From NCBI GenBank assembly GCA_037388465.1, contig JARRKE010000004.1, positions 1-64,000 of the forward strand: a DNA stretch of 64,000 nucleotides, written 5' to 3'. Made by a program: the position numbers and the translations under genes. Positions within the stretch are counted from its first letter, which is position 1. The number at the start of each line of letters is the position of its first letter. This DNA comes from Gammaproteobacteria bacterium (lineage in GTDB: Bacteria > Pseudomonadota > Gammaproteobacteria > SpSt-1174). Positions 1 through 64,000 of this stretch are shown here, one piece after another. Below the pieces are notes generated by a model. The model ran no database searches. It worked only from the letters and a program-made list of their open reading frames with translations, and was not told the origin of the DNA.

Positions 1-43
1 TGAGCAATAAACCGGTTGCCAGTACGGTTAACAGATAGCGCAT
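1..43 (-). CDS. Start of an unidentified protein (partial)
   Basis: An ATG on the minus strand at 43-41 opens a frame that runs off the left edge. The 14 visible residues (MRYLLTVLATGLLL) are almost wholly hydrophobic after one Arg, like the start of a signal peptide or membrane helix. It begins only 4 bases after the argF stop on the same strand, so it could be the next gene of the argD-argF transcript. Too little is visible to name it. Confidence 0.45.
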   Translation of the reverse strand, partial: MRYLLTVLATGLLL

Positions 44-47
44 GGCC

Positions 48-956
48 TCAGCCGCGGGCAAGCAGGAACTCCAGCAGGGCCTTCTGGGCGTGCAGGCGGT
101 TTTCCGCTTCGTCCCATACCACGCTGTGCGGACCCTCGAGCACCTCCGTGGTGACCTCTTCCTCGCGGTGCGCGGGCAGACAATGCATGAATACGGCGTC
201 GTTGCGCGCCTGGCGCATCAGCTCCCAGTTGACCTGGTAGTCGGCGAAGGCCCGGCGGCGTGCCGCCTGCTCCTCCTCCTGGCCCATGCTGGCCCACACG
301 TCGGTGACGATCAGGTCGGAATCCTGGGCGGCATCCAGCGGGTCGGGGTGCAGACGGGCGTTCGATGCCGTGGCCTTGAGGATGTCGGGGTCGGGCTCAT
401 AGCCGCGCGGGCAGGCGATGCGCAGCTCGAAATCGAGCATCTGGGCGGCATTCATCCAGGAGTGGCACATGTTGTTGCCGTCACCGACCCAGGTGACCCG
501 GCGCCCGGCGATGTCGCCGCGGTGTTCGGCATAGGTCTGCAGGTCGGCGAGCAGCTGACAGGGGTGAAACAGGTCGGTCAGACCGTTGATCACGGGCACG
601 CTGGAATTCTCCGCAAAGCGCACCAGTTTGTCGTGCTCATAGGTGCGGATCATGATCACGTCGACCATGCGTGACAGCACGCGGGCCGTGTCCTCGATCG
701 GCTCGCCGCGCCCCAGCTGGGTGTCGCGCGGGGAGAGGAACAGGGCATGTCCGCCCAGCTGCGCCATGCCGACCTCGAACGAGACGCGGGTGCGGGTGGA
801 GGATTTCTCGAACACCATCGCCAGGGTTTTGCCCTTGAGCGGTTCGTGCGCGGTGCCGTCGCGCTGCAGTTGTTTGAGCTCCGAGGCGCGACTGACCAGC
901 TGACGCAATTCCTCAGTGGACAGATCACGCAGCGTCAGGAGATGACGGGGATTCAT
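48..956 (-). CDS. argF: Ornithine carbamoyltransferase
   Basis: This enzyme transfers the carbamoyl group from carbamoyl phosphate to ornithine, giving citrulline in cytoplasmic arginine synthesis. The 302 residues match the family length. The carbamoyl-phosphate loop SSTRTR is at residues 52-57, HPCQ at 131-134, the ornithine-side [10 protein letters not shown] near 158, and the catalytic HCLP at 258-261. The ATG overlaps the argD stop by 4 bases (ATGA), so the two genes are almost certainly translated from one mRNA. argG and argC lie elsewhere in the window, so the arginine pathway is split over several loci. Confidence 0.97.
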
Positions 957-2137
957 GCGGCGGTCTCCTCGGCAAGCAGTTCGATGACCAGGTCGCTCAC
1001 GCCATTCACAATCTGGTCGGCTTCGTCATTGGTGATGATCAACGGCGGCAGTAGACGGACGACACACTCCGCGGTCACGTTGATCAGCAGGCCCTTTTCG
1101 AGGGCGCGGCCGACGAGCACGCCGCAGGGACGGTCGAGCTCGATGCCGAGCAGCAGGCCCAGTCCGCGAATTGCCTTGACGCCGTTCACGCCGGCGAGCC
1201 GGTCACGGAATGTAGACTGCATGCGCTCGCCCAGTTCGGCGGCGCGGGCCGGCAGGTTCTGCGTTTCCAGGGTGTCGATCACCGCCAGGCCGGTACGGCA
1301 GACCAGCGGATTACCGCCGTAGGTGGAACCATGGGTGCCAGGCCCCAATACCTCGGCGGCGGGACCGCGGGCGAGGCAGGCGCCGATCGGCACGCCGTTG
1401 CCCAGCGCCTTGGCCAGGGTCATGACGTCGGGACGGATGCCGTTGTGCTGGTGCGCGAACCAGCGTCCGCTGCGCCCCATGCCGGTCTGGATCTCGTCCA
1501 GCATCAGCAGCCAGCCGGTACGGTCGCACAGGGCGCGCAGCCCGTTGAGGTAATCGGGGGCGGGTATGTTGATACCGCCCTCGCCCTGTACCGGTTCGAC
1601 CAGGATGGCGACGATATCACCGTCGCCCGCCAGTTGTTCGACGGCGGAGAGGTCGTCGTAGGGCACGCGCACGAAGCCTTCGACCAGCGGTTCGAAGCCG
1701 GCCTGCACCTTGGGATTGCCGGTTGCGGTCAGGGTGGCCAGGGTGCGTCCGTGGAAGCTGGTTTCCATGACGACGATGCGCGGTGTTTCGATGCCGCGCT
1801 GGCGGCCGTAGCGGCGGGCCAGTTTGATCGCCGCCTCGTTGGCTTCGGCGCCGGAATTGGAAAAGAACACCCGGTCCATGTCGGCCAGGGCACACAGCCG
1901 CTGGCCGAGCTGTTCCTGATGCGGAATGCGGTAGACGTTGCTGGTGTGGATCAGGGTTTGCGCCTGTTCACACAGCGCCTCGGCGACGGCGGGGTGCGCA
2001 TGGCCGAGGCCGCAGACGGCGATGCCCGACAGGGCGTCGAGGTATTCGCGTCCCTCGCTGTCCCACAGGTGCACACCCTGTCCGCGCACGAATTCTATGG
2101 GCAGGCGATTGTAGGTTGGCATCAGCGCGTCGCTCAT
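953..2137 (-). CDS. argD: Acetylornithine aminotransferase
   Basis: This PLP-dependent class III aminotransferase (394 aa) converts N-acetylglutamate semialdehyde to N-acetylornithine, one step before ornithine is released for ArgF. The phosphate-binding NSGAEAN is at residues 94-100, LDEIQTG at 213-219, and the PLP lysine is K243 in [10 protein letters not shown]. The assigned ATG at 2137 has no strong Shine-Dalgarno. An internal ATG (Met6) is an alternative but is no better supported. A T-run hairpin and a TATAAT element lie just upstream. Confidence 0.95.
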
Positions 2138-2152
2138 TTTTTTGATCCGATT

Positions 2153-2181
2153 GAAAGAAAAACGGCAGCCGCAGGCTGCCG
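2153..2181 (-). terminator. Rho-independent terminator between sodB and argD
   Basis: Read on the minus strand, an 8-bp stem (2181-2174 pairing with 2170-2163, loop TGC) is followed immediately by TTTTTCTTTC. This is a classic intrinsic terminator for the sodB transcript, which runs in this direction. It ends only about 16 bases before the argD start, so argD needs its own promoter or read-through. Confidence 0.75.
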
Positions 2182-2191
2182 GAAACGCGAA

Positions 2192-2197
2192 ATTATA
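2192..2197 (-). promoter_or_regulatory. Candidate -10 element for argD
   Basis: On the minus strand the sequence reads TATAAT exactly, preceded by CG and 55 bases upstream of the argD start. A start site about 7 bases downstream would fall at the edge of the terminator hairpin. No good -35 hexamer lies at 16-18 bases (the best is TGCATT), so the call rests mainly on the perfect -10. No ArgR-like box is obvious. Confidence 0.4.
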
Positions 2198-2239
2198 CGA
2201 TTTCAGGCCCGAAATGCACCTACCGGGCCCAGGGACTTA

Positions 2240-2261
2240 AGTCCCCGCCGAAGCGGGGACT
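2240..2261 (-). other. Hairpin with UUCG loop after sodB
   Basis: A perfect 9-bp stem (AGTCCCCGC with GCGGGGACT) closes a four-base loop. Read on the minus strand, the loop is TTCG, the unusually stable UUCG tetraloop. It begins 13 bases after the sodB stop. No T-run follows, so it is more likely an mRNA 3'-end stabiliser upstream of the terminator at 2153-2181 than a terminator itself. Confidence 0.6.
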
Positions 2262-2273
2262 CGTCCGGGACGT

Positions 2274-2855
2274 TCAGCCGAAGTTCTGGGCTACGAAATC
2301 CCAGTTCACCACGTTCCAGAAGGCTTCGAGGTATTTGGGACGGGCGTTGCGGTAGTCGATGTAGTAGGCGTGTTCCCATACATCGGCGGTCAGCAGCGGG
2401 GTCAGGCCGTCACGCAGGGGGTTGGCCGCATTGCTGGTGTTGACGATTTCCACGTCGCCGCTGGCGTTTTTCACCAGCCAGGTCCAGCCGGAACCGAAAT
2501 TGGTCGCGCCGGACTGGGCGAACTTTTCCTTGAAGGCGTCGAAGCTGCCGAAGGCCTTGTCGATGGCCGCCGCCAGGTCGCCGCCGGGGGCGCCGCCGCC
2601 GTTGGGGCCCATGCAGTTGAAGTAGAAGGTATGATTCCAGACCTGCGCGCCGTTGTTGAAGATACCGCCGGCGGGCGCCTTCTTGATGATGTCTTCCAGG
2701 CTGGCATTCTCGAATTCGGTACCGGGCACCAGTTTGTTCAGGTTGGTCACGTAGGTGGCGTGATGCTTGTCGTGATGAAACTCCAGGGTCTCGGCGGAGA
2801 TGTGGGGTTCCAGTGCGTTCTTGTCATAGGGCAGTGAGGGAAGTTCATGCGCCAT
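2274..2855 (-). CDS. sodB: Superoxide dismutase [Fe]
   Basis: This cytoplasmic enzyme dismutates superoxide (193 aa, full length). The metal ligands are H27 (HHDKHH), H75 (WNHTFYF), D158 and H162 ([10 protein letters not shown]). Gln71 in the NNGAQVWNH segment is the residue typical of iron rather than manganese enzymes; the metal call is therefore a family inference. A strong Shine-Dalgarno (AAGGAGAA) precedes the ATG. The upstream region holds a likely promoter with a 17-bp dyad over its -10. Confidence 0.96.
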
Positions 2856-2906
2856 GATTCTTCTCCTTGTCGGGTTAAGGGTTGATTGAATTCGGCTGGG
2901 GAAAGG

Positions 2907-2941
2907 CTGACTAAGATAGTCAGGCGGTCAGGGTAATGCAA
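2907..2941 (-). promoter_or_regulatory. sodB promoter with an IscR-like dyad
   Basis: On the minus strand TTGCAT (2941-2936), a 17-base spacer and TATCTT (2918-2913) form a plausible sigma-70 promoter. Over the -10 lies a perfect inverted repeat, CTGACTA-AGA-TAGTCAG (2907-2923). Its core YYGACT-N5-AGTCRR agrees with the published E. coli IscR type 1 site except for one base of the A/T-rich centre; the outer flanks match poorly. The regulator identity is inference. Confidence 0.45.
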
Positions 2942-2992
2942 TAAGCCCCAGACAGAGTGCTAGGATACAAAACTTTTTCGACGGGTAGATGA

Positions 2993-4768
2993 ATGTGCGG
3001 CATTTGCGGTGAATTGAGACTGGATGCGCGGCCGGCCGAACTGGGCCGGGTGCGCAACATGCTTTCGCGCCTGGAACGGCGCGGTCCGGACAGCGAGGGT
3101 GCCTGGTCGGACGGTGCGCTGGCGTTCGGGCATCGCCGCCTGTCCATCATCGATTTGTCGCGCAAGGCGCATCAGCCGATGGTGGATACGGGGCTCGGTC
3201 TGGCGATCGTGTTCAACGGCACCATCTACAACTATCGCGAGCTGCGCGCCGAGCTGCAGGGGCTGGGACACACGTTCTTCTCCACCGGCGACACCGAGGT
3301 GATCCTGCGCGCCTACGCGCAGTGGGGCGCCGACTGCCTGCAGCGCTTCAAGGGCATGTTCGCCTTCGCCATCTGGGAAATGGATTCACGGCGCCTGTTC
3401 CTGGCGCGCGACCGAATGGGCATCAAGCCGCTGTACTACGCGCATACGCGCAAGCAGCTGCGCTTCGCTTCCAACATCCAGGCCCTGCTCGCGGGCGGCG
3501 ACGTCGACACCGGTCTGGACGCCATGGCGCTGCATCATCACTTCACCCTGCACGCGGTGGTGCCCGCGCCGCGCACGGTCCTCAAGGGTGTGCGCAAGCT
3601 GCAGCCGGGGCACTACATGGTGGTGGAGCCGGACGGCAAACAAAGCGTGCATGCTTACTGGAGCCTGGATGCCCGCCGCCCGGTGGAGGCACGCAGCGAA
3701 GGCGAATGGCGCGAGGCGGTGCATGAGGCTCTCAAGGAAGCGGTGCGCCGGCGCATCGAGGCGGCCGACGTACCGGTGGGCGTGCTGCTCTCCGGCGGGC
3801 TCGATTCGAGCCTGCTGGTCGCGCTGCTGGCCGAGGCGGGCGTGCACGACCTCAAGACCTTTACTGTGGGCTTCGAGGACCAGCCCGAGGAAAAGGGCAG
3901 CGAGTTCGAATACTCCGATCAGGTGGTGGAACGCTTCGCGACCGATCATCACAAGTTCCACCTGGCCAACAGCGAGGTGCTGCCGCGCCTGCCCGAGGCG
4001 GTGGCGCAGATGGCGGAGCCGATGGTGGCGCAGGACGCGGTGGCCTTTTACCTGTTGTCGGAGCAGGTCTCCCGCCACGTGAAGGTGGTGCAGTCCGGGC
4101 AGGGTGCGGACGAAGTGTTCGGCGGCTATTTCTGGTATCCGCGCATGCGGGACGAAAACGGCGCCTTGCTGGACCGGTTTCGCAAACATTATTTCGACCG
4201 CGACCACGCCGAGTTCGCGCGCATGCTGGCCGAACCCTGGCAGACGCCTGACGTCACCTCGGCGCTGGTCGAGGAATGGCTGAATACGGATCAGGCCGGG
4301 GAGTTCATCGATGCGGTGCTGCGCATGGATGTCTCCATGCTCATCGTGGACGATCCGGTCAAGCGGGTGGACAACATGACCATGGCCTGGGGCCTGGAAG
4401 CACGCGTGCCCTTCCTGGATCACGATCTGGTCGAGCTGGCGGCGTCCATGCCGCCCGATCTCAAACTGCAGGACCACGGCAAGTACCTGCTCAAACAGAT
4501 TGCGCGCGGGCTGGTGCCCGATGCGGTGATCGATCGTCCCAAGGGATATTTCCCCATGCCCGCGCTGAAATACGTGCGCGGCGACTTCCTCGAGTTCATG
4601 CGCGATATCCTTGACTCGCAGGCCTGCCGCGAGCGCGGGTTGTATCAGCGGGCTTATGTCGAGCAGTTGCTCGCTGAACCCGAACAGCACTTCACCCGTA
4701 TCCAGGGCAGCAAGTTGTGGCATCTGGCGCTGCTCGAGCTGTGGCTGCAGCGGGTGGTGGATGCATAA
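2993..4768 (+). CDS. Asparagine-synthetase-like amidotransferase (NAGGN type)
   Basis: This 591-aa class II amidotransferase has the N-terminal nucleophile Cys2 (MCGICGE), a glutaminase domain to about residue 200, and a synthetase domain with the ATP pyrophosphatase loop SGGLDS at 267-272. The central segment around HAVVPAPRTVLKGV and the overall length resemble the N-acetylglutaminylglutamine amide (osmoprotectant) amidotransferase more than AsnB. That subfamily call is from memory of the family and is uncertain. The usual partners (acetyltransferase/ATP-grasp synthase and peptidase) are not adjacent. It is divergent from sodB. Confidence 0.75.
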   Translation: MCGICGELRLDARPAELGRVRNMLSRLERRGPDSEGAWSDGALAFGHRRLSIIDLSRKAHQPMVDTGLGLAIVFNGTIYNYRELRAELQGLGHTFFSTGDTEVILRAYAQWGADCLQRFKGMFAFAIWEMDSRRLFLARDRMGIKPLYYAHTRKQLRFASNIQALLAGGDVDTGLDAMALHHHFTLHAVVPAPRTVLKGVRKLQPGHYMVVEPDGKQSVHAYWSLDARRPVEARSEGEWREAVHEALKEAVRRRIEAADVPVGVLLSGGLDSSLLVALLAEAGVHDLKTFTVGFEDQPEEKGSEFEYSDQVVERFATDHHKFHLANSEVLPRLPEAVAQMAEPMVAQDAVAFYLLSEQVSRHVKVVQSGQGADEVFGGYFWYPRMRDENGALLDRFRKHYFDRDHAEFARMLAEPWQTPDVTSALVEEWLNTDQAGEFIDAVLRMDVSMLIVDDPVKRVDNMTMAWGLEARVPFLDHDLVELAASMPPDLKLQDHGKYLLKQIARGLVPDAVIDRPKGYFPMPALKYVRGDFLEFMRDILDSQACRERGLYQRAYVEQLLAEPEQHFTRIQGSKLWHLALLELWLQRVVDA

Positions 4769-4851
4769 CCCTAATGGCAGCCCCTGTTCTCTATGGGGTG
4801 TGACGGGTTAAACTTTACTGAAATGATCAACTTTGTTTTGAAGAGGTAGCC

Positions 4852-5184
4852 ATGGACGTCCTGGATCGCATCAAGCAACAGGTCACTGAAAATCCGGTGA
4901 TTATTTATATGAAAGGTACGCCGCAGTTCCCCATGTGCGGTTTTTCCGCGCGTGCGGCCGAGGCCCTCAAGCGCAGCGGCGCCGAGTTCGCCTACGTGAA
5001 CGTGCTGGCCGATCCGGAGATTTTCGAGAACCTGCCGCGCTTCGCCGACTGGCCAACCTTCCCGCAGATTTATATCAACGGCGAACTGATCGGTGGCTGC
5101 GACATCACCGTCGAGATGTTCGAAAAGGGCGAACTGCAGCCCCTGGTTCAGGAAGCCGCCGCCAAGAAGGAAGATCAGGCCTGA
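4852..5184 (+). CDS. grxD: Monothiol glutaredoxin, Grx4 family
   Basis: This 110-aa protein carries the monothiol motif CGFS at residues 29-32, the glutathione/cis-Pro region WPTFPQIYING, and GGCDI. Family members bind a [2Fe-2S] cluster with glutathione and pass it to targets or to BolA partners, so a role in iron-sulfur trafficking is expected in the cytoplasm. It starts 83 bases after the amidotransferase gene and is followed by a strong terminator. Confidence 0.95.
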   Translation: MDVLDRIKQQVTENPVIIYMKGTPQFPMCGFSARAAEALKRSGAEFAYVNVLADPEIFENLPRFADWPTFPQIYINGELIGGCDITVEMFEKGELQPLVQEAAAKKEDQA

Positions 5185-5215
5185 GGCCGGCCCCACAGAC
5201 TTAACTTACCCCTTG

Positions 5216-5237
5216 GCCCCCGTATGGGGGCTTTTTT
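5216..5237 (+). terminator. Rho-independent terminator after grxD
   Basis: GCCCCC-GTAT-GGGGGC followed by six T residues. It sits 32 bases after the grxD stop and ends 63 bases before the archease start, which separates the two transcripts. Confidence 0.85.
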
Positions 5238-5299
5238 GTGCCTGCGGACAGCCCCGGCCGTGTGGCGCTACACTGAACAAAAAGCGGCACAACCGGCTC

Positions 5300-5719
5300 A
5301 TGCAGGCGCATTGGGAACATTTCGAACATCTGGCCGACATCGGCGTGCGGGGCTACGGCGATACGCCGGCCGAGGCCTTTGCCCAGGCCGCGCTGGCGCT
5401 GACCGCCATCGTGACGGAGCTGGAGGCGGTGCGTCCCGTCGAGCAGGTCGCGGTGCGGTGCGAGGACGAGGACCTCGAATACCTGTTCGTCGCCTGGCTG
5501 AACGCGCTGGTCTTCGAGATGGCGACGCGCCGCATGCTGTTCAGCCGTTTCGATGTCCAGATCGAGGCCGGCGTGCTGCGCGCCACGCTGTGTGGCGAGA
5601 CGGTCGATCGTGAGCGCCACCGGCCGGTGGTGGAGGTCAAGGGCGCCACGCTGACCGAACTCGCCGTCCATTCCCTGCCGGAGGGCGGCTGGCTGGCGCA
5701 GTGCATCGTCGACGTCTAG
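5300..5719 (+). CDS. Archease, activator of RtcB RNA ligase
   Basis: The 139-aa product fits the archease family: HLADIGVRGYG near the start, acidic EDEDLEYLFVAWLNALVF in the middle, and VKGATLT...LPEGGW at the end. Archease promotes RtcB guanylylation and multiple turnover. The start at 5300 gives the usual family N-terminus (EHFEHLADIG). The frame is open further upstream to 5093, but that part overlaps grxD and its terminator. rtcB follows after about 19 bases, supporting function as a pair. Confidence 0.9.
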   Translation: MQAHWEHFEHLADIGVRGYGDTPAEAFAQAALALTAIVTELEAVRPVEQVAVRCEDEDLEYLFVAWLNALVFEMATRRMLFSRFDVQIEAGVLRATLCGETVDRERHRPVVEVKGATLTELAVHSLPEGGWLAQCIVDV

Positions 5720-5738
5720 AGTCGGGAAGGGGGTGATC

Positions 5739-7169
5739 ATGGATGTTCAACGCTTCGAACGCATGACCGATTTCGCCTGGCGCCTGCCGGCCCAGGGGGC
5801 GATGCGGGTGCCCGGCGTGATCTATGCCAGCGAGTCCCTGTTGCGCGACATGGACGACAAGGTGGGCGAGCAACTGGCCAACGTGGCGGCGTTGCCGGGC
5901 ATCGTGTCGGCGGCCTACGCCATGCCGGATGCGCACTGGGGGTACGGATTTCCGATCGGCGGTGTGGCCGCCTTCGACGCCGCCGAAGGCGGGGTGATTT
6001 CCGCCGGCGGGGTCGGCTTCGACATCTCCTGCGGGGTGCGCACCCTGCACACCGGACTTATGGAAGCGGACGTGCTGGCCGTGCAGGAGGAGCTTGCCGA
6101 GCAGCTGTTCTGGTCCATTCCGGCCGGGGTGGGCAGCACCGGGGCGATCCGCCTGAACAGCACCGAAATGCACGACATGCTGGCCGGCGGCGCCCGCTGG
6201 GCGGTGGGTCGAGGCTGGGGTTGCGAGGAAGACCTGCAGCGCATCGAGGAACAGGGCTGCATGGCCGGTGCTGACCCGGACGCGGTGTCCGATCACGCCA
6301 AGCGTCGCCAGCGCGATGAAATGGGCACCCTGGGTTCGGGCAATCATTATCTCGAGGTACAGAAGGTGACCGAGGTGTACGACGCAGAGACGGCGGCGGC
6401 CTTCGGTCTGCGGCCCGGCCAGATCAAGGTCAGCATTCACTGTGGTTCGCGCGGGCTCGGCCATCAGATCGGCACGGAGTTCCTGACCCGGATGGCGAAG
6501 ACAGCGGGCCAGTACGGTATCAGCCTGCCGGATCGCGAGCTCGCCTGCGCCCCGATCGATTCGCCGGTCGGCCAGCGCTATATCGGCGCCATGCGCGCGG
6601 GCATCAACTGCGCCCTCGCCAACCGCCAGATCATCACCCATTTGACGCGCCAGGCCTTTGCCCGGCTGTTTCCCGATGTCGACATGCCGTTGCTTTACGA
6701 CGTGTCGCACAACACCTGCAAGCTGGAAACGCACGAGATCGACGGCGCGCAGCGGGCGGTATACGTGCATCGCAAGGGGGCGACGCGGGCGCTGGGTCCC
6801 GGGCATCCGGATCTGCCGCCGGCCTTTACCGCAATCGGCCAGCCGGTGCTGATCGGCGGCACCATGGGTACGGCCTCCTACATTCTGGTGGGTACGCGCG
6901 AAAGCGAGCAACGCGCCTTCAGTTCGGCCTGCCACGGGGCCGGGCGCGCCATGAGCCGGCATCAGGCGACGCGGCAATGGCGGGGACGCGCCTTGCGCGA
7001 TGAGCTGGCGCAGCGGGGCATTCTGGTGCGCAGCCCCTCCGACCGCGGCATCGCGGAAGAGGCGCCGGGCGCGTACAAGGATGTGGGCGGGGTGGTCGAG
7101 AGCGCCGACCGGGCTGGCCTGGCGCGTCGCGTCGCCCGCCTCGAACCCCTGATCTGTATCAAGGGCTGA
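5739..7169 (+). CDS. rtcB: RNA 3'-phosphate/5'-OH ligase RtcB
   Basis: RtcB joins 3'-phosphate (or 2',3'-cyclic phosphate) and 5'-OH RNA ends using GTP and Mn2+. The 476 residues include the metal-binding GVGFDISCGVR (91-101, Cys98), GTLGSGNHYLEVQ, HCGSRGLGHQ, SHNTCKLETH and the guanylylated histidine region SACHGAGRAMSR near residue 400. ATG 5739 is preferred over a GTG six bases upstream because of its spacing from GGAAGG. No rtcA or rtcR regulator is adjacent; archease is upstream and a PolX gene follows. Confidence 0.96.
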   Translation: MDVQRFERMTDFAWRLPAQGAMRVPGVIYASESLLRDMDDKVGEQLANVAALPGIVSAAYAMPDAHWGYGFPIGGVAAFDAAEGGVISAGGVGFDISCGVRTLHTGLMEADVLAVQEELAEQLFWSIPAGVGSTGAIRLNSTEMHDMLAGGARWAVGRGWGCEEDLQRIEEQGCMAGADPDAVSDHAKRRQRDEMGTLGSGNHYLEVQKVTEVYDAETAAAFGLRPGQIKVSIHCGSRGLGHQIGTEFLTRMAKTAGQYGISLPDRELACAPIDSPVGQRYIGAMRAGINCALANRQIITHLTRQAFARLFPDVDMPLLYDVSHNTCKLETHEIDGAQRAVYVHRKGATRALGPGHPDLPPAFTAIGQPVLIGGTMGTASYILVGTRESEQRAFSSACHGAGRAMSRHQATRQWRGRALRDELAQRGILVRSPSDRGIAEEAPGAYKDVGGVVESADRAGLARRVARLEPLICIKG

Positions 7170-7192
7170 GCCGGGCAAGGGGGAAACGCAGC

Positions 7193-8911
7193 ATGCCGGT
7201 GCACAATGCCGATATCGCCCGGATATTCGACGAGATCGCCGATATTCTGGAAATCGAAGGTGAAAACCCTTTCCGGATCCGCGCCTACCGCAATGCGGCG
7301 CTCAACGTGCGCGAATACGGGCGCGATCTCGGCTCCCTGGTGGCGGCCGACGAGGACCTGACCCGCCTGCCGGGCATCGGCAAGGATCTGGCGGCCAAGA
7401 TCGAGGAGATCGTCACCACCGGGGAATGCGCCGCCCTGAAACGCCTGCACAAGCGGGTGCCCGAGGCGGTGACCGAACTGCTCGACATCCCGGGGCTGGG
7501 GCCGAAGCGCGTCCGCGCCTTGTATCACGAACTCGATATCCACAGCCGCGAGCAGCTTGCCCGGGCCTGCCGGACCGGTGCGGTGCGGGCGCTGTCGGGA
7601 TTCGGGGCCAAGACCGAGCAGCGCATTCTGCAGGCGCTGGAGGCCCATACCAGCGAGACCCGGCGCTTCAAGCGTGCCATCGCCGAGCAGTATGCTGATG
7701 GGCTGGTCGCCTGGCTGAAGCGTGGCCCGGGGGTGGAGTCGGTCGCCGTGGCGGGCAGTTATCGCCGCGCACGCGAGACGGTGGGCGATCTCGACATTCT
7801 CGTCACCGCCAGGGACGGGGCGGCCGTCATGGCGCATTTCCTTGAATATGACGAGATCCGCGAGGCCGTTTCCCACGGGGAGACCCGCTCCACCGTGTAT
7901 CTGAAATCGGGCATCCAGGTGGACCTGCGGGTGGTCGAGGCGGCGGCCTTCGGCGCGGCCCTGCATTACTTCACCGGTTCCAAGGCGCACAACATCGCAG
8001 TGCGCCGGCTGGGGCAGCGGGAGGGATTGAAGATCAACGAATACGGGGTGTTCCGCGGCAAGCGGCGCATCGCCGGGCGTACCGAGAAAGAGGTCTACGC
8101 CAGTGTCGATCTGCCCTGGATTCCGCCCGAGCTGCGTGAGAACAACGGCGAGATCGAAGCGGCACGCCAGAAGGCCTTGCCGAAGCTGGTGCAACGCGAG
8201 GACCTGCGCGGCGATCTGCATTGCCATACGCGTGCCAGCGACGGCCACAACAGCATCCGCGAGATGGCCGAGGCGGCGCATGCGGCGGGACTCGAGTACC
8301 TGGCGATCACCGATCACACCCAGCACCTGCGGGTGGCGCACGGGCTGGACAGCACCCGGCTGCTGAAACAGATGGAGGAGATCGACGCCCTGAATGAAAA
8401 GCTGAAGGGTATTACCCTGCTCAAGGGGGCTGAGGTGGACATCCTCGATGACGGCGGGCTGGATCTGCCCGACGATCTGCTGGCGCGTCTGGATGTGGTG
8501 ATCGCCGCGGTGCACAGCAACTTCAACCTGCCGCGGGCCAAACAGACGCGGCGGATTCTACGGGCGCTGGATAATCCCCGGGTGCATATCCTGGCTCACC
8601 CGAGCGGCCGGTTGATCGGCGAACGGGAGCCGATGGACCTGGATATACCACGCATTCTGCGTCACGCGCGCAAGGTCGGTGTGGTGATGGAGTTGAACGC
8701 GAGCCCGGACCGGCTGGATCTCACCGACGTATATTGCCGCGTGGCGCGCGATGAAGGGGTGCGGGTGGCGATCAACTCCGATGCGCACAGCGTGGATCAG
8801 TTCGCCAATCTGCGTTTCGGCATCGATCAGGCACGGCGCGGCTGGCTGGAAAGCGACGATGTGGTGAACACCGGCAGGCTGAAAAAACTGCGCGCGGCGC
8901 TCAAGCGCTGA
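7193..8911 (+). CDS. polX: DNA polymerase X family protein with PHP domain
   Basis: This 572-aa protein has helix-hairpin-helix repeats (LPGIGKDLAAKI, IPGLGPKRVRAL) in the first 150 residues, then a nucleotidyltransferase palm with GSYRRARETVGDLDIL (two catalytic Asp) and a third Asp in VDLRVV. A C-terminal PHP domain starts near residue 340 (DLHCHTRASDG, ITDHTQ, HPSGR). Bacterial PolX fills short gaps in base excision repair, and the PHP domain supplies 3'-5' exonuclease or related activity. It starts 23 bases after rtcB on the same strand, so it is probably co-transcribed with the RNA repair pair. Confidence 0.93.
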   Translation: MPVHNADIARIFDEIADILEIEGENPFRIRAYRNAALNVREYGRDLGSLVAADEDLTRLPGIGKDLAAKIEEIVTTGECAALKRLHKRVPEAVTELLDIPGLGPKRVRALYHELDIHSREQLARACRTGAVRALSGFGAKTEQRILQALEAHTSETRRFKRAIAEQYADGLVAWLKRGPGVESVAVAGSYRRARETVGDLDILVTARDGAAVMAHFLEYDEIREAVSHGETRSTVYLKSGIQVDLRVVEAAAFGAALHYFTGSKAHNIAVRRLGQREGLKINEYGVFRGKRRIAGRTEKEVYASVDLPWIPPELRENNGEIEAARQKALPKLVQREDLRGDLHCHTRASDGHNSIREMAEAAHAAGLEYLAITDHTQHLRVAHGLDSTRLLKQMEEIDALNEKLKGITLLKGAEVDILDDGGLDLPDDLLARLDVVIAAVHSNFNLPRAKQTRRILRALDNPRVHILAHPSGRLIGEREPMDLDIPRILRHARKVGVVMELNASPDRLDLTDVYCRVARDEGVRVAINSDAHSVDQFANLRFGIDQARRGWLESDDVVNTGRLKKLRAALKR

Positions 8912-8938
8912 GCCGGGGCCCTGCGCGACCGACGGGAC

Positions 8939-9910
8939 TCAGCCGATGACGATGCGATTTCGCCCCTGCTGTTTGGCTTCCTGCAGACGATGCTCCGTCT
9001 GCGCGAACAGCTCCTCGGGTGATGGCAGTACGGCATCGATCCCGTTCATGACGCAGCTCACGCCAATGGACGCGGTGATGTGTATTTCCTGATCGTCGAT
9101 ATAGAAGGGGCGATTGCCGATATCGGACAGGATGCGGTCGAAGACGCTAGGGCGAAACTGTCCGCTTTCGGGGTAATACAGGACGGCGGCGAACTGCTGT
9201 CCGCTGATGCGGGCGAGACTGTCGGTGGGGCGCACCGCGCGCCGCAGGCGAGTGGCCACACTGCGCAGCAGTGCATCGCCGCTTTCATGTCCATAGGTAT
9301 CGTTGACCGCCTTGAAGTGATCAATGTCCAGCATGGCCAGGCACAGCCCGCCGCCGCGGGCATGCACGTGCTTGAGGTGGGCGGCCAGTTCCTCGTCCAG
9401 GTGGCGGCGGTTCCCGAGCCCCGTCAGCTCGTCCATCATGCTCAAGGTACGCAGATGGCGGTTGTCCAGCTCCAGCGCCTGGGTGGTTATCAACAGGGTG
9501 TTCTGCAGGGTCGAAATGCGCCCTGCGGCATGCACCCGGCCGGCCAGTTCGAGTTCGTGGACGGGTTTGGTCAGGTAATCGTCCACGCCGTGCTGGAACG
9601 CCTCGACCAGCGCCTCGCCGCCCTCCTTGGCCGTGAACAGGATGATCGAAGTGTAGCGATTGGTCTGCTCGTCCAGGGAACGTATCGCGTCGGCGAGTTC
9701 CAGGCCGTTCATTTCCGGCATGACCCAGTCAGCCAGCACCACGTCTGCACCGCGTTGCCTGAGCAGCGCGAGCACCTCGGCACCGCTGGCCGCCATGCGG
9801 ATGTCGGCGTAGCCGCGTCTTTCCAGTGAGTTCTTCAGTACCGCCCGGCTGAACTGCATATCGTCCACGATGATGATGGCGAGTTCTTCGATCAATGGCT
9901 TTGCATCCAT
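8939..9910 (-). CDS. Response regulator with degenerate GGDEF domain
   Basis: This 323-aa protein has an N-terminal receiver with the acidic pair D16-D17, phospho-acceptor D61 in LADWVMPEMNG and K115 in YLTKP. A GGDEF-fold domain follows from about residue 150 (ELTGLGNRR, LDIDHFKAVNDTYGH). The signature loop reads SGQQF (236-240) instead of GG(D/E)EF, so cyclase activity is unlikely. The product-binding I-site RxxD is intact five residues upstream (RPTD, 227-230). A c-di-GMP-sensing output is therefore plausible but inferred. It lies 53 bases downstream of rnt on the same strand. Confidence 0.88.
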   Translation of the reverse strand: MDAKPLIEELAIIIVDDMQFSRAVLKNSLERRGYADIRMAASGAEVLALLRQRGADVVLADWVMPEMNGLELADAIRSLDEQTNRYTSIILFTAKEGGEALVEAFQHGVDDYLTKPVHELELAGRVHAAGRISTLQNTLLITTQALELDNRHLRTLSMMDELTGLGNRRHLDEELAAHLKHVHARGGGLCLAMLDIDHFKAVNDTYGHESGDALLRSVATRLRRAVRPTDSLARISGQQFAAVLYYPESGQFRPSVFDRILSDIGNRPFYIDDQEIHITASIGVSCVMNGIDAVLPSPEELFAQTEHRLQEAKQQGRNRIVIG

Positions 9911-9932
9911 GTTGCTTATCTATTTGTTGTTG

Positions 9933-9945
9933 TGATCTTAGATCA
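9933..9945. promoter_or_regulatory. Short dyad upstream of the response regulator gene
   Basis: TGATC-TTA-GATCA, a perfect 5-bp inverted repeat 22 bases upstream of the response regulator start, in the 53-base gap after rnt. It resembles half of a CRP/FNR-type site, but its spacing fits neither consensus. It may be an operator or chance. Confidence 0.2.
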
Positions 9946-9963
9946 ACGGTGCGCGGTTGCCAG

Positions 9964-10617
9964 TCAGTCCGCAGGTTGCGTCTTGCTGAACGGTACCACG
10001 CCGATCTGTTCATGCCAGATGTTGACGATATGGCAGAACAGTTCCGCCGTACGTTCCGCATCATATACCGCGGAATGGGCGGAATCATTGTCCCAGGGAA
10101 AGCCGGCGGCCTGCACCGCGCGGGAAAGCACCGTCTGCCCGTAAGCGAGGGCACCCAGCGTGACCGTGTCGATGGTGCTGAAGGGATGAAAGGGATTGCG
10201 CTTGATACCGCAGCGTTCCGCTGCGACATTGATGAAGCCGAGATCGAACGGTGCGTTGTGCCCCACCAGTATCGCGCGCTTGCATTCGTTTTCTTTTACG
10301 GCCTTGCGGATGGCGGAAAACAGTTCGCCCAGGGCGTCCTTTTCAGGGTAGGCGATGCGCAGCGGATGAAAAGGATCGATGCCGTTCACCTCCAGCGAGG
10401 CGGGTTCGAGGTTGGCGCCTTCGAAGGGTTGGATGTGCCGTGACAGGGTTTCCCGGATGTGCAGGTTGCCCTCGGGATTCGCACCCAGCAGAACGACGGC
10501 GACCTCCAGTAGTGCGTCCGTCTGCGAGTTGAACCCGCCGGTCTCGACGTCGATGACGACGGGCAGAAAGCCCCGGAAGCGCTGTCCCATGGGTATCCAG
10601 GTATGTTGATCGCTCAT
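9964..10617 (-). CDS. rnt: Ribonuclease T
   Basis: This 217-aa DEDDh exonuclease trims the 3' ends of tRNA and other stable RNAs. Motif I is VVIDVETGGFN, motif II HNAPFDLGF and motif III HSAVYDAERTA, with the catalytic acidic residues and His present. The length agrees with E. coli RNase T when translation starts at the ATG at 10617 (MSDQHTW). An upstream extension in the same frame adds residues not typical of the family. It runs away from the pdh operon. Confidence 0.93.
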   Translation of the reverse strand: MSDQHTWIPMGQRFRGFLPVVIDVETGGFNSQTDALLEVAVVLLGANPEGNLHIRETLSRHIQPFEGANLEPASLEVNGIDPFHPLRIAYPEKDALGELFSAIRKAVKENECKRAILVGHNAPFDLGFINVAAERCGIKRNPFHPFSTIDTVTLGALAYGQTVLSRAVQAAGFPWDNDSAHSAVYDAERTAELFCHIVNIWHEQIGVVPFSKTQPAD

Positions 10618-10930
10618 GAATGCTCTGTCGGGATAGGGAATGGATGACAAATACTTGATATGGATTGTCGGTGCAATGTTACAGGTTCGACACAAAAACA
10701 ACCGGCAGTGGGCGGCAGGGGCAAGCGACGGCGCTGTCCAGGTGGCCCCGCTTATGAGTATTGCCGAGCCCTTTTATATTTTTCGGGTTGGCGTGCACGT
10801 CGCTTATTAATAGTGTGGTGTGGGATGATCGTCGGAATGAACGAAATCTGTGTGTCGAGGTAAGCTTGTTCATGGTACATCATGGCGGCAATGAACAAAC
10901 GCCTGCCCGATGCATTGAACAAGGGCCTGC

Positions 10931-10958
10931 TCGACAGGTGGATGTCAGGCTATGTAAT
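10931..10958 (+). promoter_or_regulatory. Candidate promoter of the pdh operon
   Basis: TCGACA (10931-10936), a 16-base spacer and TGTAAT (10953-10958), each one base from the sigma-70 consensus. Transcription would start near 10965, giving a leader of about 140 bases before the aceE ATG. Confidence 0.45.
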
Positions 10959-10983
10959 TGAATTGAATATAGCTTTTTAGGGC

Positions 10984-11076
10984 GTTGCGTCGGGTCGCAA
11001 CCTGCCGATTTCTTGACCTGCATGGTCAAAACACAGATCATAGCGCGCCTTTCGGGCCCCCCGTGCGGGGCCGAAA
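10984..11076 (+). promoter_or_regulatory. Structured leader of the pdh operon: three inverted repeats
   Basis: Three dyads follow each other: GTTGCG-N6-CGCAAC (10984-11001), TTGACC-N5-GGTCAA (11013-11029), and TTTCGG(g)CCCC-N6-GGGGCCGAAA (11050-11076), the last ending 26 bases before the aceE ATG. The third has no T-run. They could be protein operators or RNA hairpins in the leader. None matches the E. coli PdhR box ATTGGT-N3-ACCAAT. Confidence 0.45.
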
Positions 11077-11102
11077 CGATCTCTGATACAAGAGGTGGAA
11101 GA

Positions 11103-13766
11103 ATGAATACGCAGGTACAGATACAGGATCAGGACGCCGTCGAGACACAGGAATGGCTCGATTCTTTGGAGGCGGTGGTCGAGCAGGAGGGCGTCGAGCG
11201 CGCACATTTTCTGCTTGAGCAGCTGATCGATCAGGCGCGCCGCTCCGGTGCGAACCTGCCGTATTCCGCCAACACCGCTTACGTCAATACCATCCCGCCG
11301 CACCTGGAGGCGACCAGCCCGGGCGATCATTCCCTGGAAGGACGTATCCGTTCCTATGTGCGTTGGAACGCGCTCGCCATGGTGGTGAAGGCGAATCGCA
11401 AGAGTTCCGAACTGGGCGGCCATATCGCCACCTTCGCCTCCGCGGCCACCCTGTACGACGTCGGATTCAATCATTTCTGGAATGCCCCGAGCCATGAGCA
11501 CGGCGGTGATCTGGTTTATTTCCAGGGACATTCCGCACCGGGCATTTATGCCCGCGCCTATCTCGAAGGCCGCCTCACCGACGAACAGTTGGATAACTTC
11601 CGCCAGGAGGTCGACGGTGAGGGGATTCCTTCTTATCCGCATCCCTGGCTGATGCCGGATTTCTGGCAGTTCCCCACCGTGAGCATGGGGCTGGGCCCCA
11701 TCATGTCGATTTATCAGGCTCGCTTCATGAAGTACATGCAGGACCGTGGCCTGGCCGACACCCGCAATCGCAAGGTCTGGTGCTTCGTCGGCGACGGCGA
11801 GGTGGACGAGCCCGAGACCCTGGGCGCCATCTCGCTGGCGGCGCGCGAAAAGCTCGACAACCTGGTCTGGGTCGTGAACTGCAATCTGCAGCGCCTGGAC
11901 GGCCCGGTGCGCGGCAACGGCAAGATCATCCAGGAACTGGAGGCGATCTTCCGTGGCGTGGGCTGGAACGTCATCAAGGTGCTGTGGGGCAGCTATTGGG
12001 ATCCGCTGCTCACCATGGACAAGGATGGCCTGCTGCGCCAGCGCATGATGGAGGCGGTGGACGGCGATTACCAGAACTACAAGGCCAAGGACGGGGCCTA
12101 CGTGCGTGAGCACTTCTTCGGCAAGTATCCCGAGCTGAAGGCCATGGTGGCCAAGATGTCCGACGACGATATCTGGCGCCTGAACCGCGGCGGCCACGAT
12201 CCGCACAAGGTTTATGCGGCCTACCATGCCGCCGCGAACCACACCGGCCAGCCGACCGTGATTCTGGCGCATACCGTCAAGGGTTACGGCATGGGCAGCT
12301 CCGGACAGGGACAGATGCGCGCCCACCAGCAGAAAAAGCTGGACGACGATGCGCTGCTCGCCTTCCGCGACCGGTTCAACATCCCGCTCAGCGATGAGGA
12401 TGCCAAGGCCTGCAAGTACTACCGGCCGGACGAGGACAGCGAGGAGATGCAGTACGTGCGCGAGTGCCGCAAGACGCTCGGCGGGTATGTCCCCGTGCGC
12501 CAGCATCTCGCCGCACCGCTGGAGATTCCGGACCTCTCGCTGTTCCAGCCGTTGCTCGAATCGAGCGGTGACCGTGAGATGTCCACCACCATGGCCTATG
12601 TCCGCATGCTCACGCTGCTGATCCGCGACAAGAAGATCGGCAAGTACGTGGTGCCGATCGTGCCGGATGAGGCGCGCACCTTCGGCATGGAGGGCATGTT
12701 CCGCCAGTTGGGCATCTATTCGTCCGTCGGGCAGCTGTATACGCCGCAGGATGCCGATGAGGTCATGTTCTACAAGGAAGACAAGAGCGGCCAGATCATT
12801 GAAGAAGGCATCAACGAGGCCGGCTCGTTCAGTTCCTGGATTGCGGCAGCCACCGCCTACAGCAGTCAGGGCGTGAATATGGTGCCGTTCTACATCTATT
12901 ACTCGATGTTCGGCTTCCAGCGCGTCGGCGACCTGGCCTGGGCGGCCGGTGACATGCAGGCGCGTGGCTTCCTGCTGGGCGGCACCGCCGGGCGTACCAC
13001 GCTGGCCGGCGAAGGCCTGCAGCACCAGGACGGCCACAGCCTGGTGCAGGCGGGGCTGATCCCGAACTGCGTCACCTACGATCCGACCTTCGCCTACGAA
13101 TTCGCGGTGATCGTGCATGACGGTCTGCGCCGCATGTACGGCGAGCAGCAGAACGTCTTCTATTACATCACGGTGATGAACGAGAACTACCATCAACCGG
13201 CCATGCCGAAGGGCGTGGAAGAGGGCATCGTCAAGGGCCTGTACAAGTTCCGCGCCGGTGGCAAGAAGAAAAAGAAAGTCCAGCTCATGGGCTCCGGCAC
13301 CATCCTGCGCGAGGTGATCGCCGCGGCGGATCTGCTGTCCGAAGATTTCGGTGTGGACGCGGATATCTGGTCGGCCACCAGCTTCAACGAGCTGGCGCGC
13401 GAAGCGCGCGACTGCGACCGCTGGAACATGCTGCACCCGGAAGCTGAGCAGCGTGTGCCCTACGTCACGCAGACTCTGGACGGGCACAACGGACCGTTCA
13501 TTGCGGCGACCGATTACATCAAGCAGTACGCCGACCAGATCCGCGCCTGGGTGCCGGGCAGCTACCTGGTGCTGGGCACCGACGGTTTCGGTCGCTCCGA
13601 CACCCGCAAGCAGTTGCGCCGCCACTTCGAGGTGGATCGTTATTACGTGGCCGTCGCCGCCCTCAAGGCGCTGGCCGATCAGGGCGACGTTCCGGCCTCC
13701 AAGGTACAGGAGGCGATCCGCAAGTACGGCATCGATCCCGAAAAGCGGAACCCGCTGTACGCATAA
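11103..13766 (+). CDS. aceE: Pyruvate dehydrogenase E1 component (homodimeric type)
   Basis: The 887-aa E1 decarboxylates pyruvate with thiamine diphosphate and reductively acetylates the lipoyl group of E2. The length equals that of the E. coli homodimeric E1. The ThDP motif GDGEVDEPETLGAI with VVNCNLQRLDGPVRGNG lies near residues 229-265. The ATG at 11103 follows AGAGGTGGAAG and gives the normal N-terminus. An upstream ATG in frame would run through the leader hairpins. It is first in the aceE-aceF-lpd operon. Confidence 0.97.
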   Translation: MNTQVQIQDQDAVETQEWLDSLEAVVEQEGVERAHFLLEQLIDQARRSGANLPYSANTAYVNTIPPHLEATSPGDHSLEGRIRSYVRWNALAMVVKANRKSSELGGHIATFASAATLYDVGFNHFWNAPSHEHGGDLVYFQGHSAPGIYARAYLEGRLTDEQLDNFRQEVDGEGIPSYPHPWLMPDFWQFPTVSMGLGPIMSIYQARFMKYMQDRGLADTRNRKVWCFVGDGEVDEPETLGAISLAAREKLDNLVWVVNCNLQRLDGPVRGNGKIIQELEAIFRGVGWNVIKVLWGSYWDPLLTMDKDGLLRQRMMEAVDGDYQNYKAKDGAYVREHFFGKYPELKAMVAKMSDDDIWRLNRGGHDPHKVYAAYHAAANHTGQPTVILAHTVKGYGMGSSGQGQMRAHQQKKLDDDALLAFRDRFNIPLSDEDAKACKYYRPDEDSEEMQYVRECRKTLGGYVPVRQHLAAPLEIPDLSLFQPLLESSGDREMSTTMAYVRMLTLLIRDKKIGKYVVPIVPDEARTFGMEGMFRQLGIYSSVGQLYTPQDADEVMFYKEDKSGQIIEEGINEAGSFSSWIAAATAYSSQGVNMVPFYIYYSMFGFQRVGDLAWAAGDMQARGFLLGGTAGRTTLAGEGLQHQDGHSLVQAGLIPNCVTYDPTFAYEFAVIVHDGLRRMYGEQQNVFYYITVMNENYHQPAMPKGVEEGIVKGLYKFRAGGKKKKKVQLMGSGTILREVIAAADLLSEDFGVDADIWSATSFNELAREARDCDRWNMLHPEAEQRVPYVTQTLDGHNGPFIAATDYIKQYADQIRAWVPGSYLVLGTDGFGRSDTRKQLRRHFEVDRYYVAVAALKALADQGDVPASKVQEAIRKYGIDPEKRNPLYA

Positions 13767-13772
13767 AGGCAG

Positions 13773-15092
13773 ATGACTATGGCGACCAAAGAAATCACCG
13801 TGCCGGATATCGGCGACTTCAAGGATGTCGAGATCATCGAGGTCCTCGTCAAGCCCGGCGACTCGGTACAGGCTGAGGATTCCCTGATCACCCTGGAGTC
13901 CGACAAGGCCAGTATGGAGATCCCGTCCTCCGACACGGGTCTCGTCAAGGAAATCAAGGTCAAAGTTGGCGACCATGTGTCGACCGGCTCGACCATCCTG
14001 GTGCTCGAGACGGAGGCCGGTGCCGCGAACGACAGCGCTGCCGCGGTGCCGCAGCCCGAGGCGGCCAAGTCGGAACCGGCTGCCGCACCGGCGCTTGCCC
14101 CCGAACCTGCACCGGCCAAACAACCTGAACCGGCCCAGCAGGCGGCGCCTCAACCGGCGCGGCCGTCGCCGACCGCCCAGTTCGACGAGACGCGTTTCAG
14201 CAAGGCGCATGCCTCCCCGGCGGTGCGGCGTTTCGCCCGCGAGCTGGGCGTGGACCTGGGACTGGTGCAGGGCAGCGGACCCAAGGAGCGCATCCTGCGC
14301 GAGGACGTGCAACAGTTCGTCAAGCGTGCCCTCGCCCAGGGTACGGGCGGCGGGCTGGGCGTGGCGCCTTTGCCGGAAATCGATTTCAGCGCCTTCGGCC
14401 CCATCGAAACCCAGCCGCTGACCAAGATCAACAAGCTCACCGGTCAGAACCTGCACCGCAACTGGGTGACGATTCCCCACGTTACGCAATTCGATCAGGC
14501 CGACATCACCGAACTCGACGCCTTCCGCAAGCAGCTGGCCGCGGAGTACAAGGACAAGGGCATCAAGATCACCTTCCTGGCCTTTTTGATGAAGGCGGTG
14601 GTCTCCGCGCTCAAGGAGTTCCCGCGTTTCAATGCCTCCCTGGACTCGACGGACGAGAACCTCATCGTCAAGAACTACTATCACATCGGCATTGCGGTGG
14701 ACACGCCCGACGGGCTGGTGGTGCCGGTGATCCGGGACGTGGACCGCAAGACCCTGGTCGACATTGCCAAGGAGCTGATGGACGTTTCCGAAAAGGCGCG
14801 TGACAAGAAGCTCAAACCCGCGGACATGCAGGGCGGCTGTTTCACCATCTCCAGCCTGGGCGGCATCGGTGGCAGCGCCTTCACGCCGATCATCAACGCG
14901 CCCGAGGTGGCCATTCTGGGTGTCTCGCGCGCCAACATGCAGCCGGTCTGGGACGGCAAGGAATTCGCGCCGCGCCTGATCCTGCCGATCTCACTGTCCT
15001 ACGATCACCGGGTGATCGATGGGGCGTTGGGCGCGCGCTTCACGACATTCCTGTCCGCCCTGCTGTCGGACATGCGGCGGATGCTGCTGTAA
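13773..15092 (+). CDS. aceF: Dihydrolipoamide acetyltransferase (pyruvate dehydrogenase E2)
   Basis: This 439-aa E2 has one lipoyl domain (lipoylated K45 in LESDKASMEI), an Ala/Pro/Glu-rich linker (about 88-135), an E1/E3-binding domain from about 138 (SPAVRRFARELGVDL) and a C-terminal acyltransferase domain with the catalytic H412 in SYDHRVIDG. It forms the core of the complex and transfers acetyl to CoA. It starts 6 bases after aceE. Its lipoyl segment is nearly identical, also in DNA, to that of the following E3 gene. Confidence 0.97.
   Translation: MTMATKEITVPDIGDFKDVEIIEVLVKPGDSVQAEDSLITLESDKASMEIPSSDTGLVKEIKVKVGDHVSTGSTILVLETEAGAANDSAAAVPQPEAAKSEPAAAPALAPEPAPAKQPEPAQQAAPQPARPSPTAQFDETRFSKAHASPAVRRFARELGVDLGLVQGSGPKERILREDVQQFVKRALAQGTGGGLGVAPLPEIDFSAFGPIETQPLTKINKLTGQNLHRNWVTIPHVTQFDQADITELDAFRKQLAAEYKDKGIKITFLAFLMKAVVSALKEFPRFNASLDSTDENLIVKNYYHIGIAVDTPDGLVVPVIRDVDRKTLVDIAKELMDVSEKARDKKLKPADMQGGCFTISSLGGIGGSAFTPIINAPEVAILGVSRANMQPVWDGKEFAPRLILPISLSYDHRVIDGALGARFTTFLSALLSDMRRMLL
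13806..13924 (+). repeat. Lipoyl-domain repeat, copy 1 (in aceF)
   Basis: This 119-base segment aligns without gaps to 15189-15307 in the E3 gene. I count 10 differences, nearly all at third codon positions and only one changing an amino acid (Ser to Ala). It encodes the core of the lipoyl domain. Confidence 0.85.
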
Positions 15093-15158
15093 GCATGCGG
15101 TCGGCGCAAAGGCCGATCTTGTGCGGCACACACAACGAATAAATAACGGAGTTGCAGC

Positions 15159-16904
15159 ATGAGCAACATCGTCGAAGTCAAACTTCCCGATATCGGTGAC
15201 TTCAAGGACGTCGAGATCATCGAGGTCCTGGTCAAGCCCGGTGATGCGGTACAGGCCGAGGATTCCCTGATCACGCTGGAGTCCGACAAGGCCAGCATGG
15301 AGATTCCCGCGCCCCAGTCCGGCACCGTGAAAGAAGTACTGGTGAAGGTCGGGCAGCGCATCTCCAAGGGGGCGCCGATCGTCAAGCTGGAAGCCGCGGA
15401 GGCCGGCAAGGCGGCGGCAGCGGCTCCGGTGGAAGAAGAGAAGGCCGCCCCGGCGGCGCCTGCGCCGCAGGCCGCCAGCTACGGTGGCGATGTCGACGTG
15501 CAGGCCGAGGTGCTGGTGCTCGGCTCCGGCCCGGGCGGTTACACGGCCGCCTTCCGCGCCGCCGATCTCGGCAAGAAGGTCGTGCTGGTCGAACGCTATG
15601 CGAAAATCGGCGGTGTCTGCCTGAATGTCGGTTGTATTCCTTCCAAGGCGCTGCTGCATACCGCCCAGTTGATCAACGAGGCGGCCGAGTTCGCCGAGCA
15701 CGGGGTCAGTTTCGGTCCGGCGAAGATCGATCTCGACAAGCTGCGCGGTTACAAGGACGGCATCGTGGATCGTCTCACCGGCGGTCTCAAGCAGCTGGCC
15801 AAGCAGCGCAAGGTGCAGATCGTCACCGGCTATGGCCGTTTCACCTCGCCCAACACGGTCGAGGTCGAGTCCGAGGATGGCAGCAAGCAGGTGGTGGGCT
15901 TCGAGAACGCCATCATCGCCGCCGGTTCGCGGGTGATCAAACTGCCCTTCATTCCATGGGACGATCCGCGGGTCATGGATTCCACCGACGCGCTGGAGAT
16001 CGGGGAAGTGCCGAAGCGCCTGCTGGTGATCGGCGGTGGCATCATCGGCCTGGAGATGGCGACCGTCTACAACGCCCTGGGTGCCAAGGTAACGGTGGTG
16101 GAGCTGGCCGACGGCCTGATCCCCGGCGCCGACCGCGACATCATCCGTCCGCTGGAAAAGCGCATCCGCAAGCAGTACGAGAACATCTACCTCAAGACCA
16201 AGGTCACCGAGGTGAAGGCGGGCAAGAAGGGTCTGACCTGCCGCTTCGAGGGCAAGGATGCGCCCGAGACCGACACCTTCGATCGCGTCCTGGTGGCCAT
16301 CGGGCGCGCGCCCAACGGCCTGCTCATCGACGCCGACAAGGCCGGCGTGGCGGTGGACGAGCGCGGCTTCATCGCCGTCGACAAGCAGCAGCGCACCAAT
16401 GTCCCGCACATCTTCGCCATCGGTGACGTGGTGGGCCAGCCGATGCTGGCGCACAAGGCGACCCATGAAGGCAAGGTCGCGGCCGAGGTCATCGCAGGCA
16501 TGAAGTCCTATTTCGACGCCCGCACCATTCCATCAGTGGCCTATACCGATCCGGAGGTCGCCTGGATGGGGCTGACCGAAACCGAAGCCAAGGCGCAGGG
16601 CATCGTCTACGAGAAGGGCGCCTTCCCCTGGGCTGCCAGCGGGCGCTCCCTGTCGCTGGGGCGCGACGAGGGGATCACCAAGCTGCTGTTCGACGAGAAC
16701 AAGCGCGTGATCGGAGCGGGGATCGTCGGGCCCAACGCCGGCGAGCTGATCGCCGAGGCGGTGCTGGCCCTGGAGATGGGTGCCGAGGCAGAGGACATCG
16801 GGCTCACCATCCATCCGCACCCGACCCTGTCCGAGACCCTGAACTTCGCCGCCGAGGTGGCCGAGGGGACGGTGACGGATATCTATATCCCCAAGCGCAA
16901 GTAA
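15159..16904 (+). CDS. lpd: Dihydrolipoamide dehydrogenase with N-terminal lipoyl domain (E3)
   Basis: This 581-aa flavoprotein reoxidises dihydrolipoamide with NAD+. Residues 1-80 are a lipoyl domain (K44 in LESDKASMEI), then an Ala/Pro linker, then the E3 body from about 110: FAD loop GSGPGGYTAAF, redox pair in CLNVGCIPSK (about C154/C159), NAD loop VIGGGIIGLE, and the C-terminal HPHPTLSE with its catalytic His. Plain E3 is about 475 aa; the fused lipoyl domain is known in some beta- and gammaproteobacteria. Third gene of the pdh operon. Confidence 0.97.
   Translation: MSNIVEVKLPDIGDFKDVEIIEVLVKPGDAVQAEDSLITLESDKASMEIPAPQSGTVKEVLVKVGQRISKGAPIVKLEAAEAGKAAAAAPVEEEKAAPAAPAPQAASYGGDVDVQAEVLVLGSGPGGYTAAFRAADLGKKVVLVERYAKIGGVCLNVGCIPSKALLHTAQLINEAAEFAEHGVSFGPAKIDLDKLRGYKDGIVDRLTGGLKQLAKQRKVQIVTGYGRFTSPNTVEVESEDGSKQVVGFENAIIAAGSRVIKLPFIPWDDPRVMDSTDALEIGEVPKRLLVIGGGIIGLEMATVYNALGAKVTVVELADGLIPGADRDIIRPLEKRIRKQYENIYLKTKVTEVKAGKKGLTCRFEGKDAPETDTFDRVLVAIGRAPNGLLIDADKAGVAVDERGFIAVDKQQRTNVPHIFAIGDVVGQPMLAHKATHEGKVAAEVIAGMKSYFDARTIPSVAYTDPEVAWMGLTETEAKAQGIVYEKGAFPWAASGRSLSLGRDEGITKLLFDENKRVIGAGIVGPNAGELIAEAVLALEMGAEAEDIGLTIHPHPTLSETLNFAAEVAEGTVTDIYIPKRK
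15189..15307 (+). repeat. Lipoyl-domain repeat, copy 2 (in lpd)
   Basis: Partner of 13806-13924, with 10 differences over 119 bases by my count. The direct repeat is about 1.4 kb apart and spans most of aceF, so recombination between the copies would delete the E2 catalytic core. Confidence 0.85.
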
Positions 16905-16928
16905 CAACGCGCCCTGTCGTGGGCGCCG

Positions 16929-16960
16929 ACGGGTTCCCGGTGCTGCCGGGAACCCGTCTT
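16929..16960 (+). terminator. Terminator hairpin after the pdh operon
   Basis: A perfect 12-bp stem (16929-16940 with 16946-16957, five-base loop) followed by CTTGCTTTAT. The T-run is weak, but the stem is very strong and sits 25 bases after the lpd stop. A TATAAT at 16965-16970, just beyond, may serve argG, though no -35 is visible. Confidence 0.65.
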
Positions 16961-17033
16961 GCTTTATAATCGCTTATTTTCCGGACGCATTTTTCGGGCG
17001 GTCGACGCCCTTTCTTTTGTGGATCTTGTCTTT

Positions 17034-18251
17034 ATGTCGAGCAAACCTGCCATCAAGAAAGTCGTGCTCGCCTACTCCGGCGGGCTGGATACCTCGGTCA
17101 TTCTCAAATGGCTGCAGGAGACCTATCAGTGCGAGGTGGTGACCTTCACCGCCGATATCGGCCAGGGCGAGGAGGTGGAGCCCGCGCGCGCCAAGGCGCA
17201 GCAGATGGGGGTCTCCTCGATTTACATCGACGACCTGCGCGAGGAATTCGTGCGCGACTTCGTGTTTCCGATGTTTCGGGCCAACACCATCTACGAAGGT
17301 GAGTACCTGCTCGGCACCTCCATCGCCCGGCCGCTGATCGCCAAGCGCCTGGTGGAGATCGCCAACGAGACCGGCGCCGATGCCATCTCGCACGGCGCGA
17401 CCGGCAAGGGCAACGACCAGGTGCGTTTCGAGCTGGGCGCCTACGCGTTGCGGCCGGACATCCAGGTGATCGCGCCCTGGCGCGAATGGGACCTCAATTC
17501 GCGCGAAAAGCTGCTCGCCTACGCCGAGCAGCACGGCATTCCTATCGAACAGAAGCGCGGCAAGAAATCGCCTTATTCGATGGACGCCAACCTGCTGCAT
17601 ATCTCCTACGAGGGTGGGATTCTGGAGGAACCCTGGAACGAGCCCGAGGAAGACATGTGGCGCTGGAGCGTGGCGCCGGAGCAGGCCCCGGACCAGGCGA
17701 CCTATCTGGAGATCCGCTACGAAAACGGCGACCCGGTCGCGCTGGACGGGAAGCGCATGAGCCCGGCCGAGCTGCTGGCCACCCTTAACCGGGTGGGCGG
17801 AGACAACGGCGTCGGCCGTCTCGATATCGTGGAAAACCGATACGTGGGCATGAAGTCGCGCGGCTGCTACGAAACGCCCGGCGGCACCATCCTGCTCAAG
17901 GCGCACCGGGCCATCGAGTCCATCACCCTCGACCGCGAGGTGGCGCATCTCAAGGACGAACTGATGCCGCGCTACGCCAGCCTGATCTACAACGGCTACT
18001 GGTGGAGCCCGGAGCGGCGCATGATGCAGGAGATGATCGACAACTCCCAGCAGCACGTGAACGGCGATGTGCGCGTCAAGCTCTATAAGGGCAACGTGAC
18101 CGTCGTCGGGCGCCGCTCCGAGACCGACAGCCTGTTCGATGCCAGTATCGCGACCTTCGAAGACGATGCCGGTGCCTACAATCAGCAGGACGCCGAGGGC
18201 TTTATTCGCCTCAATGCGTTGCGTCTGCGCATTGCCGGCCGGCGGCGCTGA
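17034..18251 (+). CDS. argG: Argininosuccinate synthase
   Basis: This enzyme condenses citrulline and aspartate with ATP to argininosuccinate. The 405-aa product has the N-type ATP pyrophosphatase loop AYSGGLDTS near residue 13, [15 protein letters not shown], and [16 protein letters not shown]. The start at 17034 gives the family N-terminus ([11 protein letters not shown]), although no good Shine-Dalgarno is visible. Longer in-frame starts run into the preceding terminator. It is followed by its own terminator, so it is monocistronic. Confidence 0.96.
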
Positions 18252-18283
18252 TATCTTTCAAGCATATAATGGAATGCTTAACG

Positions 18284-18306
18284 GGCGGCCTTAGGGCCGC
18301 CTTTTT
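18284..18306 (+). terminator. Rho-independent terminator after argG
   Basis: GGCGGCC-TTAG-GGCCGCC followed by TTTTT, 33 bases after the argG stop. Confidence 0.88.
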
Positions 18307-18384
18307 GTTACATTGACTTGGCGGATCGCAGGAGGACCACTCTTCGGGGCGGTCATATAACTACAACACTATCGCCGAGGAACC

Positions 18385-21102
18385 ATGAAAAGTATTGCCA
18401 CCCTGTTCATGGCCGTACTTCTGGCCGTGGTGGTCGTCGCCCACGGTGCGGAGACGCGACAGGTAAGGGTGGGCGTTCTGGCCTATCGCGGCGATGCCAT
18501 GACGCAGCGGAACTGGACGCCGACCATCCGTTATCTCTCCAAGGCCATTCCCGGCTACAGCTTCACCCTCGTACCACTGAACAACAACGATATCGAGCAG
18601 AAGGTCGCCAACCACATGGTGGACTTCGTGCTCACCAATCCCGGTTCGTACATTACCCTGCAGAGCCGTTATGGCGTGAACCGTATTCTCACCATGGTGC
18701 GCCGGACCGATGCGGGACCGTTGACCGAGTTCGGCGCCGTCATCTTCACGCGCGCCGACCGTCACGACATCCGTACCTTGCAGGATCTGCGCGACAAGCG
18801 CTTCGCGGCCGTGCATCCGGACGGGTTCGGCGGATGGTGGATGGCCAAGCAGACTCTGATCGAGCACGGCATCAATCCGGAGCGGGCGTTCCGGTCATTG
18901 AGTTTCCGGGGGCTTCCACAGCGCAAGATTGTATCCGCCGTGCTGCGCGGGACGGTGGATGCCGGCACGGTGCGGACCGGCGTACTGGAGGCCCTGATCA
19001 ACCAGGGCGTCATCAAGGCCGGGGATATCCGGGTGCTGAATCCCAGGCATGTCGCGGGATTCCCCTATATGTTGAGCACCCGGCTTTATCCGGAATGGCC
19101 GCTGGCGGTGACATCGCGGGTACCGTTGCAGCTTGCGCGCGAGGTGGCCAGCGCCCTGTTGTTTCTTCAGCCCGACAGCCGCATCAATCAGGCGGCGAGC
19201 ATCGAGGGATGGACCATTCCGCTGCGCTACAGCAGCGTGAGAAACATGATGCAAACCCTGCGTGTGGGACCCTACAAGGATCTGGGGAACGTGACGGTGC
19301 GCCAGGCGGTGGACAATGCCTGGCCCCTGCTGTTGCTGATGGTAACCGGTATCCTCGGGGGGTTCATCATGTACATGATGTACATGAATCAGCGGGTCAG
19401 GAGTGCGCGCCGGCGCTTGTCGGATACCCTGCATTCCATCGGCGATGCGGTGGTGACGACCAACTCGCATGGCGTTATCGAATACATCAACCCGTCCGGT
19501 GAGGCGTTGTCGGGACTCGACAAGTCCGACGCCAGGGGACGGGATTACCGCAGGATTTTTCCGCTATACGACGACAAGACCGGTGAGGCGCTGGACGACC
19601 TGATCGGACCTTTCCGGAGGAGGGAAGGCGATGCGCACCGCTATCAGGATGCGTTGCTGCGCGATGGCGAGGGCAAAGAGCATGCCGTGAAGGTCACCAC
19701 CTCGCCGATACGTTCGGTGGGTGGCAAGGCGCGGGGTTACGTGCTTGTCATTCATGACGTCAGCGAGCTGCGCAGCCTGGCAAGTCAGCTCAATTACCAG
19801 GCGACGCACGATCCGCTGACCGAGATGTACAACCGGCGGGAGTTCGAGAAGCAGCTCGATGAACTCCAGCTCAGCATTTCAGACCATAGTGGGGAGCATG
19901 TTCTGTGCTACCTCGATCTCGATCATTTTAAGGTCGTCAACGATACCTGCGGCCATATGGCGGGTGACGTGATGCTCAAACAGGTGGCGACGGTATTGCA
20001 GGGGAAGATCCGCAACAGCGACACCCTGGCGCGTCTGGGCGGAGATGAATTCGGCATCCTGTTGCGCGACTGCAGTCTGGACAAGGCGAAGGAGATCGGA
20101 GAGACGCTGTGTAACACGCTGGCAGCCTATCCGTTCAAATGGGACGGCAAATCGTTTTCGGTCGGCGGCAGCATGGGCATCGTTCCCCTGGATACGTTGC
20201 ATGATGCGATCGACCTCATGCGCGCCGCGGACACGGCCTGCTATGTGGCCAAGGAGCAGGGCGGTGGCCGGGTGCACGTCTACGTGGCGGATGACGTCGA
20301 TCTGGCACGGCACCATGGGGAGATGGCCTGGGTGCAGCGCCTGACCGAGGCATTCGAGCACGACAGGCTGCAGCTCTACTGCCATTCGATGCAGAAATTG
20401 TGCGACGGCAATCCCACACGATCCCGGTATGAAATCCTGATTCGCCTGGTTGAAGAAGGCGAGCTGATTTTGCCGGGTGAGTTTCTTCCGGCAGCCGAAC
20501 GTTTCCGGTTAATGCCGACCATTGACCGGTGGGTGGTGCGTACGGCCTTTCAATTCATCGCGAAAGCAGGGTTCAGGCACAAACCGCATGCCCCCATCTT
20601 TTTCATCAATCTGTCGGGCCAATCCCTGGCGGATGAATATTTCCTGGGTTTCGTACGCGACCAGCTGAAGCAGCAGGGAATCGACCCGGCGATGATCTGT
20701 TTCGAGATTACCGAAACGGCGGCTATCGCGAATCTCGACGCGGCCGCGGAACTGGTGCAGGGTTTCAAAAACATGGGTTGCCAGCTGGCACTGGACGATT
20801 TCGGCAGCGGGCTTAGCTCCTTTGCTTATTTGCGGCGCCTCCCGGTGGATTATCTGAAGATCGACGGGAGTTTCGTGCGCGATTTGTTGCATGACGTCGT
20901 CAGTGCGGCGATGGTGAAGTCCACGCTGCAGATCGGGCGGGTCATGGGGATCGAGACCGTTGCGGAATATTGTGAAACGGACGAAATTCTGGCCCATCTC
21001 AAGGAAATCGGGGTGGATTACGCCCAGGGCGATGCGGTGGGCAAGCCGATTCCTCTGACGGAGATTCCGGAAAGTGCGGGTGCCGCCGAAGGAGCTGGGT
21101 GA
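18385..21102 (+). CDS. PhnD-like periplasmic sensor with PAS, GGDEF and EAL domains
   Basis: This 905-aa protein has a signal peptide (about 1-22), a periplasmic solute-binding domain of the PhnD/phosphonate type (about 25-290; GVLAYRGD, LTNPGSY, DAGTVRTGV), one membrane helix (about 312-333), a PAS domain (about 340-455), GGDEF (signature intact at about 551, I-site RNSD just before it) and EAL (E in YEILIRL near 681, DDFGSG, DYLKIDG). Both c-di-GMP synthesis and breakdown look possible. A periplasmic ligand, possibly phosphate- or phosphonate-like, is inferred. It appears monocistronic. Confidence 0.9.
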   Translation: MKSIATLFMAVLLAVVVVAHGAETRQVRVGVLAYRGDAMTQRNWTPTIRYLSKAIPGYSFTLVPLNNNDIEQKVANHMVDFVLTNPGSYITLQSRYGVNRILTMVRRTDAGPLTEFGAVIFTRADRHDIRTLQDLRDKRFAAVHPDGFGGWWMAKQTLIEHGINPERAFRSLSFRGLPQRKIVSAVLRGTVDAGTVRTGVLEALINQGVIKAGDIRVLNPRHVAGFPYMLSTRLYPEWPLAVTSRVPLQLAREVASALLFLQPDSRINQAASIEGWTIPLRYSSVRNMMQTLRVGPYKDLGNVTVRQAVDNAWPLLLLMVTGILGGFIMYMMYMNQRVRSARRRLSDTLHSIGDAVVTTNSHGVIEYINPSGEALSGLDKSDARGRDYRRIFPLYDDKTGEALDDLIGPFRRREGDAHRYQDALLRDGEGKEHAVKVTTSPIRSVGGKARGYVLVIHDVSELRSLASQLNYQATHDPLTEMYNRREFEKQLDELQLSISDHSGEHVLCYLDLDHFKVVNDTCGHMAGDVMLKQVATVLQGKIRNSDTLARLGGDEFGILLRDCSLDKAKEIGETLCNTLAAYPFKWDGKSFSVGGSMGIVPLDTLHDAIDLMRAADTACYVAKEQGGGRVHVYVADDVDLARHHGEMAWVQRLTEAFEHDRLQLYCHSMQKLCDGNPTRSRYEILIRLVEEGELILPGEFLPAAERFRLMPTIDRWVVRTAFQFIAKAGFRHKPHAPIFFINLSGQSLADEYFLGFVRDQLKQQGIDPAMICFEITETAAIANLDAAAELVQGFKNMGCQLALDDFGSGLSSFAYLRRLPVDYLKIDGSFVRDLLHDVVSAAMVKSTLQIGRVMGIETVAEYCETDEILAHLKEIGVDYAQGDAVGKPIPLTEIPESAGAAEGAG

Positions 21103-21175
21103 TTTTTGAACAATTCCGCTTTAGGCTTTCCCGGCGCGTTAGAATGCGCGGTTTACGTGAGGACAGGTCTGGGAC

Positions 21176-21910
21176 ATGCGGAACGCGCTGGCAATCATTG
21201 TGGTGATCCTGTTTCTGACGGGGCTGAACGGCTGCGCCACCGTTCCGCCCGGACAGCAGGATGCGCGCGACCCGTGGCAAAGCTACAACCGCGGCATGTA
21301 TGCCTTCAACGACGCCCTGGACAAGGCCGTGATGAAGCCGGTGGCCAGGGGATATCTGAAGATCACCCCGCAATTCGTGCAAACCGGCATCGGCAATTTC
21401 TTTTCCAATTTCGACGATTTCGTGGTGCTGACCAACGATATCCTGCAGCTCAAGGGGCAGCAGGCCGCCTCCGACCTTTCCAGGATCGTATGGAATACCA
21501 CCGTCGGCCTGGGGGGCTTTCTGGATGTCGCCTCGTCGATGGGCATGCCCAAGCACAACGAGGATTTCGGCCAGACCCTGGGTTACTGGGGCGTGCCGAG
21601 CGGACCGTATCTGGTGCTTCCGTTCTTCGGCCCCAGCGACCTGCGCGACGCACCTTCCATGGTGGTGGACCTGTACACCGACCCGACCATATTCACTCAG
21701 CAGGGCGACGTGCGTTGGGGATTGTTTGCCATCAATGCGGTCCAGACCCGGGCGGCCTTGCTGCCGGCCGAAAAGCTCCTGCTCACCGATTCGATCGACC
21801 CTTACGCGACCCTGCGCGACGCCTACCTGCAGCGGCGCAAATACCTGGTGTACGACGGGCATCCCCCGCAAAGCAACAGCCTGCAGCAGGAACTGGAGAA
21901 TCTGGATTGA
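21176..21910 (+). CDS. mlaA: Phospholipid-binding lipoprotein MlaA
   Basis: This 244-aa outer-membrane lipoprotein of the VacJ/MlaA family removes misplaced phospholipids from the outer leaflet. The lipobox is LNGC with the lipidated Cys20. The family core is clear: DPWQSYNRGMYAFND, NFFSNFDDF, LGYWGVPSGPYLVLPFFGPS. The other Mla genes (mlaFEDCB) are not in this window. A small membrane-protein gene and mpl follow on the same strand. Confidence 0.95.
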   Translation: MRNALAIIVVILFLTGLNGCATVPPGQQDARDPWQSYNRGMYAFNDALDKAVMKPVARGYLKITPQFVQTGIGNFFSNFDDFVVLTNDILQLKGQQAASDLSRIVWNTTVGLGGFLDVASSMGMPKHNEDFGQTLGYWGVPSGPYLVLPFFGPSDLRDAPSMVVDLYTDPTIFTQQGDVRWGLFAINAVQTRAALLPAEKLLLTDSIDPYATLRDAYLQRRKYLVYDGHPPQSNSLQQELENLD

Positions 21911-21940
21911 GACGAATCTCCATGCTCACGGAGTGAGTTG

Positions 21941-22459
21941 ATGTACGTGGCACTTCGTCCATTTTTGCGTCTCTGTCTGCTCAATGCCGGCCCGCAGGAT
22001 CTGCCCGCCCTGCGGGGTTGGTTCTGGACGACGCTGTTCCTGTATTTTCTGGTCGACTGGCTGCTGGCGATGCCCGGCAACGGTCACCTCAAGGGGTTGG
22101 GTCAGTCCCTGTTGGATACCGCCCTGCTGTGGGTCTATACGACGCTGCTGCTGAGGTTATTCCGCCATACCCCGCGATTCATGCAGACCATGACGGCCCT
22201 GGCGGGCAGCGGCGCCATGATCGGCACGATCCTGCTGCCCCTGGTCTACAGCATGGTCTACGCCCAGGCTCAACATGCCGAGGTCGGCATAACGGGGGTG
22301 GCGTACCTGGTTATCGCCGGCTGGCTGGTGGTGGTCTATGGCCATATTTTCCGACAGGCGCTCGGCTTGCGCCTGTTCGCGGCGGGACTGCTTGTTTCGA
22401 TCCTCTATCTCGTGACAACCTCCATCATCATGCAACTGCTGTTTCCCAACCTCGTCTGA
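21941..22459 (+). CDS. Integral membrane protein, unknown
   Basis: This 172-aa protein has about four or five hydrophobic helices (GWFWTTLFLYFLVDWLLA, LLDTALLWVYTTLLL, AYLVIAGWLVVVYG, LFAAGLLVSILYLVTT). I do not recognise the family with confidence. The ATG at 21941 has GGAG seven bases upstream; a TTG one codon earlier is possible. The stop overlaps the mpl start (TGATG), so the two are translationally coupled. An envelope role is suggested only by its neighbours mlaA and mpl. Confidence 0.75.
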   Translation: MYVALRPFLRLCLLNAGPQDLPALRGWFWTTLFLYFLVDWLLAMPGNGHLKGLGQSLLDTALLWVYTTLLLRLFRHTPRFMQTMTALAGSGAMIGTILLPLVYSMVYAQAQHAEVGITGVAYLVIAGWLVVVYGHIFRQALGLRLFAAGLLVSILYLVTTSIIMQLLFPNLV

Positions 22460-23826
22460 TGCACATTCACATTCTCGGTATTTGCGGCACCTTCATGGGC
22501 GGCATCGCACTGCTCGCGCGCGAGGCCGGCCACGAGGTGAGCGGCTCGGACGCCAACGTCTATCCCCCCATGAGCACGCAGCTCGAAACCCAGGGTATCC
22601 GCCTGCAGGAAGGCTTCGATCCCGCCCACCTCGAGCCTGTGCCCGATGCCGTGGTGGTCGGCAACGTCATGTCACGTGGCAATCCGATGGTCGAGGCGGT
22701 GCTCAACCGCAGCCTGCCGTATACCTCCGGACCCCAGTGGCTTTACGAGCAGGTGCTGCGGGATCGGTGGGTGCTGGCGGTCGCGGGCACGCACGGCAAG
22801 ACCACCACCAGCAGCATGCTGGCCTGGATCCTCGACTATGCTGGTCTGGAACCCGGCTTTCTGATCGGCGGGGTGCCCGAGAATTTCGGCGTTTCCGCCC
22901 GCCTGGGCGGCAGCCGCTTCTTCGTGGTCGAGGCGGACGAATACGATACGGCCTTTTTCGACAAGCGTTCCAAGTTCGTTCATTACCGGCCTCGCACCCT
23001 GGTCATGAACAACCTCGAATTCGACCATGCGGATATCTTTCCCGATCTGGCCGCCATTCAGCGCCAGTTCCATCACCTGGTGCGAATGGTGCCCGGCGAG
23101 GGACTGATCGTCCGCCCCGCGCAGGATCCTCACCTCGATGAGGTGCTGGCGATGGGCTGCTGGACGCCCGTGGAACGGTTCTCCCTGGATGGCGCGGCCG
23201 ATTTCGAGGTCCGGCTGACCGCGCCGGACGGGTCCGGGTTCGAACTGCGGGTGGGCGGCGAGCGGGTCGGCGAGACGAACTGGGACCTGCTCGGAGCCCA
23301 TAACGTGAGCAATGCCCTTGCCGCCATCGCGGCCGCCCGGCACGTCGGCGTGCCGCCTGCCGTGGCGTTGGAAGCGCTGGCGCGCTTTCGCAACGTGAAA
23401 CGGCGTCTGGAGCTGTATGCGGAGGTGGACGGCGTGCGGGTGTACGACGATTTCGCCCACCATCCGACGGCGATCCGCGCCACGCTCGGTGCCCTGCGTG
23501 CCAAGGTCGGGCAGGGGCGCATACTCGCTATTCTGGAACCGCGCTCCAATACCATGCGCCTCGGTGTCCATGCCGGGCAGTTGAGTGATGCCCTGAGCGG
23601 GGCGGACCGGGTTTTCGTGTTCCGGCCCGCAGATCTGCAGTGGGATCTCGCCGCGGCGGTGGCTCCGCTGGGGGAGCGGGTGGATGTCGAGGACGATCTC
23701 GACCGGCTGCTGGAGGCCGTACTGGCCCGGGTACAGCGAGGGGATCATATCCTGATCATGAGCAACGGCGGTTTCGGCGGCCTGCACGGCCGGTTAGCCA
23801 AGGCCCTGGCCGGTGCCGTACAGTAG
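22459..23826 (+). CDS. mpl: UDP-N-acetylmuramate:L-Ala-gamma-D-Glu-meso-DAP ligase
   Basis: This ligase attaches tripeptide salvaged from peptidoglycan turnover to UDP-MurNAc. The 455-aa product has the Mur fold: HILGICGTFMGG at the N-terminus, ATP loop AGTHGKTTTSSM, EADEYDTAFFDKRSKF, and DDFAHHPTAI in the C-terminal domain. The length matches E. coli Mpl. The start at 22459 overlaps the preceding stop; the frame is open upstream but lies inside the previous gene. Confidence 0.95.
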   Translation: MHIHILGICGTFMGGIALLAREAGHEVSGSDANVYPPMSTQLETQGIRLQEGFDPAHLEPVPDAVVVGNVMSRGNPMVEAVLNRSLPYTSGPQWLYEQVLRDRWVLAVAGTHGKTTTSSMLAWILDYAGLEPGFLIGGVPENFGVSARLGGSRFFVVEADEYDTAFFDKRSKFVHYRPRTLVMNNLEFDHADIFPDLAAIQRQFHHLVRMVPGEGLIVRPAQDPHLDEVLAMGCWTPVERFSLDGAADFEVRLTAPDGSGFELRVGGERVGETNWDLLGAHNVSNALAAIAAARHVGVPPAVALEALARFRNVKRRLELYAEVDGVRVYDDFAHHPTAIRATLGALRAKVGQGRILAILEPRSNTMRLGVHAGQLSDALSGADRVFVFRPADLQWDLAAAVAPLGERVDVEDDLDRLLEAVLARVQRGDHILIMSNGGFGGLHGRLAKALAGAVQ

Positions 23827-23851
23827 CGCATTGGCAACTTGTTCGTGAGCG

Positions 23852-25158
<1,307 letters not shown>

Positions 25159-25162
<4 letters not shown>

Positions 25163-25776
25163 CGCAGCGCACCATCGCCCTGGCCATGACCGGCGCCTCC
25201 GGCGCCCCCTACGGGTTGCGTCTGCTCGAATGCCTGCTCGAGGCGGACATTCACGTACAGCTGATGCTGTCCAAGCCCGCGCAGGTGGTGATCGGCATGG
25301 AGACCGACCTGCAGCTGCCGGGTCGGGCCGCGGAAATGCAGCGTTATTTCACCGAACGGTATGCGGCGAAAGCCGGTCAGCTGCAGGTGTTCGAGCGGGA
25401 ACAATGGACGGCACCGGTCGCGAGCGGGTCTTCGGCGCCGGAGGCCATGGTGATCTGTCCCTGCACCACCGGCACGCTGGCCGCGGTCGCCACCGGGCAG
25501 AGCCGCTCGCTGCTGGAGCGTGCCGCGGACGTGGTCCTCAAGGAGCGGCGTCGGTTGATCCTGGTGGTGCGGGAGACCCCGTTCTCGGATATCCATCTCG
25601 AGCACATGCTGCGGCTGAGCCGCATGGGTGCGGTGATCATGCCTGCCAATCCCGGTTTTTATCATCAGCCGCAGGGCATCGACGATCTGGTGGATTTCAT
25701 GGTGGCCCGCATCCTGGATCACCTGCAGGTGCCGAACAGTCTGATTCGCCGTTGGCATGAGGAAGACGCGCCATAG
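25159..25776 (+). CDS. ubiX: Flavin prenyltransferase UbiX
   Basis: UbiX makes prenylated FMN from dimethylallyl phosphate and FMNH2, the cofactor of UbiD in ubiquinone synthesis. The 205-aa product has the flavoprotein start [15 protein letters not shown], the [16 protein letters not shown] segment, and [17 protein letters not shown]. It overlaps the kinase stop (ATGA). No ubiD is in the window. Confidence 0.94.
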
Positions 25777-25781
25777 CGCGG

Positions 25782-26369
25782 ATGACGCGTATGCGTATTC
25801 CGCTTTTTCCGCTGCAGACCGTGGTGTTCCCCGAGGGCTTGTTGCCTCTGAGGATATTCGAGGCGCGCTATCTGGACATGGTCAGCCGCTGCCTGCGTGA
25901 AGACGGCGGTTTCGGCATCTGCCAGATCCGCTCGGGCAGCGAGGTCGGGGCCGCCGCGGAGATCTATGACGTCGGGACCTACGTACGTATCGTGGACTGG
26001 AGCCAGAGTCAGGACGGCCTGCTGGCGATCACCGTCAAAGGCGAGAAGAAATTCCGTGTGCTGTCCAGCACCGTCGAATCCGATCAGCTGCGCACGGCGG
26101 AAGTGGAATGGCTGCCCGAGGAACAGGAGGCCGCTCTGCCCGAAGAGTTTCGCACCCTGGCCGAACTACTGGAACGGATCGTGTCTCAGCTTGGAGAGGC
26201 CTATCCGGGCCCGGCGCCGCGCTTTGACCTGGCCGGTTTCGTCGGCGCCCGGCTGACCGAGATCCTGCCGCTGAAGGCTGCGCTCAAGCAGGAACTGCTT
26301 GAGCAGGACGACCCCCTCGTGCGGTTGTTCGCCCTCCGGGATGCCTTGCACAATCTGGATCTTGCATGA
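25782..26369 (+). CDS. LON N-terminal substrate-binding domain protein
   Basis: This 195-aa protein matches the N-terminal domain of Lon protease (IPLFPLQTVVFPEGLLPLRIFEARY) but has no AAA+ or protease part, so it is the stand-alone peptidase-S16-like family. It may bind unfolded or specific proteins; its function is not established. The start is at 25782, or three codons later (MRIPLF). It follows ubiX by 5 bases. Confidence 0.88.
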   Translation: MTRMRIPLFPLQTVVFPEGLLPLRIFEARYLDMVSRCLREDGGFGICQIRSGSEVGAAAEIYDVGTYVRIVDWSQSQDGLLAITVKGEKKFRVLSSTVESDQLRTAEVEWLPEEQEAALPEEFRTLAELLERIVSQLGEAYPGPAPRFDLAGFVGARLTEILPLKAALKQELLEQDDPLVRLFALRDALHNLDLA

Positions 26370-26460
26370 GATTTATCAATTCCATGCGGTTTAAGTGTCG
26401 TATCTGCATCCCCATAATAAGTTTTAACCTTCGCTAACCCCCAACCCCGAGGACACCGTT

Positions 26461-26826
26461 TTGGCTACTACCACACTCACAGAGCAGAATTTCGAGGAAA
26501 CGGTCACCGGCAACGACATCGTGATCGTGGATTTCTGGGCCACCTGGTGTGCACCGTGCCGCGCTTTTGCGCCCATCTTCGAGGCGGCTTCGGAAAATCA
26601 TTCCGACATCGTGTTCGCCAAGGTCAATACCGAAGAGGAACAGGCGCTGGCCGCCCATTTCCAGATCCGTTCCATCCCCACGCTGATGATCTTCCGCGAG
26701 CAGGTCATTCTCTTCGCCCAGCCCGGCATGCTGTCCGCCGCCCAGCTCGAGGACGTCATCGGCAAGGTGCGCGAGCTGGATATGGCCAAGGTGCATGAAG
26801 AAATAGCGAACCAGCAGGCCGGTTGA
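26461..26826 (+). CDS. Thioredoxin-family protein, active site WCAPC
   Basis: This 121-aa protein has a single thioredoxin fold: VIVDFWATWCAPCRAF with the redox pair CAPC (Ala where classical thioredoxin has Gly) and cis-Pro in RSIPTLMIF. No signal peptide, so it is cytosolic. The start is TTG at 26461, preceded by GAGGA at seven bases. A non-ATG start often gives modest expression. It is probably a general disulfide reductase rather than the main thioredoxin. Confidence 0.9.
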   Translation: MATTTLTEQNFEETVTGNDIVIVDFWATWCAPCRAFAPIFEAASENHSDIVFAKVNTEEEQALAAHFQIRSIPTLMIFREQVILFAQPGMLSAAQLEDVIGKVRELDMAKVHEEIANQQAG

Positions 26827-26871
26827 TCCTCCGAAAAACTTGCCAGGGATCAAGGATTGTGCTGCGGGCGA

Positions 26872-26900
26872 TTGTCAGCCCCGGCTAAACTTTTTATATT
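26872..26900 (+). promoter_or_regulatory. Promoter of the cold-shock gene
   Basis: TTGTCA (26872-26877), a 17-base spacer and TATATT (26895-26900), each one base from consensus. Transcription would begin near 26907, just before the long hairpin at 26913-26976. Confidence 0.7.
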
Positions 26901-26912
26901 TAATAGTGGGTT

Positions 26913-26976
26913 TGCGGTATCGCGAGTTGCCTTTCGCGTGTACTCCACTGCAGTAACCGCAACCCGCGATACCGCA
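26913..26976 (+). promoter_or_regulatory. Long hairpin at the 5' end of the cold-shock mRNA
   Basis: Two 18-base arms (26913-26930 and 26959-26976) pair over their whole length with a single A-C mismatch, enclosing a 28-base loop. The hairpin starts about six bases into the predicted transcript and ends 28 bases before the csp ATG. The Shine-Dalgarno (AAGGAG) lies outside the stem. Cold-shock mRNAs are known to use 5' UTR structure for temperature control; this particular element I do not recognise. Confidence 0.75.
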
Positions 26977-27004
26977 TGTGTTCTGGTTTACAAGGAGTTA
27001 CACC

Positions 27005-27211
27005 ATGCGCACCGGTATCGTGAAGTGGTTCGATACTAAGAAGGGATTCGGCTTTATAACGCCGGATGATGGGACACAGGACGTGTTCGTACACTTCTCT
27101 GCTATTAGGATGAACGGCTACAAGACGCTCGACGAAGGGCAGGCTGTACATTTTGAGAGCGAGGCGGGCGAAAAAGGCCCGCAGGCCACTCTCGTAAACC
27201 CTACCAAATAA
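27005..27211 (+). CDS. Cold-shock domain protein
   Basis: This 68-aa single cold-shock domain has RNP1 KGFGFI and RNP2 VFVHF. Proteins of this family bind single-stranded RNA and DNA and melt RNA structure. The ATG at 27005 follows AAGGAG with good spacing. Its own promoter, a structured 5' UTR of about 98 bases and a terminator make it a separate unit. Confidence 0.95.
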
Positions 27212-27250
27212 GGCCTAGGCGTACCCTGATACATTTGATCCGTTTTTAAG

Positions 27251-27276
27251 AAAAGCCCGGTGACGGGCTTTTTCTT
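27251..27276 (+). terminator. Rho-independent terminator after the cold-shock gene
   Basis: AAAAGCCCG-GTGA-CGGGCTTTT continuing into TCTTT, 39 bases after the stop. It is nearly symmetric and could also work on the other strand. Confidence 0.85.
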
Positions 27277-27337
27277 TGCCTGCGTGGTTCACGCATGCGC
27301 TATGGTTGTCATGCTGCCATGACTTGGGGAGGGGGAT

Positions 27338-28261
27338 ATGGTCGGTGTGATTCTGCAGATGGGCGCCCTGATCCTGTGCGGGGTGATCTGGCGACTGCTC
27401 AAGCCGGGCGGGCTGCACGCCGGAGAGACACGGCGCGTGCTGACCAGCGTGGTCTATTATCTGCTGCTGCCCGCGCTGGTGCTGTCCGTGTTGTGGCAGG
27501 CCCCGCTGGGCCTGAATTCCCTGCGCATCTCCCTGGTTGCGGGCGTTACCGTCCTGGCGGCCATGCTGGTGACCTGGGGCGGTTGCCGCAGCTGCCATAG
27601 CCAGTCCCCCTCCACGGGCGCGATGCTGCTGGCGGCCAGCTTTCCCAACGCCACCTACCTCGGCCTGCCGGTGCTTGAGAAGGTGCTCGGCAATCCCGGT
27701 CGCAGCATCGCCATTCAGTACGACCTGTTCGCCTGCCTGCCCCTGCTGTTGACCGTCGGCCTGTATGCGGCGCAGCACTTCGGCGGTGGTGCGCGGCGCG
27801 CCCATCCGCTGCACGAGTTGCTCAAGGTACCGCCGTTGTGGGCCGCCGTGGTGGCGGTTGCGCTCAATCTCGCCCACGTCGAGATGGGAGACTGGCTGCA
27901 GCACTGGCTGGGGCTGCTGGCCTCGGGGGTGGTGCCGCTGATGCTGTTTTCGCTGGGCTTGAGTCTCGAACTGGGTACCTGGCATCCCCGGCAGCTGCCC
28001 GCGCTGGGCGCGGTGGTGGTGATCCAGCTCCTGCTCGCCCCGCTGTTCGCCTGGTGGCTGGCGCGCGTCGTCGGCCTGAGCGGTACCAATCTCACCGGCG
28101 TGGTGCTGGAGGCGGGTATGCCGAGTATGGTGCTGGGGATCGTCATCTCCGACCGGTTCGGTCTGGATACGCCGTTGTACGCCGCCGCGGTGACGGTGAC
28201 GACCGCGCTGAGCCTGGTGAGCCTGCCGTTCTGGTTCGGGGTGCTGGGTGGGGGCGTCTAG
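27338..28261 (+). CDS. AEC-family transporter
   Basis: This 307-aa membrane protein has about ten hydrophobic helices and the AEC/auxin-efflux-carrier pattern: a helix with LLLPALVLSVL, SFPNATYLGLPVL in the first half, VVPLMLFSLGLSLEL and EAGMPSMVLGIVISDRFGLD in the second. Family members export organic acids or similar anions; the substrate cannot be told here. The ATG at 27338 follows a G-rich Shine-Dalgarno. Confidence 0.88.
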   Translation: MVGVILQMGALILCGVIWRLLKPGGLHAGETRRVLTSVVYYLLLPALVLSVLWQAPLGLNSLRISLVAGVTVLAAMLVTWGGCRSCHSQSPSTGAMLLAASFPNATYLGLPVLEKVLGNPGRSIAIQYDLFACLPLLLTVGLYAAQHFGGGARRAHPLHELLKVPPLWAAVVAVALNLAHVEMGDWLQHWLGLLASGVVPLMLFSLGLSLELGTWHPRQLPALGAVVVIQLLLAPLFAWWLARVVGLSGTNLTGVVLEAGMPSMVLGIVISDRFGLDTPLYAAAVTVTTALSLVSLPFWFGVLGGGV

Positions 28262-28303
28262 CCGTACGCGGGACTATAAACAGAAAAATCCTTGGAGGAT
28301 GAC

Positions 28304-28882
28304 ATGATCAAACGCCGCGCATGGCTTTTCCTGGCCCTGTGGCTGGTGGCCGGCATCGGACAGGCGCGCGAGGTCGCGGGCGTCAAACTGCCCGAGCAGA
28401 TCGGCGGGGTCGCCGGCGAGACGCTGAAGCTCAACGGCGCGGGAATCCGCTACAAGTTCATTTTCAAGATCTACGTGGCGGCGCTGTATCTGCCTGCGCC
28501 GGCGCACACCACCGGGGCCGTGCTGGACGAACCCGGCCCGAAGCGCATGCTGATGCATTTTCTGTATCACAAGGTGACCGCCAGGCAGCTGCGCGACGGT
28601 TGGCGGGAAGGCTTCGCCGACAATCTCGATAAACAGACCTATCAGGCACTGACGCCCCGTATCGAACGGTTCAACAGCTTCTTCGGCGATCTGAAGGACG
28701 GCGACCGGGTCTGGCTGGACTATCAACCCGGGGTGGGGACACGGGTGGAAATCAACGGACAGCAAAAGGGCGTGATTCGGGGCGAGGACTTCATGCGTGC
28801 CCTGCTGTCGGTCTGGCTCGGGCCGGAACCGCCGGGCACGGACCTGAAGCGCGACCTCCTGGGGCTGGCCACCGACGACTAG
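28304..28882 (+). CDS. Periplasmic chalcone-isomerase-like protein
   Basis: This 192-aa protein has a signal peptide (MIKRRAWLFLALWLVAGIGQA) and the bacterial chalcone-isomerase-like fold: LKLNGAGIRYKFIFKIYVAALYL, the RMLMHFLYHKVTA strand, and the DGDRVWLDYQPGVGTRV end region. The bacterial family has no firmly assigned reaction; it is usually exported. GGAGG at five bases before the ATG at 28304 sets the start. It ends 2 bases before glpD, which is convergent. Confidence 0.87.
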   Translation: MIKRRAWLFLALWLVAGIGQAREVAGVKLPEQIGGVAGETLKLNGAGIRYKFIFKIYVAALYLPAPAHTTGAVLDEPGPKRMLMHFLYHKVTARQLRDGWREGFADNLDKQTYQALTPRIERFNSFFGDLKDGDRVWLDYQPGVGTRVEINGQQKGVIRGEDFMRALLSVWLGPEPPGTDLKRDLLGLATDD

Positions 28883-28884
28883 GT

Positions 28885-30045
28885 TTATTCCTGTGGGGGC
28901 AGGTGCAGCCTGCGCGTTTCGGCCCGGTGCGGACGTTCGGGCAGTTGCAAGGCATGCAGCACCCGTTCGGCCGTGGCGCGGTAGGCGGTCAGCTTGCCTC
29001 CGTAGAGGCTGACCAGACGCGGGCTGAGCGTGCGATCGCTTTGCAGGATCGTGTCCCGCGGGCGCCGGTTGGGGTCGCCGCCGGCCGGCAGGACGCGCAG
29101 GCCGGCGAACCGTTCGAGCACGGCGTCCGGCGCCTGGGGAAAGTGGCGCCTGAAAGCGGCGAGCAGGTAATCCGTTTCGGCCTGCAGCGGGCGGGGATCG
29201 GCTGGATCGCCCTGGTATCGGGTCTCGGTCGTGCCGATCAGGGCGGCGTCCCGCCAGGGCATGATGAACACCGGCCGTCCGTCCGCCGCCTCCACGTAGT
29301 AAATGCCGGCTTGTACTCGATGAGGGACGAGGATGTGCGTGCCCTGCACCAGTTCAAAGGGGAGCGGTTGCTGGACCGGTTCGGCGCGGGCGAGCACGTC
29401 GCCGACCCAGGGGCCGGCCGCATTGACCGCCACCCGTGCCCGCAACGTCACCGGCCGTTCCCCAGCCGTGGCCGTCACCTCGATACCGCCTTCATGCAGG
29501 GCCAGTGCCTCGACCCGGTGACCCGTGAAGAGCTCCGCACCCAGCGTACAGGCCGAGTGCATCACGGCCCGGGTGAGCGCGGCGTCGTCGGTTTGCGCAT
29601 CAAAATAGCGGAATACCCGCTGCAAACCCTGCGTCTCCAATCCGTCCAGCGTGTCCCAGCGTGGGGAAGGCAGAGTGCTGAAGCGCACCTGCGGCCCCAG
29701 GCCGCCGAGCAGGGCGTACAGGGACAGACCGGCCCGCAGCATCAATGGCTTGTGTCGGCTGCGGTCGTAGACCGGGATGTAAAACGGCTTCAGGCGAACC
29801 AGCTCGGGGGCGTTGCGCAGCAGCAGCTCGCGTTCCCGCAGGCATTCACGAACCAGAGCGAACTGGCCCGTTTCCAGGTAGCGCAGCCCGCCGTGAATCA
29901 GCTTGCTGGAACGGGACGAGGTGCCCCGTGCCAGTTGATCGAATTGTTCCAGGACCGCGACGCCATGCCCGGCAGCGGCGGCGGCCTGGGCCACTCCGGC
30001 GCCATGAATGCCACCACCGATCACCAGCAGGTCGTATACCTTCAA
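28885..30045 (-). CDS. glpD: FAD-dependent glycerol-3-phosphate dehydrogenase, short form
   Basis: This protein oxidises glycerol 3-phosphate to dihydroxyacetone phosphate with FAD. The FAD loop DLLVIGGGIHGAG lies at the N-terminus, then RGTSSRSSKLIHGGLRYLE and, near the end, LVSLYGGKLTAYR. Typical GlpD is about 500 aa. Here the chain stops at 386 aa, right after the oxidoreductase domain, so the C-terminal helical domain is missing. The start is TTG at 30045, overlapping the phosphodiesterase stop by 4 bases (TTGA). Confidence 0.85.
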   Translation of the reverse strand: MKVYDLLVIGGGIHGAGVAQAAAAAGHGVAVLEQFDQLARGTSSRSSKLIHGGLRYLETGQFALVRECLRERELLLRNAPELVRLKPFYIPVYDRSRHKPLMLRAGLSLYALLGGLGPQVRFSTLPSPRWDTLDGLETQGLQRVFRYFDAQTDDAALTRAVMHSACTLGAELFTGHRVEALALHEGGIEVTATAGERPVTLRARVAVNAAGPWVGDVLARAEPVQQPLPFELVQGTHILVPHRVQAGIYYVEAADGRPVFIMPWRDAALIGTTETRYQGDPADPRPLQAETDYLLAAFRRHFPQAPDAVLERFAGLRVLPAGGDPNRRPRDTILQSDRTLSPRLVSLYGGKLTAYRATAERVLHALQLPERPHRAETRRLHLPPQE

Positions 30046-30785
30046 TCGGCGGCCCCGGGTTGCAGCGGCAGCAGGTCGGCCAGACGGTCCGTCTCTAGAT
30101 AGCGGGCGCCCGCCGCGGCCAGCGGGGCCACGTCGGCCGGGTCGTTGACGCCGTAGATCGCCCATTGCCATGGACCGGGCCAGAGAGTGCCGTCGGTTTG
30201 CCGCAGGGCGTCCAGATCGGCGAACAGGTATTCCGGGGCCAGCCGTTCGGCCAGTGCCTTGTCCCAGGGCGGTTCCTCGGGCAGCACCCAGCCGATGTGG
30301 CAGGCGCAGTCGGCGCGTGCCTGGGCGAGGATCTCATAGTCGAAGGAAATAAGATGCCAGGGAAAGCGTGCGCGGGCCAGTTCCGGCATCACGGCATCGA
30401 GCATGGCCCGGCGGGAAAAGCGCCGGATACTGGCACGCTTGAGTTCGACGAACACCTCGGTTGCGGGGTGGTCGTTGAACAGCGTGACGACCTCGCGCAG
30501 CGTCGGGATCGGCGTGGGATGGAAGGCCTCGCCGAGGCGCCCCGGTTCATGGGCGCTGATTGTCGTCAGTTGGGTACGGGATATCTCGAAGATGGTCGTG
30601 TTTACCGCACAACAGCGCTCGAGGTTGTCGTCGTGCAGTACGACCGGGGTCTGGTCCGCGCACAACTGCACATCGAACTCCACGCAGCAGGCGCCGAGTT
30701 CCAGTGCCGAACGAAACGCCGGCAGGGTGTTCTCCGGGTGCTGATCGCGCTCGCCGCGATGGGCGACAAACCGGAATGTGGGCAT
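30042..30785 (-). CDS. Glycerophosphodiester phosphodiesterase
   Basis: This 247-aa GDPD-family TIM barrel hydrolyses glycerophosphodiesters to sn-glycerol 3-phosphate and an alcohol. It has the HRG motif (VAHRGERDQHPENT), EFDVQ and VVLHDDNLERCC. There is no signal peptide, so it acts in the cytoplasm on imported or internally released substrate. The start is ATG at 30785, five bases past the kinase gene; an overlapping ATG at 30797 is possible. Its product feeds the neighbouring GlpD. Confidence 0.9.
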   Translation of the reverse strand: MPTFRFVAHRGERDQHPENTLPAFRSALELGACCVEFDVQLCADQTPVVLHDDNLERCCAVNTTIFEISRTQLTTISAHEPGRLGEAFHPTPIPTLREVVTLFNDHPATEVFVELKRASIRRFSRRAMLDAVMPELARARFPWHLISFDYEILAQARADCACHIGWVLPEEPPWDKALAERLAPEYLFADLDALRQTDGTLWPGPWQWAIYGVNDPADVAPLAAAGARYLETDRLADLLPLQPGAAD

Positions 30786-30789
30786 GGTG

Positions 30790-32202
30790 TCAGGCATGCT
30801 CGAGGACATCGATGAAGCGAGCATACCGCGCCTGCAGCACGGCGTCGTAGCGGGGCGCGAAGCGGTCTGCATCAGTGGCCATGGGGACGGTCCATCGTCC
30901 ACCGGCGAGCCAGGCGATGCCGCGTGCGGTGGACTCGGTTTCCCGGCTGCGTTGGACCGGCAAATCGCTCAGGTCTGCGAGGCGCTGGCAGAGTCCGTCG
31001 AGATGCGCCAGGCCGCCACTGACCTGAATATGTTTGAACGGACGCATCGCGCATAACTGGTCGATGTTGGCCTGCACCAGGAACAGAACGCTTTCCAGCA
31101 CGCCGGCCAGGCGTTCCTGTTCGCTGCCGCCTGGCTCCATCCAGTGCGGCGCGAGATCGGCACGCCACCAGGGCGAGCCCAGCCCGCCTACGGCGTTGAT
31201 GAACAACGCCGGTGTGGCGCAGTTCAGCGCCGCCTCCAGTGCGGGTGTGCCGGTGTCCAGACCGGCGTGTTCGCGTGCCCATTCGAGGGCGGAGCCAGCG
31301 CCGTTGACGCTGCCTTCCATGGCGTAATGGCAGACCGCTTGGTCGTCGGCGCTGTAAATCAGCGTGTTCAGCAGGCGCGAGGTGGTCAGTGGCCGCGTAC
31401 CCAGCAGCCCCAGCACGAAGGCGCCGCTGCCGAGGTTCACATAAAGCGTGTCGTCGCGGGGCTGGCCTGCGCCGTAGAGGGCGGCGTTCTGGTCCCCGCT
31501 GACGGCGGTCAGGGCCACGTTCGTGCCTGTCAGCGTGCCGTAGCGGTGCTCGACGGGCCGGCAGGCCGGCAGCACGTCACGGGGGATGCCGAATTTCCCG
31601 AGCAGACCGTCGTCCCAGTCACGGTTGTGCAGATTGTAGAGCAGGGTCCGGGCCGCATTGGCATCGTCGATCTGCAGCGGCTGCTGTTCCAGCAGGCCGT
31701 GTATGAGATAGGCGCTGAGCGGGCCCAGCGCGAGTCGGGATTGGCGCAGCGCACGCCGGACCGCAGGGACCTGTTGCAGCAGCCAGCGGATCTTGCCGGC
31801 GGCGAAATGGGCTGACGGGTAAAGACCGGTGATTTTATGCACGGCCTCGGCGGGGCGGCACAGCTCGAAGACTTCGCCGGCGGCACGGGTGTCCTGCCAG
31901 CTCAATGCGGGGCTGAGGGTGCGGCCTGTGACCCGGTCCCAGGCGAGGGTGGTGGAGCGCTGTGTCGCCAGTCCGGCGGCCGCGATCTGCAATTTCCGGC
32001 GGCGGGAGAAATCGGCGGCCTCGTCCAGGCAGGCCGACAGCGTGGTCAGCAACTCGTCGCCGTCCTGTTGCACCCGATGGTCGTCCAGGCGCTGCAGTGT
32101 GACCGGCCGTTCGGTGTGAAACAGGCAGCCGCCGTCGGCATCGAACAGCAGTGCGCGGCTCGCATGGGTACCCTGATCCAGCGCCAGATAACAGGGGGGC
32201 AT
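30790..32202 (-). CDS. glpK: FGGY-family kinase, probably glycerol kinase
   Basis: This 470-aa protein has the FGGY two-domain fold: phosphate-1 motif LALDQGTHASRALLFD, the WQDTR motif, SGDQNAALYGAG, and GSGAFVL near the middle. These fit glycerol kinase, and the neighbours (phosphodiesterase, glycerol-3-phosphate dehydrogenase) agree. Sequence details are more divergent than textbook GlpK, so another polyol substrate is possible. The ATG at 32202 is chosen over an upstream TTG. No facilitator or transporter gene is in the operon. Confidence 0.8.
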   Translation of the reverse strand: MPPCYLALDQGTHASRALLFDADGGCLFHTERPVTLQRLDDHRVQQDGDELLTTLSACLDEAADFSRRRKLQIAAAGLATQRSTTLAWDRVTGRTLSPALSWQDTRAAGEVFELCRPAEAVHKITGLYPSAHFAAGKIRWLLQQVPAVRRALRQSRLALGPLSAYLIHGLLEQQPLQIDDANAARTLLYNLHNRDWDDGLLGKFGIPRDVLPACRPVEHRYGTLTGTNVALTAVSGDQNAALYGAGQPRDDTLYVNLGSGAFVLGLLGTRPLTTSRLLNTLIYSADDQAVCHYAMEGSVNGAGSALEWAREHAGLDTGTPALEAALNCATPALFINAVGGLGSPWWRADLAPHWMEPGGSEQERLAGVLESVLFLVQANIDQLCAMRPFKHIQVSGGLAHLDGLCQRLADLSDLPVQRSRETESTARGIAWLAGGRWTVPMATDADRFAPRYDAVLQARYARFIDVLEHA

Positions 32203-32231
32203 GCGTCGATTATGCAATACTCATGCAGGGC

Positions 32232-32260
32232 TTGCCTGATTTGGGTAGTGCTTATATTGT
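32232..32260 (+). promoter_or_regulatory. Candidate promoter of the FHA gene
   Basis: TTGCCT (32232-32237) and, 17 bases on, TATTGT (32255-32260), overlapping a TATATT at 32253-32258. Either could serve as the -10. Confidence 0.35.
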
Positions 32261-32272
32261 ACGAATCGCGAG

Positions 32273-32291
32273 TTGGCTGGATTGCAGCCAA
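32273..32291 (+). promoter_or_regulatory. Dyad in the FHA gene leader
   Basis: TTGGCTG-N5-CAGCCAA, a perfect 7-bp inverted repeat between the candidate promoter and the FHA start, in the divergent gap with glpK. It could be an operator for either gene or a leader hairpin. Confidence 0.4.
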
Positions 32292-32330
32292 TGAGAAGCG
32301 GCGCAAGAACCGCACGGGTGAGGAGAATGA

Positions 32331-32600
32331 ATGGACAGCAGAACCTATGTCATCGGTCGTGTCGGGCAGATCAAGGTGGATGACGCCAGCGTCAGTTCCC
32401 GTCACGCGGAATTGGCCATCCTCGGCGAGAATATCTATATCACGGACCTCGGCTCGACCAACGGCACGTTCCTGATGGTGGAAGGCAAGCCGAAACGGTT
32501 CACCGAGGGATATGTCAAACCCGATGACATCGTGGTGTTCGGCACCAAGGCATTCAAGGTCAAAACCCTGCTCGACAAGGTCGGCCACCTCGCTCCCTGA
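32331..32600 (+). CDS. Stand-alone FHA-domain protein
   Basis: This 89-aa protein is a single forkhead-associated domain and little else: GR at 9-10, SSRHAEL (22-28) and STNGTF (42-47) are the phosphothreonine-binding residues of the family. Such proteins bind phosphorylated partners of Ser/Thr kinases. The only Hanks-type kinase in the window is at 23852-25162. AGGAG five bases before the ATG fixes the start. It is followed by an acyltransferase gene on the same strand. Confidence 0.92.
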   Translation: MDSRTYVIGRVGQIKVDDASVSSRHAELAILGENIYITDLGSTNGTFLMVEGKPKRFTEGYVKPDDIVVFGTKAFKVKTLLDKVGHLAP

Positions 32601-32647
32601 ATCCCGTCCTCCGGCACGGTCTATACTGATCATGCATAGGAGGAGCC

Positions 32648-33397
32648 GTGTTCTATCTATTGGGTAGGGGATTTCGTTATCTCTTTTACGGCGTGGATTT
32701 TCTTCTGTTCACGGCCGTGCTTTATCCGCTTTCGTTTTTCCCCCGGGCGCTGCTGGAGCGCTTTTATCCGACCCTGTTCCGGCGTTGGTGCCGCAGTTTC
32801 GTGCGCGCGCTGGGCGTGGAACTGCGGCTGCACCAGAAAAACCGAAAACCTCTGCCCAAGACCTATTTGCTGATCGGCAATCATCCCTCCGCGTTCGAGG
32901 ATATCGGCATTCCGGCGCTGTTCCCGGTATTTTCCCTCGCCAAGATCGAGGTCAGGGACTGGTGGGTGGTGGGGCGCATCAGCCGCGCGGCCGGCACGCT
33001 TTACGTGCGCCGCGAGGACCGCGATTCACGCCGAGCCGCCGCGCGCGAGATAGAAGCCGTGCTGCAGCAGGGACGCAACGTGGCGGTTTATCCGGAGGGC
33101 GGCTGCAAGGGGCGGCGCATCTTCGAGCGTTTTCATTTCGGTGTGTTCGAGATATCGCTTAAGACCGGCATACCGATACTCCCGGTTTTTTTGCACTACG
33201 AGGCGCAGGAGTCGTTTGAGTGGGCGCCCGGGGAAACCCTGCTGCAGAAGATTTACGCCATGCTGCGGGCCCAGAACAAGCGGGTCAATTACTACGTCTA
33301 TGATGCCTTCGATCCGGGGCGTTATCGGGACAAGGAGGAATACGCACGCGACGCGCGCGAACATTACCTGGCCTGGCAGGCGCGCTACCTGGATTGA
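32648..33397 (+). CDS. 1-acyl-glycerol-3-phosphate acyltransferase-like protein
   Basis: This 249-aa PlsC-family protein has the acyltransferase motif NHPSAFED near residue 77 (HX4D) and the acceptor-binding YPEGGCKG. A hydrophobic N-terminal segment anchors it to the inner membrane. It is probably involved in phospholipid acyl transfer, although the essential plsC may be elsewhere. The start is GTG at 32648 with AGGAGG just upstream. The 3' end overlaps the convergent gene by 13 bases. Confidence 0.85.
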   Translation: MFYLLGRGFRYLFYGVDFLLFTAVLYPLSFFPRALLERFYPTLFRRWCRSFVRALGVELRLHQKNRKPLPKTYLLIGNHPSAFEDIGIPALFPVFSLAKIEVRDWWVVGRISRAAGTLYVRREDRDSRRAAAREIEAVLQQGRNVAVYPEGGCKGRRIFERFHFGVFEISLKTGIPILPVFLHYEAQESFEWAPGETLLQKIYAMLRAQNKRVNYYVYDAFDPGRYRDKEEYARDAREHYLAWQARYLD

Positions 33398-33894
33398 TCC
33401 CGATCGGCGGATGAGGCCGCGGCGGGTGCCAACAGGTGCTGGAGCGTTGAGAGGGTACGGGCGTAGTCGATGGCCTGGATACGCCCGCCATGGATGTGCA
33501 GCACCGTGACCTCTCCCGCGCGGCGGGGCAGCAGGCGGGTGGCCTTGCCGTCGCCGTCGATGAGCACCCGGTGTGGTGCATGGCTGAGTGTGGGATAGAA
33601 GAAAAGCTCCCGCACGATCAGCGGCATGTCGTGTATATCGGCGATGGTGACCAGGTGGTGGCGGGTTTCGAAGCCTTCCGGTTGCCGATGCAGAAAGTGC
33701 TGGATCAACCGCCCGGCCTCGTTGCTGTCGCTCAGCATCACGATGCGGGTGGTCGGTTCGACGGTGTGCGGGTGGCCGTGCTGGTCGGGCAGGGTGAGCG
33801 GCGGCAGCGGATCACCCACGGCCAGGGGTTCGGCTCCGGCGAGGCCGGCCCAGCACAGCAGCACGACGGCGGCGAGATGCGGTACCGGCCTCAC
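33385..33894 (-). CDS. Exported thioredoxin-fold-like protein without redox cysteines
   Basis: This 169-aa protein has a signal peptide (RPVPHLAAVVLLCWAGLAGA) and a start like that of AhpC/TSA-type domains (VGDPLPPLTLPDQHG). The mature part has no cysteine, so it cannot be a thiol oxidoreductase. The segment FYPTLSHAPHRVLIDGDGKATRLL resembles the later strands of the same fold. The start is GTG at 33894, with AGGAAC upstream, 14 bases beyond the hemL stop. Function unknown. Confidence 0.65.
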   Translation of the reverse strand: MRPVPHLAAVVLLCWAGLAGAEPLAVGDPLPPLTLPDQHGHPHTVEPTTRIVMLSDSNEAGRLIQHFLHRQPEGFETRHHLVTIADIHDMPLIVRELFFYPTLSHAPHRVLIDGDGKATRLLPRRAGEVTVLHIHGGRIQAIDYARTLSTLQHLLAPAAASSADRDQSR

Positions 33895-33907
33895 AGTGTT
33901 CCTGTTC

Positions 33908-35188
33908 CTACAATGTCTTGAGCACCTGCCGGGCCGCATCCAGGGTCCGGTCCAGGTCGTCGCCGGTATGGGCCGTCGAGACGAATCCCGCTTCGAAGGC
34001 TGACGGCGCCAGATACACGCCGGCGTCCAGCATGCCGTGGAAAAAGCGCTTGAAGCGTTCGCTGTCGCAGCGCGTGGCTTGTTCGAACGAGGTGATGGGG
34101 TCTTCCTCGCTGAAGAAGATGCCGAACATGCCGCCCACGCGTTGCGTGGTCAGGGGGATGCCTGCTTCACCGGCAACCGTCTGCAGGCCGTCCGTAAGCA
34201 CTTCGGTCATACGGGTCAGTTCGTCGTGGAAGCCGGGCCGGGCGATCAGCTCCAGGGTCTTCAGGCCGGCGGTCATCGCGATGGGATTGCCGGACAGGGT
34301 GCCGGCCTGGTAAACCGGCCCCAGGGGGGCGAGCTCAGCCATGATCTCCGCACGGCCGCCGAAGGCGCCCACCGGCATGCCACCGCCGATGACCTTGCCC
34401 AGGGTGGTGAGGTCCGGGGTGATCCCGTACAGGGCCTGGGCGCCGCCTAACGCCACCCGGAATCCGGTCATCACCTCGTCGAAGATCAGCAACGCGCCGT
34501 GGCGGTCGCAGACGCTGCGCAGACCTTCGAGGAAACCGGGCACCGGCGGGATGCAGTTCATGTTGCCCGCCACCGGTTCCACGATGATGCAGGCGATCCG
34601 GTCACCCAGGTTGTCGAAGGTGGCCTCGACCTGGGCGATGTCGTTGTAGGGCAGGGTGAGGGTGTGCTCCGCCAGGGCGGCCGGCACGCCGGGCGAGCTG
34701 GGTACGCCGAGAGTCAGGGCGCCCGAGCCGGCCTTCACCAGCAACGAATCGCCGTGGCCGTGGTAACAGCCCTCGAATTTGACGATCTTGTCGCGCCCCG
34801 TATAGCCCCGCGCCAGGCGTATGGCGCTCATGGTGGCCTCGGTGCCGGAGCTCACCATGCGTACCTGTTCCATGGACGGAACCAGGGCGCAGACGCGGTC
34901 CGCCATATCGGTTTCCAGCGTGGTGGGCGCACCGAAGCTCAGGCCTTTTGCGGCGGCCGCCTGGACGGCGGCGATCACCTCGGGATGGGCGTGGCCGAGG
35001 ATCATGGGGCCCCAGGAACCGACGTAATCGATGTAGCGTTTGCCGTCGGTGTCGAAGAGATAGGCGCCCTGGGCGTGGTCGATGAAGACGGGGTCGCCAC
35101 CCACGCTCTTGAAGGCGCGCACCGGCGAGTTGACGCCGCCGGGAATATGGACCTGGGCTTGGGAAAACTGGGTGTGGCTGCGATTCAT
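33908..35188 (-). CDS. hemL: Glutamate-1-semialdehyde 2,1-aminomutase
   Basis: This enzyme converts glutamate 1-semialdehyde to 5-aminolevulinate in the C5 route of haem synthesis. The 426-aa class III PLP enzyme has [18 protein letters not shown], the metal/PLP-side [11 protein letters not shown] and the PLP lysine K265 in [18 protein letters not shown]. Full length. It lies 50 bases after thiE on the same strand. Confidence 0.97.
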
Positions 35189-35238
35189 GGCAGATCAGAT
35201 GGTGTGGCTTGGAAAGCCCAACATTCTACACAATGGTT

Positions 35239-35892
35239 TCAGTCCGCCGGGAACAGAGCGGCCAGGCGGCGGGTTGCGGCCTCGATGTCTTCGGCACCGA
35301 AGACGGCGCTGATGACGGCGATCAAGTCGGCGCCGGCCGCGATGACGCGCGCGGCATTGGTGGCATCGATACCCCCGATGGCGCAGACGGGAACGTCCAG
35401 CTTCTCCCGGGCCTGGCCGAGCAATGTCAGCGGTGCGCGCGCCGCCTGCGGTTTGGTGGGCGATGGGAACAGGCTGCCGAAGGCGACATAGTCCGCGCCC
35501 TGTGCCGCGGCGTCCCGGGCGCGTTGCAGCGAGTCGTAACAGGAAACGCCGATCAGCGCCTTGGGGCCCAGGGTCGTCCGGGCGCGGGCGATGGAGGCGT
35601 CGTCCGCGCCGAGATGGACACCGTCGGCGCCGGTTTGTGCGGCCAGTTCGATGTCGTCATTGACGATCAGGGGGCGTTCGTAACGCTGGCATAGCGCCGC
35701 CAGGGCCCGGGCTTCCTGCGTGCGGCGAATCTGGTCGTTGCTCTTGTCGCGGTACTGGACCAGCGCGGCATCGCCGCGCAGGGCGGCCTCGACGGCCTGT
35801 TCCAGATGTCCGGGCGGGATCAGGGTCCGGTCGGTGATGACATAGACACCCCGGAGCGGCGGCCGGTCGGGTGCGCTGACCTCAGCTGCCAT
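35239..35892 (-). CDS. thiE: Thiamine-phosphate synthase
   Basis: ThiE joins hydroxymethylpyrimidine diphosphate and thiazole phosphate. The 217-aa TIM barrel shows GVYVITDRTL, LVQYRDK, IVNDDIELA, GVHLGADD, and the SLFPSPTKPQAARAPL loop. The start at 35892 overlaps the thiD end by 11 bases; longer starts lie inside thiD. ThiE uses the product of the adjacent kinase. Confidence 0.95.
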   Translation of the reverse strand: MAAEVSAPDRPPLRGVYVITDRTLIPPGHLEQAVEAALRGDAALVQYRDKSNDQIRRTQEARALAALCQRYERPLIVNDDIELAAQTGADGVHLGADDASIARARTTLGPKALIGVSCYDSLQRARDAAAQGADYVAFGSLFPSPTKPQAARAPLTLLGQAREKLDVPVCAIGGIDATNAARVIAAGADLIAVISAVFGAEDIEAATRRLAALFPAD

Positions 35893-36715
35893 ATTCCTGC
35901 GATTCCTCGGTCCAGAACAACCGGCTGGGCAGCAGTTGTCCCATTCCGAGCCGGTAGCCGTGCTGCAGCGCCTGCCAGGTATATTCCTGAGCTTCCTGCA
36001 CGGCACCCGGGATGGTTTCGCCCTGGGCGAGCAGGCCGGCGGCCGCCGAGGCCAGCGTGCAGCCGGAGCCGTGATATTCGCCTTCCAGGCGCGGCCAGGT
36101 GTAGCGCTCGAGTATGCGGTTGCCGCCGTAGAGCACGTTGTGCACTTCGGCGGTGACTTCGTGGGTCCCCGTGATGAGGACGTGTTGCGCGCCCTGTTCC
36201 AGCAGGGTCATGCCGCAGGCGTCGAGGTCGTCCGCCTCGGGCGCGAGCAGGCGGGCCTCGTGACTGTTCGGGGTCAGCAGGGTGACGAGGGGGACCAGCA
36301 GCAGGCGCATCGCCTCCACGGTCTCGGCATCGGTGAGGCTGCGGCCGCCGCCGGCGGAGAGCACCGGGTCGAGGATGACGGGGATGTCCGGATAGTCGAC
36401 CAGGATGCCGTGCACCGCGGTGATCAGTTCGATGTTCGGCAGCAGGCCCAGCTTGACGGCATGTACCGGCATGTCCTCCAGGACGGTCCGGGCCTGATCG
36501 ATCAGCAGCTCGGGTGAAAGCGGGGAGATACCCTGGACGTCGACCGTATCCTGCACGGTGATGCAGCTGGCGACCGGTGCGGGATGACATCCCTGGCTGG
36601 CGATGGATTCGATGTCGGCGGAGAGTCCGGCCCCGCCGCTGGGGTCCAGGCCGGCGATGGTCATGACGACGCGGATGTCCTCGTCGTCCTCATCGGTGAG
36701 GTAAGCGTCGCTCAT
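35882..36715 (-). CDS. thiD: Hydroxymethylpyrimidine (phosphate) kinase
   Basis: This 277-aa ribokinase-fold enzyme phosphorylates hydroxymethylpyrimidine twice for thiamine synthesis. Motifs are AGLDPSGGAGLSADI near residue 20, DPVLSAGGGRSL, and the anion-hole GSGCTLASA near the C-terminus. There is an N-terminal acidic stretch (DEDDED) before the first strand. ATG 36715 has GAGG upstream; the frame continues upstream without family resemblance. First gene of thiD-thiE-hemL. Confidence 0.94.
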   Translation of the reverse strand: MSDAYLTDEDDEDIRVVMTIAGLDPSGGAGLSADIESIASQGCHPAPVASCITVQDTVDVQGISPLSPELLIDQARTVLEDMPVHAVKLGLLPNIELITAVHGILVDYPDIPVILDPVLSAGGGRSLTDAETVEAMRLLLVPLVTLLTPNSHEARLLAPEADDLDACGMTLLEQGAQHVLITGTHEVTAEVHNVLYGGNRILERYTWPRLEGEYHGSGCTLASAAAGLLAQGETIPGAVQEAQEYTWQALQHGYRLGMGQLLPSRLFWTEESQEYGS

Positions 36716-36828
36716 GATGGCCTCGTGCTCGTCATGCCTGATGGGTATGTTAACGTCTGCGCTTTTTCGGGGATATGAAAAATGTGAGAAAATGCCTCGC
36801 AATTCAGGTACCTGAGAGGACGGTTGCT

Positions 36829-36993
36829 TTGAAGAAATACATGTGTGTCATATGCGGGTTTATTTATGATGAAGCCAAAGGGTTGCCGGACGAAGGGATT
36901 GCGCCCGGAACCAAGTGGGAAGATATCCCTCTCAACTGGACGTGCCCTGAGTGCGGGGCGAGCAAGGAAGACTTCGAAATGATGGAAATCTAG
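36829..36993 (+). CDS. Rubredoxin
   Basis: This 54-aa electron carrier has one iron bound by four cysteines: CVIC (with GFIYDE following) and CPEC (with GASK following). The length is typical. The start is TTG at 36829 with GAGAGGA eight bases upstream; this gives the standard [10 protein letters not shown]-terminus. Divergent from thiD. The partner oxidoreductase is not in the window. Confidence 0.95.
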
Positions 36994-37002
36994 GCGGAGC
37001 CA

Positions 37003-37022
37003 CGGTCCGACCCCACGGACCG
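37003..37022 (+). other. Hairpin after the rubredoxin gene
   Basis: CGGTCCG-N6-CGGACCG, a perfect 7-bp stem starting 9 bases after the rubredoxin stop. There is no T-run, so it is a weak or factor-assisted terminator at best. Confidence 0.35.
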
Positions 37023-37075
37023 CCAATCAGCGTCGAAGGAGGTGGCGCGACGACATAAAGAACAGAATCGGGGGG

Positions 37076-37489
37076 ATGAGTGAAATGACTGACAGAACCT
37101 ATCGCCTGTTGTTAGGGGCCCTGCTGCTGGTGCTCCTGTATTTCAACGAGGCTGTGCTGGTGTATACGGTGATCGGGGTTCTGCTCTTCGAAGGGTTGAC
37201 CAATCTGCGCATTCCGCTGCTGTTTGGGCTGCTGAAAGGCCCGGTCCGGGCGGCGCCCGCAGACGTAACGGCATCCGGCGTGGCCGCAGCCGCACTGCCG
37301 GGTTTCACGACAGTCGACGCAGAGCGCGTCTGGCGTCTGGTGATCGGCGGCATGCTGCTGCTGACCTATATCCTGCTCTATGAATGGCTGTGGGCCTTTC
37401 CCTGGTTCATGGCGTTCGCTATTCTCGGTGCCGGCGTCAGCGGCGTCTGCCCGGTCATGGCCTTTATCAGATGGCTCGGATTTAAGTGA
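37076..37489 (+). CDS. Small membrane protein (DUF2892/YgaP-like)
   Basis: This 137-aa protein has two hydrophobic hairpins (LLLGALLLVLLYF...YTVIGVLLFEG and MLLLTYILLYEWLWAFPWFMAFAILGAG) separated by an Ala-rich loop. The GVSGVCPVMAFIRWLGFK ending resembles the DUF2892 inner-membrane domain. An ATG three codons downstream (37085) fits the Shine-Dalgarno slightly better. Its stop overlaps the GTG start of the next gene (GTGA), so it is coupled to the GGDEF-EAL protein and may influence it. Confidence 0.7.
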   Translation: MSEMTDRTYRLLLGALLLVLLYFNEAVLVYTVIGVLLFEGLTNLRIPLLFGLLKGPVRAAPADVTASGVAAAALPGFTTVDAERVWRLVIGGMLLLTYILLYEWLWAFPWFMAFAILGAGVSGVCPVMAFIRWLGFK

Positions 37490-39891
37490 CGTCCGGCCCC
37501 CAGCTGCCTCAGTTTGCGACGAGGCTGCCGGTTCGGATCGCCGGTATCGTTTTTTGGGGAATGGTGTTGGTGGGCCTGCTGGTCGCGGTCCTGCTGCTGC
37601 ATTCGCGCGAGCAGGACATCGACGCGCGTTACGCGGCGAACGCCGAGCGGGCCACCTACGAGATCGCCGAGGTGCTACGCCGCGTGGACTGGGCCCCGTT
37701 CCACGATCCCCAGCAGCGTCTGGTCGAAGATTACCTCAACGATATCCGGACGGATTTCCGCTTCAGTGCCCTGCGCCTGGAACAGGGCCGGCGCCACATC
37801 GACAGCGGGGCGCCGACCGGTGATGTCAAAACGCTTTCTCAGAAAATCGTCACCGCAGGGAGGCCCGGCTTCCAGCTGATCTTCTACCTGCCCGACTACG
37901 GGCGCGCCGCGCGCGACATGCGTAACCGCACCCTGCTTGCCGTCGGCGCGCTGGTGTTCGTATTCGCCCTGATCCTGCAAAAGGTCCTGCAAAATCTCCT
38001 TTCCAAACCCTTCGGGGAAATGGTGGCCAGCGCCAATGCATTCGCGGAGGGCAATACGGCCGCGCGTTTCGACGAGTCCCGCCGCGACGAATTCGGGTTT
38101 CTCGCCAGCTTCATCAATCGGGCGCTGGATTCGGTGGTGGAGAAGCAGCGCGACCTGCAGCACGCGCTCAAGCAGGCCAATCGTGCCGAGGCGGCGCTGT
38201 CGAACGAAAAGGAGCGCGCCGAGGTGACGCTGAATTCGATCACGGATGCGGTGATTACCACGGACGAGCAGGGCCGGGTGCAGTACATGAATCCGGCGGC
38301 CGTGCGCCTGCTGGGCTGGGGCGTGCTCGAAGCGCTGGGCCGGCCGCTGGAGGAGATCGCACGCCTGCACCGCGAAAACTCGGATATCGTGATTCCCGAT
38401 CCCGTGCAGGAATGCCTGCGCACCGGCAACGTCGTGACCGTATCGCGGCATGCCGTGCTGGTGCGGCACAACGATACCGAGATCGCCATCGAGGCCAATG
38501 CGGCGCCCATGCGTAATCAGGAAGGCGAGATCATCGGCGCCGTGGCGGTGTTTCAGGATGTCAGCCATGCGCGCCGACTCACCCGGCAGCTGACCTATCA
38601 GGCCAGCCACGACCTGGTGACGGGGCTGTACAACCGCCGCAAGTTCGAGGAACTGCTGGATTCGGCGCTGGTCTCCGCCCAGGAGGAGGATCATCACCAC
38701 GCCTTGTGTTACCTGGATCTCGACCAGTTCAAGCTCGTCAACGACACCTGCGGTCACCAGGCCGGGGACGAACTACTCAAGCAACTGTCCATCCTGCTGC
38801 GCGAATCGCTGCGCGAGGGCGACGTGCTGGCCCGCTTGGGTGGGGACGAATTCGGCGTGCTGCTGGAAAACTGTCCGCTGCAAGAGGCCGTGCAGGTGGC
38901 CGACAAGCTGCGTCAGGCCATTCGCGATACCCGTTTCGTCTGGGAGGGCAAGGGCTTCGAGATCGGGGTCAGCGTCGGCGTCGTGCCGATTACCGCCTTG
39001 AGCGACAACCTGGCGAGTCTGATGAGCGCCGCTGACGTGGCCTGTTATGCAGCCAAGGATTCCGGCCGCAACCGCGTGCATGTCTACGAGGCGACGGACG
39101 AACTGCTGGCACGCAGGCAGGGGGAGATGCAGTGGGTGTCGCGTATCAGTAACGCCCTGAAGGACAACCGCCTGCAGCTTTACCGCCAGCCGATCCGGCC
39201 GTTGTCGCACGAGGCGGACGAGGAGGGCGAGCACTGGGAAATCCTGCTGCGCATGATCGACGAGGACGGCCGTACCATCCTGCCCCATGCCTTCCTGCCG
39301 GCCGCGGAACGCTACGACCTCATGCCCGCCATCGATCGTTGGGTGGTGCATTCCACCTTCGAGGCGCTCAAGGCGGGATGCTGCCACGGCCAGCCCACGC
39401 GCCGCCGCGTGGTCACCATCAACCTGTCGGGCGCCTCGCTCAACGACGAGGGGCTTTATCACTACATCCGCTCTGCCGGCGAGGAATTCGGCATCGATTT
39501 CGGGGAGATCTGTTTCGAGGTCACCGAAACCGTGGCCATCAGCAACCTGGTCAAGGCCCGCCAGTTGATGCAGGAACTCAGGGCACTCGGTTGCCGCTTC
39601 GCCCTGGACGACTTCGGCAGCGGGTTGAGCTCCTTCGGCTATCTCAAGAACCTGCCGGTCGACTATCTCAAGATCGACGGCGCCTTCGTCAAGGACATGC
39701 TCAGCGATCCGGTGGATCGCGAAATGGTGGCCGCCGTCACCCGCCTCGGGCACGTGATGCGTATCCGCACCATCGCGGAATGGGTGGAAGACGAGGCCGT
39801 GATCCCTCTGCTGCAGGAGCTGGGCGTGGACTACGCCCAGGGCTACGCCCTGGGCCAGCCCAGGCGCATGACCGACCCGGTCGAGGTCTGA
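37486..39891 (+). CDS. Membrane GGDEF-EAL protein with PAS domain
   Basis: In this 801-aa protein two membrane helices (about 15-35 and 145-162) bracket a periplasmic domain. Then come a HAMP-like segment, a PAS domain (about 245-355), GGDEF with the intact motif RLGGDEF and I-site REGD five residues before it, and EAL (E in WEILLRM, EVTET, DDFGSG, DYLKIDG, YAQGYALGQP). It may synthesise or degrade c-di-GMP. The GGDEF-EAL half is clearly paralogous to that of 18385-21102. GTG start overlapping the preceding stop. Confidence 0.9.
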   Translation: MTSGPQLPQFATRLPVRIAGIVFWGMVLVGLLVAVLLLHSREQDIDARYAANAERATYEIAEVLRRVDWAPFHDPQQRLVEDYLNDIRTDFRFSALRLEQGRRHIDSGAPTGDVKTLSQKIVTAGRPGFQLIFYLPDYGRAARDMRNRTLLAVGALVFVFALILQKVLQNLLSKPFGEMVASANAFAEGNTAARFDESRRDEFGFLASFINRALDSVVEKQRDLQHALKQANRAEAALSNEKERAEVTLNSITDAVITTDEQGRVQYMNPAAVRLLGWGVLEALGRPLEEIARLHRENSDIVIPDPVQECLRTGNVVTVSRHAVLVRHNDTEIAIEANAAPMRNQEGEIIGAVAVFQDVSHARRLTRQLTYQASHDLVTGLYNRRKFEELLDSALVSAQEEDHHHALCYLDLDQFKLVNDTCGHQAGDELLKQLSILLRESLREGDVLARLGGDEFGVLLENCPLQEAVQVADKLRQAIRDTRFVWEGKGFEIGVSVGVVPITALSDNLASLMSAADVACYAAKDSGRNRVHVYEATDELLARRQGEMQWVSRISNALKDNRLQLYRQPIRPLSHEADEEGEHWEILLRMIDEDGRTILPHAFLPAAERYDLMPAIDRWVVHSTFEALKAGCCHGQPTRRRVVTINLSGASLNDEGLYHYIRSAGEEFGIDFGEICFEVTETVAISNLVKARQLMQELRALGCRFALDDFGSGLSSFGYLKNLPVDYLKIDGAFVKDMLSDPVDREMVAAVTRLGHVMRIRTIAEWVEDEAVIPLLQELGVDYAQGYALGQPRRMTDPVEV

Positions 39892-39969
39892 GCCCGTCAG
39901 GAGAGGATGAGCGCCTCCATCCGTGCTATCTTCGCCCCCCTTTTCGACAACCTACTGTCTGAGTTGGAT

Positions 39970-40422
39970 ATGAGCGATTACATCCAAGTGCTTGCCCGGG
40001 CCGCTGAGGCCGATACGGTATGGGTCAATGCCGAACTGGATCAGGCCCTGACCGAGCTGGATGCCGAAATGGAGCGGCTGGCCACCGAGCTGCAGGTGGA
40101 GTTCGAAGGACCGGGCGTAGGCATGGCCGACATGCATGCCGAACATGTTTACCGGCTGATGGTGCGTCACCATGTATGGGACGTGAATACCGAAGGCTGG
40201 GGGCTGAAGGTCTGCGACGCCCTGCCTAACGGCACCAAGCGCGGCATGTGGCCGGTGCAGGGCACGGGCCGCCTGCGCAAGCAGCAGCTGGTCAAGGCGT
40301 TGCCCGAATTCTTCGCGGGGTTTGTGGCCGCCATCGACGCGGCGGGCAAGTCCTCGCTGCCTGCCACCGGGCGTGTCCGCGCCATGGCCGAGGCCTTTGG
40401 CGGGACGGCTTCAGCCGACTAA
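39970..40422 (+). CDS. Conserved-looking protein of unknown function
   Basis: This 150-aa soluble, helix-rich protein has an acidic N-terminal half and a C-terminal basic stretch (GTGRLRKQQLVKAL). I do not recognise the family. Codon use and the absence of internal stops argue that it is real. The start at 39970 (MSDYIQ) is preferred. An in-frame ATG at 39907 has a close AGGAG and would add 21 residues. It converges with the HAD gene. Confidence 0.65.
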   Translation: MSDYIQVLARAAEADTVWVNAELDQALTELDAEMERLATELQVEFEGPGVGMADMHAEHVYRLMVRHHVWDVNTEGWGLKVCDALPNGTKRGMWPVQGTGRLRKQQLVKALPEFFAGFVAAIDAAGKSSLPATGRVRAMAEAFGGTASAD

Positions 40423-41067
40423 CGACAGCGTCCGCCAGCCACGCTCCCCTGCGATCCGGGTGAGCGGCTCGTCGGCGTCCACGGCCACGGGATGGTCGAC
40501 CAGTTCCAGCAGCGGCAGGTCGTTGTGGGAGTCGCTGTAGAACCAGCTGTCCTGCAGGTTGCGGCCGTGTTCCTCCAGCCATTGCTGCAGCCGGGTGACC
40601 TTGCCCTCGCGGAAACAGGGTACGCCGGCGATGCGTCCGGTATAGCGGCCGCCGTGGAATTCGGGATCGGTGGCCAGCAGGTGGTCGACCCCCAGTTCGC
40701 GGGCGATCGGCTCGGTGACGAAACGGTTGGTGGCGGTGATGATCAACAGGGTGTCGCCGCGGCCGCGGTGCGTATCGAGCAGGTCCCGGGAGCCGGCGCT
40801 GATCATCGACAGGATCACTTCTTCCATGAACTGCACGCGCCAGGCCTGAAGCTGCGCCACCGGGTTTTCCGCCAGGGGGCGGAAGGCGAAACGCGCGAAT
40901 TCGTGGATATCGAGCGTGCCGGCCTTGTACTGCTCGTAAAAGGCCAGGTTGGTGCGTTCGTAGGTTTCCCCGTCAACTACACCCAGGCGCACCAGAAAGC
41001 GTCCCCACTCGTAATCGCTGTCGCCCTGCAGCAGGGTGTGATCGAGATCGAAAATGGCCAGCGCCAC
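40411..41067 (-). CDS. HAD-IB family phosphatase (SerB-like)
   Basis: This 218-aa HAD hydrolase has the nucleophile motif FDLDHTL at the N-terminus, an alpha-helical cap, [12 protein letters not shown] (motif II) and [10 protein letters not shown] (motif IV). The HAD-IB type acts on small phosphorylated metabolites; the substrate is unknown. The start is GTG at 41067 with a strong GGAGGA upstream. Divergent from rppH. Confidence 0.88.
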
Positions 41068-41191
41068 GCGGAATCCTCCGTCCGTTTGCAAAAGGGCGGA
41101 TTGTAACGGGAACGGCGCGCCAAGACATTTGCCGGGTCGCAACGAGTGTGGAAAAATCGAATCATGGAAGGTATGGTCAAGGGCAATACAG

Positions 41192-41677
41192 GTGATTGAT
41201 TCCGAAGGGTTCAGGGCCAACGTCGGTATCATCCTCTGCAATCGTGACGGCAGTTTATTCTGGGGCAAGCGCACAGGGCAGGATGCCTGGCAGTTTCCCC
41301 AGGGCGGGATCAAGTCCAGCGAGACTCCCCGCGACGCGCTTTTCCGTGAGCTGCAGGAAGAAACGGGCCTGCTTCCCGAACATGTCGAGGTGATCGGCTG
41401 GACCCGGCGCTGGCTGCGTTACCGGCTGCCACGGCATCTGATTCGCCGCAACAGCTGGCCGCGTTGCATCGGGCAGAAACAGCGCTGGTACCTGCTGCGT
41501 CTGATCGGGGATGAAGCCTGCGTGCAGCTGGATGCCTCGGAACACCCGGAATTCGACAGTTGGTGCTGGATCGACTACTGGCGGCCCGCCCGCGAGGTGG
41601 TGTTTTTCAAGCGCAAGGTCTATCAACGCGCCTTGAGTGAACTCGAACCCTGTCTGCACAAGATACTGGAAGAGTAG
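41192..41677 (+). CDS. rppH: RNA pyrophosphohydrolase
   Basis: RppH removes pyrophosphate from the 5' end of mRNAs, opening them to RNase E decay. The 161-aa Nudix protein has the box [20 protein letters not shown] followed by TGL, with the start region [11 protein letters not shown] and [11 protein letters not shown]. The start is GTG at 41192 (family N-terminus VIDSEGFR). ptsP follows in the same direction, the order also found in E. coli. Confidence 0.95.
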
Positions 41678-41743
41678 CTTGGATCATGCTGGCATGGACG
41701 GCCGACATTGCTTTGCTTTTCTTACCCATAGGGTTCGGATCAC

Positions 41744-44014
41744 GTGCTGGGTATTCTGCGCCGTATAGTTCAGGACGTTAACGACGCTGCCGATCTCACC
41801 GAGGCGCTGCAGCTCGTCGTCACTCAGACGCGCCGCGCCCTGGCGGTCGACGTCTGTTCGATCTACCTGCGGCTGCCCGGCCAGGACACCCTGGTGCTGA
41901 TGGCCACCGAGGGCCTCAATCCCGATGCCGTTTACCGCGTCAGGCTGGACTTCACCGAAGGGCTGGTCGGCCTGGTGGCCCAGCGGGCGGAACCGGTCAA
42001 CCTGGACGACGCCCCGGCGCATCGGCGTTACAAGTACTTTCCCGAAACCGGCGAGGAGCGTTATCACGCCTTTCTGGGCGTGCCGGTGATTCATCACCGC
42101 CAGCTGCAGGGCGTGCTGGTGGTTCAGCAGCGCGAGCATCGCCGCTTCGACGACGAGCACGTGGCCTTTCTCCTCACCCTGGCAGCGCAGCTGGCGGCGG
42201 CGATCGGCCACGCCGAGATGAGTGGCGAGATCCGGGCCCTGCGCGAGGCCAAGCTCTCCGAGGAGCCGCGTTTTCTGAGCGGTGTGCCCGGGGCGAACGG
42301 CGTGGGCATCGGCGAGGTGGTGGTGGCCTACAGCCCCAGCGACCTGGACGCCGTTCCCGAGCGTGACAGCGACGATCCGGAGGGCGAGCTCGCCCGCCTG
42401 GACGCCGCCGCCCAGGCGGCGCGCGCGGACCTGATCGCGCTCAAGGACACCCTCGGCGCGCACCTGCCCGAGGACGAACGCGCCCTGTTCGATGCCTATG
42501 CGATGATTCTGCAGGATGGTGCGCTGCTGGAGCAGGCGCGTGTCCGCATTCGTGAGGGGCAGTGGGCCGAGGGTGCGCTGGCGCAGACCGTGCGCGAGCA
42601 TGCACGTCGCTTCGCTTCCATGGAAGACGAATACCTGCGCGAGCGGGCCACGGACATCCGCGACCTGGGCCGGCGGGTGCTGGCCCACCTGCAGTCGGAT
42701 GTGCGCGATCATCACGAGTATCCCGCGCGCACGGTGCTGATCGGCGAGGAACTCACCGCCGCGCAACTGGCCGAGGTGCCGACGGAGCGTCTGGTGGGTC
42801 TGGTGTCGGCGCACGGTTCCGGCTCATCGCACGTGGCGATTCTCGCCCGCGCCCTGGGCGTTCCGGCCACGATGGGGGTGGCGGACCTGCCGGTGGGACG
42901 CCTGGAAGGGCGCGAGGTCGTCGTGGACGGCTATGTGGGGCGCGTCTACATACGCCTCAATCCGCAGCTCAAGTCCGAATTCGAACGCCTGGCCACCGAA
43001 GAGCGGCAGCTTGACGAAGGCCTGCGCAAGGAGGCCTACCAGCCGGCCGCCATGAAGGACGGACGCGAGGTGCCGGTCTACGCCAACACCGGCCTGCTGT
43101 CCGATATCAGTCCGTCATTGCGTTCCGGCGCGGACGGCATCGGCCTGTACCGGACCGAGGTGCCGTTCATGGCGCGCGACCGGTTCCCGGGCGAGGAGGC
43201 CCAACGTCAGATCTACCACCAGGTGCTGTCCGCGTTCGCACCGCGCCCCGTCACCTTGCGCACCCTGGACGTGGGCGGCGACAAACCCCTGCCTTATTTC
43301 CCCGTGCACGAGGACAATCCCTTTCTGGGCTGGCGCGGCATTCGCCTCACCCTCGATCATCCGGAGATCTTCGTCACCCAGCTGCGCGGCATGCTGCTGG
43401 CCGGCGAGGGATTGGGCAACCTGCGCGTGCTGCTGCCCATGGTCAGCTCGGTCAGCGAACTGACGGAATCGTTGGCATTGCTGGAGCGGGCGCGCAACGA
43501 GCTGAGCGAGGAAGGCCATGACATCGTCATGCCGCAGGTCGGCGTCATGGTGGAGGTGCCTTCCGCCGTCTACCTGGCCGGGGCGATGGCCCGGCACGTG
43601 GATTTCCTGAGCATCGGCAGCAATGACCTGATCCAGTATCTGCTGGCGGTGGATCGCAACAACCCGCGCGTCGCGGGGCTGTACCACGCACTGCACCCGG
43701 CGGTGCTGCGTGCCCTCGTGCAGGCCGTGGAGGGCGCGCATGGCGCCGGCAAGCCAGTGAGCGTGTGCGGGGAAATGGCCGGCGACCCCGCCTCGGCCCT
43801 GTTGTTGCTGGGCATGGGCGTGGACAGCCTGAGCGTCAGTGCCGCCATGCTGCCGCGCATCAAGTGGGTGGTGCGCAGTTTCAGCGACGCGCAGGCCCGG
43901 GCATTGGCGGAGGAGGCACTGCGGCGCGAGGAACCCGCCGCAGTGCGTGCACTGTTGAACGAGGCGCTGATCGGGGCCGGGCTGGGCGGCCTGGTGCGGG
44001 CCGGCAAGACCTGA
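41744..44014 (+). CDS. ptsP: Phosphoenolpyruvate-protein phosphotransferase PtsP (EI-Ntr)
   Basis: This 756-aa protein is the first enzyme of the nitrogen PTS, passing phosphate from PEP to NPr. It has an N-terminal GAF domain (about 20-165), then the enzyme-I body with the phospho-His in SSHVAILAR near residue 357, the PEP-binding barrel (GLYRTEVPFM, VGGDKPLPYFP), and the C-terminal VCGEMAGDP. The GAF domain senses glutamine/2-oxoglutarate in characterised homologues. GTG start at 41744. ptsN, npr and the sugar PTS are not in the window. Confidence 0.95.
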   Translation: MLGILRRIVQDVNDAADLTEALQLVVTQTRRALAVDVCSIYLRLPGQDTLVLMATEGLNPDAVYRVRLDFTEGLVGLVAQRAEPVNLDDAPAHRRYKYFPETGEERYHAFLGVPVIHHRQLQGVLVVQQREHRRFDDEHVAFLLTLAAQLAAAIGHAEMSGEIRALREAKLSEEPRFLSGVPGANGVGIGEVVVAYSPSDLDAVPERDSDDPEGELARLDAAAQAARADLIALKDTLGAHLPEDERALFDAYAMILQDGALLEQARVRIREGQWAEGALAQTVREHARRFASMEDEYLRERATDIRDLGRRVLAHLQSDVRDHHEYPARTVLIGEELTAAQLAEVPTERLVGLVSAHGSGSSHVAILARALGVPATMGVADLPVGRLEGREVVVDGYVGRVYIRLNPQLKSEFERLATEERQLDEGLRKEAYQPAAMKDGREVPVYANTGLLSDISPSLRSGADGIGLYRTEVPFMARDRFPGEEAQRQIYHQVLSAFAPRPVTLRTLDVGGDKPLPYFPVHEDNPFLGWRGIRLTLDHPEIFVTQLRGMLLAGEGLGNLRVLLPMVSSVSELTESLALLERARNELSEEGHDIVMPQVGVMVEVPSAVYLAGAMARHVDFLSIGSNDLIQYLLAVDRNNPRVAGLYHALHPAVLRALVQAVEGAHGAGKPVSVCGEMAGDPASALLLLGMGVDSLSVSAAMLPRIKWVVRSFSDAQARALAEEALRREEPAAVRALLNEALIGAGLGGLVRAGKT

Positions 44015-44020
44015 AACTGC

Positions 44021-44440
44021 TCAGGGTTTCACGATCACCAGGATGACGATCAGGATGAGCAGGATGCTGGGAAACTCGTTGAACCAGCGGTACCAGCGGT
44101 GGCTGTGCCGGTTCCTGTCGGCGCGGAAGTCGCGCATCAGCTTCCAGCACCAGGCGTGGTAGCCGATCAGCAGAACCACCAGGGTCAGCTTGACGTGCAT
44201 CCACACCTGGTGGCCGTAGTACCCCCACTGCCAGATCAGCATCCACAGCCCGAACAGCACGGTCAGTGACCCGCCCAGGGTCATGATGAAAAACAGTCGC
44301 CGTTCCATGACCTTGAACAGGGTGCCGGTCTCTGGCGTCATTTCCTGCGCGTGATAGACGTACAGCCGGGGCAGATAGAACAGGCCGGCGAACCAGGTGA
44401 CCATGAAGATCACGTGCAGGGCCTTGATCCAGAGAAACAT
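44021..44440 (-). CDS. hemJ: Protoporphyrinogen oxidase HemJ
   Basis: This 139-aa membrane protein has four hydrophobic helices, the N-terminal ALHVIFMVTWFAGLFYLPRL with conserved H9, and HVKLTLV with the conserved Lys. HemJ oxidises protoporphyrinogen IX in the penultimate haem step. Haem genes are otherwise represented here by hemL. It lies 6 bases from the convergent ptsP end and directly follows the TlpA-like gene. Confidence 0.9.
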   Translation of the reverse strand: MFLWIKALHVIFMVTWFAGLFYLPRLYVYHAQEMTPETGTLFKVMERRLFFIMTLGGSLTVLFGLWMLIWQWGYYGHQVWMHVKLTLVVLLIGYHAWCWKLMRDFRADRNRHSHRWYRWFNEFPSILLILIVILVIVKP

Positions 44441-44441
44441 C

Positions 44442-44963
44442 TCAGGCCGATTCCTTGGCCTTGGCGGGCAGCAGGCCGCTGATGGTCTGCTCGATGTGCT
44501 TGAAATTCAGCTCGCCCAGCTTCTGGTAGACGATGGTACCGTCCGGGGCGATCAGGAACGAGGTCGGGGTCAGCCGGATCTCGCCGAAGGCCTTGGCGAT
44601 CTTGTCGTCGGTGTCCATGGTCAACAGATAGGGCAGTTTTCTGAGCGCCTGCATGGCGCGCACCTGGTCCGGTGGGTCGTAGGACATCGACACGCCGATG
44701 ATCTCGAGACCCTGCGGGGAGAATTTCCGGTATAGCTTGACCAGTTCGGGCATTTCCTTGATGCAGCCGGGGCAGGTGGTGGCCCAGAAGTTGACCAGTA
44801 CCGGCCGCCCGCGCAGATCGGCCAGGCTCATCTGGCGGCCGTCCAGCGTCGTGAAATGGATGTCGGGGGCCTTGCGCATGCCGGAGGGCGCAAGCCACAG
44901 CGCCAGCAGCCCGCCGATCAGGGCGATGGCGAAGACGCTGATGAAAATATCCTTGGTTTTCAT
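44442..44963 (-). CDS. TlpA-like membrane-anchored thioredoxin
   Basis: This 173-aa protein has an uncleaved-looking N-terminal helix (about 5-26), then a periplasmic thioredoxin fold with FWATTCPGCIKEMP (active site CPGC) and LTPTSFLIAPDG. It probably reduces disulfides in the periplasm, for example in cytochrome c maturation. The start is ATG at 44963; a GTG six codons upstream is possible. The hemJ start is one base beyond its stop. Confidence 0.9.
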   Translation of the reverse strand: MKTKDIFISVFAIALIGGLLALWLAPSGMRKAPDIHFTTLDGRQMSLADLRGRPVLVNFWATTCPGCIKEMPELVKLYRKFSPQGLEIIGVSMSYDPPDQVRAMQALRKLPYLLTMDTDDKIAKAFGEIRLTPTSFLIAPDGTIVYQKLGELNFKHIEQTISGLLPAKAKESA

Positions 44964-45055
44964 GTGCGTACCGTACTCCACGAGCAGGTGAACAAGTATA
45001 AGGCATGTGCCACGAAGGATCGCGGGTGCCCGGGGCTGTCAGACCGCGGCGGGCG

Positions 45056-46402
45056 TCAGGGGGTTCCCCGCTCCGAGGCGGGCGCTGGCTTCGCTTCATC
45101 TTCCCCCTCGGGTTTGGGTGCTTCCTGCGGGGGGCGGAAGGCGATGGCAAGTTCCTGATAAATCGCGGTGGGACAGATCAGCTTGGAGACGACATAGGCG
45201 ATGAAAGCGGTCGCCATCAGCGGCAGCACCAGTTCGTGGTTGGCGGTCATCTCCACCACGATTACGAAGGAGGTGATCGGGGTCTGCACCACGCCGGCGA
45301 AATAGCCGACCATGCCGAGCAGGATGACCACCGCGATCGGCGTGCCCGGCAGCCAGTGTCCGATGACCGCCCCCAGTCCGGCGCCGGTGGCCAGCGACGG
45401 GGCGAAGATGCCGCCGGGGATGCCGCTCAGATAAGAGGCGACCGTGGCCAGAAATTTGTAAAAAAAGTAGCTGCTGCCGAGGGTGCCGGTCTGGGTCAGC
45501 AGTTCGCGCGCCTCTTCGTAACCCGTGCCGTAGGTCTGGCTGCCTGACAGCACGCCGGCTGCGGCGATCACCAGCCCGCAGCCGATGGCGATCAGCAGGG
45601 GGCGCCGCCGTTGCCAGGGTGCGAGCCAGCGTGTGCCCCGGACGATGATCAGGCTGAACAGGCCGCCCAGCAGGCCACCCGCGACGCCGCAGATGAAGAC
45701 CGCCGGCCAGGGGCTTTCGGCGCCCAGGGTGGCGTCGGTGGTGCCGAAATAGGTGTAGTTGCCGAGCAGGGCGACCGCCGTGACGCCGGCGATGATAACG
45801 GCGGTGATCAGGGTGCCGTTGGTGCGCTCCTCGAAGGAGCGGCTCATTTCCTCGATGGCGAACACCACCCCGGCCAGCGGGGTGTTGAACGCGGCCGCGA
45901 TGCCCGCCGCGCTGCCGGCCAGGATGAGGCCGCGGTCCATGTAGTGGAACGGGAACTTGGCCAGGCGGCCGATCGAAAACATGATCGAGGCGCCGATGTG
46001 CACGGTCGGACCCTCGCGGCCGATGGAGGCGCCGCTCAGCAGGCCGAGCAGGGTAAGGACGATCTTGCCGATCACGATGCGCAGCGAAAGCAGCGGCTGG
46101 CGCAGGGCCTGTTCGCGCATCTCGAGCGCGGCCATGGCCTGCGGAATACCGCTGCCCTGTGAACCGGGGAAGAACCGGATGGTCAGCCACGCGACCAGCA
46201 TCAGAATGATGGGGGTGACGGCGAGCGGCAGCCAGGGCGAGTACGTGATCAGGTGGCGGAACAGCCCGTTGGCGTAATCGGCCGCCTTGGCGAAGAAGAC
46301 GGCGACCAGGCCGACCACGATCGCGCCCGCCCAAAAGACAAGGCGTGCTTTCCAGACCTCCGCGGATAAAAGGTCTTTGGCGAACTCGCGCAGCGGGTGC
46401 AT
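45056..46402 (-). CDS. ClC-type chloride/proton antiporter
   Basis: This 448-aa protein has about ten to twelve hydrophobic helices and the ClC filter motifs: GSQGSGIPQ, GREGPTVHIG with the gating Glu, and GGIFAPSLATGAG. The second Glu of the FAIEEM segment matches the proton-path Glu of the E. coli exchanger, so H+/Cl- antiport is more likely than a channel. A short acidic/Pro-rich tail ends the protein. Divergent from argC. Confidence 0.94.
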   Translation of the reverse strand: MHPLREFAKDLLSAEVWKARLVFWAGAIVVGLVAVFFAKAADYANGLFRHLITYSPWLPLAVTPIILMLVAWLTIRFFPGSQGSGIPQAMAALEMREQALRQPLLSLRIVIGKIVLTLLGLLSGASIGREGPTVHIGASIMFSIGRLAKFPFHYMDRGLILAGSAAGIAAAFNTPLAGVVFAIEEMSRSFEERTNGTLITAVIIAGVTAVALLGNYTYFGTTDATLGAESPWPAVFICGVAGGLLGGLFSLIIVRGTRWLAPWQRRRPLLIAIGCGLVIAAAGVLSGSQTYGTGYEEARELLTQTGTLGSSYFFYKFLATVASYLSGIPGGIFAPSLATGAGLGAVIGHWLPGTPIAVVILLGMVGYFAGVVQTPITSFVIVVEMTANHELVLPLMATAFIAYVVSKLICPTAIYQELAIAFRPPQEAPKPEGEDEAKPAPASERGTP

Positions 46403-46575
46403 GTAACGGACAGGAAATTTGAGTTATATGCACGGCGAGCGTCGCCGCGCCGCGAAAGTGTAACATTCCACACTCGCAATGGCACAATTCCACCCGTCTG
46501 GACTGGTAAAGGTCTGGCCGGCCCCGTAAGATTCCCGGCTTGGCAACACATACGCTACGGGAACCTGCGTACGGC

Positions 46576-47610
46576 ATGAGCAAGATTCGCATCGGCATCG
46601 TTGGTGGCACGGGTTACACCGCCGTCGAACTGCTGCGCCTGCTCGTTTCCCATCCTCAGGCCGAACTGGCGGCGGCCACTTCCCGCGAGCAGGCCGGGCA
46701 GCGCATCGACGAGGCGTTTCCCAACCTGCGCGGCCACACCGATCTGACTTTCAGCGATCGCGACGAGGCGCCGCTGGCCGAATGCGATGTCGTGTTTTTC
46801 GCCACGCCGAACGGCGTCGCCATGCACGCCGTGCCCGGTCTGCTTGAGGCCGGCGTACGGGTCATTGATCTGGCCGCCGACTTCCGTCTGGCGGATGCCG
46901 CGGTCTGGTCGCAGTGGTACGGCATGTCCCATGCCTGCCCGGAGCTGCTGTCCGAAGCGGTGTACGGCCTGCCGGAGATCAATCGAGACCGTATCCGGTC
47001 CGCCCGGCTGGTGGCCAATCCCGGTTGTTATCCCACCGCCGTGACACTGGGCCTGCTGCCGTTGCTGGAGGCGGGTCTGGTCGATGTCGGGAGCCTGGTG
47101 GCCGACGCCAAGTCGGGCGTCTCGGGTGCCGGCCGCAAGCCCGTTCAGCAGCACTTGCTCGCCGAGGCGGGTGACAATTTCAAGGCCTACGGCGTCGCCG
47201 GGCACCGGCACCTGCCCGAGATCATGCAGACCCTGGCGCAGGTCGCGCCGCAGGCCGAGCTGACCTTCGTGCCGCACCTGCTGCCCATGATCCGCGGTAT
47301 CCTGGCCACCCTGTATGCGGACCTGAATGCCGGGGAGGTCGACCTCCAGGCCGTTTTCGAATCCCGCTATCGCGGCGAGCCCTTCGTCGACGTGCTGCCG
47401 CCGGGATCCCTGCCCGAAACGCGCAGCGTGCGCGGTGCCAACATGTGCCGTATCGCCGTGCATCGTCCCGGAAACGGGCGTCGGGCTGTAGTGCTGTCCG
47501 TCATCGACAATCTGGTCAAGGGTGCCGCCGGACAAGCGGTACAGAACATGAACCTGATGTTCGGTTTGCCCGAAACGCTCGGGCTGGAACAGCCCGCACT
47601 TCTGCCCTGA
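46576..47610 (+). CDS. argC: N-acetyl-gamma-glutamyl-phosphate reductase
   Basis: This NADPH-dependent step forms N-acetylglutamate semialdehyde, the substrate of ArgD. The 344-aa product has the Rossmann start [20 protein letters not shown], the catalytic Cys in ANPGCYPTA, and GHRHLPEI. The start at 46576 gives the family N-terminus. The 173-base gap with the ClC gene holds two small dyads (46433-46447 and 46457-46474) but no clear ArgR box. Confidence 0.96.
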
Positions 47611-47615
47611 GTCCG

Positions 47616-48374
47616 ATGATGAAACTGCCGCCGCTGTTCCCGCCGAAGCACGAGAAGGGTTACCGTCTCAAGCATCACGACCCGATGAGGCAGCGTCTCA
47701 GGCAGGCGTTTCTGGCCCTGGTGGTTATTCTGCTCGGTTGGGGCATGTATGAGCTGGGGTTTGCGGCCAGCGGCTATCAGACTGGGCGGCTGCAGGTCGA
47801 AACCAGCCGTCTGCATGACCGGGTCAAGTATCTGGAAGGACAGAACCGGGATCTGCTGCAAAAGGTCGCGAGCCTGAGCAGCAGCAACAAGATCGCCACC
47901 CAGTCGTCCTCCGAGGTGAAGCAGACCCTCACCCAGCTGGAAAATCAGATTTCCGATCTGAAGGAAGAGCTGGCCTTTTACAAGAGCATCGTCTCGCCGT
48001 CCAAGATGCAGCCGGGCCTGCATGTGCAGAACCTCTCGCTGGAGACGGGCGACGGCTCCGGTGAATACGCCTACTCGCTGGTGCTTACCCAGGTGCGTGG
48101 TGCCGGTCTGGTGGCACGGGGCAGTGCCGACATCTCGCTCGTCGGTATGCTGAACGGCGCGCAGACCACCCTCGATCTGAGCAAGCTGACAGGCGGGGAT
48201 CAGAAGCGACTGAAGTTCTCCTTCAAGTATTTCCAGAGTATTGATGGCAACATCAAGCTTCCGGTAGGCTTCGAACCGCAGAAGATCGAGGTCCGGGTTC
48301 GGCCCAGTTCGCGTCGCCTCGATTCCATCGACCGCGATTATGACTGGGCCAAGACGCTCAATGGGAATAAGTAA
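47616..48374 (+). CDS. Membrane-anchored coiled-coil protein (DUF6776-like)
   Basis: This 252-aa protein has a basic cytosolic N-terminus (about 1-30), one helix (ALVVILLGWGMYELGF), a coiled coil (about 60-125, with LEGQNRDLL and LENQISDLKEELAF heptads) and a C-terminal beta-rich domain in the periplasm. It sits between argC and the bactofilin gene, which begins at the next base. A structural or envelope role with bactofilin is suggested by position only. Confidence 0.8.
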   Translation: MMKLPPLFPPKHEKGYRLKHHDPMRQRLRQAFLALVVILLGWGMYELGFAASGYQTGRLQVETSRLHDRVKYLEGQNRDLLQKVASLSSSNKIATQSSSEVKQTLTQLENQISDLKEELAFYKSIVSPSKMQPGLHVQNLSLETGDGSGEYAYSLVLTQVRGAGLVARGSADISLVGMLNGAQTTLDLSKLTGGDQKRLKFSFKYFQSIDGNIKLPVGFEPQKIEVRVRPSSRRLDSIDRDYDWAKTLNGNK

Positions 48375-48815
48375 ATGTTTGGAAAACCACAGAAAAAGTT
48401 CGAAAGTGCCAAGATCGACACCCTGATCGGCCGGCATACCCATGTGAAGGGCGACGTCAGCTTTTCCGGCGGCCTGCACGTGGAAGGCAAGGTGACCGGC
48501 AACGTGACGGCGGAGGACGACGCCTCGATGCTGATCCTGAGCGAGAACGGGCAGATCAACGGCGAGGTGCACGTGCCGAACCAGGTGATCAACGGCATGG
48601 TGGAAGGCGACGTGTATGCCTCCGAGCACATCGAACTGGCCACCAAGGCGCGTATCCAGGGCAACGTCTACTACAACCTGATCGAAATGGCCGTCGGGGC
48701 GGAAATCAACGGCAATCTCGTTCACCAGAAGGGCGGCAAGCCCAAGCTGGAATACAAGCAGGGCCAGCCGGCGGGCGAGCAGCACGAACAACAGGCGGCC
48801 GGCGGCAATTCTTGA
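48375..48815 (+). CDS. Bactofilin
   Basis: This 146-aa protein has the right-handed beta-helix repeat core of bactofilins (TLIGRHTHVKGDVSFSGGL, VEGKVTGNV, GEVHVPN, VEGDVYASEHIELA, GNVYYN, GAEINGNL), about residues 15-115. The C-terminal tail is Gln/Gly-rich and probably disordered. Bactofilins polymerise into cytoskeletal filaments that organise cell-wall enzymes or polarity. It starts immediately after the upstream stop. Confidence 0.93.
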   Translation: MFGKPQKKFESAKIDTLIGRHTHVKGDVSFSGGLHVEGKVTGNVTAEDDASMLILSENGQINGEVHVPNQVINGMVEGDVYASEHIELATKARIQGNVYYNLIEMAVGAEINGNLVHQKGGKPKLEYKQGQPAGEQHEQQAAGGNS

Positions 48816-48834
48816 CCTGTTTTGTAGGTTAATG

Positions 48835-48863
48835 ATAGTCTGAAGGCCAACGCAATAGTCCGA
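48835..48863 (+). promoter_or_regulatory. Direct repeats in the erpA promoter region
   Basis: ATAGTC-T-GA (48835-48843) and ATAGTC-C-GA (48855-48863) start exactly 20 bases apart, about two helical turns. A TTGACC upstream could be the -35, which places the first repeat at the -10. In E. coli erpA is under IscR control; these match only half of an IscR type 1 site (AGTCNG), so the regulator is a guess. Confidence 0.35.
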
Positions 48864-48884
48864 ATTTTACGGAGAGTAAACGTC

Positions 48885-49244
48885 ATGAGCGCGACACAGA
48901 CGACCGAAGCCATGCCGTCCCCCCTGATCTTCACCGATTCCGCCGCCTCGAAGGTCAAAAGCCTGATCGAGGAGGAGAACAACGACAACCTGAAGTTGCG
49001 CGTGTTCGTGACTGGCGGTGGTTGCTCCGGATTCCAGTATGGCTTCACCTTCGACGAGAACGTCAACGACGGTGACACCATGGTTGAGAACGGCGGCGTG
49101 ACGCTGCTGATCGATCCGATGAGCTACCAGTATCTGGTCGGCGCCGAGATCGACTACACCGAGGGTCTGGAAGGGGCGCAGTTCGTGATTCGCAATCCGA
49201 ACGCCACCACCACCTGTGGTTGCGGGTCTTCCTTCTCGGTGTAA
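48885..49244 (+). CDS. erpA: Iron-sulfur cluster insertion protein ErpA
   Basis: ErpA is an A-type carrier that delivers Fe-S clusters to apo-enzymes such as those of isoprenoid synthesis. The 119-aa protein has the three cluster cysteines: one in [11 protein letters not shown] and two in CGCGSSFSV at the C-terminus. A good Shine-Dalgarno (CGGAGAG) lies upstream. It is followed by a terminator. Confidence 0.95.
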
Positions 49245-49269
49245 GATCCGGCCATCACCCGGATGTGAC

Positions 49270-49296
49270 AAGGCCCCGCTCCGGCGGGGCCTTTTT
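49270..49296 (+). terminator. Rho-independent terminator after erpA
   Basis: AAGGCCCCGC-TCCG-GCGGGGCCTT followed by TTT, 26 bases after the erpA stop. Confidence 0.88.
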
Positions 49297-49330
49297 GCAT
49301 CTACCGACCCGACCGACGAGGAGACGCACG

Positions 49331-49549
49331 ATGCATGTAGAAATGGGCGAAGAAGGGCTGAATATCCTCAACGTTTCGCGCGACCAGTGCGCGCTGCTGG
49401 CCGATGCGCTCAAGAGCGCGCAGGATCAGGGGTTCATGGAGGACGAGGAACTGCGCAAGCTGTTCAAGATGTTCGCCGTACTGCAGTCGGACCTGTGGGA
49501 CGACATGGCGGCCGGCAAATTCGATTTCACACCTTATAAACAGCAGTAA
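49331..49549 (+). CDS. Small acidic protein, unknown
   Basis: This 72-aa acidic, helix-rich protein (VSRDQCALLADALKSAQDQG, MEDEELRKLFKMFAVL) ends in FDFTPYKQQ. I do not recognise a family. GAGGAGA eight bases before the ATG at 49331 strongly supports translation. It lies after the erpA terminator, so it needs its own promoter, which I cannot see in the short gap. Confidence 0.7.
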   Translation: MHVEMGEEGLNILNVSRDQCALLADALKSAQDQGFMEDEELRKLFKMFAVLQSDLWDDMAAGKFDFTPYKQQ

Positions 49550-49573
49550 TCCCAGTGCCTGCCAAAAAGCGCA

Positions 49574-49591
49574 GTTTACTTGAGTGTAAAC
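49574..49591. other. 18-base palindromic site between convergent genes
   Basis: GTTTAC-N6-GTAAAC, a perfect inverted repeat in the 100-base gap between the ends of two convergent genes. It has no G/C-rich stem or T-run and is therefore not a terminator; it looks like a protein-binding dyad. Confidence 0.35.
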
Positions 49592-49649
49592 GAGCATTTT
49601 GAGCACGATTTTGACGCCCTATCGTGCCGCATGAGTAGACAACAACCTA

Positions 49650-50495
49650 TTAGCGGTTTTCGTCGCGCGAGACGGCCAGCAGCACACGGTCCAGCATGCG
49701 CGTGGAAAGCAGCCGGCGCAGAATGCCGAACAGCCAGGTCGGGAAGGTCACGTAATAGCGCGGCCGCGGCCGTGAACTCTCCAGGGCGTGAACGACGCGT
49801 TTCAGCACCGCCTCGGGACCCAGGGTGAACGGATCGTCACCCTTGTCGGGCCGTGCGAGCCGCTGCTCGGCGCCGGCGTATTGTTTCCGGAAGGCGCTGT
49901 GCTCGCGGTCGATGTTGCGCTTGAAGGCCTCATAGGCGTTGGCGCGGAATTGACTGATGATCGGCCCCGGTTCAACAAGACAGACGTGGATGTCCGTGCC
50001 GTGCAGCTCCAGACGCAGGGTATCGGTCATGCCCTCGAGCGCGAACTTGCTGGTGTTGTAGGCGCCGCGAAACGGCAGGGCGATCAGACCCAGGACCGAA
50101 CTGTTGTTGATAATCCGTCCGTGCCCCTGGCGCCGCATTACCGGCAGCACCCGGTTGGTGAGTTCCAGCCAGCCCAGCAGATTGGTTTCCAGCTGCTCGC
50201 GCAGGATCTCGCGACGCAGATCTTCCACCGCGCCGGGCTGTCCGTAGGCGCCGTTGTTGAACAACGCGTCCAGGGTGCCGCCGGTCCGTTTCAGCACCTC
50301 GTCCACGGCGGCTTCAATCGAAGCGGAGTCGGCCAGGTCCAGCTGCAGGGCCTCGAAACCCTCCTCGGCCAGGCGTTGCACGTCCTGCTCCCGGCGTGCC
50401 GTCGCGAACACGCGATAGCCGCGCGCCTTGAGGCCCTGGGCAACGCAGTAGCCGATGCCGCTGGAACAGCCGGTGATCAGGATGGTGCGGGCCAT
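49650..50495 (-). CDS. Short-chain dehydrogenase/reductase
   Basis: This 281-aa SDR has the cofactor loop TGCSSGIG, the NNG motif (FNNGAYG), the catalytic Ser in NNSSVLG and YNTSK (Tyr/Lys). The TARREQ segment after the second strand favours NADP(H). A C-terminal hydrophobic, basic region may associate with membrane. The substrate is unknown. The 172-base gap to the next gene shows nothing I can name. Confidence 0.9.
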   Translation of the reverse strand: MARTILITGCSSGIGYCVAQGLKARGYRVFATARREQDVQRLAEEGFEALQLDLADSASIEAAVDEVLKRTGGTLDALFNNGAYGQPGAVEDLRREILREQLETNLLGWLELTNRVLPVMRRQGHGRIINNSSVLGLIALPFRGAYNTSKFALEGMTDTLRLELHGTDIHVCLVEPGPIISQFRANAYEAFKRNIDREHSAFRKQYAGAEQRLARPDKGDDPFTLGPEAVLKRVVHALESSRPRPRYYVTFPTWLFGILRRLLSTRMLDRVLLAVSRDENR

Positions 50496-50667
50496 ATGTC
50501 CGTCGGGTCAGTCGGAAAACCGCTGCAGTATACGGATCGCTTCGGCTTTGTGCTCGGAAATGATCCCGCTTGGTTGGATTCGGCCGGTCAACCGTAAGGC
50601 TGTGACGCGAACTCGCGTGTGGTATAGAGGTGGCGGCAACAAGAAATGCTGAAGTGCGGGCGAGGAA

Positions 50668-51045
50668 TCAATAGGTCAGTGTCAGGACACCGTCTTCCGC
50701 GGCCTCGCTGATGAAGGCGGCGCCTCCACGCATGCCGTCGAGTTCTGGAATGGCGTTGTCCTGGTTGAGTTCGTTCTCGTCCATGGCGCCGGCGCAGACG
50801 TAGAATTTCACTCCGGCCTCGTGGGCGTCCTGCATGAAGGAATAAAGGGATTTTTCCCGGGCTGCGCCGGGATAGAGGTTGTCGGCATAGCCCCGGGTGA
50901 GGAACCTGGCGCTGGGGCCGGCGAAGTACATCTCGACCTCCATGTCCATGGCGGCGGCGACGGTGGCCTGGAAGAACGGGGCGCCGAGGGTGCCGGGACG
51001 CTCCGGATTGACGTTTAGGAGCATAATGACAAGCTTGTCGGCCAT
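50668..51045 (-). CDS. DsrE-family protein
   Basis: This 125-aa protein has the DsrE/DsrF/TusD-like fold: KLVIMLLNVNPERPG, VEMYFAGPSARFL and VKFYVCAGAMDENEL with a single conserved-position Cys. Family members carry sulfur as persulfide or bind small sulfur compounds, and they are common in sulfur-oxidising gammaproteobacteria. No dsr operon is adjacent. The start is ATG at 51045. Confidence 0.85.
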   Translation of the reverse strand: MADKLVIMLLNVNPERPGTLGAPFFQATVAAAMDMEVEMYFAGPSARFLTRGYADNLYPGAAREKSLYSFMQDAHEAGVKFYVCAGAMDENELNQDNAIPELDGMRGGAAFISEAAEDGVLTLTY

Positions 51046-51078
51046 GTGGTTTTGTCTCTGGCGAATTAGTTGTATCAG

Positions 51079-51100
51079 GGGGATGTAATCCCCATATAAT
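51079..51100 (+). promoter_or_regulatory. Promoter of the fmdB-DUF502-aspS cluster, with dyad
   Basis: A perfect TATAAT (51095-51100) lies 41 bases before the fmdB-like start. Just upstream, GGGGAT-GTA-ATCCCC (51079-51093) is a perfect 6-bp dyad in the spacer. No convincing -35 hexamer is seen at 17 bases (TTGTAT lies at 19), so an activator or an extended contact may be used. Confidence 0.5.
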
Positions 51101-51140
51101 CTTTCTCTAATATTGAAACATGTTGGCGGAGGTATTGGAA

Positions 51141-51416
51141 ATGCCAATCTACGAGTACGGGTGCACGTCCTGCGGCCATGAACTGGAGGTCATCCAGAAA
51201 ATGTCTGATGCCCCTCTGTCCGATTGCCCCGAATGCGGCAAGCCCACGCTCCAGAAACGGATTTCCGCGGCGGGTTTCCGTCTCAGCGGCAGCGGCTGGT
51301 ACGAGACGGACTTCAAGAAAGGCGGCCAGAAGAATCTGGCCAGCAAGGACGGCGACTCCGGTGGTGGCTGCGGCAGCGCCGGTTGCGCCAGCGGTACCTG
51401 TTCCACCGCCAGCTGA
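51141..51416 (+). CDS. FmdB-family zinc ribbon protein
   Basis: This 91-aa protein has the FmdB start MPIYEYGCTSCGHELE with two CxxC pairs (CTSC, CPEC) making one zinc ribbon, then a Gly-rich tail with four more cysteines (GGGCGSAGCASGTC). The role is unknown, perhaps regulatory. GGAGG eight bases before 51141 sets the start. DUF502 and aspS follow, a conserved arrangement in gammaproteobacteria. Confidence 0.92.
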   Translation: MPIYEYGCTSCGHELEVIQKMSDAPLSDCPECGKPTLQKRISAAGFRLSGSGWYETDFKKGGQKNLASKDGDSGGGCGSAGCASGTCSTAS

Positions 51417-51426
51417 AGCCTGAGCC

Positions 51427-52062
51427 ATGATGGCGGCCATCCGTCGCTACCTGATCGCGGGACTGCTGGTCTGGGTCCCGCTGATCATCACCCTTGTGGT
51501 GTTGCGGGCGCTGGTCGACGTCATGGACCAGACCCTGCTCCTGCTGCCGCCGGCCTGGCGGCCCGAGGTGCTGTTCGGCTTCAAGATTCCCGGCCTCGGT
51601 ATTCTGCTCTCCGCGCTGGTGGTCATCGCCACCGGCGTGGTGGTGGCCAACCTGCTTGGGCGCAAGCTGATCGGCGCCTGGGAGTCGCTGCTCGGCCGCA
51701 TCCCCTTTGTGCGCAGCATCTACGCCGCGGTCAAGCAGGTCATGGAGACCCTGCTCAGTTCCGGCGGTCAGTCGTTTCGCAACGTGCTGTTGGTCGAGTA
51801 TCCCCGCAAGGGGTTGTGGACCATCGCCTTTCAGACCGGGACACCGAGCGGCGAGGTGCAGCAGAAAACCGCGCGCGAGGTGATCACGGTCTTCGTTCCC
51901 ACCACCCCGAACCCGACGTCGGGATTCGTCATCCTGGTGCCCAGGGAAGACGTCATCGAGCTGGATATGCCGGTGGAGGAGGCGCTGAAACTGGTCATGT
52001 CGCTCGGCGTGCTCAACAGCAAACAGCCCGAGCCGGTTGCGCAACCCCCATCCGCATCTTAA
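51427..52062 (+). CDS. DUF502 membrane protein
   Basis: This 211-aa protein has two membrane helices (YLIAGLLVWVPLIITLVVL; GILLSALVVIATGVVVANLL) and a conserved cytosolic domain (GRIPFVRSIYAAVKQV, TSGFVILVPREDVIELDM). This is the DUF502 family; its function is not established. It lies 10 bases after the FmdB-like gene. Confidence 0.9.
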   Translation: MMAAIRRYLIAGLLVWVPLIITLVVLRALVDVMDQTLLLLPPAWRPEVLFGFKIPGLGILLSALVVIATGVVVANLLGRKLIGAWESLLGRIPFVRSIYAAVKQVMETLLSSGGQSFRNVLLVEYPRKGLWTIAFQTGTPSGEVQQKTAREVITVFVPTTPNPTSGFVILVPREDVIELDMPVEEALKLVMSLGVLNSKQPEPVAQPPSAS

Positions 52063-52146
52063 CATTCCCGCTTTTTCGCCAACCTCCTGCCCCACCTGCC
52101 GCGTAGCGGCATCTTGCGGGCGGATCAGCTCTCGGTATTCTTGAAT

Positions 52147-53916
<1,770 letters not shown>

Positions 53917-53946
53917 GACCCGGCGCGTGTGCGGCCTGCTAACGGC

Positions 53947-54390
53947 ATGACACAGCGCTACAAACGGCCCGAATCGGTGCTGGTGGTGATCCATACCCCC
54001 GACCGGCAGGTTCTGATGCTCCGCCGGCGCGAGCCGGCGGACTTCTGGCAGTCCGTCACCGGCAGTCTGGCCTGGGACGAGACGGCCCTTGAAGCCGCCC
54101 GGCGCGAACTGGTCGAGGAGACCGGTTTCGCGCCCGAGGATCTGGTGGATACCGGCCGCGTCAACCGCTTTCCCATCATCCCGCCCTGGCGTGCCCGCTA
54201 TGCGCCGGAGGCAAGCGAGAACGTCGAGCACCTGTTCACCCTGCGGCTGCCGCATCCCACGGCTCCGCGCCTGAACCCCGGGGAGCACCTCGAATGGCGC
54301 TGGCTGTCCTGGACGGATGCCGCCGCGCTGGCAAGCTCCTGGACCAATCGCGATGCCATCCTCGCGCTGGGGGAGGGCGACCATGCGTGA
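53947..54390 (+). CDS. nudB: Dihydroneopterin triphosphate pyrophosphatase (Nudix)
   Basis: This 147-aa Nudix hydrolase removes pyrophosphate from dihydroneopterin triphosphate in folate synthesis. The box is GSLAWDETALEAARRELVEE followed by TGF, with KRPESVLVVIHT at the N-terminus and WLSWTDAAAL near the end. The position directly after aspS is the usual one in gammaproteobacteria. It overlaps the next gene by 8 bases. Confidence 0.9.
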   Translation: MTQRYKRPESVLVVIHTPDRQVLMLRRREPADFWQSVTGSLAWDETALEAARRELVEETGFAPEDLVDTGRVNRFPIIPPWRARYAPEASENVEHLFTLRLPHPTAPRLNPGEHLEWRWLSWTDAAALASSWTNRDAILALGEGDHA

Positions 54391-55009
54391 GGCGGTGGTC
54401 TTTCTGCACGGCATTCTGATGACCGGCCTGGAACTAAGTGTATTGCGCCGGCGGGTGCGGGACTGCGGTTTTACCGTGCACCAGTTCAATTACCACAGCG
54501 TCCGGCTGACACCGGCCCAGAACGCGGCCCGGCTGCGGGAATTCGTCCGCGGGCTGGACGCGGACGTGGTGCATTTCGTCGCTCACAGTCTGGGCGGGAT
54601 CGTGGTGCTGCATCTGTTCGAGCAGGACCCCGGTCTGCCGCCGGGCGAGGTCCTGCTGCTGGGCACGCCGGTTGCCGGCAGCAGCGTGGCCCGGGTCTTC
54701 GCCCGCTCGCCTATGACCCGCTGGCTGCTCGGGCACAGCATCGTGCGGGGGCTGCTCGGCGACCGGCCGCGCTGGGCGGGAGGGCGCCGTCTGGGCATGA
54801 TCGCCGGTACCCGGGGCATCGGCATGGGCATGCTGGTCGGCAGTGCGCTGCCCGACCCGAACGACGGCACGGTCGCGCTGGCCGAGACCCGCTCGGTGGA
54901 GATCGCCCGCCATCTCAGCGTGCCGTACGGCCATTTCGGCATGTTGTGGTCGCCGCGGGTGGCCGAGGCGGTGTGCCACTATCTGCGCCACGGCGAATTC
55001 CCCGGCTGA
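54383..55009 (+). CDS. Alpha/beta hydrolase
   Basis: This 208-aa hydrolase has VVFLHGILM (oxyanion side), the nucleophile elbow AHSLGG, an Asp in DPNDGTVAL and the catalytic His in YGHFGML. It resembles small lipase/esterase-like proteins; the substrate is unknown. ATG at 54383, overlapping nudB. Confidence 0.85.
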   Translation: MREAVVFLHGILMTGLELSVLRRRVRDCGFTVHQFNYHSVRLTPAQNAARLREFVRGLDADVVHFVAHSLGGIVVLHLFEQDPGLPPGEVLLLGTPVAGSSVARVFARSPMTRWLLGHSIVRGLLGDRPRWAGGRRLGMIAGTRGIGMGMLVGSALPDPNDGTVALAETRSVEIARHLSVPYGHFGMLWSPRVAEAVCHYLRHGEFPG

Positions 55010-55086
55010 CGCTGGTTCCGGGAGGCGCCTGACCCGCGGGTCGGGCGTGGTAGAATCAGCACCATTTTCAAGCACGAGTCGAGGTT

Positions 55087-55833
55087 ATGGCGGGACACAG
55101 TAAATGGGCCAATATCCAGCACCGCAAGGGTGCCCAGGACAAGAAACGCGGCAAGCTGTTCACCAAGCTGATCCGTGAAATCACGGTGGCGGCGCGCGTC
55201 GGGGGCGGCGATCCGGCCGCGAATCCACGCCTGCGCCTGGCAATCGACAAGGGCCTGTCGGCCAACATGCCCAAGGACACCATCGAGCGCGCCGTGAAGC
55301 GCGGATCGGGCGACCTCGAGGGCGAGAATTACGAGGAAGTGCGCTACGAGGGCTACGGCCCGGGCGGCACGGCGGTGATGGTCGACTGCATGACCGACAA
55401 CCGCAACCGCACCGTTTCGGAGGTGCGCCACGCCTTTTCCAAGTCGGGCGGCAATCTGGGCACCGACGGCTGCGTGGCCTATCTGTTCACCAAGCAGGGC
55501 GTGCTGAGCTACCCCACGGGCAGTGACGAAGACCGCATCATGGAGGCTGCGCTCGAGGCCGGGGCGGAGGACGTGCAGGCCAATGAAGACGGTTCCGTCG
55601 ATGTGCTTACCGCACCGGACGACTATGAAGCGGTGAAGGCGGCCATGGTCGAGACCGGGTTGGAGCCCGAGAACGCCGAGGTCACCATGCGCCCGGAGAC
55701 CGCGGCCCCGATCGAGTCGGAGGATGCCGAAAAGCTGCTGCGGCTGCTGGACATGCTGGAGGACCTCGACGACGTGCAGAACGTCTATTCCAACGCCGAT
55801 TTCCCTGACGAGGTGCTGGAAACCCTTGCCTAG
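55087..55833 (+). CDS. yebC: YebC/PmpR-family protein
   Basis: This 248-aa protein has the family start [20 protein letters not shown] and the downstream segments [22 protein letters not shown] and [18 protein letters not shown]. YebC-type proteins act as transcription regulators, and more recently as translation factors that help ribosomes through proline-rich stretches. It lies upstream of ruvC, a widely conserved arrangement. Confidence 0.96.
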
Positions 55834-55850
55834 GCCGATCCGGTTCTGAC

Positions 55851-56351
55851 ATGCGTATTCTCGGCATCGATCCCGGTTCCCGCATCACCGGTTACGGGGT
55901 GATCGAAAGCGACGGGCAGGCCAGCCGGCATCTGGCCAGCGGCGCGATTCGCGTCGAGGGTGAAAATCTGCCGGAGCGCCTGGGATGCATTTTCCGCGAG
56001 GTTTCCGCGCTGATCGAGGAGCACCGGCCGGATCAGATGGCGATCGAGAACGTGTTCGTTTCCCAGAACGCCGCCTCCGCCCTCAAGCTCGGCCAGGCGC
56101 GCGGGGCGGCTATCGTGGCCGGGGTGCGTGCCGGCCTGGCGGTGGCGGAGTACAGTCCGCGCGAGGTGAAGCTCGCCATCGTGGGGCGCGGCGGGGCCGA
56201 CAAGACGCAGGTACAGCATATGGTCAAGGTTCTGCTTAATCTGCAGGGGCGCCTGCAGGCCGACAGCGCGGATGCCCTGGGCATCGCGCTGTGCCATGCG
56301 CATACTGGCCTGTCCGGAGTGGCGGCCGCACTCAGGGGCGTCCGCGCATGA
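55851..56351 (+). CDS. ruvC: Holliday junction endonuclease RuvC
   Basis: RuvC resolves Holliday junctions symmetrically. The 166-aa product has the acidic catalytic set: D in ILGIDPGSRITGYG, E in AIENVFVSQNA, and the C-terminal DSADALGIALCHAH. It overlaps ruvA by 4 bases (ATGA), making a ruvCAB operon. Confidence 0.97.
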   Translation: MRILGIDPGSRITGYGVIESDGQASRHLASGAIRVEGENLPERLGCIFREVSALIEEHRPDQMAIENVFVSQNAASALKLGQARGAAIVAGVRAGLAVAEYSPREVKLAIVGRGGADKTQVQHMVKVLLNLQGRLQADSADALGIALCHAHTGLSGVAAALRGVRA

Positions 56352-56941
56352 TCGGCAGGCTGCGGGGCGAGATCGTGGTCAAGCAGCCCCCCATGCTGCT
56401 GGTCGACGTGAACGGGGTCGGCTACGAGCTCGAGGCCCCGATGAGCACCTTCTACGAACTGGGGGCGGCCGGCACCCAGGTCACGCTGTTCACTCACCTC
56501 CAGGTGCGCGAGGACGCCCATACCCTGTACGCCTTTGTTTCCGAAGCCGAACGCAGCCTGTTCCGCAGCCTGCTCAAGGTGAGCGGTGTGGGCGCGAAGA
56601 TGGCCCTGGCCATCCTCTCCGGCATGAACGCCGCCGAATTCGGACGCTGCGTGCAGGCCGGCGACGCAGCCGCCCTGACCCGGCTGCCCGGTATCGGCAA
56701 GAAGACCGCCGAACGCCTGATCATCGAGATGCGCGACCGCATCGAGGCCCCCGGCGAGGTCGCGCTGACCCCGACCGGCGGCACGCCGGTGTCCGACCCG
56801 GTGGAAGACGCCGTACACGCCCTGATTTCCCTCGGCTACCGGCCCGCCGACGCCAGCCGCATGGTCAGCGCGGTGGAGGCGGCGGACCTGGGCAGTGAAG
56901 AGATCATCCGTCAGGCCCTGCGTGCTACTCTGAACCGGTGA
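56348..56941 (+). CDS. ruvA: Holliday junction DNA helicase subunit RuvA
   Basis: RuvA binds the junction and loads RuvB. The 197-aa product has an OB-fold start ([10 protein letters not shown]), two helix-hairpin-helix motifs ([26 protein letters not shown]) and a C-terminal RuvB-binding domain ([11 protein letters not shown]). The start at 56348 overlaps ruvC, and the end overlaps ruvB by 4 bases. Confidence 0.97.
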
Positions 56942-57990
56942 GCGAATCCGACCGCATCATCTCCGCCCAGGTCCTGGGTGAGGAGCGTCAGATCGAGGAG
57001 AACATCCGCCCCCGGCGGCTGGCCGATTACGTCGGCCAGCCCGCGGTGCGCGAGCAGATGGCGATCTTCATCCAGGCGGCGCGCGGGCGGGGCGAACCGC
57101 TGGACCACGTGCTGATCTTCGGTCCGCCCGGCCTGGGCAAAACCACCCTGTCGCACATCATCGCCCACGAACTGGAGGCGGGGCTGCGCCACACCTCCGG
57201 CCCGGTGCTGGAGAAACCCGGCGATCTGGCGGCCATTCTCACCAATCTCGAACCGGGCGACGTGCTGTTCGTGGACGAGATCCACCGGCTGTCCCCGGTG
57301 GTGGAAGAGGTGCTTTACCCGGCCATGGAGGACTTCCAGCTCGACATCGTGATCGGCGAGGGGCCGGCGGCGCGTTCCATCAAGCTGGACCTGCCCCCGT
57401 TCACCCTGGTGGGCGCCACCACCCGGGCCGGCCTGCTGACCTCCCCGCTGCGCGACCGCTTCGGCATCGTCCAGCGCCTGGAGTTCTATTCCCGCGAGGA
57501 GCTGACGCGCATCGTGCTGCGTTCGGCGCGTATCCTGGGGGTCGAGATCGAGGAAGGCGGGGCGGCGGAGATCGCCAAGCGTTCGCGCGGAACGCCGCGC
57601 ATCGCAAACCGTCTGCTACGCCGGGTGCGTGATTTCGCCCAGGTCAAGGCGGACGGGCGCATTACCGGCGAGGTGGCGGACCGGGCCCTCGACCTGCTCA
57701 ACGTGGACGTGCACGGCTTCGACAACATGGACCGGCGCCTGTTGCTGGCGGTGATCCAGAAGTTCGACGGCGGCCCGGTGGGCATCGACAGCCTGGCGGC
57801 GGCCATCGGCGAGGAGCGCGGCACGTTGGAGGATGTGATAGAACCCTATCTGATCCAGCAGGGGTTTATGATGCGTACCGCGCGCGGGCGCGTGGCCACT
57901 GCCTCCGCCTACCGGCATTTCGGGTTGTCCCCGCGCAGCGACCTGTCGCCGGGCGATGCCGGCGGCGATTTGTTCGACGAGGTTCCCTGA
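56938..57990 (+). CDS. ruvB: Holliday junction DNA helicase RuvB
   Basis: This 350-aa AAA+ motor drives branch migration with RuvA. Walker A is [10 protein letters not shown], Walker [10 protein letters not shown], with the sensor segment GATTRAGLL and the C-terminal winged helix. The start is GTG at 56938 (GTGA overlap with the ruvA stop). Confidence 0.97.
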
Positions 57991-58007
57991 AACGGTTTTC
58001 CAGCAGC

Positions 58008-58439
58008 ATGACGGACACCGACCAGAATACGTTTGCATTGCCGGTCCGGGTCTATTTCGAGGACACCGATCTGGCGGGCGTCGTGTATTACGCCAACTAT
58101 CTGAAATTCATGGAGCGCGCACGTACCGAATGGCTGCGCGCCCGGGGGTTCGAGCAGGATGCGTTGATCCGCGAACTCGGCATCGTGTTTGCGGTGCGCA
58201 GCGTGCAGGTGGATTATCTGCGCCCCGCGCGGTTCAACGAACTGCTCGAAGTGCGCGCCAGCGTGAAACAGTGGGGGCGCGCCAGTGTCACATTTGTTCA
58301 AGCAGTGCTGCGTTACGATGAGGGTCGGGAAGAGATCCTGGCGCGCGGTGAGATCAAGGTCGCCTGCCTGGATTCCACATCCTTCCGGCCCAAAACCATT
58401 CCCGACGCACTGCTAGGAGTTCTGCAAGATGTCGCCTGA
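58008..58439 (+). CDS. ybgC: Tol-Pal-associated acyl-CoA thioesterase YbgC
   Basis: This 143-aa hot-dog-fold thioesterase has the catalytic Asp in YFEDTDLAGVVYYANYLKF and the SVQVDYLRPARF strand. It hydrolyses acyl-CoA (or acyl-ACP) and is the usual first gene of the tol-pal cluster. Its end overlaps tolQ by 11 bases. Confidence 0.94.
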   Translation: MTDTDQNTFALPVRVYFEDTDLAGVVYYANYLKFMERARTEWLRARGFEQDALIRELGIVFAVRSVQVDYLRPARFNELLEVRASVKQWGRASVTFVQAVLRYDEGREEILARGEIKVACLDSTSFRPKTIPDALLGVLQDVA

Positions 58440-59130
58440 CCTTTCTGTATGGCACCTCGTCACGAACGCGAGTTTCGTGGTCCAGCTGGTGATGCTGCTG
58501 CTGCTTCTGGCATCCGTCACATCCTGGACGCTGATGGTGATGAAATGGCGCCTGCTGCGCGACGCACGCAGCGAGGCGGCACGGTTCGAAGAGCGGTTCT
58601 GGTCCGGTACCGACCTGGCCAGCATCTACGAAGCATCGCGCCGCAAACAGCCGCTGACCGGTCTGGAGCGCATCTTCGTCAGCGGTTTCGGCGAGTTCGT
58701 GCGCCTGCACCGACAGCGCCAGGCCAATCCCCTGACCATCAACGACACCGTGCAGCGTTCCATGCGGGTCGCCTCGGCGCGCGAGGAGGATGGGCTGGAA
58801 CAGTACCTGTCCTTTCTCGCCACCGTGGGGTCGACCAGCCCGTATGTGGGCCTGTTCGGGACGGTGTGGGGAATCATGAGCGCCTTCATGTCCCTGAGCG
58901 GCGTGCATCAGGCCACCCTGGCCGTAGTGGCGCCGGGTATCGCCGAGGCGCTGATCGCCACGGCCATGGGCCTGGTCGCGGCGATTCCGGCGGTGATCGC
59001 CTACAACCGTTTCGCCGACGACGTGGAGCGCCTGGTGGGGCGCTACGAAAATTTCCTGGAGGAGTTCCTCACCCTGCTGCAGCGCCAGTCGCTTTCCAGC
59101 GCCGAAGCCGCCGAAATGGCCGGGAGTTGA
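58429..59130 (+). CDS. tolQ: Tol-Pal system proton channel subunit TolQ
   Basis: This 233-aa ExbB/MotA-like inner-membrane protein has three helices (LVMLLLLLASVTSW; the second in VGLFGTVWGIMSAFM; the third in IAEALIATAMGLVAAIPAVIAYN). With TolR it forms the proton-driven motor that energises TolA during division. AGGAG lies upstream of the ATG. Confidence 0.96.
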   Translation: MSPDLSVWHLVTNASFVVQLVMLLLLLASVTSWTLMVMKWRLLRDARSEAARFEERFWSGTDLASIYEASRRKQPLTGLERIFVSGFGEFVRLHRQRQANPLTINDTVQRSMRVASAREEDGLEQYLSFLATVGSTSPYVGLFGTVWGIMSAFMSLSGVHQATLAVVAPGIAEALIATAMGLVAAIPAVIAYNRFADDVERLVGRYENFLEEFLTLLQRQSLSSAEAAEMAGS

Positions 59131-59133
59131 GGC

Positions 59134-59565
<432 letters not shown>

Positions 59566-59572
59566 ACGTACC

Positions 59573-60490
59573 ATGTGGAGTGAAATACGCCGTCATCCCA
59601 AGGCCCTGGCGATTTCCATCGGCCTGCATATCCTGTTCATCACCTTGCTGGTGATCGGCTTTCGCATGATGCCCCGTGACGTCGGCAACCCGAATCAACG
59701 TGTGATTCAGGCCGAAACCGTCACACCACAGGCGCTGAAGGCCATGCAGCAGCCATCCCCTGCCGAGCAACAGCGCGAAGCGGAAGCCAAACGCAAGGCG
59801 GAGGCGGCGGCACTGGCGGCCAAACGTCAGGCGGAAGAACAGGCCAAACAGCAGGCAGCGCTGGAGGCCCAGCGCAAGGCGGAGGCGGCAGCCAAGCAAC
59901 AGGCGGCGTTGGAAGCCAAGCGCCAAGCCGAGGAAAAGGCCAAACAGCAGGCGGCGCTGGAAGCCAAGCGCAAGGCGGAGGCGGTGGCCAAGCAGCAGGC
60001 GGCGCTGGAAGCCAAACGCAAGGCGGAGGCGGTGGCCAAGCAGAAGGCGGCGCTGGAGGCCAAACGCAAAGCCGAGGCGGAAGCCAAACGCAAGGCGGAG
60101 GCCGAGGCGCGGCAGAAAGCGGCCCTCGCGGCCGAGCTCAAGCAGGCCCAGCAGCAGGCTCAGCAAGCGCTGCAGGCCGAGCAGGCCGCCGCTGCGGCCA
60201 AGGCCCGGCAGGTACAGGAAAATGCCTATGTCAACGCTATCAAGGCCAGGATACAGCAGGCCTGGCTGCGTCCCCCGGACGAACCGCCCGGGCAGACGGC
60301 CGAGATCCACGTCACCCAGACCCCTGGCGGTTTTGTCACCAAGGTCACTCTGGTACGGTGTAGCGGCAGTCCGGCCTTTTGCCGGTCGGTGGAGGCCGCG
60401 GTCTGGAAAGCGGAACCCCTGCCTCAGCCCAAGGACCCGGCACTGTTTCAACGTGACCTGACCTTCTTTTTCGAGCCCGATCAGTCATGA
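59573..60490 (+). CDS. tolA: Tol-Pal system protein TolA
   Basis: In this 305-aa protein an N-terminal membrane helix (ALAISIGLHILFITLLVIGF) is followed by a long Ala/Lys/Glu coiled-helix domain (about 60-215) and a C-terminal globular domain (AYVNAIKARIQQAWLRPP, VRCSGSPAFCRSVEAAV with two Cys). It links TolQR to TolB/Pal in the outer membrane. The helical domain contains a 48-base tandem repeat. The stop overlaps tolB by 4 bases. Confidence 0.95.
   Translation: MWSEIRRHPKALAISIGLHILFITLLVIGFRMMPRDVGNPNQRVIQAETVTPQALKAMQQPSPAEQQREAEAKRKAEAAALAAKRQAEEQAKQQAALEAQRKAEAAAKQQAALEAKRQAEEKAKQQAALEAKRKAEAVAKQQAALEAKRKAEAVAKQKAALEAKRKAEAEAKRKAEAEARQKAALAAELKQAQQQAQQALQAEQAAAAAKARQVQENAYVNAIKARIQQAWLRPPDEPPGQTAEIHVTQTPGGFVTKVTLVRCSGSPAFCRSVEAAVWKAEPLPQPKDPALFQRDLTFFFEPDQS
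59843..60082 (+). repeat. Tandem repeat in the TolA helical domain
   Basis: Five consecutive 48-base units encode variants of the 16-residue repeat AKQQAALEAKRKAEAV. Copies 3 and 4 are almost identical in DNA. Degenerate further units flank the array. Confidence 0.85.
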
Positions 60491-61791
60491 ATCAACGCCT
60501 GACTACCGCACTGCTCTGGTTGAGCCTGCTGCTCCTGCTTGCGGGACGCGCGCATGCCGCCCTGGAAATCCGCATCACTCAGGGTGCCGAGGGTGCCCAG
60601 CCCATCGCGGTGCTGCCTTTCCAGTGGACCGGCCAGGGCAAACCGCCCCAGGATATCGCCGCCATCGTCAATGCGGACCTCGGCCGCAGCGGCCAATTCG
60701 CACCGCTCACGGCCAGCCGTTTTCCGCAACAGCCGGCGACGCCGGCCCAGATCCGTTTTCGCCAGTGGCGCAATGCGGGGGTGGACAACCTGGCGATGGG
60801 GCAACTGATACCCCAGGCCGGCGGGCGTTACCTGGTGCAGTTCCGCCTGTTCGATACGCTGCGCGGTGAGCAGATCCTCGGTTACAGCATCCCGGCCACC
60901 GCATCGACGCTGCGCCAGGCCGCACATCAGATCAGTGACTATATCTACGAGAAACTGCTCGGCAGGCGCGGGGCCTTCAATACCAAGGTGGCGTACGTGG
61001 CGGTGGCCACGACGCCCAAAGGAAAGCGCTACACGCTGCAGATCGCGGACGCGGACGGTTACGGGCCGCATAACGTGCTGGTGTCCAAGCAGCCGATCAT
61101 GTCGCCGGCCTGGTCGCCGGACGGGCAACATCTGGCCTATGTCTCCTTCGAGACCGGCCACTCGGTGGTCTACCTGCAGAACATCTCTTCGGCAAAACGC
61201 GAAAAGATCGCGGACTATCCGGGCATCAACGGGGCGCCGGCGTTTTCGCCGGACGGTTCCAGGCTTGCGCTGACTCTGTCCAAGGGCGGCAACGCCGATA
61301 TCTACATCCTCAATCTACGTACCCGGAAGCTGACCCAGCTCACGCATAGCAGCGCCATCGACACCAGTGCGGCCTGGGCGCCGGACGGCAAGTCCCTGAT
61401 CTTCACCTCGGATCGTGCCGGCGGCCCCCAGCTGTACCGGATTTCCGCCAGTGGTGGCACGCCCCGGCGGTTGACCTATCAGGGCAGCTACAATGCATCG
61501 CCTGCGGTTTCTCCCGACGGCAAGGAGGTGGCCATGGTGCATGCTCATCAGGGCCGGTTCGTCATCGCCGTCCAGGATGTCGCCAGCGGCCAGATGCAGA
61601 CGCTGACCAAGGGGCCGTTGGACGACAGTCCGAGTTATGCCCCGAATGGCGATATGATTCTGTATTCCGCGGTTGATGGCGGGCGGGGCGTCCTGGCCGC
61701 CGTCAGTGCCGATGGGAAGGTGCACCAGCTGCTGGTGCTGAGTGGTGAGGAAGTGCGCGAACCTGCGTGGTCGCCGTTTCTTCATCCCTGA
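60487..61791 (+). CDS. tolB: Tol-Pal system protein TolB
   Basis: This 434-aa periplasmic protein has a signal peptide (to about residue 25, ending RAHA-A), an N-terminal alpha/beta domain, and a six-bladed beta-propeller with repeated WSPDG / FSPDGS / WAPDGKS motifs. TolB binds Pal and TolA. The start ATG overlaps the tolA stop (ATGA). Confidence 0.96.
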   Translation: MNQRLTTALLWLSLLLLLAGRAHAALEIRITQGAEGAQPIAVLPFQWTGQGKPPQDIAAIVNADLGRSGQFAPLTASRFPQQPATPAQIRFRQWRNAGVDNLAMGQLIPQAGGRYLVQFRLFDTLRGEQILGYSIPATASTLRQAAHQISDYIYEKLLGRRGAFNTKVAYVAVATTPKGKRYTLQIADADGYGPHNVLVSKQPIMSPAWSPDGQHLAYVSFETGHSVVYLQNISSAKREKIADYPGINGAPAFSPDGSRLALTLSKGGNADIYILNLRTRKLTQLTHSSAIDTSAAWAPDGKSLIFTSDRAGGPQLYRISASGGTPRRLTYQGSYNASPAVSPDGKEVAMVHAHQGRFVIAVQDVASGQMQTLTKGPLDDSPSYAPNGDMILYSAVDGGRGVLAAVSADGKVHQLLVLSGEEVREPAWSPFLHP

Positions 61792-61826
61792 ATGCTGGTT
61801 CTGAGATCAGACCTGAGGAGATACCC

Positions 61827-62366
61827 ATGCGATCAATGATAAGACTTGCCGCTGTGTTCGTGGTGCTCGCGATGTTTGCCGGCTGCGCCAGTACGGCGAA
61901 AAAACCGGGCGAAGCGGCGCCGGGCACGGCGGCACAGCCTGAGGCCGGGGCCGGTGCTCAAGGCATCCCGCAGGGTACCCAGCAGGGTGCGCTGCCGGCC
62001 AGCGAACTGGACAACCCGCAGAGCCCGCTGTCCAAGCGCGAAATCTATTTCGACTTCGACAGCAGTCTGATCAAACCGGAATACCTGGCTATCATCAAGG
62101 CGCATGGCCAGTATCTGATGGATCACCCGCAGGCCAAGATCCGTCTGGAGGGCAACACCGACGAGCGCGGTTCGCGCGAGTACAACCTCGCCCTCGGCGA
62201 GCGCCGGGCGCAGTCCGTCGCCCGCGTGATGGAGCTGCAGGGCGTCGCTTCCGATCAGATCGAAGTGGTCAGCTACGGTGAGGAAAAGCCCGTATGCACC
62301 GCGCATGACGAGGCCTGCTGGTCCCAGAATCGACGGGTAGATATTGTCTATGTGGATCGTGGCTAA
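61827..62366 (+). CDS. pal: Peptidoglycan-associated lipoprotein Pal
   Basis: This 179-aa outer-membrane lipoprotein has the lipobox MFAGC with Cys20, then a Gly/Ala/Gln linker and an OmpA-like domain (IYFDFDSSLIKPEYL, EGNTDERGSREYNLALGERRA) that binds diaminopimelate in peptidoglycan. The start is ATG at 61827 with GAGGAG upstream. Confidence 0.96.
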   Translation: MRSMIRLAAVFVVLAMFAGCASTAKKPGEAAPGTAAQPEAGAGAQGIPQGTQQGALPASELDNPQSPLSKREIYFDFDSSLIKPEYLAIIKAHGQYLMDHPQAKIRLEGNTDERGSREYNLALGERRAQSVARVMELQGVASDQIEVVSYGEEKPVCTAHDEACWSQNRRVDIVYVDRG

Positions 62367-63168
62367 ACGTTCCCGGCTGGCGGCGCTCGGGCTGGGCCTG
62401 AGCGCCGTGCTGGCCGCGTCCGCGACGTATGCCGACAGCTGGACCCAGCGGATCAAGAGCCTGGAAGACCAGCAACAGGGCCTGCAACAGCAGGTTGATC
62501 GTCTGAACCGCCAGGTGAGCGGGCAGGGGCTGGTCAACATGTATCAGCAGCTCACCGATCTGCAGCAGCAGGTTCAGCAGTTGCGCGGCGACGTGGACGA
62601 ACTCAAGCATCAGCTGGACGAGACGCAGAAGCGGCAGCGCGATCTTTACGTCGATATCGACAAGCGGCTGCAGGCGCTGGAGTCGGGCAAAGGCGCGTCG
62701 CCGCCCCCTGCCGCGCAACCGAACAATGCCGGCCATGCCGGCAGTCAGGCGGGGGCGTCCGCTGCCGACAACCAGCAGGATGCGACGATCCTGGCGTCCT
62801 ATCAGGCGGCGCTGCAGCTGTTGCAGAACGCCCGTTACAACGATGCCATCAGCGCCCTGAAACAGTTCCGGACCAAGCACCCGGACAGCAGCTATGCCAG
62901 CAATGCGCTGTACTGGGAGGGCGAGGCCGAATACGCACAGCGTGATTTCAAGGCGGCCGAGCAGTCGTTCCAGGGCGTGATCAAGCAATATCCCGACAGC
63001 AACAAGGTGCCGGATGCGCGGCTCAAGCTGGGCTATACCTATTACGAGCTGAAGCAGTGGAAGTCCTCCCGCAAGGCATTGCAGACGGTGGTCAAGCAGC
63101 ATCCGGACAGTTCCGCCGCCCGATTGGCATCGAGGTTCCTCAAACGCATGGACAAGGAGGGGCATTGA
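62350..63168 (+). CDS. cpoB: Cell division coordinator CpoB
   Basis: This 272-aa periplasmic protein has a signal peptide (cleavage after about ATYA), an N-terminal trimerising coiled coil (LEDQQQGLQQQVDRLNRQV...; about 30-110) and C-terminal TPR repeats (YQAALQLLQNARYNDAISAL, YEGEAEYAQ-like, VKQHPDSSAARLA). It coordinates PBP1B and Tol during constriction. The start at 62350 overlaps pal by 17 bases; a TTG two codons earlier is possible. Confidence 0.94.
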   Translation: MWIVAKRSRLAALGLGLSAVLAASATYADSWTQRIKSLEDQQQGLQQQVDRLNRQVSGQGLVNMYQQLTDLQQQVQQLRGDVDELKHQLDETQKRQRDLYVDIDKRLQALESGKGASPPPAAQPNNAGHAGSQAGASAADNQQDATILASYQAALQLLQNARYNDAISALKQFRTKHPDSSYASNALYWEGEAEYAQRDFKAAEQSFQGVIKQYPDSNKVPDARLKLGYTYYELKQWKSSRKALQTVVKQHPDSSAARLASRFLKRMDKEGH

Positions 63169-63169
63169 G

Positions 63170-63850
63170 GTGGGCACCGCCTTGAGGCTCGAACCCGACA
63201 CCCTGGATACGGCCCGCCTGCGGGTCACTGAGATCTTCTATTCCCTGCAGGGTGAATCGCGCACGGTGGGCCTGCCAACGGTGTTCGTGCGCCTGACAGG
63301 GTGTCCGTTGCGCTGCGATTACTGCGACACCGCTTATGCCTTCACCGGCGGTACCTGGATGACCCTGGCGCAGATCCTGAAGACGGTCGCTCAGTACGAG
63401 CCGCGGTTCGTAACCGTCACGGGCGGTGAGCCGCTGGCGCAAAAGGACTGCATTCCGCTCCTGCGCGCTTTGTGCGACGCGGGCTACGAGGTCTCGCTGG
63501 AAACCAGCGGCGCGCTGGATATCGGCGCCGTCGATCCCCGCGTCAGCAGGGTCATGGACATCAAGACCCCCGCTTCGGGCGAGGCGGAGCGCAACCGGCT
63601 GGAAAACCTGACCCTGCTGACGTCGAAGGATCAGGTGAAGTTCGTGATCTGCTCACGCGAGGATTACGAATGGTCACGTGCCTTCGTGCTCGAGCATGCA
63701 CTGGCGATGCACTGCGAGATCCTGTTTTCGCCCAGTCATGGCAAACTCGAGCCTCACGTACTGGCCGAATGGATACTGGAGGATCGTCTGCCGGTACGCT
63801 TCCAGTTGCAGCTGCATAAATACCTCTGGGGCGACGTCCCGGGCCACTGA
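63170..63850 (+). CDS. queE: 7-carboxy-7-deazaguanine synthase
   Basis: This 226-aa radical-SAM enzyme of queuosine synthesis has the cluster motif CPLRCDYC (CX3CX2C) in VRLTGCPLRCDYCDTAY, the SAM-binding VTGGEPLAQ, and the N-terminal EIFYSLQGES. The start is GTG at 63170, next to the cpoB stop. queC follows, so the 7-deazaguanine steps are clustered. Confidence 0.95.
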   Translation: MGTALRLEPDTLDTARLRVTEIFYSLQGESRTVGLPTVFVRLTGCPLRCDYCDTAYAFTGGTWMTLAQILKTVAQYEPRFVTVTGGEPLAQKDCIPLLRALCDAGYEVSLETSGALDIGAVDPRVSRVMDIKTPASGEAERNRLENLTLLTSKDQVKFVICSREDYEWSRAFVLEHALAMHCEILFSPSHGKLEPHVLAEWILEDRLPVRFQLQLHKYLWGDVPGH

Positions 63851-63856
63851 TCCTCG

Positions 63857-64000
63857 ATGTCCAGGGCCGTCGTACTCCTCTCGGGCGGGTTGGATTCCGC
63901 CACCACCCTCGCCATTGCCAAGCGTGAAGGCTATGCCTGTTACGCCCTGAGCTTTCGTTACGGGCAGCGGCATGATGCCGAGCTGCTCGCGGCGGCGCGT
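63857..64000 (+). CDS. queC: 7-cyano-7-deazaguanine synthase (partial)
   Basis: The first 48 codons are present; the gene runs off the right edge. The N-terminus [18 protein letters not shown] is the ATP pyrophosphatase loop of QueC, which makes preQ0 from the QueE product, ATP and ammonia; [12 protein letters not shown] is also typical. ATG at 63857, six bases after queE. Confidence 0.93.

Follow-up and report, generated by a model that had tools for sequence, protein, structure and literature searches.

Upstream of a gene for a cold-shock protein of the CspA family (csp) there is a long inverted repeat, which raises the question of whether it shapes the 5' end of the csp mRNA and, if so, what such a structure could do for the expression of the gene. 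The stretch of DNA analysed comprises 64,000 nucleotides and is referred to here as the window; coordinates are those of the window and refer to the plus strand unless stated otherwise. Our leading reading is that this is a leader acting in cis on an mRNA with csp as its single gene, and that it has two rival folds (A and B); we hold it tentatively and at somewhat less than an even chance.

Promoter, hairpin and csp gene

The csp gene (27005–27211, ATG at 27005) encodes a protein of 68 amino acids that matches the Pfam CSD model with 104.8 bits (cut-off 27; E = 2e-30). It is separated by a gap of 178 bases from a thioredoxin-like gene (26461–26826), and the same order of the two genes (26461–27211 in the window) is found in a sister genome at locus L010. 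Within the 170 nt before csp the top promoter-like site is a sigma-70-like promoter, TTGTCA-17-TATATT (26872–26900; score 13.1 versus 4.2 for the runner-up), which matches the consensus at 10 of 12 positions; a scan of 1.2 kb gave no other sigma-70-like site. It should be noted, however, that 0.7 such sites are expected by chance, so that the consensus match alone is little proof. Transcription is predicted to start at 26905–26908, 5–8 nt past the −10 element and about six bases before the repeat, as had been proposed for this promoter in the original prediction; the csp mRNA would then have a leader of 98 nt. Downstream of the gene an intrinsic terminator can be read from the sequence (GAAAAGCCCG-GTGA-CGGGCTTTTTC, 27250–27274), which aligns with the terminator of the Rfam cspA model, and given this terminator of its own csp is probably transcribed as a single gene. 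Open frames on the minus strand (27215–27985 and 26900–27151) lie over csp and its neighbour and are probably spurious, as can be found in DNA of high G+C content.

The inverted-repeat search finds a 5' arm (26913–26930), a loop of 28 nt (26931–26958) and a 3' arm (26959–26976), followed outside the stem by the Shine-Dalgarno sequence AAGGAG (26992–26997). The 18-nt arms pair at 17 of 18 positions (94% complementary, one mismatch). With +1 for a match and −2 for a mismatch the repeat scores 15, whereas the 133-nt sequence, dinucleotide-shuffled 4000 times, never exceeds 11, and it is the highest-scoring inverted repeat with a loop of up to 60 nt in the whole window. The geometry originally described (two 18-base arms, one mismatch, a 28-base loop and the Shine-Dalgarno sequence outside) is correct in its coordinates, and the shuffles confirm its rarity. 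The folding energy of the 133-nt leader is less striking (z = −2.4); taken together, 61 csp leaders are more stably folded than their shuffles, with a mean z of −1.3. An inverted repeat so far beyond chance, in the order promoter, hairpin, Shine-Dalgarno sequence, counts for the reading as a leader, and most likely the csp mRNA starts with a strong hairpin, which is here called fold A.

Operators and dispersed repeats can also be long inverted repeats, and the element could in principle act at the level of DNA, as a palindrome bound by a protein or as a mobile repeat, without any role in RNA. This is very unlikely: a spacing of 28 nt between the arms is unusual for an operator, the element lies entirely downstream of the predicted start, and there is no further copy in the genome except for a 14-nt chance match. 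A dispersed palindromic repeat of the REP or MITE type was rejected because the element is present in a single copy in the 2.8-Mb genome. Leader hairpins of similar size act in other genes as RNA thermometers that melt on warming, and the original prediction had considered a thermosensor here. For the melting type this is scarcely credible, since the stem does not include the Shine-Dalgarno sequence and its energy at 37 °C is about −33 kcal/mol. Opening of the Shine-Dalgarno sequence and AUG by temperature was likewise rejected, their predicted accessibility being nearly flat from 5 to 42 °C in an equilibrium model. A thermosensor of another type, a cspA-like switch between two folds, is possible on the folding models.

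A predicted rival fold of the leader

The models predict that the hairpin has a competing fold (B), which the original prediction had missed. The sequence CGGTATCGCGA inside the 5' arm is repeated as CGGTATCGTGA at codons 3–7 of csp, and because the 5' arm resembles the coding start, the 3' arm is able to pair with either. In fold B the segment CGCGATACCG of the 3' arm (26965–26974) forms 10 bp with the near copy of the 5' arm at codons 3–6 (CGGTATCGTG, 27013–27022), and the 5' side (26909–26918) pairs with ACCGCAACCC (26956–26965). For the full transcript (26907–27278) at 37 °C, default parameters yield −132.7 kcal/mol for A and −136.9 kcal/mol for B, with probabilities P(A) of 0.18 and P(B) of 0.81. 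The near-balance of the two is seen in four parameter sets; which fold is favoured varies with the set and with transcript length. For example, for the full transcript at 37 °C the Langdon parameters favour A and those of Andronescu favour B, and Turner 1999 is split. To call the leader bistable is thus a fair prediction; to say that B wins is not. The consequence for the start region would be considerable: opening −17 to +15 at 37 °C costs 8.8 kcal/mol in A and 19.8 kcal/mol in B, about 11 kcal/mol more, in the default model.

Transcripts truncated at up to ~27016 fold as A alone, and removal of the 5' arm leaves B alone. The latter result bears on the proposal that the hairpin is a substrate of RNase III, as in Staphylococcus aureus cspA, whose mRNA has a shorter leader, is more stable and is translated better once cut. 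The position of the hairpin and the type of gene match that case and RNase III (rnc) is encoded in the genome, but here a leader without its 5' arm is predicted to fold only into the closed form B, which is the opposite outcome, and a stem of 18 bp with one mismatch is short for a typical site. We consider cleavage by RNase III quite improbable.

How particular the coding start is to fold B was assessed in several ways. The native coding sequence permits fold B at P 0.99; of 300 synonymous recodings 1.7% gave B with P above 0.5 and 0.3% with P of 0.9 or more, in a test that is optimistic because the recoding drew on the codon usage of neighbouring genes and not on that of highly expressed genes. 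Among other csp coding starts 2 of 116 permit fold B. The complementarity between 3' arm and coding start has a p value of 0.04 against shuffled leaders, and was spotted post hoc. A survey of 117 csp leaders shows no excess of pairing between leader and coding start (3 below 0.05), and such pairing was therefore rejected as a general rule for csp. Moreover, GGTATCGTG is also present in the paralog of the same genome (L003), so that the codon choice may be a family habit. The rival fold is missing from L003, from the csp at L010 and from a further csp of the sister genome (L013).

In the nearest-neighbour model the equilibrium tips slightly towards B in the cold. The equilibrium alone thus gives no cold induction, and kinetic trapping of A would be needed. 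This is permitted by the estimated barriers from A to B, which with default parameters are ~17–19 kcal/mol at 37 °C and 24–26 kcal/mol at 10 °C, both being upper bounds. As they are high at 37 °C too, transcripts might seldom get to B.

The working that we infer from these predictions, for the start site and the folds in vivo as well as for the refolding, the effect of temperature and the part played by Csp, would be as follows. Transcription would begin at ~26907, and fold A would form once 26976 is made, ahead of the emergence of the coding start. Holding the 3' arm off the coding region, fold A would let ribosomes face just a weak start-site hairpin. In fold B the 3' arm would lie on codons 3–6 and the 5' arm on 26956–26965, with the Shine-Dalgarno sequence and the AUG inside a long stem. 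Translation would proceed from fold A, which would persist in the cold. The closed state, fold B, would arise by slow refolding, which the RNA-melting Csp could accelerate; this would be negative feedback, a form of the autoregulation that the original prediction had also suggested. That such a kinetic switch operates, with the 5' arm and the coding start competing for one antisense arm, with fresh transcripts open and with Csp speeding their closing (autoregulation by RNA annealing), is in our estimate unlikely.

The loop of the hairpin offers another route to the start site. A stretch of it (GTGTACTCC, 26938–26946), as read from the sequence, is complementary to the Shine-Dalgarno sequence and spacer (26994–27003) and could pair with GGAGTTACAC in a pseudoknot, in which case the hairpin would be an anti-Shine-Dalgarno element that represses translation until a ribosome or Csp opens it. 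The duplex has nine Watson-Crick pairs and one bulged base, and with −12.5 kcal/mol it is better than 97% of dinucleotide-shuffled loops (p 0.03, post hoc); with a wider target or with 28-mers of the window as control, however, p is 0.10–0.16. A covarying pseudoknot between loop and tail exists in csp leaders of Planctomycetota (see below), but an equivalent was not found by eye in L003, L010 or L013, and the pairing competes with the local start-site hairpin. We regard this anti-Shine-Dalgarno function as quite unlikely. The pseudoknot would shut the start site within fold A and thus counts against A as the open form.

Hairpins at the predicted start of other csp transcripts

In two other genomes of the same order a single ortholog was found, the syntenic locus L010 (Csp 77% identical, preceding thioredoxin 80%). 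Its leader fails to align with the hairpin arms, whose sequences are thus not conserved. Six bases beyond its best predicted promoter (TTGTGC-17-TATGCT) there is nevertheless a hairpin at the predicted +1, GATGCCC-ACTGCC-GGGCATC, which is shorter than that of the window. The best hairpin is also located at the predicted start in the paralog L003 (offset −4) and in L013 (offset 0), the offset in the window being +6; the transcript starts in all these leader comparisons are predictions. The original prediction had held that arms lost while csp is kept would speak against it: at the level of sequence the arms are indeed not conserved in L010, but a hairpin at the predicted start of the transcript is.

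Hairpins of unrelated sequence at or near +1 in L003, L010 and L013 are what would be expected if the presence of a 5' stem were all that counts. This is the simplest alternative, a plain 5'-terminal stabilising stem of the ompA/papA type that slows the access of RppH and RNase E and involves no switch; protection of mRNA from both enzymes by 5' structures is known (PMC3997798). RppH from Bacillus subtilis reportedly needs only two unpaired bases and prefers three or more (PMC3997798), however, and the 5–8 unpaired 5' bases of fold A exceed this need, so that fold A should not block RppH. In addition, 18 bp with a 28-nt loop are more than the job requires. We consider a plain stabilising stem possible, if on the unlikely side. 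The same unpaired bases weaken the original proposal of a cap-like stem that blocks RppH. The hairpins of the ortholog and the paralog, at or next to +1, suit a cap better than that of the window; fold B would begin at 26908–26909 (start 26905–26908). The rppH gene noted in the window is indeed there, as a NUDIX-domain RppH-like gene (~41042–41677), at 14 kb from csp and hence without an operon link. A second NUDIX gene is located at 53917–54390.

The leading reading, a structured leader, can be compared with csp leaders from more distant bacteria. In Planctomycetota, 16 of 17 csp leaders have their best inverted repeat beginning between −5 and +10 relative to the predicted start; these are related sequences and not independent events, and in the "other" csp group this holds for one of six. 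When every csp leader that has a predicted promoter is considered, the first 16 nt pair just slightly more than in shuffles (0.58 versus 0.49), which argues for a layout that is group-specific rather than universal. The 5'-terminal hairpin is thus a recurrent layout in some csp lineages, as judged with predicted starts, and the window provides a large example of it.

For the covariation search proposed originally, the hairpin of the window has no alignable counterpart, since among three genomes of the order its sole ortholog has a different leader, but csp leaders of Planctomycetota do covary. In these, the loop of a 5' hairpin pairs with bases further downstream, ahead of the Shine-Dalgarno sequence. 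In a first alignment (A1) of 19 sequences, covering the last ~95 nt before csp (L032, L034, L045, L050, L054, L055, L074, L086, L090 and others), the proportion of paired cells is 89.7%, versus a maximum of 60.6% under sliding, and 12 pairs are changed on both sides, a number reached by none of 500 shuffles (mean 6.2). The hairpin is TATTCT..AGAATA, the loop GTCTCTC pairs with GAGAGAC, the two co-changing to GCCTCTC/GAGAGGC, and a GGCC..GGCC hairpin comes after the pseudoknot and before the Shine-Dalgarno sequence. A second subgroup of 13 (alignment A2, including L025, L027, L036, L056, L058, L060, L068, L071, L075, L078 and L079) has a covarying 5' hairpin of ~20 bp, the loop of which (CCCTC) pairs with an invariant GAGGG just ahead of the Shine-Dalgarno sequence. 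No Rfam family scored above threshold in nine loci searched, and the pseudoknot leader of Planctomycetota is a candidate for a new RNA family. It indicates that csp mRNAs can hold such structures under selection; it does not speak for homology to the leader of the window. In three Aquificota genomes (L046, L049 and L051, csp leaders of Hydrogenothermaceae/Sulfurihydrogenibium) inverted repeats of ~25 bp, AGAAGATGTTTAAAGAAGT and TTTCTTTAAACCTCTTCT, are conserved at about −140 to −37.

Comparison with known csp leaders and 5' stems

With the ompA and papA stems, as cited in PMC3997798, the hairpin shares its place at or near the 5' end of the mRNA. A stem of this type should have hardly any unpaired bases ahead of it, whereas the stem of the window in fold A is preceded by 5–8, and its 3' arm can pair with the coding region. 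If the hairpin is just a stabilising stem, it is ordinary. Cleavage of the long 5' hairpin of S. aureus cspA by RNase III increases the half-life from under 2.5 min to over 16 min (Lioliou et al., 2012, PMC3386247). Both csp mRNAs carry a long hairpin close to the 5' end, with the Shine-Dalgarno sequence downstream of it, and their leaders are of similar length (113 nt in S. aureus, 98 nt in the window); the difference is that in the window the start region is predicted to become closed, not open, once the 5' arm is gone.

The closest precedent for two folds, by analogy, is the thermosensor of Escherichia coli cspA (RF01766; Giuliodori et al., 2010, as discussed in PMC9947658), likewise a CspA-family gene with a structured 5' leader. 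There two folds compete, and the form at 37 °C, which joins the 5' UTR with the coding region, is described as the less accessible one (PMC9947658); of the folds predicted for the window, too, the closed one joins the leader with the coding region. The leader is shorter in the window (98 nt versus ~160 nt), and the helix of E. coli is situated further into the coding sequence, whereas that of the window would cover codons 3–6. A search with the RF01766 covariance model found no homology of the leader to E. coli cspA: membership of the family was rejected at 56.9–59.8 bits (threshold 78; E. coli control 500.8), a score that comes from the coding sequence and the terminator. A switch like that of E. 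coli cspA would suit a cold-shock gene and has modest support from the folding models; the rival fold is not conserved.

The placing of the best hairpin at the predicted transcript start recurs in this csp family and in Planctomycetota, so that csp leaders could be compared across phyla. If the switch were real, the leader of the window would be a compact, mimicry-based counterpart of the thermosensor in E. coli cspA, unrelated to it in sequence, and it would suggest that 5'-terminal hairpins timing the translation of csp have evolved repeatedly. We view the leader of the window as one more of the structured csp leaders already known, in a variant specific to its lineage.
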